A stretch of 64,000 nucleotides of DNA, taken from positions 1 to 64,000 of the forward strand of contig CAIXFN010000067.1 in assembly GCA_903918755.1 (NCBI GenBank). Reading direction: 5' to 3'. Of this stretch, positions 1 through 64,000 are shown one piece after another. This DNA is from an uncultured Pedosphaera sp. (GTDB lineage Bacteria > Verrucomicrobiota > Verrucomicrobiia > Limisphaerales > Pedosphaeraceae). How positions within the stretch are numbered: the stretch's first letter is position 1; the number at the start of each line of letters is the position of its first letter. The position numbers and the translations under genes are program-made. Under the pieces are notes generated by a model. That model was not told the origin of the DNA. It was given only the letters and a program-made list of their open reading frames with translations, and made no database searches.

Positions 1-199
1 CCCGCAGCTTGTTTCGCAATGTACGGATGGAAATCCCCAAACGCTCCGCGGCGCGGGTGCGATTGCCGCCGGCTTCGGTCAGTGTCGCCTCGATGGCCAG
101 GCGCTCGATCTGGTCCAGGGTCTGTCCCAGGAAGGGGGAAACGCCGGTGGGCGGCGGCGGTGTCCAGGCCTGTGCGGCGGCGGGGAGAAGAAAGACAAA
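1..199 (-). pseudogene. C-terminal Fis-type HTH of an NtrC-like sigma-54 regulator, start missing
   Basis: On the minus strand, codons 199 down to the window edge encode a Pro/Ala-rich linker followed by a Fis-type DNA-binding helix-turn-helix. Recognisable blocks are GGNRTRAAERLGIS and RTLRNKLR, typical of the last 45 residues of NtrC-family activators. An in-frame TAA lies at 200-202 and no ATG, GTG or TTG occurs between it and the domain. The sequence farther upstream (203-330) shows no AAA+ domain in any frame. I read this as a gene remnant or frameshifted gene whose last residues lie left of the window. An assembly fault at the window edge is the alternative. Identity of the domain is firm; pseudogene status is inferred. 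Confidence 0.55.
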
Positions 200-202
200 T
201 TA

Positions 203-501
203 CAGAAAGAGTTTTACACCGGCGAACGATTCACGAGAAGAAGCAAAATGTTCCACGTGGAACAATTGGGCATTCGAAACCTCAATAAGCACATGCCACA
301 GTTTGCCCCAAACCCAATCGGATGATCAGGTGGAATCTCTTTGCTCGTGGTTAAACCAGATAATTATCGAGGAGGGAATGCTTTGAAACTCGCGTGACAG
401 GCAGTTCGCAAACCACTGAAACCTGCACTGAGAGAGATGGAAATCGCTTGGGGACCGCGGATTGTCCAAGCCGATAATCAATATCGTCGTAACCAAAAGA
501 A
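203..501. other. non-coding stretch between the regulator remnant and the pgi terminator
   Basis: About 300 bp with lower GC than its surroundings. Apart from the parS-like palindrome at 249-264 I see no gene. The short open frames crossing it lack family resemblance and one runs through the pgi terminator hairpin. Confidence 0.6.
249..264. other. parS-like centromere site
   Basis: TGTTCCACGTGGAACA is a perfect 16-bp palindrome. It matches the ParB-binding parS consensus (tGTTtCACGTGAAACa) except for the symmetric T-to-C/A-to-G pair flanking CACGTG, a variant known from other bacteria such as Pseudomonas. It lies in non-coding DNA. parA and parB are not in this window, so ParB binding is inferred from sequence only. 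Confidence 0.7.
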
Positions 502-531
502 ATGCCGTCGGAGGAAAACCTCCGACGGCAT
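502..531 (-). terminator. Rho-independent terminator of pgi
   Basis: A 13-bp perfect stem (502-514 with 519-531) closes on a 4-nt loop. Read on the minus strand it is followed by TTTCTTTT. It sits 16 bp past the pgi stop codon. Confidence 0.85.
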
Positions 532-546
532 CTCGAGCCAGTCTAA

Positions 547-2148
547 TCAAATCTTCTGATAGGTTGCCAGAAAGGGCGAAGCACCAGCCAGTTTCTTGAC
601 ACCATGATCGGGATTTGCCGCAAGATGTTCGAGGATCTTGAACACGGTCTCAAAATCATCGTGTGCGCCGATGCCGCTAGCCAGCTGGTCCGAGGTCAGG
701 GCATGACCCGATTTCTCGGAAAGATAATCCAAAATACGCTTCTGCAAGCCGATGACAGCAGCGGCAGCCTTTTTCCCGGCTTCAACCCCCGGCTGATCAT
801 AGGCGTTGATATTGATCAGAGTGGCATATAACCCAACGGCCCGTTCAAACAGGGCAATCAACATCCCAATGGAATGTGGGGAAACAGCCTGTAGCGTCAG
901 CGTAATGGATTCCCTTCCGCTTTCATAGAGGGCCTGCCGGGTGCCCAGCAAAAAGCCGCACAGGTAATCTCCCGCAGTGACTTGGGGGTCAACTTCCATG
1001 GACGGCGTTTGGCGATCCTGCAAAACTTCAATAAAGGTTACGAAAAAATTCAACACTCCGTCGCGCAATTGTTGCACGTAGGAATGTTGATCGGTAGCTC
1101 CCTTGTTACCGAAAACCGCGATGCCCTGGTGCACCTCCCGGTTATCGTTGTCAAAGGCCTTGCCCAGTGATTCCATGATCAACTGTTGACCATACTTGCT
1201 GAAAAGCTCCAGGCGATCCTTGTATGGCAGAATGACCATGTTCTTGGAACCCTTGCCATCGCCAATATAATACCACATCAACGCCAATTGGGCCGCCGGA
1301 TTAATCCGGGGATCCGGAACCCGGGTCACCACATCACATGCTTTGGCACCGGCCAACAGGCCATCAATATCCAGTCCCTGCAGCGCCGCCGGCAGCAAGC
1401 CCACTGCGGAAAGCTCACTGGTCCGCCCACCGACCCAGTCCCACATCGGAAAACGCTGCAGCCAATTGTTCGTGGTGGCATACTTGTCCAATTCACTGAA
1501 AGTGCCGGTAACGGCCACTGCATGCGCCGCAAATTGCAACCCCGCGCGCGCATACGCCGACTGCGCCTCCAGCATCCCGTTGCGCGTCTCCTTGGTTCCA
1601 CCCGATTTGGAAATGACTACAGATAGAGTCTTTCCCAATCCGGTGCCAATTTCCGCCAGCACCTTGTCCATGCCGTCGGGGTCGGTGTTGTCAAAAAAGT
1701 GGACGGCCATTTTGTCGGTGGCGGGTTGCCCCAGCGCTTTGGCCACGAATTGCGGGCCCAAGGCGGAGCCGCCGATGCCAATCACCAGCAAATGGGTAAA
1801 CACACCCCCGCTACCCCGAACCTCGCCGGAATGTACCCGGGCCGCAAAAGCCTTGATGGCGGTAACGGTCTCCTCAATTTCGGTTTGGATCGTGCGGGTT
1901 GGCGCAAGCCCGGGATTGCGCAGCCAATAATGCCCCACCATGCGCTTCTCGCTGGGGTTGGCGATGCCGCCCTTTTCCAATTCGGCCATGGCGATAAACG
2001 CTTTCTGGATGGCCGTCTTCATGCCGGGCAAATAATCCTCACCGAAATTCATCCGGCTCAGGTCCATGCCCAGACCCAGCGTGGGATATTCGGTGTAATA
2101 GTGTTGAAACCGTTGCCAGAGTTCGCTCTTGGAGAATCGCGTAGTCAC
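547..2148 (-). CDS. pgi: glucose-6-phosphate isomerase
   Basis: Cytosolic isomerase interconverting glucose-6-phosphate and fructose-6-phosphate in glycolysis and gluconeogenesis. The 533-aa protein shows the sugar-isomerase (SIS) fold motifs: GIGGSALG near residues 124-131, SKSGGTKET near 180-188 and GGRTSELS near 240-247. Length is close to that of the long bacterial Pgi type. The start is a GTG at 2146-2148, placed six bases after a TACTGT -10 element with no ribosome-binding site, so the message is probably leaderless. It stands alone, divergent from the oxidoreductase gene at 2259 and closed by a strong terminator. Confidence 0.95.
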
Positions 2149-2154
2149 GGATCA

Positions 2155-2182
2155 ACAGTAGCGCAAACACCGCTCAAAACAA
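2155..2182 (-). promoter_or_regulatory. probable leaderless promoter of pgi
   Basis: TTGTTT (2177-2182), a 16-bp spacer and TACTGT (2155-2160), then six bases to the GTG start. Confidence 0.5.
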
Positions 2183-2258
2183 CAAAATCATGTCGCCAAA
2201 ATCGTTGCGACAACCCGCCGCGGGCTCTATCTTGGGCCGCACAGTGAACCATCCAGTT

Positions 2259-3386
2259 ATGAAGCAAAAAATGCGGGTCGGCATCATCGGCGGCGGTCTA
2301 ATGGGCCGCGAAGCAGCCAGCGCTTTTGGGCGATGGTTCGTCCTGGACGATATGCCAGTGCAGGCGGAACTCGTGGCGGTGTGCGATTTGCAAGACAAGC
2401 TCCTCAACTGGTTCCAAGGTGTTCCCACGGTGCAGCTTTTGACCAAGAACCACGAGGAATTGCTAAATTCACCAGCGGTGGATGTGGTTTATGTCGCGGT
2501 GCCGCATAATCTCCACGAAAAGCTGTATACCGACGTGCTCCGAGCCGGGAAGGACTTGCTTGCCGAAAAACCATTCGGGATCGACCTGGCCGCCGCCCGT
2601 GCCATCGCCAACGCAACGGCAACCTCCGGACGGTTCGTCCGTTGCAGTTCCGAATTTCCCTTTTTGCCAGGAGCCCAACGTGTGATTCAGGCCGTGACCT
2701 CCGGTCGCCTCGGCCGGCTCCTCGAAATCCGCTCCGGATTCTGGCATGCCAGTGACATGGATCCCAACAAGGCGGTCAACTGGAAACGCCAAAACAAAAC
2801 CAACGGGGAAATCGGCGTCATGGGCGATCTAGGAATGCACGTGGTCCATGTGCCTTTCCGTCTGGGTTGGAAACCCCTGCGGGTTTACGCCCAGTTGCAA
2901 AAAGTTTACACGCAACGACCCGATGGCAAGGGCGGTATGGCCCCGTGCGACACCTGGGACAACGCCATGTTGCATACCGAGGTATTGGTCGATGGCAATG
3001 AAGTGCCCATGCGCCTCGAGATGAAGCGACTTGCCCCCGGGGAAATGAACACCTGGTTCCTCGAAGTCCTCGGCACCGAAGGCGGGATCCGCTTCAGCAC
3101 CAAGGATCCGAAGACGCTTTGGGTTTTCGAACGGGCGAAGGAACAGGGGTGGCAGCGTATCGATATCGGCTACCAAACACCATTTTCCACCATCACTGGC
3201 GGCATCTTTGAAGTCGGGTTCCCCGATTGTTTCCTACAAATGTGGGCGGGCTTTGCAGCGGAACGAGCGGGAGCGCTGAACGGTCGCTTTGGCTGCGCCA
3301 CCCCCAATGAAGCGCTCGCCAGCCATGCTTTATTCGCCGCCGCGCTCAAGTCCCACGCGGACAAATGCGTCGTGGCGCTCGACTGA
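2259..3386 (+). CDS. Gfo/Idh/MocA-family NAD(P)-dependent oxidoreductase
   Basis: A 375-aa predicted sugar, polyol or inositol dehydrogenase. The N-terminal Rossmann motif (GIIGGGLMG, residues 8-16) and the family hallmark EKPF (103-106) are present, followed by the alpha/beta substrate-binding domain. I chose the ATG at 2259 because the glycine-rich motif follows directly; upstream in-frame codons would add a 23-residue tail with no family match. The substrate cannot be read from sequence. It is divergent from pgi and its stop abuts that of the convergent LysR gene. It is not closely similar to the second family member at 37058-38221. Confidence 0.85.
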   Translation: MKQKMRVGIIGGGLMGREAASAFGRWFVLDDMPVQAELVAVCDLQDKLLNWFQGVPTVQLLTKNHEELLNSPAVDVVYVAVPHNLHEKLYTDVLRAGKDLLAEKPFGIDLAAARAIANATATSGRFVRCSSEFPFLPGAQRVIQAVTSGRLGRLLEIRSGFWHASDMDPNKAVNWKRQNKTNGEIGVMGDLGMHVVHVPFRLGWKPLRVYAQLQKVYTQRPDGKGGMAPCDTWDNAMLHTEVLVDGNEVPMRLEMKRLAPGEMNTWFLEVLGTEGGIRFSTKDPKTLWVFERAKEQGWQRIDIGYQTPFSTITGGIFEVGFPDCFLQMWAGFAAERAGALNGRFGCATPNEALASHALFAAALKSHADKCVVALD

Positions 3387-4295
3387 TCACGCCAGGGCGG
3401 TGGCTACCCCTTCCCGGCAGCGTTGGAGAAAAGTGGCCTCGCCATGATTCAGTGGCCGGCCGCGCCAATGGATACATCCCCAGACCTGCTCCGGAGCTTT
3501 CCGCCCCAAGGGCAAGGTTGCCAGCGTCCCTTCCTTGACCTCCTGTCGCACCGTCCACGCCGGTAAAATGGTCATGACGTTGGTTTGTTTCACGAACTCC
3601 TTCACTACCGCCACATTATCGAGCTCGATCACCGTATTTAGCACAATGCCGTCTTTGGCCAGGTATTCCTCAAGCCGGCGCCTGGCCTGGCCGGTCGTGC
3701 GCAATATGACACAGGGCTCCTTGCCCAATTCGTCCCGCGGCACCGCTCCCTTTCCCACCCACGGATGCCGGGGATTGACAACAAACTGGCAGACATCCTG
3801 AAACAAGGGTACAAATTCAAACCGGTCATCGAGAAAAGATTTTTCCGTCAGCACCAGATCCACCCGGTTATTTTCCAGCAAGGCACGCGCTTCGCATCCG
3901 CTCAGCATCTCGACGCCCATCACAATCCGTGGAAATTCCTGGTGGAACTTGATGAGTGCCGTAGTCAAAAATAGTGGCGCCAGCGCCGCCTCGGCGGCGA
4001 GTCGCAAGCGGTAAAACCCCCACTTGTTCAGGCCATCCAAGGTCAACCGCGCCTGCCGCATCTCTTCCAGAACATGCTGAGCATGATGCAACAAGGCTTC
4101 ACCCGCTTCGGTCAAAATCACGGTTTTACCCATCCTGCTCAAAAGTCTACAACCAGCATTTGTCTCCAGCGCCCGCATGGAATGGCTGATGGCGGAGTGA
4201 GTCACGTAAAGTTGCCGCGCGGTTTCCGTATAACTGCCCGTCTTCGCCAGGGTAACAAAAGCGGTCAATTGCCTACTGTCTAGCGGTTCATCCAT
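3387..4295 (-). CDS. LysR-family transcriptional regulator
   Basis: A 302-aa DNA-binding regulator. The winged HTH spans roughly residues 4-63 (DSRQLTAFVTLAKTGSYTET, then VTHSAISHSMRALE), followed by the periplasmic-binding-protein-like effector domain. The ATG at 4295 puts the HTH at the usual distance from the N-terminus. It is transcribed divergently from the porin-urtABCDE operon across a 226-bp interval, the classical position for a LysR protein that controls its neighbour. The effector is unknown. Control of urea or amide uptake is an inference from position. Confidence 0.85.
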   Translation of the reverse strand: MDEPLDSRQLTAFVTLAKTGSYTETARQLYVTHSAISHSMRALETNAGCRLLSRMGKTVILTEAGEALLHHAQHVLEEMRQARLTLDGLNKWGFYRLRLAAEAALAPLFLTTALIKFHQEFPRIVMGVEMLSGCEARALLENNRVDLVLTEKSFLDDRFEFVPLFQDVCQFVVNPRHPWVGKGAVPRDELGKEPCVILRTTGQARRRLEEYLAKDGIVLNTVIELDNVAVVKEFVKQTNVMTILPAWTVRQEVKEGTLATLPLGRKAPEQVWGCIHWRGRPLNHGEATFLQRCREGVATALA

Positions 4296-4296
4296 G

Positions 4297-4326
4297 TGTG
4301 AATTACTTTCAATGCTTTTGTGAATT
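4297..4326. repeat. TGTGAATT direct repeat in the lysR/porin interval
   Basis: TGTGAATT occurs at 4297-4304 and 4319-4326, 22 bp apart, which is two helical turns on the same face. It lies just upstream of the lysR start and 37-66 bp upstream of the sigma-54 element, so it could bind LysR or a nitrogen activator. Confidence 0.35.
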
Positions 4327-4362
4327 TTTCGTCCGGTGGTGAGCAACGCGTTTCCCCTTGAG

Positions 4363-4378
4363 TGGTACCCAAGTTGCT
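4363..4378 (+). promoter_or_regulatory. sigma-54 (-24/-12) promoter of the porin-urt operon
   Basis: TGGTAC-N5-TTGCT, with the invariant GG (4364-4365) and GC (4376-4377) separated by exactly 10 bp. It departs from the consensus TGGCACG-N4-TTGCW at two positions. Transcription would begin near 4389, leaving a leader of about 130 nt before the porin ATG. Confidence 0.7.
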
Positions 4379-4412
4379 AAAGCCCGATTGTCCGCGTTGT
4401 TCGATTCCCGCA

Positions 4413-4480
4413 TGACTGCCAGCAAGCAGTCGGCGAGCCAAGTGGCTTGTGTGGGTAAATCGATCGGCGCCATTGGGCGC
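4413..4480 (+). promoter_or_regulatory. structured 5' leader: three consecutive hairpins
   Basis: Hairpin 1 pairs GACTGC (4414-4419) with GCAGTC (4426-4431). Hairpin 2 pairs 4433-4439 with 4444-4450 around an AAGT loop. Hairpin 3 pairs GCGCC (4467-4471) with GGCGC (4476-4480) around ATTG. All lie between the sigma-54 promoter and the porin start. The loops do not match the ACGR loops of the guanidine-II (mini-ykkC) motif and I recognise no known riboswitch. Confidence 0.45.
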
Positions 4481-4521
4481 GGCTAATGCGGGCAATAAAA
4501 ATAACCTAAACCAGATCATTG

Positions 4522-5784
4522 ATGAAAAAACAACGAACCAACCAAAGCCGCCTCATCACCGCCGGAGCCCTTTTCAGCCTGGCAGTCACTGGCGCCACTG
4601 CGGTGCGCGCGGATGACTCCGCCCCCGTTGACGCTCGCGTCGCCCAGCTCCAGAAGGAAAATCAGGCCATGCAGCAGCGCCTGGCCGCCTTGGAATCCAT
4701 GGCCCAAAAAGAAGGGTTGCTCCCCAGCGGCGATTCTTCCAGCAAGCCCGTCACCGCGCTCTCGGACATCACCATCAGTGGCTTCGCCACGGCTTCCTAT
4801 TTCCACGACTCCAGTGAACCCAAGGGAGGCAACTCCCCCGGCTATCTGTGGAATCGCCAGAATGACAACTTCACCTTAAACAAAGTCAAATTGACCCTGG
4901 CGAGCGCCCCGGTGGAACGGAGCGGCGAAAACTTTTCGGCCGGCTTCCGCGCCTCGCTGATCTATGGTCAGGACGCCCCGATCGTCAACTCCGGCAGCAA
5001 AATCACTGGTTTTGCCGATGTGCGTGAAGGTTACGTGGAAATGAACGTCCCCATCGGCACGGGCTTGAATGTGAAAGCCGGTGAACTGATCTCCCTGCTG
5101 AACTATGAATCGGGCGATGGTGGCGCGGCCAACAACAACTTCTCCCAAGGCTTCCAGTGGTTCTACACTGGCAACGGGCCTTCGGCTGGAGTGCAGCTCG
5201 GCTATAACCTGACGGATTCCGTCGACGTCAAGGTCCGAGTTGACAATGGTATCTATGCCGGCCCCGTGGACAGCAACACGTCCAAGAACGTCATGGGCGC
5301 CATCGGCGTGAAACCTACCGACAAAATCTGGTTGAGTTTCATCGGCTTCGGTGGTCGTGAGTCCGGCGGGCTCTCCTTGTGGGGTGCCTCCATGCTGGGT
5401 GGTTGGCAGGCGACGGAAGCCTTGAGCTTCGGCACGGAGCTTGATTACTTCAGCTTCCATAATGTCGCCTCCGGTCACGCGCCGGTTTATTCCATGGGCT
5501 TGTGGACTGCTTACGACTTCACGAAGCAAGTCGGCCTCGCCTTACGCGCCGAATTCCTGAGCGACAGTCACGGGGTGGATTTCGCCAAGGGTGACCCGCT
5601 CGGTTTCCAGAACATCGGCGGTCAGGACTTGTCCAGCTTGGCCCTCACGCTTAACTACAAACCGCTGCCCAACCTGAAGATCCAGCCGGAAGTCCGTTAC
5701 GATCACACCTCCAACGCGACCGGTTTCTCCAACGGCAAGGAAAACCGCATCATCTTTGGCGCCGGCGCGACGTACTTGTTCTAA
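4522..5784 (+). CDS. outer-membrane porin of the urea/amide uptake operon
   Basis: A 420-aa precursor with a signal peptide (about residues 1-30, cleaved near VRADD), a short coiled coil (about 35-60, VAQLQKENQAMQQRL) and a long beta-barrel region ending in YLF, as outer-membrane barrels do. The layout of coiled coil plus barrel resembles trimeric porins such as FmdC. The ATG at 4522 was preferred over the TTG one codon earlier. It is the first gene of the urt operon, 54 bp before urtA with no terminator between, so it probably lets urea or short amides cross the outer membrane. Substrate specificity is inferred from context. Confidence 0.8.
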   Translation: MKKQRTNQSRLITAGALFSLAVTGATAVRADDSAPVDARVAQLQKENQAMQQRLAALESMAQKEGLLPSGDSSSKPVTALSDITISGFATASYFHDSSEPKGGNSPGYLWNRQNDNFTLNKVKLTLASAPVERSGENFSAGFRASLIYGQDAPIVNSGSKITGFADVREGYVEMNVPIGTGLNVKAGELISLLNYESGDGGAANNNFSQGFQWFYTGNGPSAGVQLGYNLTDSVDVKVRVDNGIYAGPVDSNTSKNVMGAIGVKPTDKIWLSFIGFGGRESGGLSLWGASMLGGWQATEALSFGTELDYFSFHNVASGHAPVYSMGLWTAYDFTKQVGLALRAEFLSDSHGVDFAKGDPLGFQNIGGQDLSSLALTLNYKPLPNLKIQPEVRYDHTSNATGFSNGKENRIIFGAGATYLF

Positions 5785-5838
5785 CCGATTCCCATAGAAC
5801 TCCCAACTGCTCCCTCTACACCTATCAAAACTACGATC

Positions 5839-7041
5839 ATGAAAAAACTCCTTCCTAAAATCCTCAGCGGGGCTGCTGCCCTAGCCCTCGCGTTGACTGC
5901 GTCCGCGCAGGACACCGTCAAAGTCGGTATCCTGCATTCGCTCAGCGGCACCATGGCGATCAGCGAAACCTCCCTCAAGGACGTCCTGCTCTTCACCTTT
6001 GACGAAATCAACGCCAAAGGCGGCGTGCTCGGCAAAAAGATCGAACCCGTCATCGTTGACCCCGCGTCCAATTGGCCCCTGTTCGCTGAAAAAGCGGAAG
6101 GCCTCCTGGTGAAAGACAAAGTCGCCGTGGTGTTTGGCTGCTGGACCTCGGTCAGCCGCAAGTCCGTCCTCCCGGTGTTCGAAAAATACAATGGGCTGCT
6201 CTTCTACCCCGTCCAGTACGAGGGCGAGGAATTGTCCAAGAACATTTTCTACACTGCCGAAGCGGTCAATCAACAAGCGGTTCCCGCGGTGGATTACATG
6301 CTCGCCGATGGCAAGAAGAAATTCTACCTCGTGGGCTCGGACTACGTTTATCCCCGCACCACCAACAAGATCCTCAAGAAATACCTGAAGTCCAAGGGTA
6401 TCGCGGACGCGGATATCATTGAGATCTACACCCCGTTCGGCCACACGGACTATCAGACCATCGTCGCGGAAATCAAAAAGTTCTCCGCCGGCGGCAAGGC
6501 CTGCGTCATCAGCACCCTGAACGGTGACACCAACGTGCCCTTCTTCAAGGAATTCGCCAACGCCGGGCTCACCTCCGAAAACTGCCCCGTGGTTTCCTTC
6601 AGCTTGTCGGAAGACGAGTTCCGCAGCCTCCCCACCAAGGACCTGGTTGGCCATCTGGGCTGTTGGACTTATTTCATGTCCCTCACCACCCCGGAAAACA
6701 AGAAGTTCGTCGCCGACTTCAAGAAGTGGCTCAAAACCGCTCCCGCCGGTGTCGATCGGAACAATCGCGTGACCTGCAGCCCCATGAACCTCTCCCGCAC
6801 CGGGGTTTATCTCTGGAAGCAAGCCGTCGAAAAAGCCGGTTCGTTTGATGTGGACAAGGTCCGCGAAGCGCTCCCTGGTCAAACCTTCAAAGCCCCCGAA
6901 GGCAAGGTCACCATGCAGGAGAATCACCACCTGATCAACCCCGTGTTCATCGGTGAAACCATGGCCAACGGCCAGTTCAAGATCATCAAGTCCCTCGGAC
7001 CGGTCGCCGGCGAACCGTTCAGCGACAAGTTCCTGAAATAG
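5839..7041 (+). CDS. urtA: urea/short-chain amide ABC transporter, substrate-binding protein UrtA
   Basis: The 400-aa periplasmic binding protein delivers urea (or short amides) to the UrtBC permease. A type I signal peptide covers about residues 1-23 (cleaved after TASAQ); there is no lipobox, so it should be soluble. The mature protein starts [13 protein letters not shown], typical of the UrtA/AmiC/FmdD branch of branched-chain amino acid type binding proteins. Blocks such as [11 protein letters not shown] and [10 protein letters not shown] are characteristic of UrtA. It is followed by two hairpins and urtB. The related FmdD binds formamide or acetamide, so the ligand is not certain. Confidence 0.93.
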
Positions 7042-7049
7042 TTCCTGCG

Positions 7050-7122
7050 CGGGTTTCCTGCGGGAAACCCGGTTACGTTTATGCATACGAGGAGGCGGGG
7101 GTTGTCCATTCCTCCGCCTCCT
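7050..7122 (+). promoter_or_regulatory. two hairpins between urtA and urtB
   Basis: The first pairs CGGGTTTCC (7050-7058) with GGAAACCCG (7063-7071) over a TGCG loop. The second pairs 7090-7098 with 7114-7122. Neither is followed by a T-run, so they may stabilise the urtA message or attenuate rather than terminate. Confidence 0.5.
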
Positions 7123-7158
7123 TGGTTTAGGGGCTTCCAACGATTCGCCACTTATCCG

Positions 7159-8871
7159 ATGATTTTACGCCGTCTGAATAATCTGCGCCCGCCCACCCGC
7201 TCCACAACAGTGGCCGCGCTGGTCTGGTTGCTCTGTTACATTTTTGCCATTCCCCTGTCGGCGGCCAATCATCGCGCGGTGCTTGTCCAAGCCATCACGA
7301 CGAATGATGTCGCGGTCCAGGCCGACTTGATTAACTCCCTCGCCAATGTGCCTGACCCAATCATCGAGCAGGCTTTGACCGCGTGGCGTCAGGGATCCGT
7401 TTATCTCTACGAACCGGAGGACCAACCCAAAGTTCCCTTTCTGCTTGAGGCGGGAACCGATGCCACGGGCAAGTCCCGGGGAATCGATCTGGGCACGGGC
7501 GAGTTCATCAAGGACGCCGCGGGCCAGCCCCTGCTCTTTACCGCCGCCGACCTGACCGCGGCTGATACCAGTTCCAAATTGCGTCGGGTGATCAAAACCA
7601 CGCTGGATCTCCTTGCCCTCTCAAACCTCAACCCCAATGTCCGTCGCGACGCCGCTTCGAAACTCGGCCAGGAACAGAACGCCGATTACCTGCCCCATTT
7701 CCGGGAACGGCTGGCGAACGAAAAATTCCCGGAAGTCCGTAAAGCTCTCACCGAAGCGATTGCCATCACGGAGCTGCTGGACGAAAAGGCGGACGTTCGA
7801 CTGGGAGCGGTCCGGGCGCTGGACCAACAGCGTTCGATTCCCGGTCTGGATTTTCTCGCCCGCCTGGAAACAGAAGCCAAGACCAAGCCACAAGCCTTTT
7901 CCCTCGATCTGCTGAATGCGATTCATCAGGCGCGCATCCACATTGAGCGGCACGTTTCCACCAGCAATTTCATCGAAACCGCTTTCCACGGCTTTAGCCT
8001 CAGCGCCGTGCTGCTGATCGCGGCTCTCGGACTCGCGATTACCTTTGGCTTGATGGGTATCATCAATATGGCCCACGGCGAAATGATCATGATCGGGGCC
8101 TACAGCGCCTACCTGACGCAAAATCTCTTTATCAAAATGTTCGGCCAGGGCACCCGCGGTTTTGATTTCTATTTCCTCGCCGCCCTGCCCTTCTCCTTTC
8201 TGACCGCCGGGTTGGTCGGGATTCTGTTGGAACGCGGAATCATCCGGCATCTTTACAAACGTCCCCTCGAATCCCTGCTCGCGACCTGGGGTGTCAGCCT
8301 GGTGCTGCAGCAAACGATGCGCACCATTTTTGGCGCTGCGAATGTCCAGGTTTACTCCCCCAGTTGGCTCACCGGTAACATCAATGCGCAGGATGTCGTC
8401 TTCGCCTACAACCGGCTTTTCGTCATCGCGTTCGCCATTGCCATAGTCGTCTTCACCTGGTTGCTCCTGACCAAAACCTCGCTGGGTCTGCAGGTGCGCG
8501 CCCTGATGCAAAACCGGCAGATGGCCGCGTGTATGGGAGTTCGCACCGACCGCGTTAACATGGCCACTTTTGCTTTCGGTTCCGGGTTGGCCGGCATGGC
8601 TGGAGCCTGTCTCTCCCAAATCGGCAATATCGGTCCCAGCCTGGGTCAGAGTCACATCGTGGATTGCTTCATGGTGGTGGTGCTGGGTGGCGTGGGAAAT
8701 CTTCAGGGCACAGTTTCCGCCGCCCTGGGCATCGGCGTAACCGACCAGGTATTGCAGCCGCATCTTGGGGCGGTATTAGGTAAGATCACGGTGCTCGCCG
8801 CCATTATTCTCTTCCTGCAATGGCGCCCCGCCGGATTGTTTGCCACCCGTGGCCGCGGCTTGGAAGGTTGA
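7159..8871 (+). CDS. urtB: urea ABC transporter permease UrtB
   Basis: A 570-aa inner-membrane permease subunit with a signal-like segment at the N-terminus and an extracytoplasmic, HEAT-like N-terminal extension of about 220 residues, as known for UrtB. The LivH-type permease domain follows, with [19 protein letters not shown] marking its first conserved loop. I chose the ATG at 7159; the earlier ATG at 7081 lies inside the intergenic hairpin and would add a Pro-rich tail. It pairs with UrtC, which starts 3 bp after its stop. Confidence 0.93.
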
Positions 8872-8873
8872 TC

Positions 8874-10037
8874 ATGATGAAAAAAACCCTCTCCAAGGCG
8901 GAACTCATCGGACTGGCTGTTGCCGGAGTCCTGGTCTTTCTGGTGCTGCCGCTGCTCAACGCCCTGCCAGAATCGCATCCCCTGCACCTGACCACCTTCA
9001 CGCTCAGCCTCCTGGGCAAATACCTTTGCTACGCGGTGCTCGCCTTAAGCGTCGATTTGCTTTGGGGTTACACCGGATTGCTCAGCCTGGGGCAATGTCT
9101 CTTCTTCTCTCTGGGCGGCTATGCCCTCGGCATGTACCTGATGCTGAAGATCGGCACCCGCGGGCAATATCACACCAATCTGCCCGATTTCATGGTGTTC
9201 CTCGAATTTCCCAAGCGCTTTCCGACCACCGGCGGCTTGCCCCCGCATTGGATTCCTTTCCAACACTTCTGGTTTGCCGCGGCCGCAATCATCTGGGTTC
9301 CGGCCGTGGTCGCCGCCATTTTTGGTTTTCTCGCCTTCCGCTCCCGCATCAAGGGCGTCTACTTCTCCATCCTCACCCAGGCTCTCACTTACGCCGCGTG
9401 TCTGATGTTCTTCCGCAATGACTTCACGTTCGGGGGGAACAATGGTCTCACTGATTTCAAGGAAATACTGGGCTTTGATTTGAATGCCGCCAGCACCCGC
9501 CGTGGTCTCTTCATGGCCACCGCCGCCCTGTTGATCATCACTTATCTCGTCTGCCGCTGGCTGACCTCGTCCCGCTTTGGCAAAATCCAGCGGGCCATCC
9601 GGGATAGCGAAAATCGCGTGCTCTTCTCGGGCTACGCCACGGCCAATTTCAAACTCTTTGTCTTTGTCGTCGCCGCCATCATCGCCAGTATCGGGGGCGC
9701 CTTGTTCGTGCCACAGGTCGGCATCATCAATCCCAGCGAAATGGCCACAGATAAGTCCCTGGAAGCCGTGGTTTGGGTCGCCGTGGGCGGCCGTGGCACG
9801 CTGATCGGTCCCATCCTGGGAGCCATTGGCGTCAATTGGCTGAAGAGCTATGCCACCCATACTGTTCCCGAATATTGGTTGTTCATTCTGGGCGCCCTTT
9901 TCATTGTCATGACCCTTTTCTTTCCCAAAGGCATCGTCGGTATTCCTTCCCAAGTGCGTGCCTTGAAAGCGCGCTGGAATCGCCAGTCTGTTTCGGTCGC
10001 GGCACCTGCCGCGCTCAGCCCGGAGGAAAAGCCATGA
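8874..10037 (+). CDS. urtC: urea ABC transporter permease UrtC
   Basis: The second permease subunit (387 aa, LivM type), partner of UrtB. Several membrane segments are visible, with the conserved loops [13 protein letters not shown] (about residues 62-74) and [13 protein letters not shown] codons occur at 8874 and 8877, and either could be used. It begins 3 bp after urtB and its stop overlaps the urtD start as ATGA, indicating translational coupling. Confidence 0.93.
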
Positions 10038-10828
10038 GCACCGCCGCACCGATTCCCGCTCCCAGCCACAAGGAATTCATCCTGACACTGGAAGGGGTCA
10101 ACAAAGCGTTCGATGGCTTCAAGGCCATATCGAATTTGAATTTCTACATGGACAAGGGCGAACTCCGCACCATCATCGGACCGAATGGCGCGGGGAAAAG
10201 CACCATGATGGACATCATCACCGGGCGTACCCGTCCGGACACCGGGCGCGTGGAGTTTGGCAAGGACACGGATCTCACTCGCCTGAACGAATACCAGATC
10301 AACCGCTTGGGAATCGGCCGCAAGTTCCAAACCCCCTCGGTTTACACGGATCACACTGTCTTTGAGAACATTCTTCTGTCGCTGCCCGGCACCCGCAGCG
10401 TCTGGGAAGCCCTGTTCTCCCGCGTCACCCCCCGGCAGCGCGAACGGATCGACGAAATCCTCACGCTCATCCGGTTGGCGGACAAGGGCTCGTCCAAGGC
10501 CGGCGTTTTGGCCCATGGTCAGAAGCAGTGGCTGGAAATCGGTATGCTCCTGGCCCAGGATCCCAAATTGCTCCTCGTGGATGAACCGGCCGCGGGCATG
10601 ACCGATGAGGAAACGGCCCGCACCGGTGAATTGCTGCTGGGCCTCGCCGGTCATCACAGCATCATCGTCATCGAGCACGACATGGTCTTTGTGCGCCAGA
10701 TCGCCAGCAAGGTCACCGTGCTTCACCAGGGCACCGTGCTCTGCGAGGGCACCGTGGATCAGGTCCAAAACAATGACCGCGTCATCGAGGTTTACCTCGG
10801 GCGCAAGCACGAAAAGAAAACCACGTGA
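10034..10828 (+). CDS. urtD: urea ABC transporter ATP-binding protein UrtD
   Basis: A 264-aa cytoplasmic ATPase of the LivG type. Walker A is GPNGAGKST (49-57). The ABC signature region is the UrtD-specific [13 protein letters not shown], followed by Walker [13 protein letters not shown] and the switch His in VIEHDM. A ribosome-binding site (GGAGGAAAA) precedes the ATG at 10034. It overlaps urtC by 4 bp and urtE by 4 bp. Confidence 0.94.
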
Positions 10829-11544
10829 GCCTGCCCACTGCGACCCCCACCCTGTCCATCACGGGCTTGAATGCCGCGTATGACGGTTCCCAAATCCTGC
10901 GGAACATCACCCTTGAGGTACCGCAACGCCAGGTGGTCACCCTCATGGGCCGGAATGGGGTCGGCAAGACCACGACCCTGAAATGCATCGTCGGCCTGGT
11001 CAAGCCCCTCAGCGGCAGCATCTCCCTGGCCGGAGTACCCTTGGACGGACGCAGACCGGACGAACGCGCCCGTGGAGGCATTGGCTATGTCCCCCAGGGC
11101 CGGGACATCTTTCCCAACCTCACCGTCTGGGAAAATCTCCTCCTCAGCCTCGTGGTGCACGGCCGGAAGGCGGATGAAGAGGTGGCCCGGGTGTTGGAAC
11201 TCTTTCCCGTCCTGAAGGAAATGCTCAAGCGTAAAGGCGGGGTCCTCAGCGGCGGACAGCAGCAACAATTGGCCATCGCCCGGGCCATGTTGACGAATCC
11301 GAAGATCCTGATCCTGGACGAACCCACGGAAGGCATCCAGCCCAACATCATTGACCAGATCGGTGATACCCTCATCAAAATCCGGCAGGAGGGCAAAGTC
11401 AGCATCCTGCTCGTGGAGCAATATCTCGATTTCTGCCTCGGGGTGGCCGACCGCTTTTATGTGATGGACCGCGGCGCCATCGTCGCTGGCGGCCCCATCG
11501 CCGGGCTTAACGACACCATCGTAAAAAAATACCTGACGGTCTGA
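10825..11544 (+). CDS. urtE: urea ABC transporter ATP-binding protein UrtE
   Basis: A 239-aa LivF-type ATPase that completes the UrtABCDE transporter. Walker A is GRNGVGKTT (42-50), the signature is LSGGQQQQLAIAR and Walker B is ILILDEPTEGIQP; the TEGIQP segment is characteristic of UrtE. It starts with GTG in a GTGA overlap with the urtD stop. It is the last gene of the operon, converging on hisC. No urease or amidase gene lies in the window. Confidence 0.94.
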   Translation: MSLPTATPTLSITGLNAAYDGSQILRNITLEVPQRQVVTLMGRNGVGKTTTLKCIVGLVKPLSGSISLAGVPLDGRRPDERARGGIGYVPQGRDIFPNLTVWENLLLSLVVHGRKADEEVARVLELFPVLKEMLKRKGGVLSGGQQQQLAIARAMLTNPKILILDEPTEGIQPNIIDQIGDTLIKIRQEGKVSILLVEQYLDFCLGVADRFYVMDRGAIVAGGPIAGLNDTIVKKYLTV

Positions 11545-11552
11545 TCGCGCGA

Positions 11553-11567
11553 CCCGGTCAAACCGGG
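11553..11567. terminator. short hairpin between convergent urtE and hisC
   Basis: CCCGGT (11553-11558) pairs with ACCGGG (11562-11567) around CAA. It lacks a clear T-run and overlaps the last codons of hisC, so it is a weak terminator candidate. Confidence 0.3.
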
Positions 11568-12724
11568 GATTTCAAAATGGCGCGAACCGCCCGCAACAGG
11601 GTGTCCGCTTCGGCATCCGTGCCGATGGTAATGCGCAAGTATTCGCTGACCGGAGAATTAGGGAACCACCGCACCAGAATCTTGCGCGCCCGCAATTTCT
11701 CCAGCCATTCCCCCGCCGGCAATCCAGGGGGACGAGCCAGTATGAAATTCGTTTGACTGGGCCGGACCGCAAAACCCGCCTCGGTCAGCGCGCTGGTCAA
11801 GCGCTCCCGCGTCGCGATGATCCGCCGGAAATTTGCCCGGTAATACGGCAAATCATCCAAGGTGGCCAGGGCTGCCACCTGGCCCAATCCGTTGACATTG
11901 TAACTGTCCCGGAGTTTGTTGAGGGCCGCGATCAAATCAGGATGCCCCACGAAATATCCCACCCGCTGGAAACAAAGGGAATAAGCCTTGGAGAAGGTCC
12001 GCGCCACCAGCACGTGCGGATATTTCAGGGCGAGGGGCAGGGCATCCTCAGCCGCAAAATCCACATACGCCTCATCCAGGATGATCACTCCCCGATGGGC
12101 GGCGCACAACGCGTCCAGTTCCGCCCGCGTATAGCCCCGTCCGCTGGGTGCGTTGGGCGTCGTCACGTACGTCAGCGCCGCGCGGAAATCCCAAGCCCGG
12201 GACTTCTTCAACACCGCCAGCGGCGGGAGACCGAATTCCGCGTCGAGACTGACGACGTTTGTGCGTGAACCATGAATGGCTGCCAAAACCGGGTACAGGG
12301 AATACCCCGGCGCGAAGAACTGTACCGTGCAGGCGGAAGCCTCCGCCCGCCCGCCCGCCTGAATGGGCGGGACCGGCTCGGCAAAGGCCCGGGTGGCCAG
12401 CGCCAGCAATTCATCCGAACCATTTCCAACGAGAATATTTTCCGGCGCGCACCCGTGCAATTTCGCCAGCTTTTCCCGCAGGGGCTGCGCCGTGGGATTC
12501 GGATAAAGCCGCAGGCGTCCGTCCGTCGCGGCGCGCACCGCCGCCAAAACCCCCGGGGCGGGCGGATACGGATTCTCGTTCGTGTTCAGCTTGATCAGGC
12601 CTTTGATCTTGGGCTGCTCCCCGGGCACATAACCATGCAAGTCATGCACCAATTGGCGAATCAACCGGCGGGGCGCGCGGGTTGCGGAACCCTTGGTTGG
12701 CGAGGAGGAGGAGATTTTTTTCAT
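11558..12724 (-). CDS. hisC: histidinol-phosphate aminotransferase
   Basis: PLP-dependent class I/II aminotransferase of histidine biosynthesis, converting imidazole acetol phosphate to histidinol phosphate. The 388-aa protein has the N-terminal block LNTNENPYPP, the PLP-contact region ILDEAYVDF and the Schiff-base lysine in TFSKAYSL. I chose the ATG at 12724 because AGGAAAGG lies just upstream; a GTG at 12748 is possible but would overlap hisD. It follows hisD on the same strand by 20 bp, forming a two-gene his operon. Confidence 0.92.
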   Translation of the reverse strand: MKKISSSSPTKGSATRAPRRLIRQLVHDLHGYVPGEQPKIKGLIKLNTNENPYPPAPGVLAAVRAATDGRLRLYPNPTAQPLREKLAKLHGCAPENILVGNGSDELLALATRAFAEPVPPIQAGGRAEASACTVQFFAPGYSLYPVLAAIHGSRTNVVSLDAEFGLPPLAVLKKSRAWDFRAALTYVTTPNAPSGRGYTRAELDALCAAHRGVIILDEAYVDFAAEDALPLALKYPHVLVARTFSKAYSLCFQRVGYFVGHPDLIAALNKLRDSYNVNGLGQVAALATLDDLPYYRANFRRIIATRERLTSALTEAGFAVRPSQTNFILARPPGLPAGEWLEKLRARKILVRWFPNSPVSEYLRITIGTDAEADTLLRAVRAILKSPV

Positions 12725-12744
12725 GGATGTACCTTTCCTCTTGC

Positions 12745-14055
12745 TCACGCCTTACGTCCCGCTTTAACCAACCGCACCTCGGCGCTACGACCGTGAGCGC
12801 TCAAGCCTTCCACTTCGGCAAATTTCCGCACCGCCGGCAGCGCCTTTTTGATCGCTGCACGGTTATATTCCACCACGCTGGTCCGCCGTTGGAACTGGTC
12901 CACGGTCAAGCCCGCGAAAGAAGCCCCGGCGCCACCCGTCGGCAACGTATGACTCGGACCGGCCACGTAATCGCCCAACACTGTGGGCGAAAGGGATCCC
13001 AGGAAAATGGCGCCAGCGGTCACAATCTTCTCCGCCAGTTTGGCCGCCCCCTTGGTCATCACCTCGCAATGTTCCGGCGCCAGCCGGTTCGTCAGGGTTA
13101 CCGCATCCTCCAAAGTCTTCACCTGGATCAGCCAGCCGTTGGCGTCCAGCGCCCGTTGAATGTGCTCCCGTCGCGCCAGCAGCGGCAGTTGCCGGGCAAT
13201 TTCCTTCTCCACCGCTTGCAACATTTTGGCCGAGGTTGTGACCAGCCAGACCCGCTCGTGGCCGGAACCGTGTTCCGCCTGGGCCAGGAGGTCGGCGGCG
13301 GCAAAGCCGGGCTCGGCGGTGTCGTCGGCAATCACCAGAACTTCACTGGGCCCCGGCAGCAGGTCCACCGCCACGTGTCCGAATAATAACCGTTTCGCCG
13401 CCACCACGTAGGCGTTACCGGGGCCAAATACCTTTTGCACGCGCCGGATTGTCGGGGTGCCGCCCGCCATCGCGGCAATGGCCTGCGCCCCGCCCACCCG
13501 GTAAATCTCGGTGGCTCCGGCCATCCGGGCCGCGAACAGCAACGCGGGATTGATGCTGCCATCCGCTCCGCAGGGGGTACAAACCACAATCTCCCGGCAA
13601 CCGGCCACCCGGGCCAAAACAATCGTCATCAACGCGGTGGAAACCAGTGGCGCCGTTCCCCCCGGAATGTAAATGCCCACCCGCGCAAACGCGTCAAACT
13701 TTTCGCCCACGGTCGCGCCATGGGAATTCTTCGCGGACCAGTTCTTCCGCAACGATTTTCGGCTGAACTTTTCAATGTTCCGCGCCGCCTCGGTCACGGC
13801 CGCCCGCAAACCCGGATCCGCCTTCAGGGAAGCCGCCAGGTACTCCGCCTGCGTCACCGCCAGACCATCCGCGCTCACCTGGGCGCCGTCAAATCGCGCC
13901 GTGAGTTCCACCAGCGCCGCATCGCCCCGGGCCGCCACGTCAGCCAAAATCACCCGCGTGCGTTCCTCAATCCCGGGATCGAACAGGCTGGAAGCCGCGC
14001 CGGCCAAGGCGACGCGCTCGCTAAAATCCGGATCTGTGTGGCGAATAATATTCAT
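12745..14055 (-). CDS. hisD: histidinol dehydrogenase
   Basis: NAD-dependent, zinc-binding enzyme for the last two steps of histidine biosynthesis (histidinol to histidine). The 436-aa protein carries the family signature VDLLPGPSEVLVIADD and the following AADLLAQAEHG, and the LPTGGAG block near the C-terminus. The ATG at 14055 is seven bases after the -10 of a near-consensus promoter, so a leaderless message is likely. Upstream in-frame codons would lie inside that promoter. First gene of the hisD-hisC pair. Confidence 0.94.
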   Translation of the reverse strand: MNIIRHTDPDFSERVALAGAASSLFDPGIEERTRVILADVAARGDAALVELTARFDGAQVSADGLAVTQAEYLAASLKADPGLRAAVTEAARNIEKFSRKSLRKNWSAKNSHGATVGEKFDAFARVGIYIPGGTAPLVSTALMTIVLARVAGCREIVVCTPCGADGSINPALLFAARMAGATEIYRVGGAQAIAAMAGGTPTIRRVQKVFGPGNAYVVAAKRLLFGHVAVDLLPGPSEVLVIADDTAEPGFAAADLLAQAEHGSGHERVWLVTTSAKMLQAVEKEIARQLPLLARREHIQRALDANGWLIQVKTLEDAVTLTNRLAPEHCEVMTKGAAKLAEKIVTAGAIFLGSLSPTVLGDYVAGPSHTLPTGGAGASFAGLTVDQFQRRTSVVEYNRAAIKKALPAVRKFAEVEGLSAHGRSAEVRLVKAGRKA

Positions 14056-14062
14056 CAACGCA

Positions 14063-14091
14063 AGGCTAGGAGATGCGCCACCAAATGTCAA
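14063..14091 (-). promoter_or_regulatory. leaderless-type promoter of hisD
   Basis: TTGACA (14086-14091), a 17-bp spacer, TAGCCT (14063-14068), then 7 bp to the ATG. The -35 is a perfect consensus. Confidence 0.7.
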
Positions 14092-14246
14092 AAGCGTCCG
14101 CTTTTCCGCTGGATTGCAAAGCTTTCCCACGAACACCTCACCGCTTCGGTCGACCCAGCTAAGCCCGAAAGTGGACGAAAGCCGCTACGGCTCGCAAATT
14201 CAATTGCCTCCCGCCTTCGCCCATAGGTAGCCTAGGGCAAAACCCT

Positions 14247-15038
14247 ATGCGTTGCACATTCTCCGCCCGGGCATTTCTCCCGTTGCTCTTGTCGGCTGGC
14301 GCCTGGCTGGCTGGCTCCCCGGTTTGCCGGGCGCAGGACAATTATGAAATCCAGGTTTACGGGGCCGAGACGGTGCCCGCGGGCGAAACCATGGTGGAAA
14401 TCCATAGCAACTTCGCCGCGTCGGGTCGCAAGGATATCGAGCACGGCCTCCTGCCTACCGACCATGCCTTCCACGAAACCTTGGAACTCACCCACGGCTT
14501 CACCCCCTGGTTCGAAACCGGCTTCTATGTCTTCAGTAGCGCCCGTTCCGGGGATGGGTGGCAATGGGTCGGTGACCATATCCGTCCGCGTGTCCGCGTC
14601 CCCGAGGATTGGCACTGGCCCGTCGGCCTGAGTCTCTCCACCGAGGTGGGGTACCAGCAGGCCCGGTTTGCCGAGGACACCTGGTCCCTCGAACTCCGTC
14701 CCATTATTGACAAACAATGGGGACGATTTTATGTGGCCTTCAACCCGGCGCTGGAACGTTCCTTGAAAGGCCCCAATTCCGCCCACGGCCTGGAGTTCTC
14801 CCCCAGTCTCAAAGTCAGCTATGATCTCACCAAGGTGGTGACCATGGGCGTGGAATATTACGCCGCGCTGGGACCGGTCACCCACTGGGATCCGCAGGGG
14901 GAGCAACAGCACCAGATTTTCCCGGTCATCGACCTCAATTTATCGCCCAAATGGGAATTCAATTTCGGCGTGGGCTTCGGCGTCACCCACAGCACCGATC
15001 ATCTAATCATCAAACTGATCCTCGGGCGCCGGTTTTGA
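14247..15038 (+). CDS. predicted outer-membrane beta-barrel protein
   Basis: A 263-aa precursor with a signal peptide (about residues 1-29, ending VCRAQD). The mature part is made of alternating amphipathic strands and ends LGRRF, a terminal aromatic residue typical of outer-membrane barrels. Aromatic-rich strands resemble the MetA-pathway/phenol-degradation type transporters (PF13557-like). No specific function can be assigned. It is a single gene between hisD (divergent) and the GYF-domain gene. Confidence 0.6.
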   Translation: MRCTFSARAFLPLLLSAGAWLAGSPVCRAQDNYEIQVYGAETVPAGETMVEIHSNFAASGRKDIEHGLLPTDHAFHETLELTHGFTPWFETGFYVFSSARSGDGWQWVGDHIRPRVRVPEDWHWPVGLSLSTEVGYQQARFAEDTWSLELRPIIDKQWGRFYVAFNPALERSLKGPNSAHGLEFSPSLKVSYDLTKVVTMGVEYYAALGPVTHWDPQGEQQHQIFPVIDLNLSPKWEFNFGVGFGVTHSTDHLIIKLILGRRF

Positions 15039-15146
15039 ATCCGAACGCCTTTTGATTGGGCTTGCTGCCGACCGATTAGTTGGCATGATGCCGTTTGCAC
15101 GGTGGCCCCTGCGCCGCCAATGCCTTCGACCAACCCAGTTTGCACT

Positions 15147-16127
15147 ATGTATAAGATCATCGGAACGGATGGCAAGGAATACGGTCCCGTCACCGCCGAC
15201 CAATTGCGCCGGTGGATTTCCGAAGGCCGCGTGAATGCCCACACCCGCGCTCAGGCTGAGGGGAGCACCGAATGGCAGCCCATCTCCGCTTTCCCCGAAT
15301 TTGCCCTGAGCCTGCCCGAACTCGCCGCTCCGGCTGGCGGAAGCGTGCCGCCCGTCCCTCCCAGCCAGCCAGCCGCCTCGTCCGCGGAGCTCCCGGCCGA
15401 CCTTTTCCAACGCCCACCCGATCTCGACGTCATGGGTTGCTTCAGCCGCGCATGGGAACTGGTCACCCGGAATTTCGGTCTGGTCGGCGGTGCCGCCGCC
15501 CTCATGCTGGTCATTCAGATCTTTATGGGGCTGCTGGGAATGATCCCCATTGTCGGGGCGCTGGTTTCCCTCGCCAGCATGATCATTGGCGGACCCCTGC
15601 TCGGCGGGCTCTACTCCCTGATCCTGCGCGTCATCCGGAACGAACCGGCGGAAATCGGAAACCTTTTTGACGGCCTCCGTTTGCGGTTTCTCCAGTTGTT
15701 TCTCACCGTGCTGATCACTGGTTTGCTCACGGGAGTCGCGCTCCTGCCCGGCGCCCTGGTGGTAGGTCTGGCGGTCTTCATCGGCGTGCAGGCGCACGAG
15801 GCCACTGCCGTCAGTATTTTGATCGGAGCGGCGGGGGCGGTCATCATCATCATCCCCGTGCTCTTTCTTTCCATCAGCTGGCTTTTTGCCCTCCCGTTGG
15901 TGATGGACAAAAACATCGAATTCTGGCCCGCCATGGAAGCCAGCCGTAAAGTGACGTTCCGCGTTTGGATCAAGGTTTTTGTGCTCGTCCTCTTGATGGG
16001 AATCATCAACCTGGTCGGGGCAATTCCCTGCGGCCTGGGACTATTTTTCACCATTCCGCTCTGCTACAGTGCCATGATTTATGGGTATGAGGACCTTTTT
16101 GGCATTCGCCCGGCGCGGGCCGCTTAA
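15147..16127 (+). CDS. GYF-domain polytopic membrane protein
   Basis: A 326-aa protein. Residues 1-55 form a GYF_2-type domain (YGPVTADQLRRWISEGRV, then TEWQPI), normally a small peptide-recognition module at the cytoplasmic face. A Pro/Ala-rich linker follows, then five or six hydrophobic segments from about residue 110 to the end. The start is the ATG at 15147, directly before the GYF fold. The downstream small membrane protein overlaps its 3' end by 47 bp, so the two are probably co-translated. Function unknown; a role in membrane organisation or transport is speculation. Confidence 0.7.
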   Translation: MYKIIGTDGKEYGPVTADQLRRWISEGRVNAHTRAQAEGSTEWQPISAFPEFALSLPELAAPAGGSVPPVPPSQPAASSAELPADLFQRPPDLDVMGCFSRAWELVTRNFGLVGGAAALMLVIQIFMGLLGMIPIVGALVSLASMIIGGPLLGGLYSLILRVIRNEPAEIGNLFDGLRLRFLQLFLTVLITGLLTGVALLPGALVVGLAVFIGVQAHEATAVSILIGAAGAVIIIIPVLFLSISWLFALPLVMDKNIEFWPAMEASRKVTFRVWIKVFVLVLLMGIINLVGAIPCGLGLFFTIPLCYSAMIYGYEDLFGIRPARAA

Positions 16128-16473
16128 CCGCGCCACGGCACTCAATTGCCTGGTCATCAACCAACTCGCCACCCCGGGTCTGGGCACCATCATGGCGGGG
16201 TATTGGGTCATGGGGATGGTCGAACTCTCGCTCGCGCTCATCGGCTTTACGGCCATCGTTGGTTGGATGTGGCAATGGTTTGCCCGCCAAATCCAGTCGC
16301 TGGAAGAGTCCGCGCCCACGGTCACGGCGCATTCCTCGCTGGGGTGGACTGGCTTGACCATCTTCGCCCTGGCCTGGCTGCTTTCCGCCAGCAGCAGTTG
16401 GCGCCTTTGGCGCGCCGCCCAGCGCAATGAAGCGGGCCAACCCCCCGTTATCCCCGGTCCCAAACCATCCTGA
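16081..16473 (+). CDS. small two-helix membrane protein, unknown function
   Basis: A 130-aa protein with two hydrophobic segments (about residues 28-60 and 90-110). The first contains the distinctive NQLATPGLGTIMAGYW, which I associate with uncharacterised small membrane proteins of related bacteria. It overlaps the 3' end of the GYF gene in another frame. ATG codons at 16081 and 16087 are both possible. The real gene is supported by the coherent membrane topology and the lack of a competing plus-strand frame. Confidence 0.6.
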   Translation: MGMRTFLAFARRGPLNRATALNCLVINQLATPGLGTIMAGYWVMGMVELSLALIGFTAIVGWMWQWFARQIQSLEESAPTVTAHSSLGWTGLTIFALAWLLSASSSWRLWRAAQRNEAGQPPVIPGPKPS

Positions 16474-16530
16474 ACCACATCTCACGGCTTTCTGCGTGAC
16501 CCCGCAGCCCGCCTCTGGCAATTGTAGTCC

Positions 16531-17757
16531 ATGCCAAAACCAACCTCGGACATGTCAACCTCGCCCGCGCTCACCCTGTTTCAGCAACACTTCGCCGCCC
16601 CACCAGTGCATTTCGTGCGTGCCCCGGGTCGCCTCGAAATGCTCGGCAACCATACGGACTACAATGACGGCATCGTGCTCTCTGTCGCCATTGACCGTTA
16701 CCTTGAAATTGCCGCCGCTCCCCGCGCGGATGGACTGATTGAATTGGTTTCCACCGCCTTTCCCGCGCCGGTAATCTTTCCCGCCTCCGAACTGCTCGCC
16801 AATCCCGCCGCCCCTTGGGCCAATTACGTCAAAGGCGTCCTCGACCAATTACGCCAGGAAGGGGTGCGGTTCTCCGGGTTTAATGCCGCGTTTCACGGAG
16901 GCATTCCCATGGGTGCCGGGATGAGCAGTTCGGCCGCCCTCGAAGTTTCCACCGCGCTCATGCTCCGCCAGCTTTATCCCTACCGGCTTACGGAAGGCGG
17001 ACCGCTTTCCCCCCCCGTTCGTGATGCCCAAGGCCGGCTACCGGAATTGTCCCGCGACGAAACGCTGGCCATCGCCAAACTTTGTCGCGCGGCGGAAAAC
17101 GAATTTGTTGGGGTGCAGTCCGGCCTCCTGGACCAGCTCTCCTCCCTCTGCGGGCAGGCTGGTCATGTCATGGAAATCGACTTCCGCTTTCTTACGGTCA
17201 AACTGGCTCCCCTGCCCGGTGCGGAAATCATCGTCTGCAATTCCGGGGTCAACCACGCTCTGGTAGGTGGGGAGTACAACGAATTGCGGGAGAATTGTGT
17301 CGGTGCCGCCCGCGCCTTGGGGGTCACGGCGTTGCGCTCCGTCAATTTGAAAAACCTGCTCTCCCACCGTGACCAGTTATCCCCGCGACAGTTCGAATGC
17401 GCTCACCATATCGTCACGGAGATTGAACGCGTGGTGCTGGCCGAACAGGCGCTGCGCGCCGGGGAAACCCGCCGCTTTGGCCAGTACATGTTCCAAAGCC
17501 ATGAAAGCTCCCGCGACTGGTTGAAGAACAGCGCCCCGGAACTCGATGTGCTCGTGGAACTGGCGCGCGCCCATCCCGGCTGCCTGGGGGCCCGCCTCAC
17601 CGGCGGCGGCTTCGGCGGCGCCACGGTCAATCTCGTTCTCCCCGACCAGGTCTCGAACTTCATTGGGCACATGACGCGGCAGTATCAGGAGCGAACCGGA
17701 CATATCCTGGAACCCGTGGTGTGCCGCATCGTCGCCGGAGCCGCGGCCCGGGAGTAA
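16531..17757 (+). CDS. galK: galactokinase-family GHMP sugar kinase
   Basis: A 408-aa GHMP kinase predicted to phosphorylate galactose or a related sugar at C1. The galactokinase N-terminal signature is present but altered (APGRLEMLGNHTDYN, residues 31-45), the ATP-binding GHMP loop is MGAGMSSSAALE, and the C-terminal glycine motif is LTGGGFGGATVNL. The substrate-contacting Glu of GEHTDYN is Asn here (residue 40), so specificity may differ from classical GalK. Starts at 16531 and 16552 are both possible. No galT or galE lies nearby. Confidence 0.8.
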   Translation: MPKPTSDMSTSPALTLFQQHFAAPPVHFVRAPGRLEMLGNHTDYNDGIVLSVAIDRYLEIAAAPRADGLIELVSTAFPAPVIFPASELLANPAAPWANYVKGVLDQLRQEGVRFSGFNAAFHGGIPMGAGMSSSAALEVSTALMLRQLYPYRLTEGGPLSPPVRDAQGRLPELSRDETLAIAKLCRAAENEFVGVQSGLLDQLSSLCGQAGHVMEIDFRFLTVKLAPLPGAEIIVCNSGVNHALVGGEYNELRENCVGAARALGVTALRSVNLKNLLSHRDQLSPRQFECAHHIVTEIERVVLAEQALRAGETRRFGQYMFQSHESSRDWLKNSAPELDVLVELARAHPGCLGARLTGGGFGGATVNLVLPDQVSNFIGHMTRQYQERTGHILEPVVCRIVAGAAARE

Positions 17758-17766
17758 ACTCATTAC

Positions 17767-18234
17767 TTATTCCGCCGGCACGGACTCGCCCCGCGTCTTG
17801 AAATCGTAGTGCCCCTGCAACGAGCCCGCGTGCACCGTGATGCGGTAGTCCGTATTGGGCAACAAGGGGTCGGCCACGGATCCCTTGTTCCGGGGATGCA
17901 TCCCGGGAATCCGCTCCCCGTAAACAAAGGTGCTCGTGGGTGGTGAGTTCGATTCCGAGACGAGATTCCAGACCGGTGGGGCCAGCTTGTTCGTTTGCAA
18001 TGCCCCCATGGAAACCACCTCCACCCCGGTCAACTTGAATTCCGTGCCCAGCCCAAACACCACCATGTCCTCCGGTGGATGCTCGACATCGAGCGGCCCG
18101 CGCATGGGAATCTTCGGCCGCATGGTGACATATACTTTGATCTCCCGATTCCGGAAGGAATCGCGGTACTCGTAGTAATAAACCACTCCCACCAAGGCGA
18201 GCAGCGCGATTAGAAATACATTCTTGGCCGACAT
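17767..18234 (-). CDS. hypothetical single-pass membrane-anchored protein
   Basis: A 155-aa protein with one N-terminal hydrophobic segment (about residues 5-23, NVFLIALLALVGVVYYYEY) and a hydrophilic, strand-rich remainder predicted to face the periplasm. The start chosen is the ATG at 18234; a TTG at 18246 is the alternative. I do not recognise the family. It stands between galK (convergent) and the phosphatase gene on the same strand. Confidence 0.55.
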   Translation of the reverse strand: MSAKNVFLIALLALVGVVYYYEYRDSFRNREIKVYVTMRPKIPMRGPLDVEHPPEDMVVFGLGTEFKLTGVEVVSMGALQTNKLAPPVWNLVSESNSPPTSTFVYGERIPGMHPRNKGSVADPLLPNTDYRITVHAGSLQGHYDFKTRGESVPAE

Positions 18235-18300
18235 ACAGTTACCCAAGTGGACGCTGCGTCAGCCGAAATATTCAAAGACCATCAGTAGCCCCTCGTGGGG

Positions 18301-18942
18301 CTAAGTGCCGGGCAAGGCCCGCAACCGGGGCGTCAAATGACTCCGGTCCGCGAATAAATGCAGCAACGGCCCCTCCGGCGTGAACTCCACCATACTCACG
18401 GAACCCACGGGACAGCTGAGCCGGAAACGAAATCGCCCCACATCAATCCCCAGTAATCCGCACAGCAGGATGCGGATCGTGGCCTTGTGCGAAACGATCA
18501 GCACATTCCCGGTCGCAAACCGCTCCCGAATCTCCTCGGTCACCCGCAGGGTGCGGTGCGCGATCGCCACCGCGGGCTCCCCCTCCGTCGGCGCGTTCCA
18601 GGCCGGATCCGCCGTCCACCGCAGGTAATCATCATGATAGTCCCGGTTCACGGTGGCGACGGTTTGGCCCTCCCATCGCCCGTATTGGATTTCCTTGAGA
18701 TCGTCACGCAATTCCGGCGTGAGTTTTGCCGCCTCGCACAGGGGTCGCGCCGTCGCCACCGTCCGCCGGAGCGGACTGGCAAACACCGCCGCCCACGGCA
18801 TCTGCTGGTAAACCGCGGCGAACGCCTGCGCCATTTCCTCACCCTCCGCTGTCAAGTCAGGATCCAGACCCGCCCCACAAAACGCGTTGTCGCGGCTGAA
18901 TTCAGTCTGCCCGTGCCGGAGAAAATAAAGTTTCAAGCTCAT
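18301..18942 (-). CDS. histidine phosphatase (phosphoglycerate mutase-like)
   Basis: A 213-aa member of the histidine phosphatase superfamily. The phospho-acceptor motif is LRHGQTEF (residues 8-15), and the second catalytic His is in VSHKATIR. The spacing and length resemble the GpmB/CobC/alpha-ribazole phosphatase subgroup. The ATG at 18942 immediately precedes the core fold. Substrate unknown. It is divergent from the uracil-DNA glycosylase gene. Confidence 0.85.
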   Translation of the reverse strand: MSLKLYFLRHGQTEFSRDNAFCGAGLDPDLTAEGEEMAQAFAAVYQQMPWAAVFASPLRRTVATARPLCEAAKLTPELRDDLKEIQYGRWEGQTVATVNRDYHDDYLRWTADPAWNAPTEGEPAVAIAHRTLRVTEEIRERFATGNVLIVSHKATIRILLCGLLGIDVGRFRFRLSCPVGSVSMVEFTPEGPLLHLFADRSHLTPRLRALPGT

Positions 18943-19057
18943 GCGCAATGAGTAAGCGGTGTGATACTGGCGGTCATGCGCCACCATAGCCTTTGGACCG
19001 GCATCCCACCAATGGAATTTCCGTGCACTCCGCCCACCGTTATTTAAACTGGGCGGG

Positions 19058-20020
19058 ATGTCGGACGATGCGTATGGCCAATTGCTGGCGGCGAGCATTC
19101 AACACCTCGAGTTGTTGAAAGCGCGCGGGCTTCGTCACGTGGCGGTGCAGCCACAAACGCTCGCCGCCCTTGCGGCTCCCATTGCGGCCGCGGCGCGCGC
19201 GGCGTCCCCATCGATTCGTCCGGCTCCCGTTCCGGCTCCGGCCTCCCGGCCCACCCAAGCTCCCATTTCCGCTCCCGTCGTCGCCGCGGCTCGGCCTCCC
19301 GCTCCGGTTGCCCGCCCGGTTTCGTCCCCGGTGGCGGCTCCACCACCGCCCTTGGCTGCGGTGCTTACTGCCCCGCCCGTAAGTCCTACCCCGGCGTTGC
19401 CTAAAGCCGAGGCCTTTGCCGCCTTGCGCGCCCGCGCGCTGACCTGCATCCGCTGCCCCCACCTCGCCTCCTCCCGCCGCCAGGTGGTTTTTGGAGTTGG
19501 CGATATTAACGCCCGGTTGATGTTTGTCGGCGAGGCGCCGGGAGCGGATGAAGATGTGCAAGGCGAACCGTTTGTCGGGCGGGCGGGCGAATTGTTGACG
19601 AAAATGATCATCGGGATGGGCCTGACGCGGGCCACGGTATACATCGGAAATGTGCTCAAATGCCGTCCGGACACCCCCGGCCAACCTTCCGGCAATCGCA
19701 AACCGACGACCGCGGAGATGCAAACCTGTCTGCCCTATTTACAAGAGCAGATCGATCTGATCCAGCCGCAGGTGCTTGTCGCCCTGGGTTCCACGGCCAT
19801 GGAGGGCCTCGTGGGCCATCCGGTAGCCATCTCCAAGATTCGCGGTCAGTGGCAATCCTACCGTGGCATTCCCCTCATGCCCACGTTTCACCCCGCCTAC
19901 GTCTTGCGCAACCAGGCCATGGCCATCAAACGCCAGGTCTGGGAGGATTTGCTCGCCGCCATGGAACATCTGGCCCTTCCGATTAGCGAGAAACAGCGGA
20001 ATTACTTCCTCAAGCCCTGA
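19058..20020 (+). CDS. family-4 uracil-DNA glycosylase with long Ala/Pro-rich N-terminus
   Basis: DNA-repair enzyme excising uracil. The catalytic domain occupies about residues 118-320, with motif A GEAPGADEDVQGEPFVG (158-174) and FHPAYVLRN as the C-terminal motif. Four cysteines (130, 133, 202, 224) fit the [4Fe-4S] cluster of this family. Residues 40-115 are an unusual Ala/Pro/Val-rich linker joining a short N-terminal helix to the enzyme. The ATG at 19058 lies seven bases after TAAACT (19045-19050) with no ribosome-binding site. Confidence 0.9.
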   Translation: MSDDAYGQLLAASIQHLELLKARGLRHVAVQPQTLAALAAPIAAAARAASPSIRPAPVPAPASRPTQAPISAPVVAAARPPAPVARPVSSPVAAPPPPLAAVLTAPPVSPTPALPKAEAFAALRARALTCIRCPHLASSRRQVVFGVGDINARLMFVGEAPGADEDVQGEPFVGRAGELLTKMIIGMGLTRATVYIGNVLKCRPDTPGQPSGNRKPTTAEMQTCLPYLQEQIDLIQPQVLVALGSTAMEGLVGHPVAISKIRGQWQSYRGIPLMPTFHPAYVLRNQAMAIKRQVWEDLLAAMEHLALPISEKQRNYFLKP

Positions 20021-20037
20021 TCTACCGGATTGCCGGC

Positions 20038-20066
20038 TTGCAGCCGCGTCCCTTTCCGGCTAAGGA
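20038..20066 (+). promoter_or_regulatory. leaderless-type promoter of the DedA gene
   Basis: TTGCAG (20038-20043), a 17-bp spacer, TAAGGA (20061-20066), then six bases to the ATG at 20073. Confidence 0.55.
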
Positions 20067-20072
20067 CTCCGC

Positions 20073-20693
20073 ATGCTGCGACATTTGCTCGAACCGCTGT
20101 TCCAATGGTACATGAAGGCGCTTGATACCGGTGGGTATCTGCTGATCGCGCTGCTCATGGCGGCCGAGAGTTCCATCGTCCCGCTACCCAGCGAGTTTGT
20201 CATCCCGCCGGCCGCGGCCTCCGGTAAATTCAGCGTCGTGGGCATCGTCATTGCCGGCACCCTTGGTTCCTGGCTGGGCGCCTCCATCATGTATTGGGCC
20301 GCCCGCCTCGGTGGTCGCCGCCTGCTGGCCCGCTACGGCAGCTATGTGCTCCTCTCGCCCGCCAAGGTCGCCGGCGCGGAACGTTGGGCGGAACAATACG
20401 GCTCCATGGGCATTTTCATCTCCCGCCTGCTCCCGGTCGTCCGCCATCTCATCGGCATTCCCGCCGGCATCGTCCGCATGGATTTCAAACTTTTCTCCAT
20501 TTTTACCCTGATCGGTTCCGGCATCTGGAGCGCGGTGCTTTGCTGGGTGGGCATCAAAATGGGGCAGGACGAAGCCCTCATGCGCGGCGAACTCCGCCGG
20601 GTGACCCTCTGGGTTGCCGGGGCCGTGGTCATCCTCGGCGTCATTTACTACCTCTTCGTCCACCGCCAGATGAAGCGCCAGCCCGATCGCTGA
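20073..20693 (+). CDS. DedA-family membrane protein
   Basis: A 206-aa inner-membrane protein of the DedA/SNARE-associated family, whose members act in lipid carrier or phospholipid translocation and membrane homeostasis. Family features: ESSIVPLPSEFVIPPA in the first re-entrant region, GSWLGASIMYWAARLGGR, and SRLLPVVRHLIGIPAGI with the conserved Arg residues. It is a single gene, with its promoter directly abutting the start, and it converges on pyrE. Confidence 0.9.
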   Translation: MLRHLLEPLFQWYMKALDTGGYLLIALLMAAESSIVPLPSEFVIPPAAASGKFSVVGIVIAGTLGSWLGASIMYWAARLGGRRLLARYGSYVLLSPAKVAGAERWAEQYGSMGIFISRLLPVVRHLIGIPAGIVRMDFKLFSIFTLIGSGIWSAVLCWVGIKMGQDEALMRGELRRVTLWVAGAVVILGVIYYLFVHRQMKRQPDR

Positions 20694-20712
20694 TTGCGCT
20701 GTCGCCGCGGCC

Positions 20713-21279
20713 TTATTTGCTGCCCGGTTTCACCGCCGGGGTGGCGGCCAGATCCGCCGGCAGTTGATCCGCAGGAAAAGCTTCCACGTGGAGCGCCAGC
20801 AGGCTGAACGTTGGCACGCCCAAATTTACCAGGCCGTTTGAGCGGTCGACCGCCATCGCCACACCCGCCACCTCGCCGCCGTGGGCCCGCACAATGTCCA
20901 TGGTTTCCTGCACCCGTCCGCCTTTGGTCACCACGTCCTCCACCACCAGGATCCGCTCGCCCGGGGCGATCTTGAATCCGCGGCGCAAAACGAGTTTGCC
21001 CTCTTCCTTCTCCACAAAGATGAATCGCAACCGCAACTGCCGCGCGACCTCCTGGCCCAGCACCAGCCCGCCCATCGCGGGCGCGATCACCGTCACCGCT
21101 CCCAGCGGCCGGGTCTGGTTGGCAAGTTCCGCGCCCAGCCGTTCCACCACGGGCATTTGTTGCAACGCCAGTGCGCATTGGAAGAATTGCCGGCTGTGCA
21201 GCCCGCTGCGCAGGATGAAATGGCCTTCCAGCAGGGCGCCGGTGTCACGAAAGATTTGGAGCACGTCATTTTCCGTCAT
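20713..21279 (-). CDS. pyrE: orotate phosphoribosyltransferase
   Basis: Pyrimidine biosynthesis enzyme joining orotate and PRPP to give OMP. The 188-aa protein has the PRPP-binding motif ILVVEDVVTKGG (VVEDVVTTGG type) and the N-terminal block GHFILRSGLHS. The ATG at 21279 is six bases after a TAAAGT -10 element (21286-21291). It shares a 49-bp divergent regulatory region with the membrane protein gene at 21329. Confidence 0.94.
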   Translation of the reverse strand: MTENDVLQIFRDTGALLEGHFILRSGLHSRQFFQCALALQQMPVVERLGAELANQTRPLGAVTVIAPAMGGLVLGQEVARQLRLRFIFVEKEEGKLVLRRGFKIAPGERILVVEDVVTKGGRVQETMDIVRAHGGEVAGVAMAVDRSNGLVNLGVPTFSLLALHVEAFPADQLPADLAATPAVKPGSK

Positions 21280-21285
21280 GACTGA

Positions 21286-21322
21286 ACTTTAGTTTCTCAG
21301 CCGCGGGATAAAAGTTTAAAGT
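21286..21322. promoter_or_regulatory. compact divergent leaderless-type promoters (pyrE / 21329 gene)
   Basis: For pyrE, TAAAGT (minus strand, 21286-21291) ends six bases before its ATG. For the plus-strand gene, TTCTCA (21294-21299), a 17-bp spacer and TAAAGT (21317-21322) end six bases before its GTG. Identical -10 hexamers face away from each other in 49 bp. Confidence 0.5.
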
Positions 21323-21328
21323 GCGCCG

Positions 21329-21982
21329 GTGCCAAAATGGTTCAAGACAATCATTGCGCTGCTCCTGCTCCCCGCCTGCCTCGGTGCCGTCAAGGCCCTC
21401 TGGTTGGTGCTCGCCGCGACCGGGCAGGCCACCACCGTCTGGGTCGCCGCCGGTTCCGGGGTCGCTGCCTGGCTGGTGATTTACTGGATGCTCCCCAAAC
21501 CCATGTGGGTTTATGTTTTCGGCCACGAACTCACCCACGTGCTCTGGACCTGGCTCTTCGGAGGTGGAGTGCGGAAATTCAAGGTCACGGCGAAAGGCGG
21601 CCATGTGATTGTCACCAAGAACAACTTCCTGATTTCCCTCGCCCCCTACTTTTTCCCCCTTTACGCCATTCTGGTGGTCCTGGTCTATGTGGCTGGCCAG
21701 CTCGTCTGGAACTGGTCCCCCTACGTCGCCATCTTTCATGTTCTGCTCGGCTCCGCGTACGCGTTTCATGTCACGCTCACCAGTCACATTCTCCAAACCC
21801 GGCAGTCGGACATCACCCAACACGGGTATCTGTTCTCGGCTGTCGTCATTTTTCTCGGCAACATTTCCCTCCTGCTCCTCGGCGTGCCCCTGCTCACCGG
21901 CAGCGTTTCCCTCCCGTCCGCCCTGGTCTTCTGGCAGGCCTCGACGCTGGAGATCCTCCTGGCCCTCCGGCGGCTCTTCTGA
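21329..21982 (+). CDS. polytopic membrane protein with HExxH motif, M50-like
   Basis: A 217-aa protein with about six hydrophobic segments. FGHELTHVLW (residues 65-74) gives an HExxH zinc-protease signature at a membrane boundary, as in site-2-type (M50) proteases. A second, conserved-looking block is VRKFKVTAKGGHVIVTKNN. No PDZ domain or clear second zinc-ligand motif is visible, so protease activity is unproven. GTG start at 21329 follows a -10 element by six bases. Family not otherwise recognised. Confidence 0.65.
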   Translation: MPKWFKTIIALLLLPACLGAVKALWLVLAATGQATTVWVAAGSGVAAWLVIYWMLPKPMWVYVFGHELTHVLWTWLFGGGVRKFKVTAKGGHVIVTKNNFLISLAPYFFPLYAILVVLVYVAGQLVWNWSPYVAIFHVLLGSAYAFHVTLTSHILQTRQSDITQHGYLFSAVVIFLGNISLLLLGVPLLTGSVSLPSALVFWQASTLEILLALRRLF

Positions 21983-22105
21983 CCCAACCTTTGGCTGGAA
22001 GTTCGGCCGAACCAGCTTCCCCCCACGGCCCTTCGACACCCGTCCCGATTGCACTTGATCTATGGGTCGGAATCAGGCGAAATAGCCACTTCTTAAAGTA
22101 ACGTT

Positions 22106-22570
22106 ATGAATCTTGGCGACATTCTCGGTGCGGACAATATTCTGCCGGCGTTGAACGCCTCAGATCGTTGGCAGGCCATTGACGAGTTGATCGACAATTT
22201 GGTCGCTACCAACAAAATCAAAGCCGAAAGCCGGGAAGCCATCGCGGCGGTCGTCAAGAAGCGCGAAACCTCCATGAGCACCGGAATCGGTTTCGGCATT
22301 GGGATTCCCCATGCCTCCACCGATCTCATTTACGAAGTCGTGGGCGCCTTCGGCCGGTCGCCCAAGGGTGTGAATTTCGATGCGTTGGACAACCAGCCCG
22401 TCAACCTGGTGATGTTGTTCCTCGTGCCCCAGGGGCAGTTCCAGAAGCATCTCCATACGCTCGCCAACATCGCCAAGCTGCTGCACAAAAAGGAATTTCG
22501 TCAGGCCCTGGAAGACGCGCCCACCGCGGGAGACATGTATAAAATCATCAAGGAATTCGGCGGAAACTAG
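22106..22570 (+). CDS. PTS EIIA domain protein (PtsN/fructose type)
   Basis: A 154-aa cytoplasmic EIIA protein. The phosphorylated histidine lies in GIGIPHAST (about residue 71). Length and sequence fit PtsN-type regulatory EIIA rather than a sugar-specific transporter subunit, and no EIIB/EIIC genes lie nearby. PtsN proteins link phosphotransfer to nitrogen, potassium or envelope control; the target here is unknown. ATG at 22106 lies six bases after TAAAGT (22094-22099). Followed 83 bp later by argS. Confidence 0.85.
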   Translation: MNLGDILGADNILPALNASDRWQAIDELIDNLVATNKIKAESREAIAAVVKKRETSMSTGIGFGIGIPHASTDLIYEVVGAFGRSPKGVNFDALDNQPVNLVMLFLVPQGQFQKHLHTLANIAKLLHKKEFRQALEDAPTAGDMYKIIKEFGGN

Positions 22571-22653
22571 TTTCCCCCTCCGGACCGGTCTGCTGTTACT
22601 GCTTCCCCTCCGGGCAGCGGCGGGCTTCCTTCAGCCAAGCGGAGCTTATTGCC

Positions 22654-24423
22654 GTGCTACCCCATAAATTCATCGAATCCCGTTTGCGAACCGCCGTGGC
22701 CGCGGTTCTTCCCGAGGCCAATCTCGCCGCCGTTTGCGTTCGTCCGTGTCCCGACTCCAAATTCGGTGATTACCAGGCCAACGCCCTGATGGCACTCGCC
22801 AAGGAACGCAAACTCAACCCCCGCCAACTCGCCAGCCAGGTCGTTGCCCACCTCGACGTCAGCGAACAATGCGAGCCGGTGGAAATTGCCGGCGCCGGCT
22901 TTCTCAATTTCCGTCTTCTCCCCGCCGCCCTCAATGCCACCCTCCGGACCGCCGCCGCGGGCGAACATCTGTTTTTCGAGCGCGCCACGCAACCGCTCAC
23001 GTACGTCGTTGACTTCAGCTCGCCCAACGTCGCGAAGTCGATGCACATCGGCCACATCCGCTCCACGATCCTCGGGGACGCCCTCGCGCGCCTCCTCCGC
23101 CTGCTCGGCCACCGGGTCATCACGGACAATCATATCGGCGATTGGGGCACGCAGTTCGGCAAGTTGTTGGTCGGTTGGAAATCCCAATTGGACCGCGCCG
23201 CCCTCGCCGCGGATCCCATCGGGGAAATGGAACGGTTGTATAAAACCACCCACGCCGCGTGCGAAGCGGACCCCGCGACACTCGACCTGGCCCGGCGTGA
23301 ATTGGTGAAACTCCAGAACGGCGATCCAGAAAACCTCGCCATCTGGAACGAGATGATTCAACTCTCCAAAGTCCAGTTCGACACCATGTATAGCCGCCTG
23401 GGCGTGCGTTTTGACCACACCTACGGCGAAAGCTTTTATAATCCCCTGCTCAAAGGCGTGGTCGCGGATTTACGGGAGCGCGACATTGCGGTGGAAAGCG
23501 AAGGCGCGATGGTTGTGTTTTCCGACGGGAAACTTCCGCCCAAGGAGGACCCTTTCCTGAAACAAGAGGATGGGGAATGGAAACCCAATCCCTCCCTGAT
23601 TCAGAAAAGCGACGGAGCCTCCAATTACACCACCACGGACCTGGCCACTCTCGCCTTCCGCCGGGAAACCTGGCAGCCCCATTACGTGCTGTACGTCACG
23701 GACGGCCGCCAACAACTTCATTTTCAGCAGCTGTTTGCCATCTTCCACCGCTGGCAGCCGGAATCCACCATGCAGCTGAAGCACGTCTGGTTCGGCTCCA
23801 TCCTGGGCGAAGACAACAAGCCATACAAAACCCGCTCGGGCGAAGTGGTCCGCCTCGCCGACCTCCTTGACGAAGCCATCGAACGCGCCTTCCAGGTGGT
23901 GCGCGAAAAGAATCCTGATCTCCCGGAAGCGGAATGCCGACGCATCGCCCGCGTGGTGGGCATCGGCGCGGTGAAGTACGCCGATCTCCTGCCGAACCGC
24001 CAGAGTGATTACATCTTTAGTTGGGATAAGATGCTGGCCTTCAACGGCAACACCGTGCCGTATCTCCTCTACGCCTACGCCCGTATCCGCAGCATCTTCC
24101 GCAAAGCGGCCGCCGAACCCGCCACGGCCGCGCCAGCCGGTTACCCGGTGGCCGTCACCGCGCCGGAAGAGACCGCCCTCGCGCGGCAACTCCTGAAATT
24201 TGACTTCGTCCTCGCCGCCGTGGCGGATGACTACCGGCCGAATTATCTCTGCTCGTATCTCTACGAGTTGGCCGGCCACTTCGCCCGCTTTTTCGAAAAC
24301 TGCCCCGTGCTCAAGGCGGAACCCGCGGAACGCGCCAGCCGCCTGGTGGTGTGTGAACTGACCGGCCGGGTCCTCCGGCAGGGGCTGGAAATTCTCGGCA
24401 TCGAAGTCCTGGAACAAATGTAA
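22654..24423 (+). CDS. argS: arginyl-tRNA synthetase
   Basis: Class I synthetase charging tRNA-Arg. The 589-aa protein has the HIGH motif (NVAKSMHIGHIRST), the ArgS N-terminal tRNA D-loop recognition domain, a degenerate KMSKS loop (KTRSG) and a DALR anticodon-binding domain at the C-terminus. The start is GTG at 22654. It converges on dnaN across a hairpin. Confidence 0.95.
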   Translation: MLPHKFIESRLRTAVAAVLPEANLAAVCVRPCPDSKFGDYQANALMALAKERKLNPRQLASQVVAHLDVSEQCEPVEIAGAGFLNFRLLPAALNATLRTAAAGEHLFFERATQPLTYVVDFSSPNVAKSMHIGHIRSTILGDALARLLRLLGHRVITDNHIGDWGTQFGKLLVGWKSQLDRAALAADPIGEMERLYKTTHAACEADPATLDLARRELVKLQNGDPENLAIWNEMIQLSKVQFDTMYSRLGVRFDHTYGESFYNPLLKGVVADLRERDIAVESEGAMVVFSDGKLPPKEDPFLKQEDGEWKPNPSLIQKSDGASNYTTTDLATLAFRRETWQPHYVLYVTDGRQQLHFQQLFAIFHRWQPESTMQLKHVWFGSILGEDNKPYKTRSGEVVRLADLLDEAIERAFQVVREKNPDLPEAECRRIARVVGIGAVKYADLLPNRQSDYIFSWDKMLAFNGNTVPYLLYAYARIRSIFRKAAAEPATAAPAGYPVAVTAPEETALARQLLKFDFVLAAVADDYRPNYLCSYLYELAGHFARFFENCPVLKAEPAERASRLVVCELTGRVLRQGLEILGIEVLEQM

Positions 24424-24459
24424 ACAACCCCCGGTGGCGCGGCCGCCACCGAGGGTTGT
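24424..24459. terminator. bidirectional hairpin between convergent argS and dnaN
   Basis: ACAACCC and CGGTGGC arms (24424-24438) pair with GCCACCG and GGGTTGT (24445-24459) with one mismatch. A loose T-rich tail follows on the minus-strand reading, none on the plus. Confidence 0.65.
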
Positions 24460-24502
24460 GTCGAAATTCCAACCTTTGTTTACGGGCTTCCCTCCCGTTC
24501 CC

Positions 24503-25612
24503 TTAGCTCAGCCGCATGGGCATGACGACATACAGGAACGGCCCGTTGATCTTCAGGACCCCCGGGCTTAATTCGTCGATCAATTCCAGAAAAACTTCGT
24601 CATTGGTCAGGGCGTTCAGCGGATCAATCACATATTTGGGATTGAATGCGATTGCCATGTCCTTGCCCTTGTAGTTGATCGCCAGGCTTTCGCGCGCCTC
24701 GCCCACTTCCGGGGAATTCGCCGTGATCGCCAGGTTGTTCTTGGAAAAACTCAGCTTGACCGAGTTGGACTTCTCGCTCGTCATGATTTCCGCGCGCCGC
24801 AACGCATGCAGAAACTCCTCCCGCGGCAGCCCCACCCGTTCCTTCGGCTCCGCCGGAATCACCTGGCGGTAGTTCGGATAATTCCCCTCGATCAATTTCG
24901 ATATGATCAGCGTGGAGGCGCCCTTTTCATCCTTCAAATTAAAGGCGGCCTGATTTTCCGAATACCGGATTTCCACCTCACCCTTGTCCTGCAGCAACCG
25001 GTTCAACTCGCTCACCGCCTTTGCCGGCACAATGAATTCGCCCTGGCTGCCCTCGGTCACGTCCACTTCCTCATCCACCAGGGCCAGGCGCCGGCCATCC
25101 GTCGCCACCATGGTCAGTTTGTGCTCCTTGAGGCTCAGAAAAATCCCGTTCAAAACATACCGCGATTCATCCGTGGAAATCGCAAACGCGGTCTTTTTCA
25201 TCATCCCGCGCACCTTCTCCTGCGGCAGCGTGACCCGCTTGTCCTCCTTGAACTTGGGCAGGGCGGGAAATTCCTCTGCGCTCAAGCCGTTGATTTTATA
25301 AAACGAAGCTCCGGACCGCAGGCTGGTCATGTGCTTCTCGTCCACTTCGATCTCAATTTCCGGGTTGTTCAGCTCGCGCACAATCCCGAACAGCTTCTTC
25401 ACCGGAATCGTGGTGGCCCCCTCGGATTTGATGTTTGCCTCCACCCCGCACACGACGGTCACGTCCAGATCCGTGGCGGTCAGTTCCAGCAGTTTGCCTT
25501 GCGCGCGCAGAAGAACATTGGAAAGAATCGGCAGGGTCGTCCGGCTGCTGACCACGTTCTGCACTGCCTGCAGTCCACTGATCAGCTGCTCTTTGGAAAT
25601 CGTTAAATTCAT
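24503..25612 (-). CDS. dnaN: DNA polymerase III sliding clamp (beta subunit)
   Basis: A 369-aa processivity clamp with three structurally repeated domains, forming a ring around DNA. N-terminal MNLTISKEQLISGLQ, the YVLNGIFLSL block of domain 2 and the C-terminal VVMPMRLS are standard beta-clamp features. It is monocistronic-looking, with a candidate promoter that contains a DnaA box. dnaA, often its neighbour, is absent; cysteine desulfurase lies upstream instead. Confidence 0.96.
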   Translation of the reverse strand: MNLTISKEQLISGLQAVQNVVSSRTTLPILSNVLLRAQGKLLELTATDLDVTVVCGVEANIKSEGATTIPVKKLFGIVRELNNPEIEIEVDEKHMTSLRSGASFYKINGLSAEEFPALPKFKEDKRVTLPQEKVRGMMKKTAFAISTDESRYVLNGIFLSLKEHKLTMVATDGRRLALVDEEVDVTEGSQGEFIVPAKAVSELNRLLQDKGEVEIRYSENQAAFNLKDEKGASTLIISKLIEGNYPNYRQVIPAEPKERVGLPREEFLHALRRAEIMTSEKSNSVKLSFSKNNLAITANSPEVGEARESLAINYKGKDMAIAFNPKYVIDPLNALTNDEVFLELIDELSPGVLKINGPFLYVVMPMRLS

Positions 25613-25656
25613 GTCGGCCCTTTAATAGTATCGGTAAATCCTGAATAATGTTCTTA

Positions 25657-25685
25657 TTATTAAGGGTTGTGAATAAGGCAAACAA
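25657..25685 (-). promoter_or_regulatory. candidate dnaN promoter with embedded DnaA box
   Basis: On the minus strand TTGTTT (25680-25685), a 17-bp spacer and TAATAA (25657-25662). The spacer holds TTATTCACA (25668-25676), a match to the DnaA-box consensus TTATNCACA. The flanking 25613-25820 interval is AT-rich and otherwise shows only an AATAAT/ATTATT inverted repeat at 25644-25661. Confidence 0.5.
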
Positions 25686-25820
25686 CCCGCGCTGTCAAGG
25701 TTGGCAGCAAAGACTTGCGTCGTTTTTGAGGCAACGGATTGGGGTCGAATTGCGGACGAGAATTTTCCGCAAGTCGGGGTTGTTGGCTCGCTTAACATTT
25801 CATTCACATCTGTTACCAGC

Positions 25821-26969
25821 TTATTGGCCGGTTTGTACCCTTTTGAGAACCTGCGGCAACAATTCTTCCATCCGCTCCACTTCGGCGAGCGTCGAATCCC
25901 GTCCCAGAGAAAATCGCACCAGGGCATTCGCCAGTCGCGGTTCGAAGCCGAGCGCCAGGATGACGTGAGAGGGCTCCAGCGACCCCGCTGAGCACGCGGA
26001 ACCACTCGAGGCGCAGATTCCCACCAGATCCAACCCCGCCATCAGGGCGATGCTGTCAGAGCGTTCCACGACGAACGCCACGGTATTGGCCAATCGGCCC
26101 GTGACTGGACTCGCCAACTCCACGCCGGGTAAGCGCCCCACGAAATCCGCCACGCGGGCCGTCATTGGTGTGAGGTGTTCAGTATTGAACACCGGCGTCC
26201 GGACAAAGCGCTCCATCGCCGCCACCAAACCAACGATCGCCAAAAGATTCTCCGTTCCCGCCCGGCGTTCGTTCTCATGCCCCCCGCCGAATAAAATCGG
26301 ATCGGGTTGCAGCGGCGACCGGATGTAGAGTGCCCCCGCCCCCTTGGGACCGTGAAATTTGTGCGCGCAGATCGAAACCAAGTCGGCATTGAATTGCGCC
26401 ACATTTTGGAACGGCTCCTTGCCAAACCATTGCACAGCGTCGGTGTGAAAGACCACCCCGCGCTCGCGGCACAGCGCCCCCAACTCCGCCACCGGTTGTA
26501 CAGTGCCGATCTCGTTGTTTGCCGCCATCACGGACACCAGTATCGTATCCGCGCGCAGGGCTTTGCGGAGAGATTCCACCGTTACGCGGCCATCCCGGCC
26601 CACCGGCAAACGGGTGACTTCAAATCCTTCCTTCGCTGCCAGGTAATTGAAGCAATGCAAACCCGCGTGATGCTCAATCATCGTGGTGATCAGATGTCGC
26701 CCCTTGGGCTTGCGCAACCGGGCCGTGCCGAAAATGGCCAGGTTATTACTCTCTGTTCCCCCGCTGGTGAACACGATCTCGCTGGGTTTTGCCCCCAGCA
26801 CCTGGGCGACCCGATCGCGGGCGTCATCCAGCAGGGATCGCGCCTGCCTTCCGATCTGGTGGACGCTGCTGGGATTTCCGAAAATCCCGTCCAGATACGG
26901 TCGCATGGCCTCGCGCACCAGCGGATCCAGCGGCGTGGTGGCGTTGTAATCGAAATAGACGGGCTTCAC
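25821..26969 (-). CDS. cysteine desulfurase (NifS/IscS family)
   Basis: PLP enzyme releasing sulfur from cysteine for Fe-S clusters, thiamine, tRNA or molybdopterin. The 382-aa protein has the PLP lysine in SICAHKFHGPKG (Lys204) and the persulfide-forming cysteine in SSGSACSAGS (Cys326), placing it in the IscS/NifS class. The GTG at 26969 was chosen because YFDYNATTP follows directly and the upstream gene ends 11 bp away. No iscU or other assembly genes adjoin it; its partner may be the molybdoenzyme gene directly upstream. Confidence 0.9.
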   Translation of the reverse strand: MKPVYFDYNATTPLDPLVREAMRPYLDGIFGNPSSVHQIGRQARSLLDDARDRVAQVLGAKPSEIVFTSGGTESNNLAIFGTARLRKPKGRHLITTMIEHHAGLHCFNYLAAKEGFEVTRLPVGRDGRVTVESLRKALRADTILVSVMAANNEIGTVQPVAELGALCRERGVVFHTDAVQWFGKEPFQNVAQFNADLVSICAHKFHGPKGAGALYIRSPLQPDPILFGGGHENERRAGTENLLAIVGLVAAMERFVRTPVFNTEHLTPMTARVADFVGRLPGVELASPVTGRLANTVAFVVERSDSIALMAGLDLVGICASSGSACSAGSLEPSHVILALGFEPRLANALVRFSLGRDSTLAEVERMEELLPQVLKRVQTGQ

Positions 26970-26980
26970 AGTGCGGGCAC

Positions 26981-27613
26981 TTACGAGAACCGATCGTTCG
27001 TAAAGGGATCCGCGGTGTTGGAATACCCTCGGACTTCCCAAAATCCCAGTTTGTCGTGGTCCGTGAACGTTATCTCCCGGATGAATTTGGCCCCTTTCCA
27101 GGCATACCGCTTGGGCAAAATCACCCGCGCCGGGGCCCCGTGGTCCCGCGTCAGGGGTTTACCGTTCCACGAATGGGCGATGAGCACATCATCATCCAGA
27201 CACGCCGCCAAGGGATTATTCGTGGTGTAACCATCGTAAGCTTTGAAGAGCACATGGGTCGCCTCCGGTTTGGGCTTCACCAGCTCCGCCAGGGTAAAAA
27301 ACGCCACCCCTTCAAATTCCATGTCAAACTGGCTCCAAGTAGTTACGCAATGAAAATCACTGACATCCTTGAATTGGGGCAGCTTCATGAATTGCGGCCA
27401 CGTTAACGCTATCGGGTTTTCCACCAGGCCCGAGATCTTCAATTCCCATTGGTCCAAGGGGATTTCCGGGCGGACTCCCAGATCCAGTACGGGAAAATTA
27501 TGCACCTCCCGTTGTCCCGGCGGAAGGCGGTCGCCGGAACGTGCCGCTGGCTTGGCCTGACCGGACATTTTTCGGGCCCAGCGTTCTTTGGCGGCAATGT
27601 ATGATTCTTTCAT
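26981..27613 (-). CDS. sulfite oxidase-like molybdopterin oxidoreductase
   Basis: A 210-aa protein made only of the molybdopterin-binding domain of the sulfite oxidase/MsrP family. The molybdenum-ligand cysteine is in DFHCVTTWS (Cys89). LTRDHGAPAR and WKGAKFIREI are typical cofactor-contacting blocks. No signal or Tat peptide is visible, so it is predicted to be cytoplasmic, unlike MsrP. The start at 27613 has an AAGGA ribosome-binding site. It lies 11 bp upstream of the cysteine desulfurase and 51 bp after btpA on the same strand. Substrate unknown. Confidence 0.85.
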   Translation of the reverse strand: MKESYIAAKERWARKMSGQAKPAARSGDRLPPGQREVHNFPVLDLGVRPEIPLDQWELKISGLVENPIALTWPQFMKLPQFKDVSDFHCVTTWSQFDMEFEGVAFFTLAELVKPKPEATHVLFKAYDGYTTNNPLAACLDDDVLIAHSWNGKPLTRDHGAPARVILPKRYAWKGAKFIREITFTDHDKLGFWEVRGYSNTADPFTNDRFS

Positions 27614-27664
27614 CAGCAATCCTTGGGCGTGAATCTGGCGGAACCCGGTCTCCAAATCAAGGGA

Positions 27665-28462
27665 CTATTCGCCACGGGCAGCCCGTAGAAACTCAGCCAC
27701 CCGTTCCGCCTCCAATGGCTGGTCCCATCGGCTATTCTGTTTGCACGCGGAGCCGACGATAAAACCGTCCGCCACTTCCCGAAACTTCCGAATATTGTCC
27801 TTATCCACCCCCGAACCCAGGAGCACCGGCAGTTTCGTCGTCGCTTTGGCCGCCACCACATCTTCCGGCGTGGGTGGGTGGCCGGTTGCCGGACCGGTCA
27901 CAATCACGGCATCCGCCCGCATGAATTCCGCTGCGGCGGCCGTTTCCCCCAGCGAAATATCCGCCGTGATCGCATGGGAGGAGTGCTTCTTTTTAATATC
28001 CGCCCAGATCTGGATGTGCTCCGCGCCAATGTGTTTGCGATAGCGCAGCAACTCGGCCGCGCAGGAATTGATGAATCCTTCGTCAGCCACATGGGCGAAC
28101 GCAAACCCTTCCACCCGAACCCAATCCAGCCCGCTGGCGAGCGCCACGGCCACTGCCTCACGGTTGGCCGCCGCCAGGATCTGCATCCCCGTGACGCCCC
28201 CGAATTCCGTCTTCACCGCCTGGCCGATGATGGCCATGGCGGCGACAATCTCCGGCCCCACGGTTCCGCGCAGATAGGGAACGTCATGCATATTCTCGAC
28301 CGCCACCCCGTCCATTCCCGCTTCGCGGTAAATCCGGGCTTCGATCACGGCTTGGGCGACAATCTGGCGCAAGGGCAGCCTCCCTGCCGGCGTCCCGGGC
28401 AGGGCCCCGACGTGAATCATCCCAATCGCCGGGCGGGCTACTTTAAAGAGGTTTGGGTTCAT
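27665..28462 (-). CDS. BtpA/SgcQ-family TIM-barrel protein
   Basis: A 265-aa protein of the BtpA family, named for a factor stabilising photosystem I in cyanobacteria but widespread in non-photosynthetic bacteria, where its enzymatic role is unclear. Blocks GMIHVGALPGTP, DGVAVENMHDVP and VLLGSGVDKDN are characteristic of this TIM-barrel family. It is the first gene of a minus-strand run with the molybdoenzyme and the desulfurase, and is divergent from nrdR. Photosynthesis is not implied. Confidence 0.85.
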   Translation of the reverse strand: MNPNLFKVARPAIGMIHVGALPGTPAGRLPLRQIVAQAVIEARIYREAGMDGVAVENMHDVPYLRGTVGPEIVAAMAIIGQAVKTEFGGVTGMQILAAANREAVAVALASGLDWVRVEGFAFAHVADEGFINSCAAELLRYRKHIGAEHIQIWADIKKKHSSHAITADISLGETAAAAEFMRADAVIVTGPATGHPPTPEDVVAAKATTKLPVLLGSGVDKDNIRKFREVADGFIVGSACKQNSRWDQPLEAERVAEFLRAARGE

Positions 28463-28542
28463 TCGTTAATGTTATCGTTATCGTTGACAATAAACGAGGC
28501 AAGCCTTGACCGGCCTACATTTTGTATGGTATCTGCTGTACA

Positions 28543-28558
28543 CCACTATTACAAGTGG
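28543..28558. promoter_or_regulatory. palindrome upstream of nrdR
   Basis: CCACT (28543-28547) and AGTGG (28554-28558) flank ATTACA, 12 bp before the nrdR ATG. It could be an autoregulatory operator. It does not match the NrdR-box consensus well. Confidence 0.3.
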
Positions 28559-28569
28559 CCGTGTCTATT

Positions 28570-29028
28570 ATGCGTTGCCCGAAATGCGGCTGTCAGGATG
28601 ATAAGGTGATCGATTCGCGTGCCTCCCGTGAGGGCGCCACGATTCGCCGCCGCCGCCAATGCATCGCTTGCGGACATCGATTCACAACTTACGAGGAAGT
28701 GGAGCGTGAGGGCCTGATGGTGGTCAAACGCGACGGGCGGCGCGAAGAGTTTTCCCGTGAAAAACTGCTATCGGGTCTGCGCAAAGCCTGCCAGAAACGG
28801 CCCATCAGCCCGCAGGTCATTGATGATCTGCTGGAGAAAATTGCGAATGAAATTCAGGACAAATATGACCGGGAAGTGCCCGGCTCGGTCATTGGCGAAC
28901 GGGTGATGACGGGACTGCGGGAAATTGACCAGGTGGCTTACGTTCGCTTTGCCAGTGTGTACCGGCGGTTCCAGGAAGCAACCGACTTCGTGCAGGAAGT
29001 CAAAAAGCTGGAGGACAACACCCCATGA
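28570..29028 (+). CDS. nrdR: ribonucleotide reductase regulator NrdR
   Basis: A 152-aa ATP/dATP-sensing repressor of ribonucleotide reductase genes. The zinc ribbon is at residues 3-34 (CPKCG ... CIACGHRFTTYE) and the ATP-cone occupies about 49-140 (KRDGRREEFSREKLLSGL). The start is ATG at 28570, directly at the zinc ribbon. Its stop overlaps the start of the unknown gene at 29025 as ATGA, so the two are translationally coupled. No nrd structural genes lie in the window. Confidence 0.95.
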   Translation: MRCPKCGCQDDKVIDSRASREGATIRRRRQCIACGHRFTTYEEVEREGLMVVKRDGRREEFSREKLLSGLRKACQKRPISPQVIDDLLEKIANEIQDKYDREVPGSVIGERVMTGLREIDQVAYVRFASVYRRFQEATDFVQEVKKLEDNTP

Positions 29029-29639
29029 TACTGTTGGCTGAAGACTGTCTCGTGTTCGAAACCGCGAGTGGCGAGGGCGTCCCCTTTTCCGCCGAGATGA
29101 TTTCGGTGGAGCTGATCGGCGACACCGAAGGGGCATTTGATCCCGATTTTGTCCGCCACGCCGCTGCCGCTGTCTTCCATTATTTCCGCAACGAGCTGGG
29201 GCGCACGACGGTCACCGTCGCCGAATTCACCGAAGCGCTGGAGAAAGTCCTCCGCGGTACCCCCCTCGTCAAACCCGACGTGGTCGCCAGTCCCATTGCT
29301 CCCCTGCCTCCCGAACCCTCTCCGGGGCTTACGGCTCCACCCGTATACGCTGAAATGGCTGGCGTGGTCCCCTCGGATCTTTCCCTTTTGGCGGGCGAGA
29401 CCGGCGAAGGCGGGGAACTGCTCTTTTTTCCCCGGTTGCGTGACGAACTCCGCGCCCGCCTGCGGCAAACCCCGCAAGTGCTCTGCTTTCAGGGTCTGCG
29501 TCCCTGTGTCAAACAACTCGTCGGCACCCGCCGCTGGTCCCCGCGTTGCCAGGTCCTGCAGGATCAGATCGTGGAATACCTGCGCCATTGCGTTAGTCAG
29601 GAATCCGCCGGAGCCCCTTGTTCCCTCATGGTCAAATAA
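29025..29639 (+). CDS. hypothetical protein coupled to NrdR
   Basis: A 204-aa protein I do not recognise. Residues 1-85 form a compact alpha/beta-looking domain (FDPDFVRHAAAAVFHYFRNE), 86-120 are a Pro-rich linker, and 121-204 a second helical part with several Cys residues (VLCFQGLRPCVKQLVG). No signal peptide or membrane segment. The ATGA overlap with nrdR suggests a functional link, perhaps in nucleotide sensing, but this is inference from position. It is followed 27 bp later by the HIT-protein gene. Confidence 0.65.
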   Translation: MILLAEDCLVFETASGEGVPFSAEMISVELIGDTEGAFDPDFVRHAAAAVFHYFRNELGRTTVTVAEFTEALEKVLRGTPLVKPDVVASPIAPLPPEPSPGLTAPPVYAEMAGVVPSDLSLLAGETGEGGELLFFPRLRDELRARLRQTPQVLCFQGLRPCVKQLVGTRRWSPRCQVLQDQIVEYLRHCVSQESAGAPCSLMVK

Positions 29640-29666
29640 GCTCTGGACCGCCCTGTCACCCTTGCC

Positions 29667-30005
29667 ATGACCCTCTTTGAAAAAATCATCGCCCGCCAGA
29701 TCCCGGCTGACATTGTCTATGAGGACGATCTAATCCTCGCTTTCCGCGATATCCACCCCCAGGCCCCTGTTCACGTCCTGATCATCCCGAAAATACCTCT
29801 GGGCCGAATCGGTTTGGCGACCGCCGAACATGAAACACTCCTTGGGCACCTCCTGTTAAAGGCCGCCACGATCGCCCAACAACTTGGGGTAGCGGACTCC
29901 GGCTATCGCCTCGTCATCAACAATGGTCCCAACGCCGGCGAATCCGTTCCGCACCTCCATTGCCACCTCCTCGGCGGTCGCACCCTCACTTGGCCCCCGG
30001 GCTAA
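29667..30005 (+). CDS. HIT-family (HinT-like) nucleotide hydrolase
   Basis: A 112-aa histidine-triad protein, predicted purine nucleoside phosphoramidase. The HxHxH triad is HLHCHLLGG (His96, 98, 100), and the N-terminal TLFEKIIARQIPADIVYED is typical of HinT. Cytosolic. It is the third gene of the nrdR run. Confidence 0.92.
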   Translation: MTLFEKIIARQIPADIVYEDDLILAFRDIHPQAPVHVLIIPKIPLGRIGLATAEHETLLGHLLLKAATIAQQLGVADSGYRLVINNGPNAGESVPHLHCHLLGGRTLTWPPG

Positions 30006-30035
30006 GTCAGCAAAAATTTCTCTCCCAAAAACCGC

Positions 30036-30063
30036 TTGCCATTCCCCGCCGCTCGCCTAGACT
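30036..30063 (+). promoter_or_regulatory. promoter of tRNA-Ser
   Basis: TTGCCA (30036-30041), a 16-bp spacer and TAGACT (30058-30063), 21 bp before the mature tRNA 5' end. Confidence 0.55.
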
Positions 30064-30084
30064 GCCCACCGGTCGCCTTGCGCT

Positions 30085-30174
30085 GGAGAGATGGCTGAGT
30101 GGCCTAAAGCGCAGGTTTGCTAAACCTGTGAAGGAGTAATCCTTCCGAGGGTTCGAATCCCTCTCTCTCCGCCA
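30085..30174 (+). tRNA. tRNA-Ser (anticodon GCT)
   Basis: A 90-nt class II tRNA with a 7-bp acceptor stem (GGAGAGA/TCTCTCC), long variable arm, T-arm GTTCGAATC, and encoded CCA end. The anticodon GCT is at 30119-30121 and reads AGC/AGU serine codons. A run of six T follows. The rest of the gap to mfd (30180-30357) holds only a short GGCGG/CCGCC hairpin. Confidence 0.95.
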
Positions 30175-30357
30175 TTTTTTTCCGCCGGTGGCGGCGGCTT
30201 TCCCGGCGCACCAATCACTCCTGAGGATCGCTTCCATCCCCTTTATCGGCCATCATGGGCAACCCGTTTGGTGCAGACCTTTTCACTTGCAAGGCTCTTT
30301 TGCTGTGGTTTTCGCTTGCTCAACCCTCCAGTTGCGAAAGATTTGCCGGTTTCCACC

Positions 30358-33300
30358 TCACAAAGACAGCAGCAACCGTTTGATCTCCTTCAGTCGGGGC
30401 GAGGCACCCTTTTTGCTCAGGCGGGGAAATTTACCCCCGATCGTGAGCAAGTCGTTTTGCCGGGTCAGCATCAGTTTGTCCTCTTTAACTTCGACGGAGG
30501 TTACCCCTTTTTCCGCCGCCAGGATTTTCAATTCCCCTACCAATAGAAGCAATTCCACGGCGGCGGGCAGGGGACCAAATCGATCGCGCATTTCCGCGGC
30601 CAATCGTTCCAGCGCGGGCTTTTCCGTGGCTTGCGCCAGTTTGCGATACACCTCGATCCGTCCCCGCGCATCGCTGATATAGGACAACGGCAGGTAAGCC
30701 GGCGCCCGCGTCACGGGTCCAGTATTGGCCCGCTCGTTCGGGTTGGTCTTCGGCTTCGCGACAAAAGTTGCCACTTCTCGCGGAATCTCGATGGTAAAAT
30801 CCGCCGCCGGCACCGGGGCATCAAAAGCGGACGGCGCCGTCGGACCGGTTTCCTCCGCGGGATTCAGCGCCAGAAAATCGATCCGCATTTGCACCTCGAT
30901 CCGCGGTTTGACCTTTTCCCCTTTTAACGCAGCGACACTCTGCTTGAGCAATTGGCAATAGAGATCAAAGCCCACCGCCGTGATCTGGCCGCTCTGCTCT
31001 GGCCCCAGCATATTCCCCGCGCCGCGAATTTCCAGGTCGCGCATGGCAATTTTGAAACCGCTGCCCAGGGTGGAGTATTGCTTCAGCGCCGAGATTCGCT
31101 TGCGCGCATCCGCCAGCAGGCCCGCATGCCGCGGCAGCAACAGGTAGGCGTAAGCCTGGTGTTTGTAACGACCCACCCGTCCCCGCAATTGATAAAGATC
31201 GCTCAAACCAAAACGGTCGGCGCGATCGATCAGGATGGTGTTGGCATTCGGAATATCCAGCCCGCTTTCAATGATTGTCGTCGAGAGCAGAACATCCGCA
31301 TCGCCGTTGATAAACTGCGTCATGATCTCTTCCAGGTGCTCGGGCTCCATCTGGCCGTGCCCCACGATGATGCGGGCGCGCGGTACCAGCGTCCGCAACT
31401 TGTCCGCCATCGTCTCGATGGTGCTGACGCGGTTGTGCAAGAAGAACACCTGCCCCCCGCGGTTTAGTTCGCGCTGGATGGCATCGCGCACCAACCGCTC
31501 GTCATACTGGGCCACAATCGTTTCGACCGGCAAGCGGTCCTGAGGCGCGGTCTCAATCGTGCTCATGTCCCGCGCGCCCGTGAGCGCCAGGTAGAGCGTC
31601 CGTGGAATGGGGGTGGCGCTCAGCGTCAACACGTCCACCAGCCGCCGGAGTTGCTTGAATTTCTCCTTGTGTAAAACCCCAAAGCGCTGTTCCTCGTCGA
31701 TGACCACCAGTCCCAGATCTTTGAAGGCAATGTCCTTCTGCAACAAGCGGTGCGTGCCGATCACAATGTCCACGCCGCCCAGTGGCAAATCGTGGACCAC
31801 TTGTTTACGCTCCCGCGGCGTGCGAAAACGGGAAAGCAACTCCACCCGCACCGGATAATCCGCCATGCGCTCGCGGAAGGTGTTGAAATGTTGCTGCGCG
31901 AGCACGGTTGTCGGCACCAGGATGGCCACTTGTCGCCCGCCCATCACCGCCTTGAAGGCCGCGCGAATGGCCACTTCAGTTTTGCCAAACCCCACGTCGC
32001 CGCAAATCAACCGGTCCATCGGCTTCGGCCGTTCCATATCGGCCTTGGCTTCTTGGATCGCTTTCAACTGATCACGCGTCTCCTCGTAAAGAAATGCCCC
32101 CTCAAATTCGCGCTGCCAGGCGTTGTCGGGTGGAAAGGAATGGCCGGGCTGGGACTCGCGCGCCGCTTGAATGGCCAGCAACTCACTGGCCACATCCCGC
32201 ACTGCCGCTTCCGCTTCGGCTTTTGCCTTGGCCCAGCGCGTGCCGCCGAGGGTGTTCAGGTGCGGGCGGGCTTTTCCGGCGCCCACATATTTGCTGACGA
32301 GGTGCGCCTCCGTGACCGGCACATAAAGTTTGGGTGCCGTCTGGCCGGGTTCGTGCGGCGCATACTCGATCACCAGGCATTCCTGCCCTGTGTCCCCGGC
32401 GGTGGCGTGATCCGCCGGCCGCCGGCCCGCCGCCAAGGGCAACACCTGCAAGCCCTGGTAACGCCCGATCCCATGCTGCAAATGCACCACGAAATCGCCT
32501 TCCTCCAATTCCGTGAAATCAATGTCCAACGCTGAACGGGCTGCCTGCGCATGCGGCGATTTCATCCGCCGCGGCCGCTGGACTTTGTAGCGGCCAAAAA
32601 TCTCCGCATCGGTCACCACCACAAGTTTGGCCGCGTCCCACACAAAACCGCGACTCAATGCTCCCAGTTGTAAATCCAGCGGAAAATCCGGACCAAACCC
32701 GTAATCCCGCCAGATTTCCGCGAACCGATCCCGTTCGCCGGCATTATTGCAAAACACCCGTACGGTATAACCCTGGCGCGCCCAACGATGCAGTTGCGCG
32801 AAGAATTCCCGCCGCTGGGCTTCCGCAATTTGCGGCTCCGGGGCCGTTGGGCCGAGCGGACGGTACGCATCCAGCGAGACCAGTTCCAGCTCTGGCGCCC
32901 TGATGGCCGCGGGTTCCGCAGGCGTTTCCGGGGCTGCCTCATCCGTCTGTACTTCCGCCTCCATGCCCGACTCTGGAAAAGCTTCCCTCGCCAGCTCCGT
33001 GACCTCAATAGTAGTCATGCCCTGTTCCTTCGCTTGGGCTTGAAATTGCTCCCACGGCAGAAAGAACGGATCGCCCGCCGGCACCTGGGTGGCGTATTGG
33101 GCCGCGCTCTCCATCAACCGATCCGGTTCAAAGGCCAGGAGAATCGTTTCCGGTGGCAGGTATTCCAGCAAAGTAGCCAGGGGTGCGGATTGTCCGTCCC
33201 GCGACCGCAGAATACCCAACTCACCCCCGGGGGGCAGTATGATGGATTCTACCGGCTCGCGGGAGATTTGGGTGGCCGGATCAAAATATCGCAGAGATTC

Positions 33301-33978
33301 CAGTTCATCGCCGAAGAATTCCAACCGAACCGGCCAGGGGCTGGTCAGAGGATAGGCATCTAAAATACCGCCCCGGAGCGCGATCTCCCCCTTTTGCGAA
33401 ACTTGCGCTTCCGGTTCGTAACCTTGGGCTTCGAGCCACTCAATCAAATCGAGCGGTTCGATCCGGTCCCCCCGAAATAATACCCGCGTCCGTTCGCGGA
33501 TGGTGGCTGCCGGGAAGGTGCGTTGGACGACCGCGGCCACGCTGGCCAGGATGATTGGCTGCGAAACACCCGTCGCTGTCGGCCTTGCCGCGAGTGCGAT
33601 CAATACCTCCAGGCGTTCGCTGATGACGTCCGCATGGGGCAGCTTGGATTCATGCGGGAGGATTTCCCAGGCGGGATAAAACAGCGGTTCCAACTCTTTC
33701 GGCGTCGGGGTTTCGGGAGCCGGTGAAGTTGTCCCGGTCGTCATCCGCAGCCAGGTGGTCAGGTCTTGCTGGAAACTTTCCTGCACCTTGAGGCTTTCCA
33801 CCACGACGAGCAGCGGCCGGTTCGGAAACAACATCCGGAGCAGGGCGGCCATAAACGGTTGGGCGGCCGCTGCCACGCCCGCAAGCGACAACACGCCCCC
33901 CGCCGCCACTCGCTGCGCCAATAATTGGGCTGCGGGGGTCGGCAATAGGCTGGTCAGCAGGTTGTTGCCCTTAACCAT
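30358..33978 (-). CDS. mfd: transcription-repair coupling factor
   Basis: A 1206-aa ATPase that displaces stalled RNA polymerase and recruits UvrA to lesions on transcribed strands. Domains in order: UvrB-like N-terminal region, CarD-like RNA-polymerase interaction domain (GDFVVHLQHGIGRYQGL), RecG-like helicase with Walker A GDVGFGKTEVA and DEEQRFGV, TRG motif region, and the C-terminal D7 domain. The ATG at 33978 was preferred to a TTG nine codons upstream. An Ala/Glu-rich insertion near residues 345-365 is not general in the family. Confidence 0.95.
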   Translation of the reverse strand: MVKGNNLLTSLLPTPAAQLLAQRVAAGGVLSLAGVAAAAQPFMAALLRMLFPNRPLLVVVESLKVQESFQQDLTTWLRMTTGTTSPAPETPTPKELEPLFYPAWEILPHESKLPHADVISERLEVLIALAARPTATGVSQPIILASVAAVVQRTFPAATIRERTRVLFRGDRIEPLDLIEWLEAQGYEPEAQVSQKGEIALRGGILDAYPLTSPWPVRLEFFGDELESLRYFDPATQISREPVESIILPPGGELGILRSRDGQSAPLATLLEYLPPETILLAFEPDRLMESAAQYATQVPAGDPFFLPWEQFQAQAKEQGMTTIEVTELAREAFPESGMEAEVQTDEAAPETPAEPAAIRAPELELVSLDAYRPLGPTAPEPQIAEAQRREFFAQLHRWARQGYTVRVFCNNAGERDRFAEIWRDYGFGPDFPLDLQLGALSRGFVWDAAKLVVVTDAEIFGRYKVQRPRRMKSPHAQAARSALDIDFTELEEGDFVVHLQHGIGRYQGLQVLPLAAGRRPADHATAGDTGQECLVIEYAPHEPGQTAPKLYVPVTEAHLVSKYVGAGKARPHLNTLGGTRWAKAKAEAEAAVRDVASELLAIQAARESQPGHSFPPDNAWQREFEGAFLYEETRDQLKAIQEAKADMERPKPMDRLICGDVGFGKTEVAIRAAFKAVMGGRQVAILVPTTVLAQQHFNTFRERMADYPVRVELLSRFRTPRERKQVVHDLPLGGVDIVIGTHRLLQKDIAFKDLGLVVIDEEQRFGVLHKEKFKQLRRLVDVLTLSATPIPRTLYLALTGARDMSTIETAPQDRLPVETIVAQYDERLVRDAIQRELNRGGQVFFLHNRVSTIETMADKLRTLVPRARIIVGHGQMEPEHLEEIMTQFINGDADVLLSTTIIESGLDIPNANTILIDRADRFGLSDLYQLRGRVGRYKHQAYAYLLLPRHAGLLADARKRISALKQYSTLGSGFKIAMRDLEIRGAGNMLGPEQSGQITAVGFDLYCQLLKQSVAALKGEKVKPRIEVQMRIDFLALNPAEETGPTAPSAFDAPVPAADFTIEIPREVATFVAKPKTNPNERANTGPVTRAPAYLPLSYISDARGRIEVYRKLAQATEKPALERLAAEMRDRFGPLPAAVELLLLVGELKILAAEKGVTSVEVKEDKLMLTRQNDLLTIGGKFPRLSKKGASPRLKEIKRLLLSL

Positions 33979-34051
33979 GGAAGTGGGTGGCGCCAAGTGA
34001 CCCAAAAGGTTGCAGGCATGTGGTCAAACGTCAAGCGGGCTCGCTTCCGGC

Positions 34052-34080
34052 TGGTCATGGCCACCGTTTGAACTTACCCT
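34052..34080 (+). promoter_or_regulatory. leaderless-type promoter of the zinc-ribbon gene
   Basis: TGGTCA (34052-34057), a 17-bp spacer, TACCCT (34075-34080), then six bases to the ATG. Confidence 0.4.
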
Positions 34081-34086
34081 TTCCCC

Positions 34087-34383
34087 ATGACACGTCACTG
34101 CCATAAATGCGGTTGGGAATGGTCATTGGCCGGTTTGCCGGGCCGGAGCGAAAGCTGCCACCAATGCGGCGCGGATCTCCGTGTGTGCCTGAACTGCGTC
34201 AGTTACGATGCCCGCGTTGCCCACCAATGCCGGGATCGCCGCGCCGAGCCCGATTTCGATAAACACGTCGGCACCTTCTGCGAATATTTCGACTTCAAAC
34301 GCCGGGATTGGGTACCCACCGAAGTGAAAAACACCCGGGAGGACGCCGCCCGGGAGAAGTTGAAGAAGTTGTTCGGCGATTAA
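34087..34383 (+). CDS. small zinc-ribbon-like protein of unknown function
   Basis: A 98-aa cytosolic protein. Paired cysteines CHKCGWEW (5-8), CHQCG (25-28), CLNC (33-36) and further Cys/His at HQC and FCEYF suggest two zinc sites. Block LRVCLNCVSYD is shared with uncharacterised small bacterial proteins. The C-terminus is a charged helix. It is divergent from mfd and convergent with the cyclophilin gene. Confidence 0.65.
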   Translation: MTRHCHKCGWEWSLAGLPGRSESCHQCGADLRVCLNCVSYDARVAHQCRDRRAEPDFDKHVGTFCEYFDFKRRDWVPTEVKNTREDAAREKLKKLFGD

Positions 34384-34393
34384 ACCCGGCAGA

Positions 34394-35335
34394 TCACTTG
34401 CCCACCGGCCGCACCGGCAATGGCACGGCACTGATATCGATGCGCCCGGCCGGAACGTGATACCACTCATCCCGGCGATTGCGTCGCGATTCCACCAATT
34501 GCTGAAACAACACGGTATCGGTCCGCAACAACTCCAGCGGGATCCGCTCCGCGACCGGCACATCCGCCACCACCCGCAACGATTTGATGGGCACCCGCTG
34601 TTCCGGTCGCTCGTAGAAACCCATCGCTGCCGTGCCGCGGGGCAGGGTGGTCAATAATTCCATTCCCTGGATCACCCGCCCCAGCAAGGTGACATTGCGA
34701 TCCAGGTTCCGGGGTGCCTGGCCGATGCACACATACAGCTCGGCTCCGCCCCCGCTGTCCAGCGCCACATCCCGGCCGGCACCCACCATGCCGTAAGTGT
34801 GGATAAGCCAGGTTCGGCCCGCCTTGGGATCGCGGGCGATTGGAAAACCGCTGGCAAAACCCACTTCCGGCGCGTAAACATCCCCATCGGGCAAGCGGGT
34901 GAAACCCAGGGAATCCTCCCAAGTCCGATCAAATTCCGGTGCGAGCGTGGGGCGCGCCGTTTTGATTTTCCGCGCCAGCGCCGGCTTCTCCGCCTCCGGA
35001 TCGCCCCATTGCACCACGTAATTCTCCTGCGCGCGCAAGATGGCCAATCCGTCATAGTAATGCTCGCGGGCCAGGGCTTTCACATTCGCCACATGCTTTG
35101 GCGCGAAGGTGGGTGCCAATTCGATGATGACCCGCCCGGCGGTCAGGTCCATATAAAGGGTATTCTCCGGGTCCAATTGTCGCCAGTCACCCGGCTTCGA
35201 CGCCTTCAACAGGTCCGCCATCGTCGGCGACTTCGGGGTCGCGCTGTCCGCGCCGTGCCCCGTCACAACGCTCATCACGGCCAGCCCGATGGCCACGAAT
35301 AAAAACCAACCGCCCTGACAAATTGATCGTTTCAT
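34394..35335 (-). CDS. periplasmic cyclophilin-type peptidyl-prolyl isomerase
   Basis: A 313-aa exported protein. The signal peptide is at about residues 1-28 (a hydrophobic core before TGHGAD). The cyclophilin domain spans about 60-260, recognisable by [41 protein letters not shown] and [17 protein letters not shown]-like blocks. Catalytic Arg/Phe positions are less conserved than in small cyclophilins. The ATG at 35335 has GGAAAG upstream. It is divergent from the PadR gene. Confidence 0.85.
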
Positions 35336-35444
35336 GGAATTGCTTTCCGATTGGTGGGCGACGTTTCCGCCCCATCGAGTCTGGGTGAATCTTTCGGAAT
35401 TCCCGTCTCTCCGTCCAGTGAAACCATCCCTGAAAGATTTTCGT

Positions 35445-35472
35445 TTGACAGAAAAAAAAAGAGGATTAATAT
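35445..35472 (+). promoter_or_regulatory. strong promoter of the PadR-Wzz operon
   Basis: Perfect -35 TTGACA (35445-35450), 16-bp A-rich spacer and TAATAT (35467-35472). GTAACA occurs twice just downstream (near 35477 and 35492) and may be part of a PadR operator. Confidence 0.65.
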
Positions 35473-35511
35473 ATCCGTAACAGATAGAGTTGTAACAATG
35501 ATAGATCAACT

Positions 35512-35904
35512 ATGATTTGCCCGTCTTCCACTCCCAATCCTGCAGAGTTGCTGCCCCTGACCCCGGCGGTCTTCCACGTGCTGCTGGCCTTGGCCGATTC
35601 GGAGCTCCATGGTTATGCGATCATGCAGGAGGTGACCACCACCACCCGGGGTGCGCTCAAACTGGGGCCGGGGACATTATATGGCACTATTAAACGGCTG
35701 CTGGCCATCGGCCTGATCGAGGAATCCGACCAACGCCCTGATCCGCAACTGGATGACGAGCGCCGTCGTTATTATCGGCTGACGGGTCTGGGGCAACGGA
35801 CGCTGGCCGCCGAGGTGGCCAGATATGAAGAGGTCCTGACAGCCACCCGGCGCAAGCGCCTGTTTGCCAATCCCGCGCCGCTGAATACTGGAGGCAATTG
35901 CTAA
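35512..35904 (+). CDS. PadR-family transcriptional regulator
   Basis: A 130-aa regulator with a winged HTH: LTPAVFHVLLALADSELHGYAIMQEV, then GPGTLYGTIKRLLAIGLIEES, followed by a short coiled-coil dimerisation tail. PadR proteins of this branch usually repress a neighbouring membrane-protein gene. Its stop (TAA) overlaps the next gene's ATG, so both are co-translated. Confidence 0.9.
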   Translation: MICPSSTPNPAELLPLTPAVFHVLLALADSELHGYAIMQEVTTTTRGALKLGPGTLYGTIKRLLAIGLIEESDQRPDPQLDDERRRYYRLTGLGQRTLAAEVARYEEVLTATRRKRLFANPAPLNTGGNC

Positions 35905-36863
35905 TGCACTCTCCCGTCGATCCCTTTGCGGTCCGTCTCTCCACCCGGGTTTATCGCCGCCTGCAGCTCGCCTATCCGACCACTCACCGCGAAATCTTTG
36001 GTGCGGACATGGGCCAAGTATTTCGCGATCAATGTCGCGACGCCTGTCGGCGGCAGGGTGGGCTCGGCTTGGCGCTACTCTGGGGGGCCACGCTGGCCGA
36101 CCTGTTGGTCTCGGCCATCCGGGAACATTTCGTCAACCTCCAAACCAAAATCGTTATGCTCCAAAATCTTGCAAAATTCTTCCGTATGGGTGCGCCCGCC
36201 GGGCGGGTTTTCCGGGCGACCTTTCTGATCACCTTTTTTCTGCTTCTGGCCGCCGGCACGGTGGTGACGCTCATCATGCCCAAAAGCTTTGCCAGCACCG
36301 CACGAATCCTGGTGGTTCGCCAGGACGATAAGCCCGGCGAATACAATCCCTACCTGATACAGGAGGTAATGCAGCGTATGCGGGCCGATGAAGTCCTCGA
36401 CCAGGTAGCCACCGACCTCGATTTAAACCGGATTTTTGGTGCCCGTTACGGCTTGGGACAATCGTTAACCCCCACCCAAAGCCGCTTCATGCTGGCCAGT
36501 CGGTTTGAGTTCCGGCCGGTCCGCGGGGCCAGCCTGATTGAAGTCCGGGCTTACAGCGAGCAACCGCAGGAAGCCGCGCAACTGGCCAATACCCTCGTGG
36601 CGGACTTTCTGCGTCAGGTGCAGCAATCGCGCCAAGCTCCCGCTGCCCGCCCGGCAACCGCGTCTTCGGCGTTCAACGAGGCTGCGTTCAAGTTGATCAG
36701 TAATGCGGAAGCCAGTTCCCGCCCGGTGCGACCCAACGTCCCGGCCAACGTGGTGGTTTCCCTCATAATCGGAGCGGCCGTGGGTTGGTTGCTGGGTCTC
36801 GTGGGGGCGGGACTGGTCCGGTGGCGAATGCAGCGCCTTCACCGTCCGGTCACCAGTCATTGA
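35904..36863 (+). CDS. Wzz-like membrane protein with ADOP-permease-type N-terminal prefix
   Basis: A 319-aa protein in two parts. Residues 1-85 resemble the N-terminal prefix of PadR-linked orphan ABC permeases (YRRLQLAYPTTHREIFGADM, then a LWGATLADLLVSAIREH helix). Residues 105-319 have the Wzz/chain-length-determinant layout: membrane helix (about 107-125), periplasmic region with SFASTARILV and ANTLVADFLRQVQ, and a second C-terminal membrane helix (about 282-303). No permease or MacB domain is present. RBS GGAGG precedes the ATG. Function unknown. Confidence 0.7.
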   Translation: MHSPVDPFAVRLSTRVYRRLQLAYPTTHREIFGADMGQVFRDQCRDACRRQGGLGLALLWGATLADLLVSAIREHFVNLQTKIVMLQNLAKFFRMGAPAGRVFRATFLITFFLLLAAGTVVTLIMPKSFASTARILVVRQDDKPGEYNPYLIQEVMQRMRADEVLDQVATDLDLNRIFGARYGLGQSLTPTQSRFMLASRFEFRPVRGASLIEVRAYSEQPQEAAQLANTLVADFLRQVQQSRQAPAARPATASSAFNEAAFKLISNAEASSRPVRPNVPANVVVSLIIGAAVGWLLGLVGAGLVRWRMQRLHRPVTSH

Positions 36864-36924
36864 AGCCGCTTTGGTTTTGCCTGGCGGATCAAACTCCCCG
36901 GCGTGTTTGCCGCAGCAAATTGTC

Positions 36925-36949
36925 TTGCCCACGGCTTAAACGTGGGCAA
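36925..36949. terminator. hairpin after the PadR-Wzz operon
   Basis: TTGCCCACG (36925-36933) pairs perfectly with CGTGGGCAA (36941-36949) over a 7-nt loop, between the Wzz-like gene and tRNA-Ile. No T-run follows. Confidence 0.45.
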
Positions 36950-36972
36950 AGTGTCTGGGCAATTACCGGAGT

Positions 36973-37048
36973 GGGCCTATAGCTCAGCGGTTAGAGCAGG
37001 CGACTCATAATCGCTTGGTCCTCGGTTCAAATCCGAGTGGGCCCACCA
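36973..37048 (+). tRNA. tRNA-Ile (CAT anticodon, lysidine type)
   Basis: A 76-nt tRNA with acceptor stem GGGCCTA/TGGGCCC, anticodon CAT at 37006-37008 and encoded CCA. The D-arm and anticodon arm (GGTTAGAGCAG, CGACTCATAATCG) match E. coli ileX rather than Met tRNAs, so it should be the AUA-reading isoleucine tRNA modified by TilS. Confidence 0.88.
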
Positions 37049-37057
37049 CGACCGGTC

Positions 37058-38221
37058 TTATACCTTCACCCAGGCGCGGCTCTTCGCGGATTCTTCCACG
37101 GCTTCCAAGACGCGCTGGTTCTTCAAACCATCTTCAAATGTCGGCTGGACGGATTTGCCGGCGACGCAGGCGTCGACGAAATCCGCGATGGTGTGCACGA
37201 AAGTGTGCTCGTAGCCGATGATGTGACCCGGGGGCCACCAGTTGCCCACGAACGGATGCACCCCGCCCCCTTGCGTCACCAGGATATCGCGGAATCCCTG
37301 ACGGTCCGCGGCATTGGTGTTGTCGAAAAATTTCAGGCGGTTCATGTCTTCGAAATCGAAGGTCAACGAACCGAGCGAGCCGTTGATTTCGATTTCGATG
37401 TGATTCTTGCGGCCGAGCGCAAAGCGGGTGGCTTCCAGGTTCGCTAGCGCGCCGTTCTTGAACCGGCCGAGGAAGACCGCGGCATCATCCACCGTGACCT
37501 TGCCCATTTTCTGCCCGGATTTCGCGCTCAGACCGGCTCCTTTGCCGGTATCATCCATCAACGGGCGTTCCTTGATGAACGTGTGCATCAGGCCGGTAAC
37601 TTCCTGAAACTCCCCGACGAGGTAGCGGCCCAAATCAATAATATGGGCGTTGATATCGCCGTGGGTGCCGCTCCCGGAAACTCCTTTTTGCAGGCGCCAC
37701 ACGAGCGGGAATTTTGGATCGACGATCCAGTCCTGGGCATAGCGGGCGCGGTAATGATAGATCTGGCCGATGGCCCCTTCTTCAATCATTTTCTTGGCCT
37801 GCGCGATTGCCGGAATCCGGCGGTAATTGTGGCACACCATGTTCACCACCTTGGCCTTCTTGACCGCCGCCACCATTTCCTCGCATTGGGCGACCGTCAG
37901 ACCCAGGGGTTTCTCGCATAACACTGCTTTGCCGGCTTTCGCGGCGGCGATGGCGATCTCGGCATGCGAATCATTCGGGGTATTGATATCCACAATGTCG
38001 ATGTCCGGCGAATTGACGACTTCGCGCCAGTCCGTGGAGGTATGGTCCCAGCCCAATTGGACCCGGGCGGCTTCGACCCCGGCGGGATCGCGACCGCAGA
38101 TGGTATGCATTTGGACCCCGGCTTTTAGCGGGAAAAAGTGAGGGGCCTGCCGCCAGGCGTTCGAGTGGGCTTTGCCCATGAACCGGTAGCCGATCATGCC
38201 GACGCGAAGTGTGTTGGCCAT
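37058..38221 (-). CDS. Gfo/Idh/MocA-family oxidoreductase (inositol dehydrogenase-like)
   Basis: A 387-aa NAD(P)-dependent dehydrogenase. The N-terminal Rossmann motif is [16 protein letters not shown], the family hallmark is CEKPLGLT, and the substrate domain has [18 protein letters not shown] with a catalytic-type His. This branch is common in sugar or inositol breakdown in soil Verrucomicrobiota and Planctomycetota. The ATG at 38221 precedes the Rossmann strand directly. A palindrome at 38250-38265 overlaps its probable promoter. Confidence 0.88.
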
Positions 38222-38249
38222 AATTATCTGTAGTAAAGCAAACGCTGTG

Positions 38250-38265
38250 ACACCAAACTTGGTGT
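38250..38265. promoter_or_regulatory. operator-like palindrome between the oxidoreductase and lpxD
   Basis: ACACCAA (38250-38256) and TTGGTGT (38259-38265) are separated by 2 bp. Positioned 28 bp upstream of the oxidoreductase start and 53 bp upstream of lpxD. Confidence 0.45.
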
Positions 38266-38318
38266 TGTATCAGTTGGTTGGCGGTTTATATATTATCACC
38301 CAATTGCAGTCAACGATT

Positions 38319-39338
38319 ATGCCCTTTACCGCCGCTGAAATTGCCCGACACCTCGAAGGCGAGGTTCATGGTGATCCCACCACCTTGCTCACCGGCTTTG
38401 CGCCCGCCGACCGGGCGCGCGCTGGCGACCTCACTTTCGCGGAAAACGAGGACTACCTCTCCCGCGCGGAAGCGAGCGCGGCCTCCGCGATCCTGGTTTC
38501 CACGCTGCCCGCCGCCACCTCGAAGGTGCTGATCCGCGTTCCCAATGCCCGGCTGGCCTTTGCGCGGGTCCTGCCGCTGTTCTTTCCTGAGCCGGTCTTC
38601 GCCCCGGGCATTCATCCACTTGCGGCCGTGTCCGCTTCCGCCACCGTGGATCCCACGGCCCATATCGGACCGCATTGCACGGTGGGCGAACGGGCGCGGA
38701 TCGGTCCCCGGGCCGTCCTGCAAAGCAACAATTTTGTCGGCGATGATTCCTTGGTGGGTGAGGACACCCACCTCTTCCCGAATGTCACTATTTATGCCCG
38801 CATCATCATCGGCGCCCGGGTTCGCATCCATGCCGGAACGGTGATTGGTTCCGACGGTTTCGGCTATGTGCTGGACGCCGGTAGCCACCGTAAAGTGCCG
38901 CAAATTGGTAATGTCATCATCGGCGATGATGTCGAAATCGGGGCCAACGTGACCGTGGATCGCGGCGCCCTTGGTTCCACGATCATTGGTCGCGGCACCA
39001 AGATCGACAACCTGGTCCAGGTGGCGCATAACGTCGTTATTGGAGAGCACACCCTGATCGTTTCCCAGGTGGGGATCGCGGGCAGTTCGAAGCTGGGTAA
39101 TTATGTGACCTTGGGCGGACAGGTGGGTATTGCCGGTCACTTGAAGTTGGGCAACCACGTGATGGTCGGCGCGCAATCGGGAGTCATGACAGATGTGCCC
39201 GATGGGCAGCACCTGCTGGGTTCACCCGCCGTGGCGGATCGTCAGGCCAAGCGGCAGTACATCGCCATTCAGCAACTGCCCGATCTCATCCGCCGCGTTC
39301 GCGCCCTCGAGCACCAACACGATTCCCCGACAGCGTGA
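38319..39338 (+). CDS. lpxD: UDP-3-O-acylglucosamine N-acyltransferase
   Basis: Third step of lipid A synthesis. The 339-aa protein has the N-terminal uridine-binding domain ([17 protein letters not shown]) and a left-handed beta-helix of hexapeptide repeats from about residue 95 to 310. The catalytic base is His237 in [10 protein letters not shown]. The C-terminal helix follows ([10 protein letters not shown]). The ATG at 38319 was chosen because upstream codons lie in the intergenic palindrome. Confirms an LPS-bearing outer membrane. Confidence 0.93.
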
Positions 39339-39356
39339 TCGGCCGGGGTCTGCTGC

Positions 39357-39983
39357 TCAAACCGGCTGGTATGCCGCTGTGATGAACTCCCGGATCACCG
39401 CGAATTCCGCCTCCCCGGCAATCGTGTGGGCCTTGGGAAATTCCCGCCAAGTGATGTTCAGCCCCGCGGTCTCCAGCAGTTTGACCTGGGCCCGCGTCAC
39501 CGCCAACGGAATGAGCGGATCATACGCGCCATGGGTAAGCAGGATGCGTTGCTCGCGGGCCACGGGAGACAATTCCCGCACCAAAACTTCCGGCTGATGG
39601 ATGTAGCCGCTGATTCCCACGAGCCCGGCCAGCCGGTGCGGATACCGGCAACCGACTTCCATTGTCATCAGGCATCCCTGGGAGAATCCTCCCAGAATGG
39701 TCTGTTCCGACAGGTATCCTCGGGAGCGTTGCGCATCCAACAGTTCAAACAGTAAATCGCGGCTGCGCCGCACCCCCGGACCGGAATCGCCCGGATAGTC
39801 ATACCAGGAATAGCCGCCGTAATAGGGATCCGGTGCTTGCACCAACAGGTAGTTCAACCACGGGAGTCGAAGCGCCGCGGGCAATGCGCGAAAACCGTCG
39901 ATGCTGTCGCCCAGGCCGTGCAGCATGACCATGAGCCGCCGGGAATCCGGCTGGCTGGCCGCAATGAATTCAGTCGTCAGCAT
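39357..39983 (-). CDS. alpha/beta-hydrolase, phospholipase/carboxylesterase family
   Basis: A 208-aa cytosolic serine esterase. Nucleophile Ser101 in GGFSQGC, acid Asp155 in HGAYDPLIP and His186 in KAHTI complete the triad. VMLHGLGDS supplies the oxyanion loop. Natural substrate unknown. It converges on lpxD and lies just upstream (6 bp) of the cytochrome b-c gene's 3' end on the same strand. Confidence 0.88.
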   Translation of the reverse strand: MLTTEFIAASQPDSRRLMVMLHGLGDSIDGFRALPAALRLPWLNYLLVQAPDPYYGGYSWYDYPGDSGPGVRRSRDLLFELLDAQRSRGYLSEQTILGGFSQGCLMTMEVGCRYPHRLAGLVGISGYIHQPEVLVRELSPVAREQRILLTHGAYDPLIPLAVTRAQVKLLETAGLNITWREFPKAHTIAGEAEFAVIREFITAAYQPV

Positions 39984-39989
39984 TTAAGA

Positions 39990-41807
39990 TCAATTTCCTT
40001 TCGCAACCGTGCTTGGCTCATACCATTCCCCCCGCAACCAGTCGGCGAGCAGGCCGATTTCCGCGGGCGTCAAAATCCCCTTGTCCCCAAATGCCGGCAT
40101 CCGGTCGTTGTGTTCACCGTAAAAGTCCGGGTGCGCCGGATTTTGCAGCAGGCGCACGAGGCAGTCACGCGAGGCGTAGCCGGTCAGGTCCGGCGCGGTG
40201 GCATCTTCGTCCTTGTTATGGAAACGGTGACAATCCGTGCAGCGCATTTCGTTCTTGAGCAAATCCGCCCCCTTTTTTAGCCCTTCCACATTGCGGAAAT
40301 CCGCCGCCGCCCGGGATTTGAAATGCGCTTCACCGGACAGGGCCGCGATTACCAGCTTCAGGTTTTCCTTCTGTTCCGGCGTGTATTTGGCCACATCCTT
40401 TTTCACGAACTTCGCCATTTTCCCATCGCGCGCCTTCCCGCCGCCAAAGTAATTCGTCGTGCTGATCCGTTCCGGATTCAGCAACCCGGCCAGCCATTCC
40501 GGCGAGCCAAAGCCCTGCAAATCCGCCGCCGACTGGGGTTCCTTCACCATCCCGCCCAGGCCATCAGTTCCGCCAAACCGGTGACAAGTGGCGCAATGTT
40601 TGGCAAACAGCTTTGGCCCTTGCGTGTAGGGATCCTGCCGCAAAAGGGTGACCGCCCCGGCTTCCGGAATCCCGGTAGGCGATTCCGCCAGCACTCGCAC
40701 CCGCGCCCCGTCGCGGTCCGCATTCTTCACGGCGAGTTGGTAATGCAAATTCCCGGAATCTTCACGCTTCGCCAGTAAGGTGAGCGTCGCCGCCCCCAAG
40801 AGCAGCACGCAGAGCAAGCCGACATTGAACCGCTGGCCCGCCTTGGAGCGGGCAATATAGGGCATCAGAAATACAGCCCCCATGATCACCGAAGGGATCA
40901 CAATGGCCCCCCAGATTTCCCGTCCCGCCGGAAAATATTTGAGGAATTGGAAAAGAAATAAAAAGAACCACTCCGGTCGCGCCGCCGAGTAGGGCTCGCT
41001 GGGATCCGCCGGAGCCCGTAGCTCCGCCCCTAGCTCCCCGTTGCCGCCCGCCAACCCCGGTCGCAGAATCACGAAAAGCACCGCGGCCAAGACCGCCAGA
41101 CAAGCCACCACGTCTCGCAGTGCCTGATCCGGCCAATAGGCGACGGTCGCGCGCGCCTGGCGATCGCCCGCGGCCCAGCCGTGGCGACAAAACAACCAGG
41201 TGCGCAGGCCCAAAACCACCAAGGTCGTGCCCGGTAAAACGCCGGCATGCAGGGCGAAAAACCGTGTCAGAGTATGATGACCGTAAACGCCACCGCCAAT
41301 CAGAATCCTTTGCAGATCCCCCCCAATCACCGGTACGATTCCCATGATATTGGTAGCGACGCGCGTCGCCCAGAATCCCTTTTGGTCCCAGGTCAGCAGC
41401 CAGCCGGTGATGGAGAAGCCGATCACCAGTTGCAGCAGGATCACGCCGCACCAGAAATTCACTTCCCGGGGTGCGCGATAGGCACCATCGAGCACCACCT
41501 GCAGCAAATGCAAAACCAGGAGTAAGGGCAACGCTTGCGCGTTAAAATGGTGTAACCCCCGCAGCAGCCAGCCACCCGTCATCTCATGCTGGATGAAATG
41601 CACACTTTCCCAGGCCGTCTGCGCGCTCGGACTATAGCTCGTCCAAAGGAAAAGTCCGGTGATGAACTGCACCGCGAGGGAAAACAGGACGGTGCTGCCC
41701 CAGACGTAGCGCCAGCGCGGACCGCCCGGAATCGGGGTGTAAAATGTCTCCCGGACCAGCGTCCGCAGGCCGGTTCGTTGCTCCAGCCATTCCAGCATTG
41801 CTTTCAT
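39990..41807 (-). CDS. cytochrome b fused to a diheme cytochrome c domain
   Basis: A 605-aa membrane subunit of a bc-type quinol:acceptor oxidoreductase. Residues 1-230 match cytochrome b6 with heme ligands His86, His100 and His187; the fourth position (202) is Arg. Residues 230-345 correspond to b6f subunit IV, with Qo motif PEWF (278-281). The C-terminal part holds two heme-c sites, CATCH (405-409) and CTDCH (523-527). It thus replaces a separate cytochrome c1/f. The ATG at 41807 overlaps the Rieske stop as ATGA. Confidence 0.9.
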   Translation of the reverse strand: MKAMLEWLEQRTGLRTLVRETFYTPIPGGPRWRYVWGSTVLFSLAVQFITGLFLWTSYSPSAQTAWESVHFIQHEMTGGWLLRGLHHFNAQALPLLLVLHLLQVVLDGAYRAPREVNFWCGVILLQLVIGFSITGWLLTWDQKGFWATRVATNIMGIVPVIGGDLQRILIGGGVYGHHTLTRFFALHAGVLPGTTLVVLGLRTWLFCRHGWAAGDRQARATVAYWPDQALRDVVACLAVLAAVLFVILRPGLAGGNGELGAELRAPADPSEPYSAARPEWFFLFLFQFLKYFPAGREIWGAIVIPSVIMGAVFLMPYIARSKAGQRFNVGLLCVLLLGAATLTLLAKREDSGNLHYQLAVKNADRDGARVRVLAESPTGIPEAGAVTLLRQDPYTQGPKLFAKHCATCHRFGGTDGLGGMVKEPQSAADLQGFGSPEWLAGLLNPERISTTNYFGGGKARDGKMAKFVKKDVAKYTPEQKENLKLVIAALSGEAHFKSRAAADFRNVEGLKKGADLLKNEMRCTDCHRFHNKDEDATAPDLTGYASRDCLVRLLQNPAHPDFYGEHNDRMPAFGDKGILTPAEIGLLADWLRGEWYEPSTVAKGN

Positions 41808-42349
41808 GCCAAGGGCACCCGGTCCGGACGACCGGCCTGGAAATTTTGGAAGACCACCCACACCCCCCCATCGGGTCGCACTTCCACCTCGAGGCCATCC
41901 AAGGAACGCGGGCTGGGACTGGAAGCATTGGCCACTTTTCCGTCCACGGTGAAACTGCTGTTGTGACAGGGACAGAGAAAATCACCTTTTTCCGGGGAAA
42001 AATCCACGAAACAACCCGCATGGGGACAAGCCACATTCAGCGCCTGGACCTTTTCTCCAGTCCGCCGCAAATACACCGCCCCAACCGGCACATTCGTGTA
42101 CTTATTCCAGGCATCCGTTCGATTGGCGAGCACTGGGAATTTCCGCGGCACCCCATCGTCGGGCAGGGCGGCCAAGCTCGTCACCTTCACGGCCCCACCG
42201 GCCGTTGCGCGCCGCCGCCAAGGGTCCAGCAACACCAGCAATCCGGCCGAGAGGGGTACCACCGCCAGAACACCAGTGATCACCATCGTAAGGGCCTTCT
42301 TGAAGAAGCCCCGACGATCACTGTGCGATCCGGCGTTCTTGGTATCCAT
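41804..42349 (-). CDS. Rieske [2Fe-2S] protein of a bc-type complex
   Basis: A 181-aa protein with a twin-arginine-like N-terminus (SDRRGFFKKAL) and one membrane anchor (about 21-41). Cluster ligands are in CPHAGC (108-113) and CPCHNS (126-131), preserving two Cys, two His and the disulfide pair. It transfers electrons from quinol at the Qo site of the downstream cytochrome b to the fused cytochrome c. First gene of the two-gene operon. Confidence 0.92.
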   Translation of the reverse strand: MDTKNAGSHSDRRGFFKKALTMVITGVLAVVPLSAGLLVLLDPWRRRATAGGAVKVTSLAALPDDGVPRKFPVLANRTDAWNKYTNVPVGAVYLRRTGEKVQALNVACPHAGCFVDFSPEKGDFLCPCHNSSFTVDGKVANASSPSPRSLDGLEVEVRPDGGVWVVFQNFQAGRPDRVPLA

Positions 42350-42424
42350 GCTGAATTACCCGATTTGACGGGCCGCCCGGTGGGCGCATTCACCCGCGCG
42401 GTTTGGTTTCCGGCCAAAACGGTC

Positions 42425-45085
42425 TTAAACTGGTGGTTCGACCGTAGGTGGCGTCGGTGGCGTAGTCGCGCCTTCTTCCGCGACTTCCGCTTTCTCCTCG
42501 CTGATCACCGGCGCAATGGCTTGCAATTTATCCCCCGGGTCCAGTTCGATCAGTTTCACTCCCTGGGTGTTGCGCCCCGCCTCCCGGATGTCCCGCACGG
42601 TCGTGCGGACCATCTGGCCCGCCACGGTAATCAGCATAATTTCATCCGCGTCCCGCACGGTCAGCGCTCCGATCACACCCCCGGTGCGATCGTTGGTCTT
42701 CATCGTAATAATGCCTTTGCCCCCGCGGGTTTGCACCCGGTATTCCGTAAAGTCGGTGCGTTTGCCCAGGCCATTGTCCCCCGCCACGAGCAGGGTGGCA
42801 TCCGGCACGATCACGGCCAGGGCCACCACCCGGTCGGTGCTTTCCAAGGTAATGCCGCGCACGCCCCCCGCGGAGCGGCCCATTGAGCGCACATCCGCTT
42901 CCGAGAATCGGATGCTCATGCCCTCATTGGTAATCAAAACCACATCGCTCCCGGGGCTGTTCATCTGGCCATCGGGCCCGAGTTTGCTGCCTTCCGTGAG
43001 TTTCACGTCAATCAGGATATCTCCTGGCTCGATGCCGATGGCAATGATCCCGCCCTTGCGCACATTACCAAAATCACCCAGCGCCGTCTTCTTGACCGTG
43101 CCCTTTTGGGTGGCAAAAAACAGCTCGCCCGGCTGAGCCCACGTGAGGTCCTCCCTGTCCGGTCCCGTTTTCGACTGGATGCGGATGAGGGCGGCGATTT
43201 TTTCATCCGCGCGCAACTCCAGCAAATTGGCGATGCTCCGCCCCTTGGCCGCCCGGCCCATGTCCGGGATCTCGTGCACCCGTTCCACATAAACCCGGCC
43301 GATGTTCGTGAAGAACATCAGGTAATCATGGGTGCTTGCGGTGAACAGGTGCTCGATGAAATCGTCCTTGTCGCCCTCGGCCTGGGAGGTCTCCCGCGTC
43401 GTCATGCCGATGACGCCCTTGCCGCCGCGCCGTTGCGCGCGATACGAACTGACATTCGTCCGTTTGATCAACCCACTGTGCGTGATCGTGATGATCACGC
43501 CTTCGTTGGCGATCAAATCTTCCAGGGCAATCTCCCCTTCGTCCGGTACCAGTTCAGTTAGCCGCGGAGTGGCATGCTTTTCCTTGATGGCCAGCAACTC
43601 GGATTTGATGATGGAAAGCAGGCGTTCTTCCCGGGCCAGAATATCCAGCAAATCCTTGATTCGCTCGATGAGTTCCTTGTATTCGGCCTCGACTTTGTCC
43701 ATTTCCAACCCCGTGAGTTGGTAAAGTCGCAATTCCAGGATCGCATTGGCCTGCGCCTCGCTGAACGCGTAGCGACCCGCGGTCAATCGCGCCTCACTCC
43801 GGATCAGGATGCCGAGCTGCTCGACCTGTTCCCGGGAAAATTCGAACGCCAGCAACTTGATGCGCGCCTCTTCGCGGTTCGCCGAACTGCGGATGATCCG
43901 GATGAATTCATCCAGGTTCGCCAGCGCGATCAGGTAGCCTTCCAGGATTTCCGCGCGTGCCTCCGCCTTGCGCAATTCAAACCGCGTCCGGCGCAACACG
44001 ACTTCCCGGCGATGCTCAATGTAGGCGTTGATCAATTCCTTCAGCCCCAGGGTCTTGGGCCGGCCATGATCAATGGCCAGAGCGTTCACCGCGAAGCTGC
44101 TCTCCAGGGCCGTGAACTTGTACAGATTGTTGATGACCACCTTGGCGATGGCATCGCGTTTCAACTCGATCACCACCCGCGTGTTCTCATCCGATTCATC
44201 CCGGATCGCGGTGATGTCCGTGATGGTCTTTTCGTTCACCAGGTCGGCAATGCGTTCAACCAGCACCGCCCGGTTCACGTTATAGGGGATCTCACGGATG
44301 ATGAGCTGTTCCCGCCCATTCTTGAGTTGCTCCACCTCCACTTTGCCCCGCACCTTGAGGCTCCCCCGGCCGGTCTCGAAATACTGCCGGATTGGCTCCA
44401 GACCACACAGCATGCAACCCGTGGGAAAGTCCGGGCCCTTCACGTGCTTCATCAACTGCGTGAGGGTGATCTGCGGATTATCGATCTGGGCGCAGACGCC
44501 GTCGATAATTTCCCCGAGGTTGTGCGGGGCCATGTTCGTGGCCATGCCCACTGCGATACCCGTTCCTCCGTTCACCAGCAGGTTCGGAAAGGCCGCCGGC
44601 AAAACGGTGGGTTCGGTCAGCGTTTCATCGTAGTTCGGGACGAAATCCACGGTGTCCCGGTCCAGGTCGTCCATCAGGATCGCCCCCAGTTGTTTCAGGC
44701 GGGCCTCGGTATACCGCATGGACGCCGGCGGATCGCCTTCCACGGATCCGAAATTTCCCTGCCCGTCCACCAGCATCTCGCGCATGGCCCATGGTTGCGC
44801 CATATGCACCAGCGTGGGATAGATCGCTTGGTCGCCGTGGGGATGGTAGTTACCCATGGTTTCCCCGACGATTTTGGCGCACTTGATGTGCTTCCGCGTC
44901 GGCCCCACGCCGAGCTGGTTCATCGCGTATAAAATCCGTCGTTGCGAAGGCTTCAAGCCGTCCCGGACGTCCGGGAGCGCGCGCGAAATGATCACCGACA
45001 TCGAGTAATCAAGAAACGAATTCTTGATCTCCTCGGCCACGTTGATCTTGGCGATCTTCTCAATCTCTGGGTTCGAATCCGGCAT
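42425..45085 (-). CDS. gyrA: DNA gyrase subunit A
   Basis: An 886-aa type II topoisomerase subunit that cuts and rejoins DNA. Catalytic Tyr125 is in ASMRYTEARL; the C-terminal half has beta-pinwheel repeats, with a GyrA-box-like QRRGGKG. In the quinolone-determining region the sequence is HPHGDQAIYPT, so the E. coli Ser83 and Asp87 positions are Gln86 and Pro90. AGAAG precedes the ATG. It follows gyrB by 45 bp as one operon. The tail is a Pro/Thr-rich extension. Confidence 0.96.
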   Translation of the reverse strand: MPDSNPEIEKIAKINVAEEIKNSFLDYSMSVIISRALPDVRDGLKPSQRRILYAMNQLGVGPTRKHIKCAKIVGETMGNYHPHGDQAIYPTLVHMAQPWAMREMLVDGQGNFGSVEGDPPASMRYTEARLKQLGAILMDDLDRDTVDFVPNYDETLTEPTVLPAAFPNLLVNGGTGIAVGMATNMAPHNLGEIIDGVCAQIDNPQITLTQLMKHVKGPDFPTGCMLCGLEPIRQYFETGRGSLKVRGKVEVEQLKNGREQLIIREIPYNVNRAVLVERIADLVNEKTITDITAIRDESDENTRVVIELKRDAIAKVVINNLYKFTALESSFAVNALAIDHGRPKTLGLKELINAYIEHRREVVLRRTRFELRKAEARAEILEGYLIALANLDEFIRIIRSSANREEARIKLLAFEFSREQVEQLGILIRSEARLTAGRYAFSEAQANAILELRLYQLTGLEMDKVEAEYKELIERIKDLLDILAREERLLSIIKSELLAIKEKHATPRLTELVPDEGEIALEDLIANEGVIITITHSGLIKRTNVSSYRAQRRGGKGVIGMTTRETSQAEGDKDDFIEHLFTASTHDYLMFFTNIGRVYVERVHEIPDMGRAAKGRSIANLLELRADEKIAALIRIQSKTGPDREDLTWAQPGELFFATQKGTVKKTALGDFGNVRKGGIIAIGIEPGDILIDVKLTEGSKLGPDGQMNSPGSDVVLITNEGMSIRFSEADVRSMGRSAGGVRGITLESTDRVVALAVIVPDATLLVAGDNGLGKRTDFTEYRVQTRGGKGIITMKTNDRTGGVIGALTVRDADEIMLITVAGQMVRTTVRDIREAGRNTQGVKLIELDPGDKLQAIAPVISEEKAEVAEEGATTPPTPPTVEPPV

Positions 45086-45130
45086 AAATAAATCTTCTCA
45101 AAACCGCGTCCCGGCAATGGTCGGCCATAA

Positions 45131-47764
<2,634 letters not shown>

Positions 47765-47999
47765 CGTTTATTTGCAGGTATATTTACCGCCAAACCACCA
47801 TTAGTTGTGGCTCCAAACCCTTGCATGCCAAACCTATTGGGCCTTCCCACTGGACCCCGCAAAGTCGAGATTGCCGCTTGGCCGGGGCGGCGCTCGCCCG
47901 TCCCGGAATTCCGCCTGGCACCCACCCAAAACCCGCGGCTTTGTTCCGCCCCGGGCGAGCTCTCCCGCATCCCGATTGATGGTTGTCGAATGGCGGCGC

Positions 48000-48028
48000 T
48001 TGACCCCTGCGCCGCTTCCGCCTAGTCT
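48000..48028 (+). promoter_or_regulatory. promoter of the SurA-like gene
   Basis: TTGACC (48000-48005), a 17-bp spacer and TAGTCT (48023-48028), giving a leader of about 10 nt. Confidence 0.5.
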
Positions 48029-48044
48029 CCGGACGACTCGGAAA

Positions 48045-49076
48045 ATGAGAATTCTAATTGCATCGCTATTGGCGGGGATCACGCTGGCCGGCTCGGTTCC
48101 CTCGGGGCGTGCCCAGGGCCTCGACTACGGCTCGGTCAATGGCATCCAAGCCATTGTCGGTGATGCCATCATCACATTCCAACAGGTGCAGCTCTTTGCC
48201 GCGCCAGGATTGGACTTCCTGGACCGCCAATACCGGAACCGTCCCGAGTACCGGCAGAAGCAGCTGGAGTTGATTAACGATAGTTTGAAAGCCTTGGTGC
48301 GGCGGCAGCTCATCCTGCAGGATTTTAACGCCTCCGGCTTCAATCTGCCGGAGAGCATCATTGACGAAATCGTTCAGGACAAGATCAAGCAGCAATACAA
48401 TGACCGGCTGCAGTTCAACAAGTATTTGCAACGCCGCGGCATCACCTTTGACACTTTCCGCAAGGAAGTTCGCGATCAACTGGTGGAAACCGAAATGACG
48501 CGCAAATTCGTCCCCGATCCCATTATTTCCCCCCACAAGGTCGAACTCTTTTACCAGGAACACCTCAGCGAGTTCCGCGTGGGTGACCAGGTGAAGCTCC
48601 GCATGATTTCCCGCAACCAACCCGCCGGGGAAGCGCCGGGGATGGCTCGTCGCATGACCGAGGAAATTCTCTCCCAATTGCGGGACGGCGCCTCGTTCGC
48701 CCAGATGGCCGAAGTTTATTCCGAGGGCTCCCTGCGCTCGCAAGGTGGCCTCACGGGTTGGCAGGACACTTCCGCGATTACCAAGCCCCTCCAGGACGCC
48801 GTCTTGAAGTTAAAGCCCGGAGCCTACAGTGAGGTCATTGAAACGCCGGACACCTGTTATCTCGTGTTTTTGGAAGACAAAAAGCCCGCGCATGATCAGC
48901 CGTTAAGCGAGGTGCGTGAAAATATCGAAGGCCGGCTGAAACGGCAGGAGCGCACCCGGCTGGATGACAAATGGATCAAGCGCCTCCAGGCCAAAACCTG
49001 GGTACGTTTCTTTTCCACGGCGGAGGATCCGGTAGGCTCGCTCACCAACGAACCACGCTTTGCCGGCCAGGTTTGA
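48045..49076 (+). CDS. SurA-like periplasmic chaperone / parvulin prolyl isomerase
   Basis: A 343-aa exported protein. The signal peptide covers about residues 1-24 (ending SGRAQG). A SurA_N-type helical chaperone region (about 28-165) is followed by one parvulin domain (about 180-280; DGASFAQMAEVYSEG, GGLTGW). Predicted to help outer-membrane proteins fold. Upstream codons were rejected because they lie in the promoter region. It precedes pdxA by 27 bp, the same order as surA-pdxA in proteobacteria. Confidence 0.87.
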   Translation: MRILIASLLAGITLAGSVPSGRAQGLDYGSVNGIQAIVGDAIITFQQVQLFAAPGLDFLDRQYRNRPEYRQKQLELINDSLKALVRRQLILQDFNASGFNLPESIIDEIVQDKIKQQYNDRLQFNKYLQRRGITFDTFRKEVRDQLVETEMTRKFVPDPIISPHKVELFYQEHLSEFRVGDQVKLRMISRNQPAGEAPGMARRMTEEILSQLRDGASFAQMAEVYSEGSLRSQGGLTGWQDTSAITKPLQDAVLKLKPGAYSEVIETPDTCYLVFLEDKKPAHDQPLSEVRENIEGRLKRQERTRLDDKWIKRLQAKTWVRFFSTAEDPVGSLTNEPRFAGQV

Positions 49077-49103
49077 TCCCCGCCCGGCCACCGCATTGTT
49101 CCC

Positions 49104-50111
49104 ATGGCTGCCTGTCTCGGAATCTCCCTCGGTGACGTCACCGGCGTCGGACCCGAAGTGACCCTCAAGGCCTTGGCGGCCGAAGCGGCCGCCGACGATA
49201 CCCGCTACGTCATCATTGGCGACCGTGCCTGGGTGCATCGCCTTAATGCCCAACTGGGACTCCATTTGCCCCTCGTTGACGAAAGCGAAGCGGCCCCCGG
49301 GGACCGCTTTCTGGTCAGCCATCCTTTGCCGGACAGCCTTCCCTCCGATTTGCCTCCCGGCGCTCCGGCCGCCGCCCGCGCCACCCTCGCGTGGCTGCGC
49401 TCTGGTGCCCAGCGCTGTCTGCGCGGCGAGCTCGCTGGTCTCGTCACCGCGCCCGTCAACAAGGAGGCCATCATCCACTCGGGTGAAAGCAATTTTGTCG
49501 GCCAGACGGAATTCCTTTCCCAGCTGGCCGGGGCGCAGCGCACGGCCATGATGCTCCTGGGGCACGACGATCGCGGCCGCTGGTTGCGGGTGGTTCTGGC
49601 CACCATTCACGTTCCCCTCCGGCTGGTGGCGGATAGATTAACCCAGGCCAAGATCGAATTGGCCATCGACCTGGCCGTCCAGTCCTGTCATGACCTCGGC
49701 CTGCCCCGCGCCCGGGTGGCGGTCTGCGGGCTGAATCCGCATGCTGGCGAAGGGGGGGAACTGGGAACTGAAGAATTGACGACCATCAACCCCGCCGTGA
49801 GCGCCGCCCAGGCCCGCCACCCGGATGTCGCCGGCCCGTTCGCCGCGGATGCCCTTTTTTATCGGGTGTTCAAAGGCGATTTTGAGGTGGTGGTGGCCAT
49901 GTATCACGACCAGGGACTGGTGCCTTTGAAGATGATCGGTTTTGAATCTGGCGTGAACTGGACCCTCGGACTCCCCTTCATTCGCACTTCGCCCGATCAT
50001 GGCACCGCGTACGATATCGCGGGACGCGGTCTGGCCAGTCCTTCCAGCATGCAGGCCGCGATGCAATTGGCCCGCCAGCTCGCCCGGTCGCGTTCCCACC
50101 CGGTGGCTTGA
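49104..50111 (+). CDS. pdxA: 4-hydroxythreonine-4-phosphate dehydrogenase
   Basis: Vitamin B6 (pyridoxal phosphate) synthesis, DXP-dependent route. The 335-aa protein starts LGISLGDVTGVGPEV and has the metal/substrate blocks VTAPVNKEAI, GLNPHAGEGGELG and MYHDQGLVPLK, the latter a PdxA hallmark. ATG at 49104. Second gene after the SurA-like chaperone, converging on glgC. Confidence 0.94.
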   Translation: MAACLGISLGDVTGVGPEVTLKALAAEAAADDTRYVIIGDRAWVHRLNAQLGLHLPLVDESEAAPGDRFLVSHPLPDSLPSDLPPGAPAAARATLAWLRSGAQRCLRGELAGLVTAPVNKEAIIHSGESNFVGQTEFLSQLAGAQRTAMMLLGHDDRGRWLRVVLATIHVPLRLVADRLTQAKIELAIDLAVQSCHDLGLPRARVAVCGLNPHAGEGGELGTEELTTINPAVSAAQARHPDVAGPFAADALFYRVFKGDFEVVVAMYHDQGLVPLKMIGFESGVNWTLGLPFIRTSPDHGTAYDIAGRGLASPSSMQAAMQLARQLARSRSHPVA

Positions 50112-50112
50112 G

Positions 50113-50128
50113 TCCGCCCGCTGGCGGA
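50113..50128. terminator. short hairpin between convergent pdxA and glgC
   Basis: TCCGCC (50113-50118) pairs with GGCGGA (50123-50128) over CGCT, without a T-run; a weak terminator. Confidence 0.3.
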
Positions 50129-50138
50129 ACCCCGGAGC

Positions 50139-51446
50139 TCAAATCACCGTTCCGTGCGGAATGACCCCGTTCTTCGGGATCACCACGATCCCATCCCGGA
50201 TGAAATAAAGCGGGTGATCGACATTTTCCGGCTTGCCGGCGGGCGAAATCACCACATTGTCGCCGATGCGCGCATTCTTATCGATAATGGCGTTTTCGAT
50301 CCGGGTATTTTCTCCGATCCCCAGGCGCGGCCGGCCCAATTTCAATCCCTCGGCGATCGACGCATCCGTTTCATAGTAATCGCTGCCCATGAGCACCACG
50401 CGGCTCAGTTCGCTGCGTTCGCCCACCAGGCTGCGAATCCCCACGATACTGTGGAAGATCCGCGCATGGTTGATGATGCAACCGTCCGAAACGATCGCGT
50501 GGTCAATCGTGGCGCCGTTGATCTTGGAACCGGGCAAAAAGCGGGGCCGGGAAAAAATCGGCGCGCTCATGTCGAAAAAATTGAAGCGGGGCAGTTCCCA
50601 GGTCACATTCAGGTTCGCCTCGAAGAAAGAACGGATGGTGCCGATGTCTTCCCAGTAGCCCTGATAGACGTAGGAATACACCTTGTGGGTGTCGATCGCC
50701 TTCGGAATGATATGCTTGCCGAAATCCGTCAGCGTGTTGTCCAGCAGCTTGATCAGCAAATCCCGGTTGAACACATAAATTCCCATGGAAGCCAGGAACA
50801 GCTCCTTTTCTTCCGTAATTCCCAAATCCGCGTAAGAATCGGGCGACAGCCGCAGGGAGTCCTGCAACGCCGGGTCTTTCGGCTTTTCAACGAAGCGCGT
50901 GATGCGCCGCTCCGCGTTGATTTCCATGATGCCCAGGGAACCCGCCTCCGCACGGCTCACCGGGATGGTGGCAATGGTCAACTCCGCTCCGCTGGCGGTG
51001 TGCTGTTGAATGATTTCCCGGAAATCCATCCGATACAACTGGTCACCGCTCAGAATCAGCAGGTAATCGAACGAGTTGTTCAGGATGTGGATGAGGTTTT
51101 TGCGCACGGCATCCGCGGTGCCCTGGTACCAGGAAGTGTCGGAAAACGTCTGCTCGGCCGCCAGGATTTCCACAAATCCACCGGTAAAATGATCGAACTT
51201 GTAGGATTGGGAAATGTGCCGGTGCAGGGAGGCGGAATTGAATTGGGTGAGCAGGTAAACCCGGCGCAGCCCGGAATTGATGCAGTTCGAAATGGGAATG
51301 TCCACCAACCGGTACTTGCCCGCCAGCGGTACCGCCGGCTTGGCGCGCTCCTTGGTCAATGGATACAGTCGCGTGCCCTGCCCGCCCCCCATGATGACCG
51401 ACAACACGTTGCTGGTGTTTACTGATTGCCGACCGGACTGAGCCAT
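50139..51446 (-). CDS. glgC: glucose-1-phosphate adenylyltransferase
   Basis: ADP-glucose synthesis for glycogen. The 435-aa protein has the nucleotide loop MGGGQGTRLYPLTKERAKPA, the sugar-phosphate region FVEKPKDP and the C-terminal left-handed beta-helix. KAIDTHKVYSYVYQGYWEDIGT is typical of GlgC. The AAGGA ribosome-binding site precedes the ATG at 51446. No other glycogen genes lie in the window. The 116-bp gap upstream holds no gene. Confidence 0.94.
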   Translation of the reverse strand: MAQSGRQSVNTSNVLSVIMGGGQGTRLYPLTKERAKPAVPLAGKYRLVDIPISNCINSGLRRVYLLTQFNSASLHRHISQSYKFDHFTGGFVEILAAEQTFSDTSWYQGTADAVRKNLIHILNNSFDYLLILSGDQLYRMDFREIIQQHTASGAELTIATIPVSRAEAGSLGIMEINAERRITRFVEKPKDPALQDSLRLSPDSYADLGITEEKELFLASMGIYVFNRDLLIKLLDNTLTDFGKHIIPKAIDTHKVYSYVYQGYWEDIGTIRSFFEANLNVTWELPRFNFFDMSAPIFSRPRFLPGSKINGATIDHAIVSDGCIINHARIFHSIVGIRSLVGERSELSRVVLMGSDYYETDASIAEGLKLGRPRLGIGENTRIENAIIDKNARIGDNVVISPAGKPENVDHPLYFIRDGIVVIPKNGVIPHGTVI

Positions 51447-51562
51447 AAAAGTTCCTTCGCTGCTACAATTGTTACCTGCGTTATAGTCCCAACGTCGCTA
51501 CCAAAGCAAGCGACATCGGCGGCGTCGCGCCGGGGGCCGCTGGCCGGAATCCGGCCGCGGAT

Positions 51563-52945
51563 TCAGCGAGGTGTCGGCGCCACCGCGTCCAGTTCCACCC
51601 CGGCGACCCGCTGCAATTCATATTGGGACTTGTTGAATTCGGCGATCAGGGTTACCCAGCTATCGCGCGCGCGCGCCAGATCCTGCTGTGTCTGAATCGT
51701 TTCCAGCACCATGCCTACCGCGAATTCCTTGCGCTGCCCGGCCAGTTTTTCGGCTTCCACGGCGGCGGCCAGGGTCTTTCGAGCTGTTTCCAATTGTTCG
51801 GCCAATGAACGGAAACGAGTCAAACTCTCCACCACTTCCCGGATCACCTGGTCGCGCAACCGGTCCTGCGCCAGCCGGGCGCTCTCCTCCCGGGATCGGG
51901 TGCGCTGCTTTCGGGCGGGATCGAACAAGCCGCCGGGCCCGATCCGCCAGCTCAGGGTCGCGTTGAAATCCTCGGTCTGGCCAAAGCGTGAGGGGCCATT
52001 GTCCACCCCACCTCCCAAACCGCCAAAATAAGCCTGCCCGCCCACCGTGGGTATCAGGGGACCATAAGCGGCGCCGCGCCGGTTTGCTTCGGCCGCCGCC
52101 AATCCGGCCTGGCTTTGTCGCAATTCCGGCCGCCGGGCCAGCGCCCCGGCGACCATGGGCGCCAGGGCAGTATTCGTCGGCACGAGGACCAGCGGCACCA
52201 GATCCCCGTCCGCGGCGGTCAAGGCCACCGCCGGATCCAGATGCAGCCGTTCCGCGAGTCGCGCCCCGGCGATGCGTTCGGCACCCACGGCGCGCTGGAC
52301 TGCCTGTTCGGCCTGCCCGGCTTGGATCCGCGCCCGTAATTCGTCCCCCCGGTAGGCCAGACCGGCCCCCACCGCATGGACAAGTTGCCGATCCAATTCC
52401 CCGGCAATCCGCCAGGCTTCCCGACTCACCCCGGTTTGCGCCTGGGCGGCCAGCAGGTCAAAATAACCAGCCACGGCCGCCTGCACGCTGTTTTGGCGCT
52501 GGGTCGCGAGACCCTGTTCCGCCGCACGCACATCCTGCCGCGCCGCGAGTGAACGATAGACCGATTCTCCCAGATCAACCTGCGCCGTCAGCGCCGCTCC
52601 GGGCGAATAGGCCTGCTTGTTGGCCTCAATGATATTGCCGCTGACGTCCTGGATCAGGTGCTCATGCCGGCGGAAGGAAATTCCTGGGGATAACCACGGC
52701 AGGAACTGGAGCACGGTGCTTTGATAAGCGGCCCGCGCATCGGCCAACCCCTCCCGTGCCAGGCTCACTTCGAGATTGCCCGCTCGCGCGAGCCGCAGCA
52801 CCGTCGGCAAATCGATGATCGTGGCTGTCCCTTCATTGGTCGCCCGGTTTTGGGCGCGTACGACAGGCCCTGGCCAGAATAATAACGTGGCCAGCGCCAG
52901 GCTGGGCCGGCAAATTGCCCACCCTTTCCAATTTGCCCTGCTCAT
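51563..52945 (-). CDS. TolC-family outer-membrane efflux channel
   Basis: A 460-aa outer-membrane factor. The signal peptide is at about residues 1-31 (ending VVRAQN). Two internally repeated TolC halves are rich in coiled-coil Ala/Gln/Glu helices (LARAGNLEVSLAREGLADARAAYQ-type segments and RSLAEQLETARKTLAAAV). It is the last gene of the efflux operon; its ATG overlaps the adaptor stop as ATGA. It would export drugs or other compounds across the outer membrane with the RND pump. Confidence 0.9.
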   Translation of the reverse strand: MSRANWKGWAICRPSLALATLLFWPGPVVRAQNRATNEGTATIIDLPTVLRLARAGNLEVSLAREGLADARAAYQSTVLQFLPWLSPGISFRRHEHLIQDVSGNIIEANKQAYSPGAALTAQVDLGESVYRSLAARQDVRAAEQGLATQRQNSVQAAVAGYFDLLAAQAQTGVSREAWRIAGELDRQLVHAVGAGLAYRGDELRARIQAGQAEQAVQRAVGAERIAGARLAERLHLDPAVALTAADGDLVPLVLVPTNTALAPMVAGALARRPELRQSQAGLAAAEANRRGAAYGPLIPTVGGQAYFGGLGGGVDNGPSRFGQTEDFNATLSWRIGPGGLFDPARKQRTRSREESARLAQDRLRDQVIREVVESLTRFRSLAEQLETARKTLAAAVEAEKLAGQRKEFAVGMVLETIQTQQDLARARDSWVTLIAEFNKSQYELQRVAGVELDAVAPTPR

Positions 52946-54039
52946 GGTTTTCCCTCCCCCACCAACACTGCCTGGCCGGGTGTCAGGGTGAGCTTCCCGA
53001 TCAGGATCACCGGCGTTTCGGGCGGCAGTCCTTCGAGGATTTCCGCGCTGACGCCGTCGTTAAAGCCGGTCTTCACCGGTAGTTTTACCGCTTGATTCGC
53101 GCGCACGGTGAACACTGATGATCCCCCCTTTTCCACCATGAGGGCTTCCACTGGCACGAGAATGGAATTCGTGCGGGTCTCCACGCCCAGCTTCACCATC
53201 GCATACATGCCGGGCAGTAGTTGGCCTGCGGAATTTGTCAGATCCAGTTCCGCCGCCAGGGTCTTGGTCGGCTCGTCCAGGGCGGGCGAGAACCGGGAGA
53301 CGGTTGCCGGAAACACCGCCCCGGGCAATTCATCCACCGTGATTCGGGCGGTCAGCCCCGGCCGGATGAACGGCGCTTCGGCCTCCGGCACGGCCACCTG
53401 CACGCGGACGACGGCGAAATCTACGAGGCTCATCAGCGCCGGGGTTGCGGCCGCACTCCCGGAAGTGGCCGCGGGGATAAAGGCCCCGGGGTCCACGGAT
53501 CGCCGGGCGATGGTTCCGGCAAACGGGGCGGTGATGCGGCAGAATTGCCACCAGGTATTGGCCCGGTCCAGATTGGCTTGGGCCACCGCCAGTTTGGCCC
53601 GGGCGCTATCCAGGGTCTGGGCCATCACCAGGTCGGGCGCCTGCTTTTGTCCGTCCTCCGCGCGCCGGAATTCCAGTTTGGCCAGTTCGAATTCCGCCCG
53701 ATACCGCGCCTCGTCCGCGATCAACTCCGGCACTTCGATTTCCGCCAGCAAATCCCCGGCTTTGACCCGGTCGCCCTTGTCCACGTGAATGCTTTTTAGG
53801 TAACCACCCACTTTGGAATACAGGGCAACCTGTTGGTTCGCCGCCACGTTGGCCGGCAGGGTGACCGTGCGCGTGATCTCTCCCCGCCGGGGTAACGTCA
53901 TTTTAACCGCCACCGCCGGCACCACCGGGTCGGGAGTTTTCCGGGGGGACTCGTTGCAACCGGTCAATGCCAGCGCCATCATCAGCCCCCAGCGCCCCAG
54001 CCTTCGCGCCGGCCGCTCCGTCCAGTTTTTTGTCTTCAT
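52942..54039 (-). CDS. RND efflux periplasmic adaptor (membrane fusion lipoprotein)
   Basis: A 365-aa lipoprotein adaptor. Lipobox LTGC (cysteine near residue 28) anchors it to the inner membrane. Barrel-sandwich (KVGGYLKSIHVDKGDRVKAG), a helical hairpin (about 110-165) and beta-barrel domains follow. It links the RND permease to the TolC-family channel. One base separates its ATG from the permease stop. Confidence 0.92.
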   Translation of the reverse strand: MKTKNWTERPARRLGRWGLMMALALTGCNESPRKTPDPVVPAVAVKMTLPRRGEITRTVTLPANVAANQQVALYSKVGGYLKSIHVDKGDRVKAGDLLAEIEVPELIADEARYRAEFELAKLEFRRAEDGQKQAPDLVMAQTLDSARAKLAVAQANLDRANTWWQFCRITAPFAGTIARRSVDPGAFIPAATSGSAAATPALMSLVDFAVVRVQVAVPEAEAPFIRPGLTARITVDELPGAVFPATVSRFSPALDEPTKTLAAELDLTNSAGQLLPGMYAMVKLGVETRTNSILVPVEALMVEKGGSSVFTVRANQAVKLPVKTGFNDGVSAEILEGLPPETPVILIGKLTLTPGQAVLVGEGKP

Positions 54040-54040
54040 G

Positions 54041-57000
54041 TTATTTTACGGCCAACCCGGCGGCTGGCTTGCCAAAATGCACGCTTTCCGGATCATTCGG
54101 GCTTAACGAGGCGCTTGTCCGGGAACTGCGGGTTTGTACCAGGGCAAAAACCGACGGCAGCACGCCGAGGGTAGCCAGAGTGGCAGCGGTCAGGCCACCC
54201 ACCACGGCCCGCCCCAGCGGTGCGGACTGGTCTCCCCCTTCACCCCATCCAATGGCCAGCGGGAGCATGCCCGCGATCATGGCCAGGCTCGTCATGAGAA
54301 TCGGGCGCAGCCGGCTGCTGGCTCCGCCCACGGCGGCTTCTTCCGCCGTCGCCCCTTCCCGTCGCCGCCGCTCGGCAAAGGCCACCAGCAGGATGGCGTT
54401 TGCCACGGCCACCCCCATGGCCATGATCGTGCCCATGAACGATTGCAGGTTCAGCGTGGTGCCCGTCACACGCAGCGTGATCAGCACTCCCGCCACTGCC
54501 GCGGGCACCGTGGTTACCACCGCCAGCGCCAGCCGCGGGGATTGAAAATTGGCGGCCAGTAGAAGGAAGATCACGACCACGGCCAGCCCCAGTCCCGACT
54601 GCAACCCCCGCACCATTTCCCGCAAGGGCACAATCTGGCCGCGAACATTCACGTTCACCCGGGGCGGTGGTGTACCCGCCTTCGCAATGGCCCGGTCCAC
54701 CTGTTCGGCGACACTTCCCAGATCCGCCCCGGAAAAATTGGCCGTGAGACTGATGGTGCGCTGCATGTTATAGCGCTCATACTCGCCCGTGGTGGTGCCA
54801 TTGGTCACTGTGGCAATATTCCGCAACAAGACTGTGCGCCCCTCCCGGCCGCTGACCGGAATGTTTTTCACGTCTTCGAGCGATTCCATTTTCGTTTGCG
54901 GAATCTGCACCTGCAGCAGGTAACTGACGCCGGTGTTTGGGTCGGCCCAATAATTGGGGGTCGTGAACCGGCTGGAGGATGTTGCCTCGACCAGGGAACG
55001 CGCGGCATCCGTGGTCTTCACTCCCAACAGGCCGGCCCGTTCCCGGTTCAAACCAATGTCTACGGTGGGATAATCGAGCGTTTGCCCGAATTGGAGATCG
55101 CGTAAGGCCGGGATTGTTTCCAATTGCGCGCGGATTTTTTGCGCGTACTCCAGGTTGGCCGCGAGATTCGGCCCGCTGACAGCCACCTCCACCGGGGTGG
55201 CCGCCCCCAGGCTCATCACCCGGCTGACGATGTCGCCCGGCTCGAACGACCAACGCACGTCGGGCATCTCCTTCGCCAGTTTGGCGCGCAGGCTTTCCTG
55301 AAGCTCCGCCACCCGCACCGGAGTGCCGGGCCGCAGTTGGATTTGCAGTACCGCCTCCTCCGGACCGCTGTTCCAGAGATGGATGAAATTCACCGGGTAG
55401 GCCGAGGCGTGTACCCCGACCAATCCCAGACTCAGGGCCAGATTATCCGGCCCCACTTCCCGTTTGATGAGCTCCAACGCATTGGTGGCGATGCGTTCCG
55501 TCACCTCCAACCGGGAGCCGGCGGGCGCCCGTAAGCGCAATTGGAATTGGCCGGCGTCCACGCGCGGAAAAATCTCCCATCCCAGGTGGTGGCCCGCCAC
55601 CGCGATCACGATGGTGACCAGGGCCGCGTAGCCCGCCAGCACGCCCCAACGCCACCGCACCAGGGCCTGCGCCCGTCTGCCGAACCAATTTTGAAAACGC
55701 ATCCAGCCGCTTGGCGCCCCGGCTTTTGCGCCCCCCGGGGTGGCGGCCGGCAGCCACCAGATCGCCAGAATCGGGGCCAGCGTGCTGGAAAGGAAAAAGG
55801 AAACCATCATGGCAAATCCCACCGCCAGCGAGAGGGGCACAAATAACGCCCGGGCGGCTCCGGTCATGAAAAAGGCCGGGATGAAGACCGCCAGGATGCA
55901 CAGCATTGCCAGGAACCGCGGGCCCGCGGTCTCGGAAACCGCCGCCAGGGATGCCTGGGCCAGGGACTCCCCGCGATGCAAATGAGCGTGGATATTTTCC
56001 ACCGCCACGGTGGCCTCATCCACCAGCAGACCTACTGCCAAGGCCAGCCCGCCCAGGGTCATCAAATTCACCGTCTGGCCGGTTAGATGGAGCGCCACCA
56101 GTGCGCCAAAAAGTGCCAAAGGAATGTTGATCACCACCACCGCCGCGCTCCGCCAATCCCGCAAAAACAACCACACCATCAGGCCCGTCAGGACCGCCCC
56201 GAGCAGCCCTTCGCGCACCAACGCGCCCATCGCCCGGGTCACATACGGCGATTGATCAAATTCATAACTCACCTTCACCCCGTCCGGCAGGACGCTCTGA
56301 AACTTGGGCAGGTTTTGCTTCACCAGGTTCACCACCGCCAGGGTGGAAGCGTCGGCGCGCTTGGTTACCGGGATGTATACCGTCCGGCGACCGTTCATCA
56401 GGGCATAGCTCGTCACCAGATCGGAGCCATCCACCACCTCTCCCACATCCCGCAGGTAAACCGCCGGATAGACGCCCGTCCGCAATGGCAGGGCCTCCAG
56501 TTCCTTGATGTTTTTCACCACGGCGTTCATGGGCACCATGGGGTAATTGCCTCCCAGCGCCAGGTTGCCCGACGGACTAATGGTGTTGGCCGCGCTCACC
56601 GCCGCCACAATTTCATCCGGTGAGATGTTGTACGCCCGCAAACGGTCGGGCTTCAGATTCACGAGTATGCTGCGGGCACTGCCTCCGAACGGCGGGGGCG
56701 CCGAAACTCCCGGCAGGGTCGCGAATAGCGGCCGCACCAGGTTGAGCGCGGCGTCCTGCAGTTGACCGACCGTCCGCGTCTCACTCGAGAAGACCAGATT
56801 TCCGACCGGCACGCTGCCCGTATCAAAGCGCATCACAAATGGGGGGACCGTGCCCGGTGGCATGAAGGCCCGCGCCCGGTTCACGTAAGCCACCGTCTCG
56901 GACATGGCTTGCGACATGTCCGTGCCCGGATGGAATTGCAACTTCACCAGCGCGGTGCCTTGGATCGATTTGGACTCCACGTGCTCGATCCCTGTCAGGT

Positions 57001-57217
57001 ACAGAAAGTGGTACTCGTAATAATAGGTGAGATAGCCCTCCATTTGGGCCGGGTCCATCCCGCCAAACGGTTGCGCCACGTAAATGGTCGGCACGCCCAA
57101 GTTGGGAAATATGTCTCGGGGCATCTGCCGCACGGCCAACCAGGCGCCTAACGCCAGGGCCACCGCCAGGACGACCACCGTGTAGGGACGGCGCAACGAG
57201 GCTTCAACAAGATTCAC
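54041..57217 (-). CDS. RND-family efflux permease
   Basis: A 1058-aa proton-driven pump with 12 membrane helices in two halves and two large periplasmic loops. In TM4 the sequence is GLLVDEATVAVEN (Asp400-Glu401), where AcrB has Asp-Asp. In TM10 NAILLV is preceded by Ala where AcrB has Lys940. This subfamily is distinct from both HAE (AcrB) and heavy-metal (CusA) pumps. The start is GTG at 57217, overlapping the PadR stop. Substrates unknown. Confidence 0.92.
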   Translation of the reverse strand: MNLVEASLRRPYTVVVLAVALALGAWLAVRQMPRDIFPNLGVPTIYVAQPFGGMDPAQMEGYLTYYYEYHFLYLTGIEHVESKSIQGTALVKLQFHPGTDMSQAMSETVAYVNRARAFMPPGTVPPFVMRFDTGSVPVGNLVFSSETRTVGQLQDAALNLVRPLFATLPGVSAPPPFGGSARSILVNLKPDRLRAYNISPDEIVAAVSAANTISPSGNLALGGNYPMVPMNAVVKNIKELEALPLRTGVYPAVYLRDVGEVVDGSDLVTSYALMNGRRTVYIPVTKRADASTLAVVNLVKQNLPKFQSVLPDGVKVSYEFDQSPYVTRAMGALVREGLLGAVLTGLMVWLFLRDWRSAAVVVINIPLALFGALVALHLTGQTVNLMTLGGLALAVGLLVDEATVAVENIHAHLHRGESLAQASLAAVSETAGPRFLAMLCILAVFIPAFFMTGAARALFVPLSLAVGFAMMVSFFLSSTLAPILAIWWLPAATPGGAKAGAPSGWMRFQNWFGRRAQALVRWRWGVLAGYAALVTIVIAVAGHHLGWEIFPRVDAGQFQLRLRAPAGSRLEVTERIATNALELIKREVGPDNLALSLGLVGVHASAYPVNFIHLWNSGPEEAVLQIQLRPGTPVRVAELQESLRAKLAKEMPDVRWSFEPGDIVSRVMSLGAATPVEVAVSGPNLAANLEYAQKIRAQLETIPALRDLQFGQTLDYPTVDIGLNRERAGLLGVKTTDAARSLVEATSSSRFTTPNYWADPNTGVSYLLQVQIPQTKMESLEDVKNIPVSGREGRTVLLRNIATVTNGTTTGEYERYNMQRTISLTANFSGADLGSVAEQVDRAIAKAGTPPPRVNVNVRGQIVPLREMVRGLQSGLGLAVVVIFLLLAANFQSPRLALAVVTTVPAAVAGVLITLRVTGTTLNLQSFMGTIMAMGVAVANAILLVAFAERRRREGATAEEAAVGGASSRLRPILMTSLAMIAGMLPLAIGWGEGGDQSAPLGRAVVGGLTAATLATLGVLPSVFALVQTRSSRTSASLSPNDPESVHFGKPAAGLAVK

Positions 57218-57567
57218 GCTTTGCCCTTCTTTTTGCCGCCGGGGGCCTCCAATACCACCTCGCGATACATTTCACAAATCTGCTCGCGCACCAGGACCAG
57301 CAATTCTCTTCCGCCGGCGGTTAGGGTATAATCCCGCCGCGCCCGCGCCCCGCCGCCGGGAGCGCTCCGGGACTGCAGCCAGCCATGGCGCTCCATCCGC
57401 TTGAGCAGCGGGTATAAAGTGCCCGGACTGATTTCGTAGCCATGTTCCCGCAATTCGTTGAGAATCCATTGCCCATGCACCGGGCTCTCGCCCGCATGAT
57501 GCAGGATGTGCACTTTCCAAAAGCTCAACAGGATTTCCCGTTCCGCTTCTTTCAGGTCGGTGGGCAT
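57214..57567 (-). CDS. PadR-family repressor of the efflux operon
   Basis: A 117-aa regulator. The winged HTH has ILLSFWKVHILHHAGESPVHGQWILNEL and SPGTLYPLLKRMERHGWL. The C-terminal helix carries a Lys-rich tail. It is the first gene of the operon and overlaps the RND gene by 4 bp, so it probably represses its own operon and is released by a pump substrate, as for LmrR-type PadR proteins. Confidence 0.9.
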   Translation of the reverse strand: MPTDLKEAEREILLSFWKVHILHHAGESPVHGQWILNELREHGYEISPGTLYPLLKRMERHGWLQSRSAPGGGARARRDYTLTAGGRELLVLVREQICEMYREVVLEAPGGKKKGKA

Positions 57568-57572
57568 ATTAT

Positions 57573-57593
57573 GGCTATCGATGTCGGTTATCG
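57573..57593. repeat. GGYTATCG direct repeat upstream of padR-RND
   Basis: GGCTATCG (57573-57580) and GGTTATCG (57586-57593) are 13 bp apart, immediately upstream of the PadR start; candidate operator. Confidence 0.3.
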
Positions 57594-57636
57594 TAATAAA
57601 GCCCCGCGCCTGGTCAATCGGAATATGGCGCGGATT

Positions 57637-59421
57637 TCAATTCCCTGATCCCTCAGCGGCGAGATCGAATTTCGCAAATAGCCGGCCCAGCAACCACAAG
57701 CCGAGGGCCGCCTCCACCGCCATGATCAGGGTGGCCCCAACTGCTGCCAGGGGGATGGTCAGACTCAGCGGCAAGGCCAGTGCCTTGCCGGCCAGGACGG
57801 CCACCGCGACCAGGATCGCCGCGGGTAGCAAAGATGCCACGAGCACCAGCAATTGGCCGAGCATGAAGACGATTCGCTGCCCGGTCGCTTCAATCCCGGC
57901 GTTCATCGCCTGCGGTCCGCTGTGGAACCATCCGGGAAACAGCAGGACGGAGGCATTGGGAATGATGAGGGAAACCAGGTTGAGCACCGGCGCGAGCAGG
58001 GCGATGGAGAACCCCAACGCGAGTCGCAAATCAAAGGACAGTTTGCCCTTGCCGAGGCTGGGAAACGCCAGGATCGCAAAAAGGATGAGACACCATTGCA
58101 CCGCGGTGAGGATGGCCGCCGGGGCGAGCAATTCGCCCAACGCCAGTTGCCACCCGGGCAACGGGTAGGTCCGCAGCACATCCATCATGGGCAAATCCTG
58201 CCGGAAATCCTGGCGCATGATTTGCGGCCCCATCACAAAAGAAAAGGCCAGCAATCCGACCGCCAATGGTCCCAGCACCATTGAAAAGTTGTTGGCCCGG
58301 TGCATTTGGGGGGCAACCCCAAAACCCACCGAGACGACGATCAAGAGCATCATGATCCAGAACCGCAGGGTGAAACCCTGTCCCGCGGCAATCAAGTTCT
58401 TCCACAACAATGCCACCGGCGGCCGCCCGCTTGGGCCAAGTTGGAAGGGCGGTCGGGATTTCTTGCGCGTGCCTTCCAGGGGCTGCCTTCGCCCGGAGCG
58501 GATCGCGGTAATTCGTTCGGCCAGCTTGCGGGAGGCCTCGACGGAAGCCTCCTCGAACGCCACATTCGCCCGCACCACCCAGGCGTAATGCAAAACCATC
58601 AGGATCCCGACTGGCCAGATCGCCCGGAAAAAATCCCACCCGTTGGTGGCAAAATAAGGCTTCACCACCAGCCGGAAAGGGTAGAGGACGTAGGGAACGG
58701 GTCCGAATTGCGTCAATTGCCGCACGTAATACTTCAAGTTCGCCCGATCGGCATCCCCATTGCCATTGAATTCCGGCGGTGCCGGCATGGTCTGCCATGC
58801 CCAGGTTCCCACCCAGATCACCAATCCCCCGACCAATCCCAAAACCACCAACCGCCGCGTCCAGGTCGAAATCCCCCGATCCAGCAGCATCGTGCGCGCA
58901 AAGGAGGCACCGTGAAAGTGAAGATCCAGCAGGGACAGCACCAGCCACCAGGACGCGACCCGGAATGGCGCGACTCCGCCCTGGAGGATTCGCCCGGTCA
59001 TCACCGTCAGAATGAGGGTGCCGAAAAACACCGCAATCTGGGACTTCAATAACTTGTAATGAATCAACTTGCGCCGGCTGACCGGTGCCGGAAAGAGAAA
59101 CGCCACCTCCGCCTCCGTAAACACGAGCGCCGCCCGATCCTGCGGCAGCACCCACCCCAGCGTCACAAAGGTGAACAAAGCCAGGGCTCCCAGGGTTTCC
59201 AAGAGCCAGGGCAGGTCTGCGGCCCACTGGCCCGTCCAGCCCGGCGCGTTGGGCTGCCCCCCGTGCGCCGGTCGCAGGAGAAAGCGAAAAAAATAGAAGT
59301 AAAAATACGCCGCGCCAAAAATCGCCCCGATGAGGTATTTCGGCTGCTTCAACCGCCGGAATCGCTGCAGCGTCCGGTTCTTCCAGGAATTGAACTGCAG
59401 GAATACCAGTGCGTCGATCAT
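57637..59421 (-). CDS. ABC exporter permease (putative ABC_export family)
   Basis: A 594-aa membrane protein with about 10-12 hydrophobic segments. The N-terminal FLQFNSWKNRTLQRFRRLKQPKYL-type start and the block FTEAEVAFLFPAPVSRRKLI match the uncharacterised ABC_export permease family. Its ATG overlaps the stop of the ATPase gene (ATGA), making a two-component exporter. Cargo unknown. The pair lies upstream of the PadR-RND operon on the same strand but is separated by 69 bp. Confidence 0.83.
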   Translation of the reverse strand: MIDALVFLQFNSWKNRTLQRFRRLKQPKYLIGAIFGAAYFYFYFFRFLLRPAHGGQPNAPGWTGQWAADLPWLLETLGALALFTFVTLGWVLPQDRAALVFTEAEVAFLFPAPVSRRKLIHYKLLKSQIAVFFGTLILTVMTGRILQGGVAPFRVASWWLVLSLLDLHFHGASFARTMLLDRGISTWTRRLVVLGLVGGLVIWVGTWAWQTMPAPPEFNGNGDADRANLKYYVRQLTQFGPVPYVLYPFRLVVKPYFATNGWDFFRAIWPVGILMVLHYAWVVRANVAFEEASVEASRKLAERITAIRSGRRQPLEGTRKKSRPPFQLGPSGRPPVALLWKNLIAAGQGFTLRFWIMMLLIVVSVGFGVAPQMHRANNFSMVLGPLAVGLLAFSFVMGPQIMRQDFRQDLPMMDVLRTYPLPGWQLALGELLAPAAILTAVQWCLILFAILAFPSLGKGKLSFDLRLALGFSIALLAPVLNLVSLIIPNASVLLFPGWFHSGPQAMNAGIEATGQRIVFMLGQLLVLVASLLPAAILVAVAVLAGKALALPLSLTIPLAAVGATLIMAVEAALGLWLLGRLFAKFDLAAEGSGN

Positions 59422-60164
59422 GGATTTTGCGGCGGCACCCCGCCTTCGCCCGTCGCATGAAAAAAGACTTCCTCCAGATTGGTCGCCCCGTGTTGCTCCG
59501 CATAAATCCGCCGGATTTCCGCCAGCGTTCCGTCAATGACTTTGCGGCCCTTTTTGACGATCAACACATGGGAGCAAACTTCCTCCAACAAATGGAGCAG
59601 GTGCGAACTGATGATGATGGCCGCGCCTTCCCGCGCCCGCCGCAGGATGGAATCCTTCATCCTCCGGATCCCGAGGGGGTCGAGACCCGTCAAGGGCTCG
59701 TCGAAGAAAATGGCTTTGGGCGAATGCAGCAATCCACAGGCGATCACCAGCTTCTGTTTCATCCCTCGCGAAAGCTCGCCGGGCAGCTTGTCGGCCTTGT
59801 CCGCGATTTCCAATTCCTCCAGCAGCGGTCGGGCGAGGCGCTCGTAATCCCGCACCTGGTAAATCCGCGCCGTGAAAGCCAGGTGCTGGGCCACCGTGAG
59901 GTATTCAAACAGCCGCGGTTCGTCGGTGAAAAACGCCAATTCCTGCTTGGCCGCCACCGGCGCGCGCGCCAGGTCATGCCCGCAGATTTGAATCGTGCCC
60001 CGCGTGGGGGGGATGATCCCGGCCAGGCAGCGCAAGGTCGTCGTCTTGCCCGCGCCGTTCGGCCCGACCAGGCCCAGCACCTGCCCCGGTTGCACCGTGA
60101 ACGAGAGCTCGCTCATGGCGACAAAATCGCCGTATAACTTCGTCAGACCCTCGACCGCAATCAT
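59418..60164 (-). CDS. ABC transporter ATP-binding protein
   Basis: A 248-aa ATPase. Walker A GPNGAGKTT, signature LSRGMKQKL (SRGMKQK type, common in ABC-2-like and multidrug exporters), Walker B AIFFDEPLTGLDP. It powers the permease encoded by the overlapping downstream gene. Divergent from thiD. Confidence 0.92.
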   Translation of the reverse strand: MIAVEGLTKLYGDFVAMSELSFTVQPGQVLGLVGPNGAGKTTTLRCLAGIIPPTRGTIQICGHDLARAPVAAKQELAFFTDEPRLFEYLTVAQHLAFTARIYQVRDYERLARPLLEELEIADKADKLPGELSRGMKQKLVIACGLLHSPKAIFFDEPLTGLDPLGIRRMKDSILRRAREGAAIIISSHLLHLLEEVCSHVLIVKKGRKVIDGTLAEIRRIYAEQHGATNLEEVFFHATGEGGVPPQNP

Positions 60165-60251
60165 AGGTTTTGGACCGCCGGTTTCCTGCGTCCGCGCTGT
60201 CGCGAACGGGTGAACCTTAGCGGGTTCCTCGACTGGCGTAAAGCTCCCCCC

Positions 60252-60280
60252 GATTACAAGGAGGAACCGCCATTGTAATC
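60252..60280. promoter_or_regulatory. inverted repeat between the ABC operon and thiD
   Basis: GATTACAA (60252-60259) and TTGTAATC (60273-60280) are perfect arms, 13 nt apart. It may be a regulator site or a transcript hairpin. No TPP riboswitch elements are seen here. Confidence 0.4.
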
Positions 60281-60320
60281 ATTTGATTAATGCCGGCGGC
60301 CCCGGGCGATCCTTTCGCGC

Positions 60321-60349
60321 CTGACAATCCCGACGTGACCGCCTAACCT
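60321..60349 (+). promoter_or_regulatory. leaderless-type promoter of thiD
   Basis: CTGACA (60321-60326), a 17-bp spacer, TAACCT (60344-60349), then six bases to the ATG. Confidence 0.6.
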
Positions 60350-60355
60350 TCCCCC

Positions 60356-61192
60356 ATGGCAAAGACGAAATCCCTGGCCGTGGCGATAACGGTGGCCGGT
60401 TCCGACAGCGGGGGCGGTGCGGGTGTGACCGCGGATGTCCAAACCTTCGCGGCATTTGGCGTGCACGGCACCTGTGCGATTACTTGTGTCACCGCCCAGA
60501 ATCCGGCGGCCATTACCGGACGCCAACCCTGTCGTCCCCGGATTGTTCGCGAGCAACTGGAGGCCGTTTTCGCCGAACTTCCCCCCGCGGCCGCCAAAAC
60601 GGGCATGCTCCATTCCGCCGCCATTGTCCGCACGGTGGTGGAATTTTTCGCCGCACGACCCGGTTTGCCCCTGGTGGTGGATCCGGTAATGGTGGCCACC
60701 AGTGGCGCCCGGTTGCTGGCACCGGATGCCGTGCGCGTGCTGCAAGCCCGGCTCCTCCCGCTGGCCACGCTGATGACACCCAATTTGGAGGAAGTCGCCG
60801 TTTTGCTGGGACGACGCCCCCGGAATGTGGAGGAGATGCGCACCGCCGCCCGCGGTCTGCATGGCCGGTTCGGGGTCGCCGTGCTGGTGAAGGGAGGACA
60901 CCTGGTGGGTTCCCGCACGGCGGTGGACATCTTTTTTGATGGCCGCGATGAACTCTTGCTGTCCGCTCCCTTCCTCCCGGGCCTCCGCACGCATGGGACT
61001 GGTTGCGCTTATTCGGCGGCCATCACCGCGGCTCTGGCGCGAGGTCATTCCCTTCCTGTTGCGGTGGCCCTGGCCAAGGAATTCATGGCGGGCGCCCTCG
61101 CCAACTGTCGCTCCGCTCATGGCCACACTATTCTCGGCTTGCTTTCATCCCCCCCTCCGCCCCTCGGGAGTTTCCCCTCCTTGACTGAATAG
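60356..61192 (+). CDS. thiD: hydroxymethylpyrimidine/phosphomethylpyrimidine kinase
   Basis: Thiamine pyrimidine branch kinase (HMP to HMP-P to HMP-PP). The 278-aa ribokinase-fold enzyme has TVAGSDSGGGAGVTADVQTF at its N-terminus, LVVDPVMVATSGARLL, and the catalytic THGTGCAYSAAI. No other thi genes adjoin it. Starts directly behind its -10 element. Confidence 0.92.
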   Translation: MAKTKSLAVAITVAGSDSGGGAGVTADVQTFAAFGVHGTCAITCVTAQNPAAITGRQPCRPRIVREQLEAVFAELPPAAAKTGMLHSAAIVRTVVEFFAARPGLPLVVDPVMVATSGARLLAPDAVRVLQARLLPLATLMTPNLEEVAVLLGRRPRNVEEMRTAARGLHGRFGVAVLVKGGHLVGSRTAVDIFFDGRDELLLSAPFLPGLRTHGTGCAYSAAITAALARGHSLPVAVALAKEFMAGALANCRSAHGHTILGLLSSPPPPLGSFPSLTE

Positions 61193-61208
61193 TGGCCGGG
61201 GTTAGGTT
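61181..61208 (+). promoter_or_regulatory. promoter of the Pro-rich lipoprotein gene
   Basis: TTGACT (61181-61186) within the end of thiD, a 16-bp spacer and TAGGTT (61203-61208), 15 bp before the ATG at 61224. Confidence 0.5.
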
Positions 61209-61223
61209 CGTCAGACGGATAAG

Positions 61224-61616
61224 ATGGTTATGAAGAAATCAAACTTGCTAATGCCCGTTCTGGCGGTTGCCACCGCCGCGACTTTCCTTTCCGGCTGCGT
61301 CGTCCGCGAAACGCGCTACCGGTATGCGTCCCCGCCGCCGGATATGTACGCCCAGCCGCCGCCGCCTCCGCCCGGTGGTGGCGCCGTGGAAATTGAAGTG
61401 AATGCCCCGCCCCCGCCCCCGCCCGCACCGGATGTCATCACCGTTTCTCCCGGTCCGGAATTCTTGTGGATTCCCGGCGTGTGGATGTGGGAGGGTCGGT
61501 GGGTTTGGCACGGCGGCCATTACGGGCACCGCCCGCGCGCCGGCGTGCGCTGGTACGGTCCCCACTACGTTTATCGCGGCGGACGGCACATATATATCGG
61601 CGGTGGGTGGCGCTAG
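61224..61616 (+). CDS. Pro/Gly-rich lipoprotein with WxxGxW-like repeats
   Basis: A 130-aa predicted lipoprotein. The lipobox is LSGC (Cys near residue 25). The middle part is two proline tracts (PPPPPPGGG and PPPPPPAP); the C-terminal part has Trp/Tyr/Gly repeats (FLWIPGVWMWEGRWVWHGGHYG) like the YXWXXGXW family of secreted proteins. Probably surface or periplasmic and structural. ATG at 61224 or 61230. Confidence 0.7.
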   Translation: MVMKKSNLLMPVLAVATAATFLSGCVVRETRYRYASPPPDMYAQPPPPPPGGGAVEIEVNAPPPPPPAPDVITVSPGPEFLWIPGVWMWEGRWVWHGGHYGHRPRAGVRWYGPHYVYRGGRHIYIGGGWR

Positions 61617-61624
61617 CCAGTGCC

Positions 61625-62080
61625 TCAAGGCAATTGCCAAAGCGGAAGTTCCGCCAATTGCAGCCAATACAGCTGGAATTGTTGCATCAATTCGACCAAT
61701 TGTTCAAACCGGACCGGCTTCACCAGGTAGCTGTTCGCCCCCAAATCATAGGCCCGGTTTACATCCGTCGCTTCCTTCGAGGAACTGAGGACTATCAAAG
61801 GTAGTCGGCGCAGCCCGGGATTGGAACGGACCCAACTGATGAGTTCAAAGCCGTCCTTGCGCGGCATTTTCAAATCCAATAACACCAAACCGGGAAATGG
61901 GTGGCTTTGGCGGTCAGCATACTTTCCCACCCCGCCCAGGTATTGCATGGCTTCGTCACCATCCCGTACTCGGTGCAGCGGGAGGGTCATTCCCACTTTC
62001 TGGCACGCGCGCTCGAGAAAAAAGACGTCATTATCGTCATCTTCCACCAGCAACATGGATTGCGCCTTGGTCAACGGCAT
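61625..62080 (-). CDS. single-domain response regulator (CheY/Rcp1-like)
   Basis: A 151-aa receiver-only protein. Acidic pocket EDDDND (13-18), phospho-acceptor Asp69 in VLLDLKMP, Ser in VLSSSKE and Lys121 in YLVKPV are all present. No output domain follows. It resembles Rcp1-type partners of phytochrome or hybrid kinases. The cognate kinase is not adjacent; the membrane protein at the right edge is a possible candidate. Confidence 0.92.
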   Translation of the reverse strand: MPLTKAQSMLLVEDDDNDVFFLERACQKVGMTLPLHRVRDGDEAMQYLGGVGKYADRQSHPFPGLVLLDLKMPRKDGFELISWVRSNPGLRRLPLIVLSSSKEATDVNRAYDLGANSYLVKPVRFEQLVELMQQFQLYWLQLAELPLWQLP

Positions 62081-62114
62081 GGGACAGCTTCCGCCCGCCC
62101 CGTTATTTCGGCAA

Positions 62115-62144
62115 TGGTTTTTTGGCCCGGCCTTGTGCTAGTCT
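62115..62144 (+). promoter_or_regulatory. leaderless-type promoter of the TIM-barrel gene
   Basis: TGGTTT (62115-62120), an 18-bp spacer, TAGTCT (62139-62144), then six bases to the ATG. Confidence 0.4.
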
Positions 62145-62150
62145 CGGGCC

Positions 62151-62963
62151 ATGAAATTCGCCATTTGCAATGAAATCTTCTCCGGCTGGAAATTGGCGGA
62201 TGTCATGGAGTTTGCCGCCCGGACCGGTTATCAGGGGCTGGAGATCGCGCCTTTCACCCTCGCTCCCGCAGTCACCGCGGTAACGCCCGCCGAACGCCGG
62301 GAAATTCGTGCCACCGCCGAACGCACTGGCATTGAGATTTGCGGCATCCATTGGGTCCTGGTCCAGGCCGAGGGCATGTATTTGACTCATCCCGAGCCCG
62401 CCGTGCGCACCCGCACTTCCTCCTATTTGTGTGATTTGGTGGACTTTTGCGCCGATTTGGGCGGACGGGTCATTGTCGTCGGTTCCCCGAAACAACGCAG
62501 TCTGCTTCCCGGGGTCACCCCGGCCCAGGCCTGGGACTGGGCGGCCGCCACCTTTCGCGATTCCGTCCGGCGCGCCGAAGATCGGGGCGTCACGCTCTGC
62601 TTGGAGCCCCTGGCGCCCGCCGAAACGGATTTTATCAATACCGCCGCCGCCGCCCTGCGCTTCACCCGTCAATTCAACAGCCCCAATTTCAAAATCATCC
62701 TCGACGTCAAGGCCATGTGTTCGGAGCCGGATTCAATTCCCGCCATCATCCGGGCCTGCGCGCCGGATTTTGCCCATTTCCACGCCAATGATCGCAATCT
62801 CAAAGGCCCGGGCTTTGGTGACGTCGATTTTGGGCCCATCGCGGCCGCCCTCCGTGAAGTGGATTATCAGGGCTATGTCTCGGTCGAGGTGTTTTCTTTC
62901 GCGGAAGGGCCTGAAGTCATCGCCCAACGCAGTCTGGAATATCTGCGCTCCCGCTTCGTTTGA
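62151..62963 (+). CDS. sugar phosphate isomerase/epimerase (xylose isomerase-like TIM barrel)
   Basis: A 270-aa member of the AP-endonuclease-2/xylose isomerase-like superfamily. MKFAICNEIFSGWKLADVMEFAARTGYQGLEI opens the barrel (two blocks of the first strands), and metal-binding positions lie in LCLEPLAPAETDF, ILDVKAMCSE, HFHANDRN and VSVEVFSF. Likely a cytosolic sugar epimerase or isomerase; substrate unknown. Confidence 0.85.
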   Translation: MKFAICNEIFSGWKLADVMEFAARTGYQGLEIAPFTLAPAVTAVTPAERREIRATAERTGIEICGIHWVLVQAEGMYLTHPEPAVRTRTSSYLCDLVDFCADLGGRVIVVGSPKQRSLLPGVTPAQAWDWAAATFRDSVRRAEDRGVTLCLEPLAPAETDFINTAAAALRFTRQFNSPNFKIILDVKAMCSEPDSIPAIIRACAPDFAHFHANDRNLKGPGFGDVDFGPIAAALREVDYQGYVSVEVFSFAEGPEVIAQRSLEYLRSRFV

Positions 62964-63071
62964 CGGGCCCGGGCCGATCGGCGATGGGCGGGGATCATTC
63001 GGGACTTTACAAAAGTGTGACAACTCTGGGCGCGGTGCAGTGATTAGGATACATACGGATAACGTCACCCC

Positions 63072-64000
63072 ATGTTCCGCCCAATCATTAAGCGTCCCCC
63101 GAGCTTTTTCTGGCCCGGTTTGCTGATCCTGCTCCCGGTCGTCGTGCTGACCGCGGCGGGGCTTTCGGCATTGCGGAGGGATCGCATCCTGGCGGAACAG
63201 GAAGCCCGCGAACAGGCCGGTAGTCTGGCCAGCCGCCTGGCCCAGACCCTGGGAGAGGAGCTGCTTCGCGAGTTGGCCCGCTATCGGCAAGCGGTTTACT
63301 CCGCCGGCTTGCAACCTTTTTATTCGGCGCAGTTGCCGCCGCCGGACACAATTTTATCGCAGTTGCCGGAATTGGACGTCCCTCCGGATTATCCACCTGT
63401 CCCCCGGCCACCGGGTTGGTTGACCGAATTGTCTCCGCAGCAACTGGACCTTTGGCATGCGGCGCAACAGGCCGAATTCAGCCACAGCGATTTAGCGGTC
63501 GCCCATACCGCGGCGCAGGCGTTTCTCGCCACCCAGCCGCCACCGGGCGCGCGGGCCAACGCGGAATATTTGCTGCTCCTTTGGCAGGCCCGGGAATTGT
63601 CCGCGGATGCGGCGGTCGCACTCCTGACCAATTCGCTCGGGTCCTGGTCCAGGGAAACGAGTGAGTCCGGCCTGCCCCTCCGCCAATTGGTCTGTTACCA
63701 GGTACTCCAATCGTTGCGCGACGATGCCGGCCTCCCGGATGCCGTGCTTCAATCGGTGGCCTCAGCCAGCCTGGCGACTCCGACCCTCCTCTCCGAACGT
63801 CTCATCGCGGAAGCAATCCGGGTCGCCGGACGGGACCCCGAGGGTCACCCCCGTGGAGGTGTCGCCACCTTGTCCGCCCAATGGCAGGCGGAAAACCGCG
63901 CCCGGAGCATTTTGTCTAATTTTCGCGGGCAGTATCCGCCAAATTCCTGGAGCAATGGTTTTTATTGGCTTACGATGGACGAGAATTCTTACTTGGTGGG
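63072..64000 (+). CDS. membrane-anchored protein, N-terminal part (possible sensor kinase), runs off the window
   Basis: An open frame from the ATG at 63072 continues to the window end (309 codons seen). One membrane helix lies at about residues 12-32 (FWPGLLILLPVVVLTAAGL), followed by a coiled-coil-like charged stretch (DRILAEQEAREQAGSLASRL) and a large Leu/Ala/Gln-rich extracytoplasmic region. This layout is seen at the N-terminus of sensor histidine kinases in related bacteria. No kinase motif is within the window, so the function is uncertain. Confidence 0.55.
   Translation, partial: MFRPIIKRPPSFFWPGLLILLPVVVLTAAGLSALRRDRILAEQEAREQAGSLASRLAQTLGEELLRELARYRQAVYSAGLQPFYSAQLPPPDTILSQLPELDVPPDYPPVPRPPGWLTELSPQQLDLWHAAQQAEFSHSDLAVAHTAAQAFLATQPPPGARANAEYLLLLWQARELSADAAVALLTNSLGSWSRETSESGLPLRQLVCYQVLQSLRDDAGLPDAVLQSVASASLATPTLLSERLIAEAIRVAGRDPEGHPRGGVATLSAQWQAENRARSILSNFRGQYPPNSWSNGFYWLTMDENSYLV

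Follow-up and report, generated by a model that had tools for sequence, protein, structure and literature searches.

In the order Limisphaerales the ligand of heme bH in cytochrome b has been lost, as far as the sequences tell, on at least four separate occasions, with Arg taking its place in three lineages and Tyr, Trp or Leu in a fourth. One of the Arg lineages is the genus of the uncultured Pedosphaera sp. whose DNA we analysed (hereafter the window: the whole stretch of 64,000 nucleotides). Both b hemes are required for the Q cycle, and their four histidines are accordingly treated as near-invariant. We think it probable that the window encodes a working Rieske/cytochrome b complex with no normal bis-His heme bH, in which the low-potential branch would be interrupted or much slower and a full Q cycle would not take place.

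Results

The cytochrome b of the window is fused to a diheme cytochrome c domain in one protein of 605 amino acids (Table 1), the sole match to PF00033 or PF13631 in its genome (G000), which is a draft of 7.19 Mb in 118 contigs, 96.9% complete with 2.55% contamination. The Pfam E-values are 6.5e-36 for PF00033, 8.9e-36 for PF13631, 1.7e-4 for PF00032 and 9e-12 for PF00034; the first three models all score above their cut-offs (PF00032 with 22.2 against 20.7 bits), and by Pfam both the N- and the C-terminal domain of cytochrome b are present. The operon partner, a Rieske protein whose gene overlaps the cytochrome b start by 4 bases, has an intact cluster motif, and c-type heme motifs are also there. 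The frames upstream of the Rieske gene we take, from their sequences, to be gyrA and gyrB.

Table 1 Positions in the window of the cytochrome b-c fusion, its Rieske partner and the residues discussed
Feature	Position	Strand	Basis
Cytochrome b fused to diheme cytochrome c domain, 605 aa	39990..41807	-	Pfam matches
Rieske iron-sulfur protein, 181 aa	41804..42349	-	PF00355, 1.4e-8
Rieske cluster motif CPHAGC	42011-42028	-	motif read in Rieske gene
Rieske cluster motif CPCH	41963-41974	-	motif read in Rieske gene
First c-heme motif CATCH	40581..40595	-	read from translation
Second c-heme motif CTDCH	40227..40241	-	read from translation
Gly37, bH-side glycine of helix A, retained in the window's genus	41697..41699	-	alignment
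His86, bL ligand	41550..41552	-	residue read
His100, remaining bH ligand	41508..41510	-	residue read
Gly121, bH-side glycine of helix C, retained in the window's genus	41445..41447	-	alignment
His187, bL ligand	41247..41249	-	residue read
Arg202 (CGC), at the place of the fourth heme-b ligand	41202..41204	-	codon and alignment
Phe281 (TTC), Qo motif PEWF for PEWY	40965..40967	-	codon read

The original prediction placed an Arg where the fourth heme-b ligand should be, with His86, His100 and His187 present and PEWF as the Qo motif. The three histidines are indeed there, the codons for Arg202 and Phe281 read as claimed, and a HMMER alignment puts Arg202 on a histidine of the Rhodobacter capsulatus cytochrome b (1zrt_C) that we take to be H212. 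PMC4807273 names H212 as a bH ligand. The bL bis-His pair (His86/His187) is present in the window protein, and the bH pair (His100/His202) is broken by Arg202. No substitute His, Met or Lys was found at the bH end of helix D (residues 193-206, GTTLVVLGLRTWLF), and His209 was rejected as a replacement ligand because at least 95% of the bis-His rows have it too. Under a strict definition by two bis-His hemes the protein is therefore a non-standard member of its family; by descent and fold it is a member. Gly37 and Gly121, which we take to be heme-packing glycines, are both in place. Most close relatives have PEWY or PDWY as the Qo motif. An AlphaFold2 model built from four sequences had a mean pLDDT of 38 and was set aside.

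Nor is Arg202 an isolated variant among relatives that uniformly have His, since the only other genome of the window's genus (g1) examined, G146, likewise has Arg202 and PEWF. Because G146 shares both, while His202 is kept in 136 of the 151 readable genomes or loci of the order and lost in 15, Arg202 is beyond chance. The gene order gyrB, gyrA, Rieske, cytochrome b-c, hydrolase is common to the two genomes, with identities of 91, 88, 67, 65 and 69%, respectively. A sequencing or binning artefact could be suspected in a draft genome where CGC and CAC differ by a single transition, and is rejected as very unlikely because the genus-mate carries Arg202 too, in an identically ordered cluster next to gyrA and gyrB. 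The low identity of the cytochrome b (65%, against 88-91% for the gyrase genes) and the alteration of further conserved residues in the genus (P139T, Y136W, Y281F) might also mean that the entire complex is decaying and little used, with Arg202 as one of many neutral changes. We regard such decay as improbable: the frames are open, dN is 0.26 against a saturated dS of 2.77 between the two species (NG86, cytochrome b part), the Rieske, c-heme and bL motifs, the operon and the gene order are all retained, and a like outcome is seen in several lineages. In helix D both species retain Arg202, most of its neighbours having changed; both also retain His100, Gly37 and Gly121. The full-length trees group the two species together (SH-aLRT 99 and 96), but the tree of cytochrome b only does not.

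Across the order, 320 genomes were searched. A match came from 181 of them, counting other types of cytochrome b as well, and the b-c fusion type could be examined in 155 genomes or named loci; L098 and L099, which have the same motif segments as L006 and L024, may duplicate them. All four His are present in 134 of the 155, His202 lies on a split gene or fragment in two (G202, G131), and residue 202 was unreadable in four (G100, G159, G208, G211). The cytochrome b-c gene of G202 (L118, family f24) is broken by one TAA stop, and both pieces keep their ligands. Eight genomes of the window's family were covered, its own among them, and the six outside g1 all have His202. Two genomes of this family (G143 and G073, at loci L073 and L074) have a second, divergent cytochrome b of about 40% identity with all four His, each with a COX1 gene on the same contig; the window's genome has no second PF00033 match.

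Arg202 was found in seven genomes, namely G000 and G146 (g1), G061 (family f2, genus g6) and G102, G149, G150 and G151 (g78). In f16, residue 202 is Tyr (G141, G162), Trp (G154, G156) or Leu (G157); G155 has Leu202, read by eye, and there His100, close to the end of a contig, is replaced by Tyr. Neither bH histidine is left in g86 (G123, G153), where helix D is shortened, His100 has become Leu and Gly37 has become Trp, and where the bL His, PEWY, Rieske and CxxCH motifs are retained, such that the b-c family persists with no bH ligands at all. As cases of bH loss, these two g86 loci (L072, L190) are stronger than the window itself. On contig 46 of G123 (L193) a sulfatase-like frame runs into a short proteobacterial-like cytochrome b piece at the contig edge, and this contig is probably chimeric or contaminating. 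G061 gained Arg202 and Phe281 independently within a PDWY/His genus, the 16 other genomes of g6 that were read all having His202 and Tyr281. Parsimony on quick trees counts 4 changes of the ligand with the full-length tree (53 rows) and 5 with that of cytochrome b, for which 69 rows were scored; independent pairs on well-supported branches number only 3, too few for a test.

Each of the 13 operons read, nine of which are ligand-less, retains the Rieske cluster motif (CPHxGC...CPCH) and two CxxCH; a fourteenth locus, L186, covers a flank that lacks the operon. Of 387 genomes searched in the phylum, 42 matched, the window's own among them, and apart from it the best match had 44% identity. Outside the order, the cytochromes b have four His and four packing glycines in 20 of 20 cases, taking one place per genome and the 20 genomes with the best places among the 41 others.

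The glycines of the two heme sites behave differently. Among rows above 130 bits, dropping those with a gap or X at these columns, the bL (p-side) helix glycines are kept in 163 of 163, and the bH (n-side) glycines are altered in 10 of the 12 rows that lack the ligand, compared with 10 of the 151 bis-His rows (Fisher p 4e-9, ignoring relatedness). The two ligand-less rows with both bH glycines intact are the window and G146, and g86 has Ala121 beside its Trp37. Altered bH glycines are unspecific as a sign of loss, because some bis-His relatives (L056, L060, L062, L066, L067) have other residues there as well.

The Qo tyrosine is linked to the bH pocket as well. Where the pocket is intact (117 rows), residue 281 is Tyr in 116 and Asn in 1, never Phe; where a bH ligand or glycine is altered, it is Phe in 16 of 24 rows. 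PEWY has become PEWF in three of the four ligand-loss lineages, while the losses in f21 keep Tyr281. Many of the rows with Phe281 and an altered pocket (window, G146, g7, g21, g30, g31, f16) form one clade in the cytochrome b and full-length quick trees; the PEWF group adjoins the window in the cytochrome b tree and one full-length tree, but not in another full-length tree. Since Phe281 tracks the altered pocket, the PEWF that had been remarked on separately from Arg202 belongs together with it. Nine loci of g7, g21, g30 and g31 (L060, L062-L067, L121, L122) have four His with Val or Leu at position 121 and PEWF; they may be at an earlier step of this loss, or have bH pockets shaped differently.

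We also compared the two sides of the membrane at 129 positions conserved at 95% or more in 114 bis-His rows, 48 being n-side and 70 p-side by helix assignment, with significance tests that ignore phylogeny. The excess on the n-side was not significant for the window (8/48 against 4/70 altered, p = 0.07), G146 (9/48 against 9/70, p = 0.44) or G061 (7 and 5), nor for f16 (16-20 n-side, 14-20 p-side). In g78 the counts are 18-19 n-side and 6-8 p-side, and in g86 35 (G123) and 36 (G153) of 48 against 13 and 12 of 70. Nine bis-His controls have 0-17 altered n-side and 0-13 altered p-side positions, and three of the four tested have an n-side excess at p < 0.05 (L060, L067, L056; not L062). Clear n-sided decay among the ligand-less rows is thus a feature of f21 only (g78, g86).

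Could heme bH still be bound and conducting via His100, with Arg202 either ligating weakly in the sixth position or capping a five-coordinate heme with a polar group, so that only potential and spin state would differ? We consider this possible, though unlikely. His100 and Gly37 are retained in all seven Arg genomes, where residue 121 is Gly, Cys or Ala, whereas all eight non-Arg ligand-less sequences have Val, Leu, Ser or Trp at position 37, 121 or both. Arg202 is retained in g1 (2/2) and g78 (4/4 readable), and its codons among the three typed in g78 are CGC and AGA, which argues that Arg itself matters. On the other side, no membrane b heme with an Arg ligand is known to us, and our narrow literature search for one was also empty; moreover, His to Arg is a one-base transition, so the three Arg lineages may reflect mutation bias only. 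Engineered R. capsulatus proteins speak both ways: H212K has a working His-Lys bH (PMC4807273), and the bL mutant H198N retains a one-His heme, high-spin and of high potential, that could not support turnover (PMC8138165).

A stronger version, in which Arg is a natural bH partner opposite His100, recruited independently in three Limisphaerales lineages to cap or ligate and retune the heme, seems to us doubtful. If it were true, there would be a natural non-His heme site inside a transmembrane cytochrome b, and the sister lineages lacking bH would be natural single-b-heme bc complexes without a Q cycle. The original prediction had left the choice between an altered low-potential chain and a different bH ligand. 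The altered chain gains support from the repeated losses and from the one genus in which the second bH His is gone and Gly37 is Trp; a different ligand could apply in g1, where His100, Gly37, Gly121 and Arg202 are all kept and a modified heme may therefore sit at bH. That the pocket in g1 still looks like a heme site is evidence against a cut branch there.

G000 also has another candidate for quinol oxidation. An alternative complex III operon lies on its contig 118 (L222), with genes for a multiheme c, a 1117-aa MoCo-like/FeS protein, NrfD, ActD (PF11821 at 1.2e-64), a cytochrome c and one frame without a Pfam match, and a COX1 gene comes after it; the other two of the three COX1 matches in G000 are on contigs 17 and 112. 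ActD was found in 14 of the 15 ligand-less genomes, the exception being G151 (79% complete), and in 271 of the 320 genomes of the order, with NrfD in 290. Being near-universal, alternative complex III does not discriminate the ligand-less lineages by its presence. A coupling of the loss to it was also considered in g6, where G061 (Arg) has NrfD and G001, G094 and G117 (His) do not. This coupling was rejected, as NrfD and ActD are near-universal and the His202 members G136, G186, G188, G189, G191 and G195 have ActD. Alternative complex III may be a permissive background, and which lineages lose the ligand stays unexplained by it.

Discussion

We favor the reading in which the complex works with an interrupted low-potential branch. 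It would be a quinol:cytochrome c oxidoreductase whose diheme c domain is fused to cytochrome b, and it would keep heme bL, the c hemes, the Rieske cluster and the oxidation of quinol at Qo. Qo would oxidise quinol and pass one electron to the Rieske cluster and on to the fused c hemes; the second electron would reach heme bL, but would not arrive at Qi at the usual rate, because the n-side site could not hold a normal bis-His bH. Either both electrons would then enter the high-potential chain, with half of the Q-cycle proton yield, or a modified one-His/Arg heme would still convey some electrons across. The cell may tolerate the broken branch because alternative complex III also oxidises quinol. 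The window's genus would represent an early stage with one ligand gone, from which other lineages went on to fill or delete the pocket.

In the order Limisphaerales the bH site has thus been lost recurrently with the bL, Rieske and c-heme motifs left in place, in a graded series from one altered ligand to a filled or deleted pocket. This suggests that half of the classic Q-cycle machinery has repeatedly been cut or rewired in nature. With this natural material one can ask how a bc complex operates in the absence of heme bH, and also whether an interrupted low-potential chain makes the Qo tyrosine less important. Our narrow search of open-licence literature found no report of a natural cytochrome b without the bH ligand; engineered mutants of this ligand are already known.

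The window protein is similar to the bc1-type cytochrome b of R. capsulatus (PDB 1zrt) in its N-terminal cytochrome b, its bL His pair, its Rieske partner and its PEW motif, and differs from it in having Arg for His212, PEWF and a diheme c fused C-terminally. It also resembles cytochrome b6 of the b6f complex (PDB 1vf5, 2zt9): its best NCBIfam match is the b6 subfamily, with 166 bits, below the cut-off of 325, and 15 residues separate the helix D ligand positions in both (by b6 numbering). Unlike in b6f, the chain is not split into b6 and subunit IV, residue 202 is Arg, and Val35 stands where b6 has a Cys, presumably the residue for covalent attachment of heme ci; of the 167 aligned rows, 3 have Cys35. 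Unusual energetics are also described for anammox Rieske/cytochrome b complexes, which are modelled with an added heme, not a lost one (PMC12954380). In PMC4807273, R. capsulatus H212N is called a 'heme bH knock-out', and natural Met or Lys ligands of integral-membrane hemes are described as unreported to its authors' knowledge, some being expected. The ligand position removed in H212N and H212K is the same as in the window; unlike in those engineered mutants, the change in the window is natural, genus-wide and recurrent in other lineages, with Arg in three of them.
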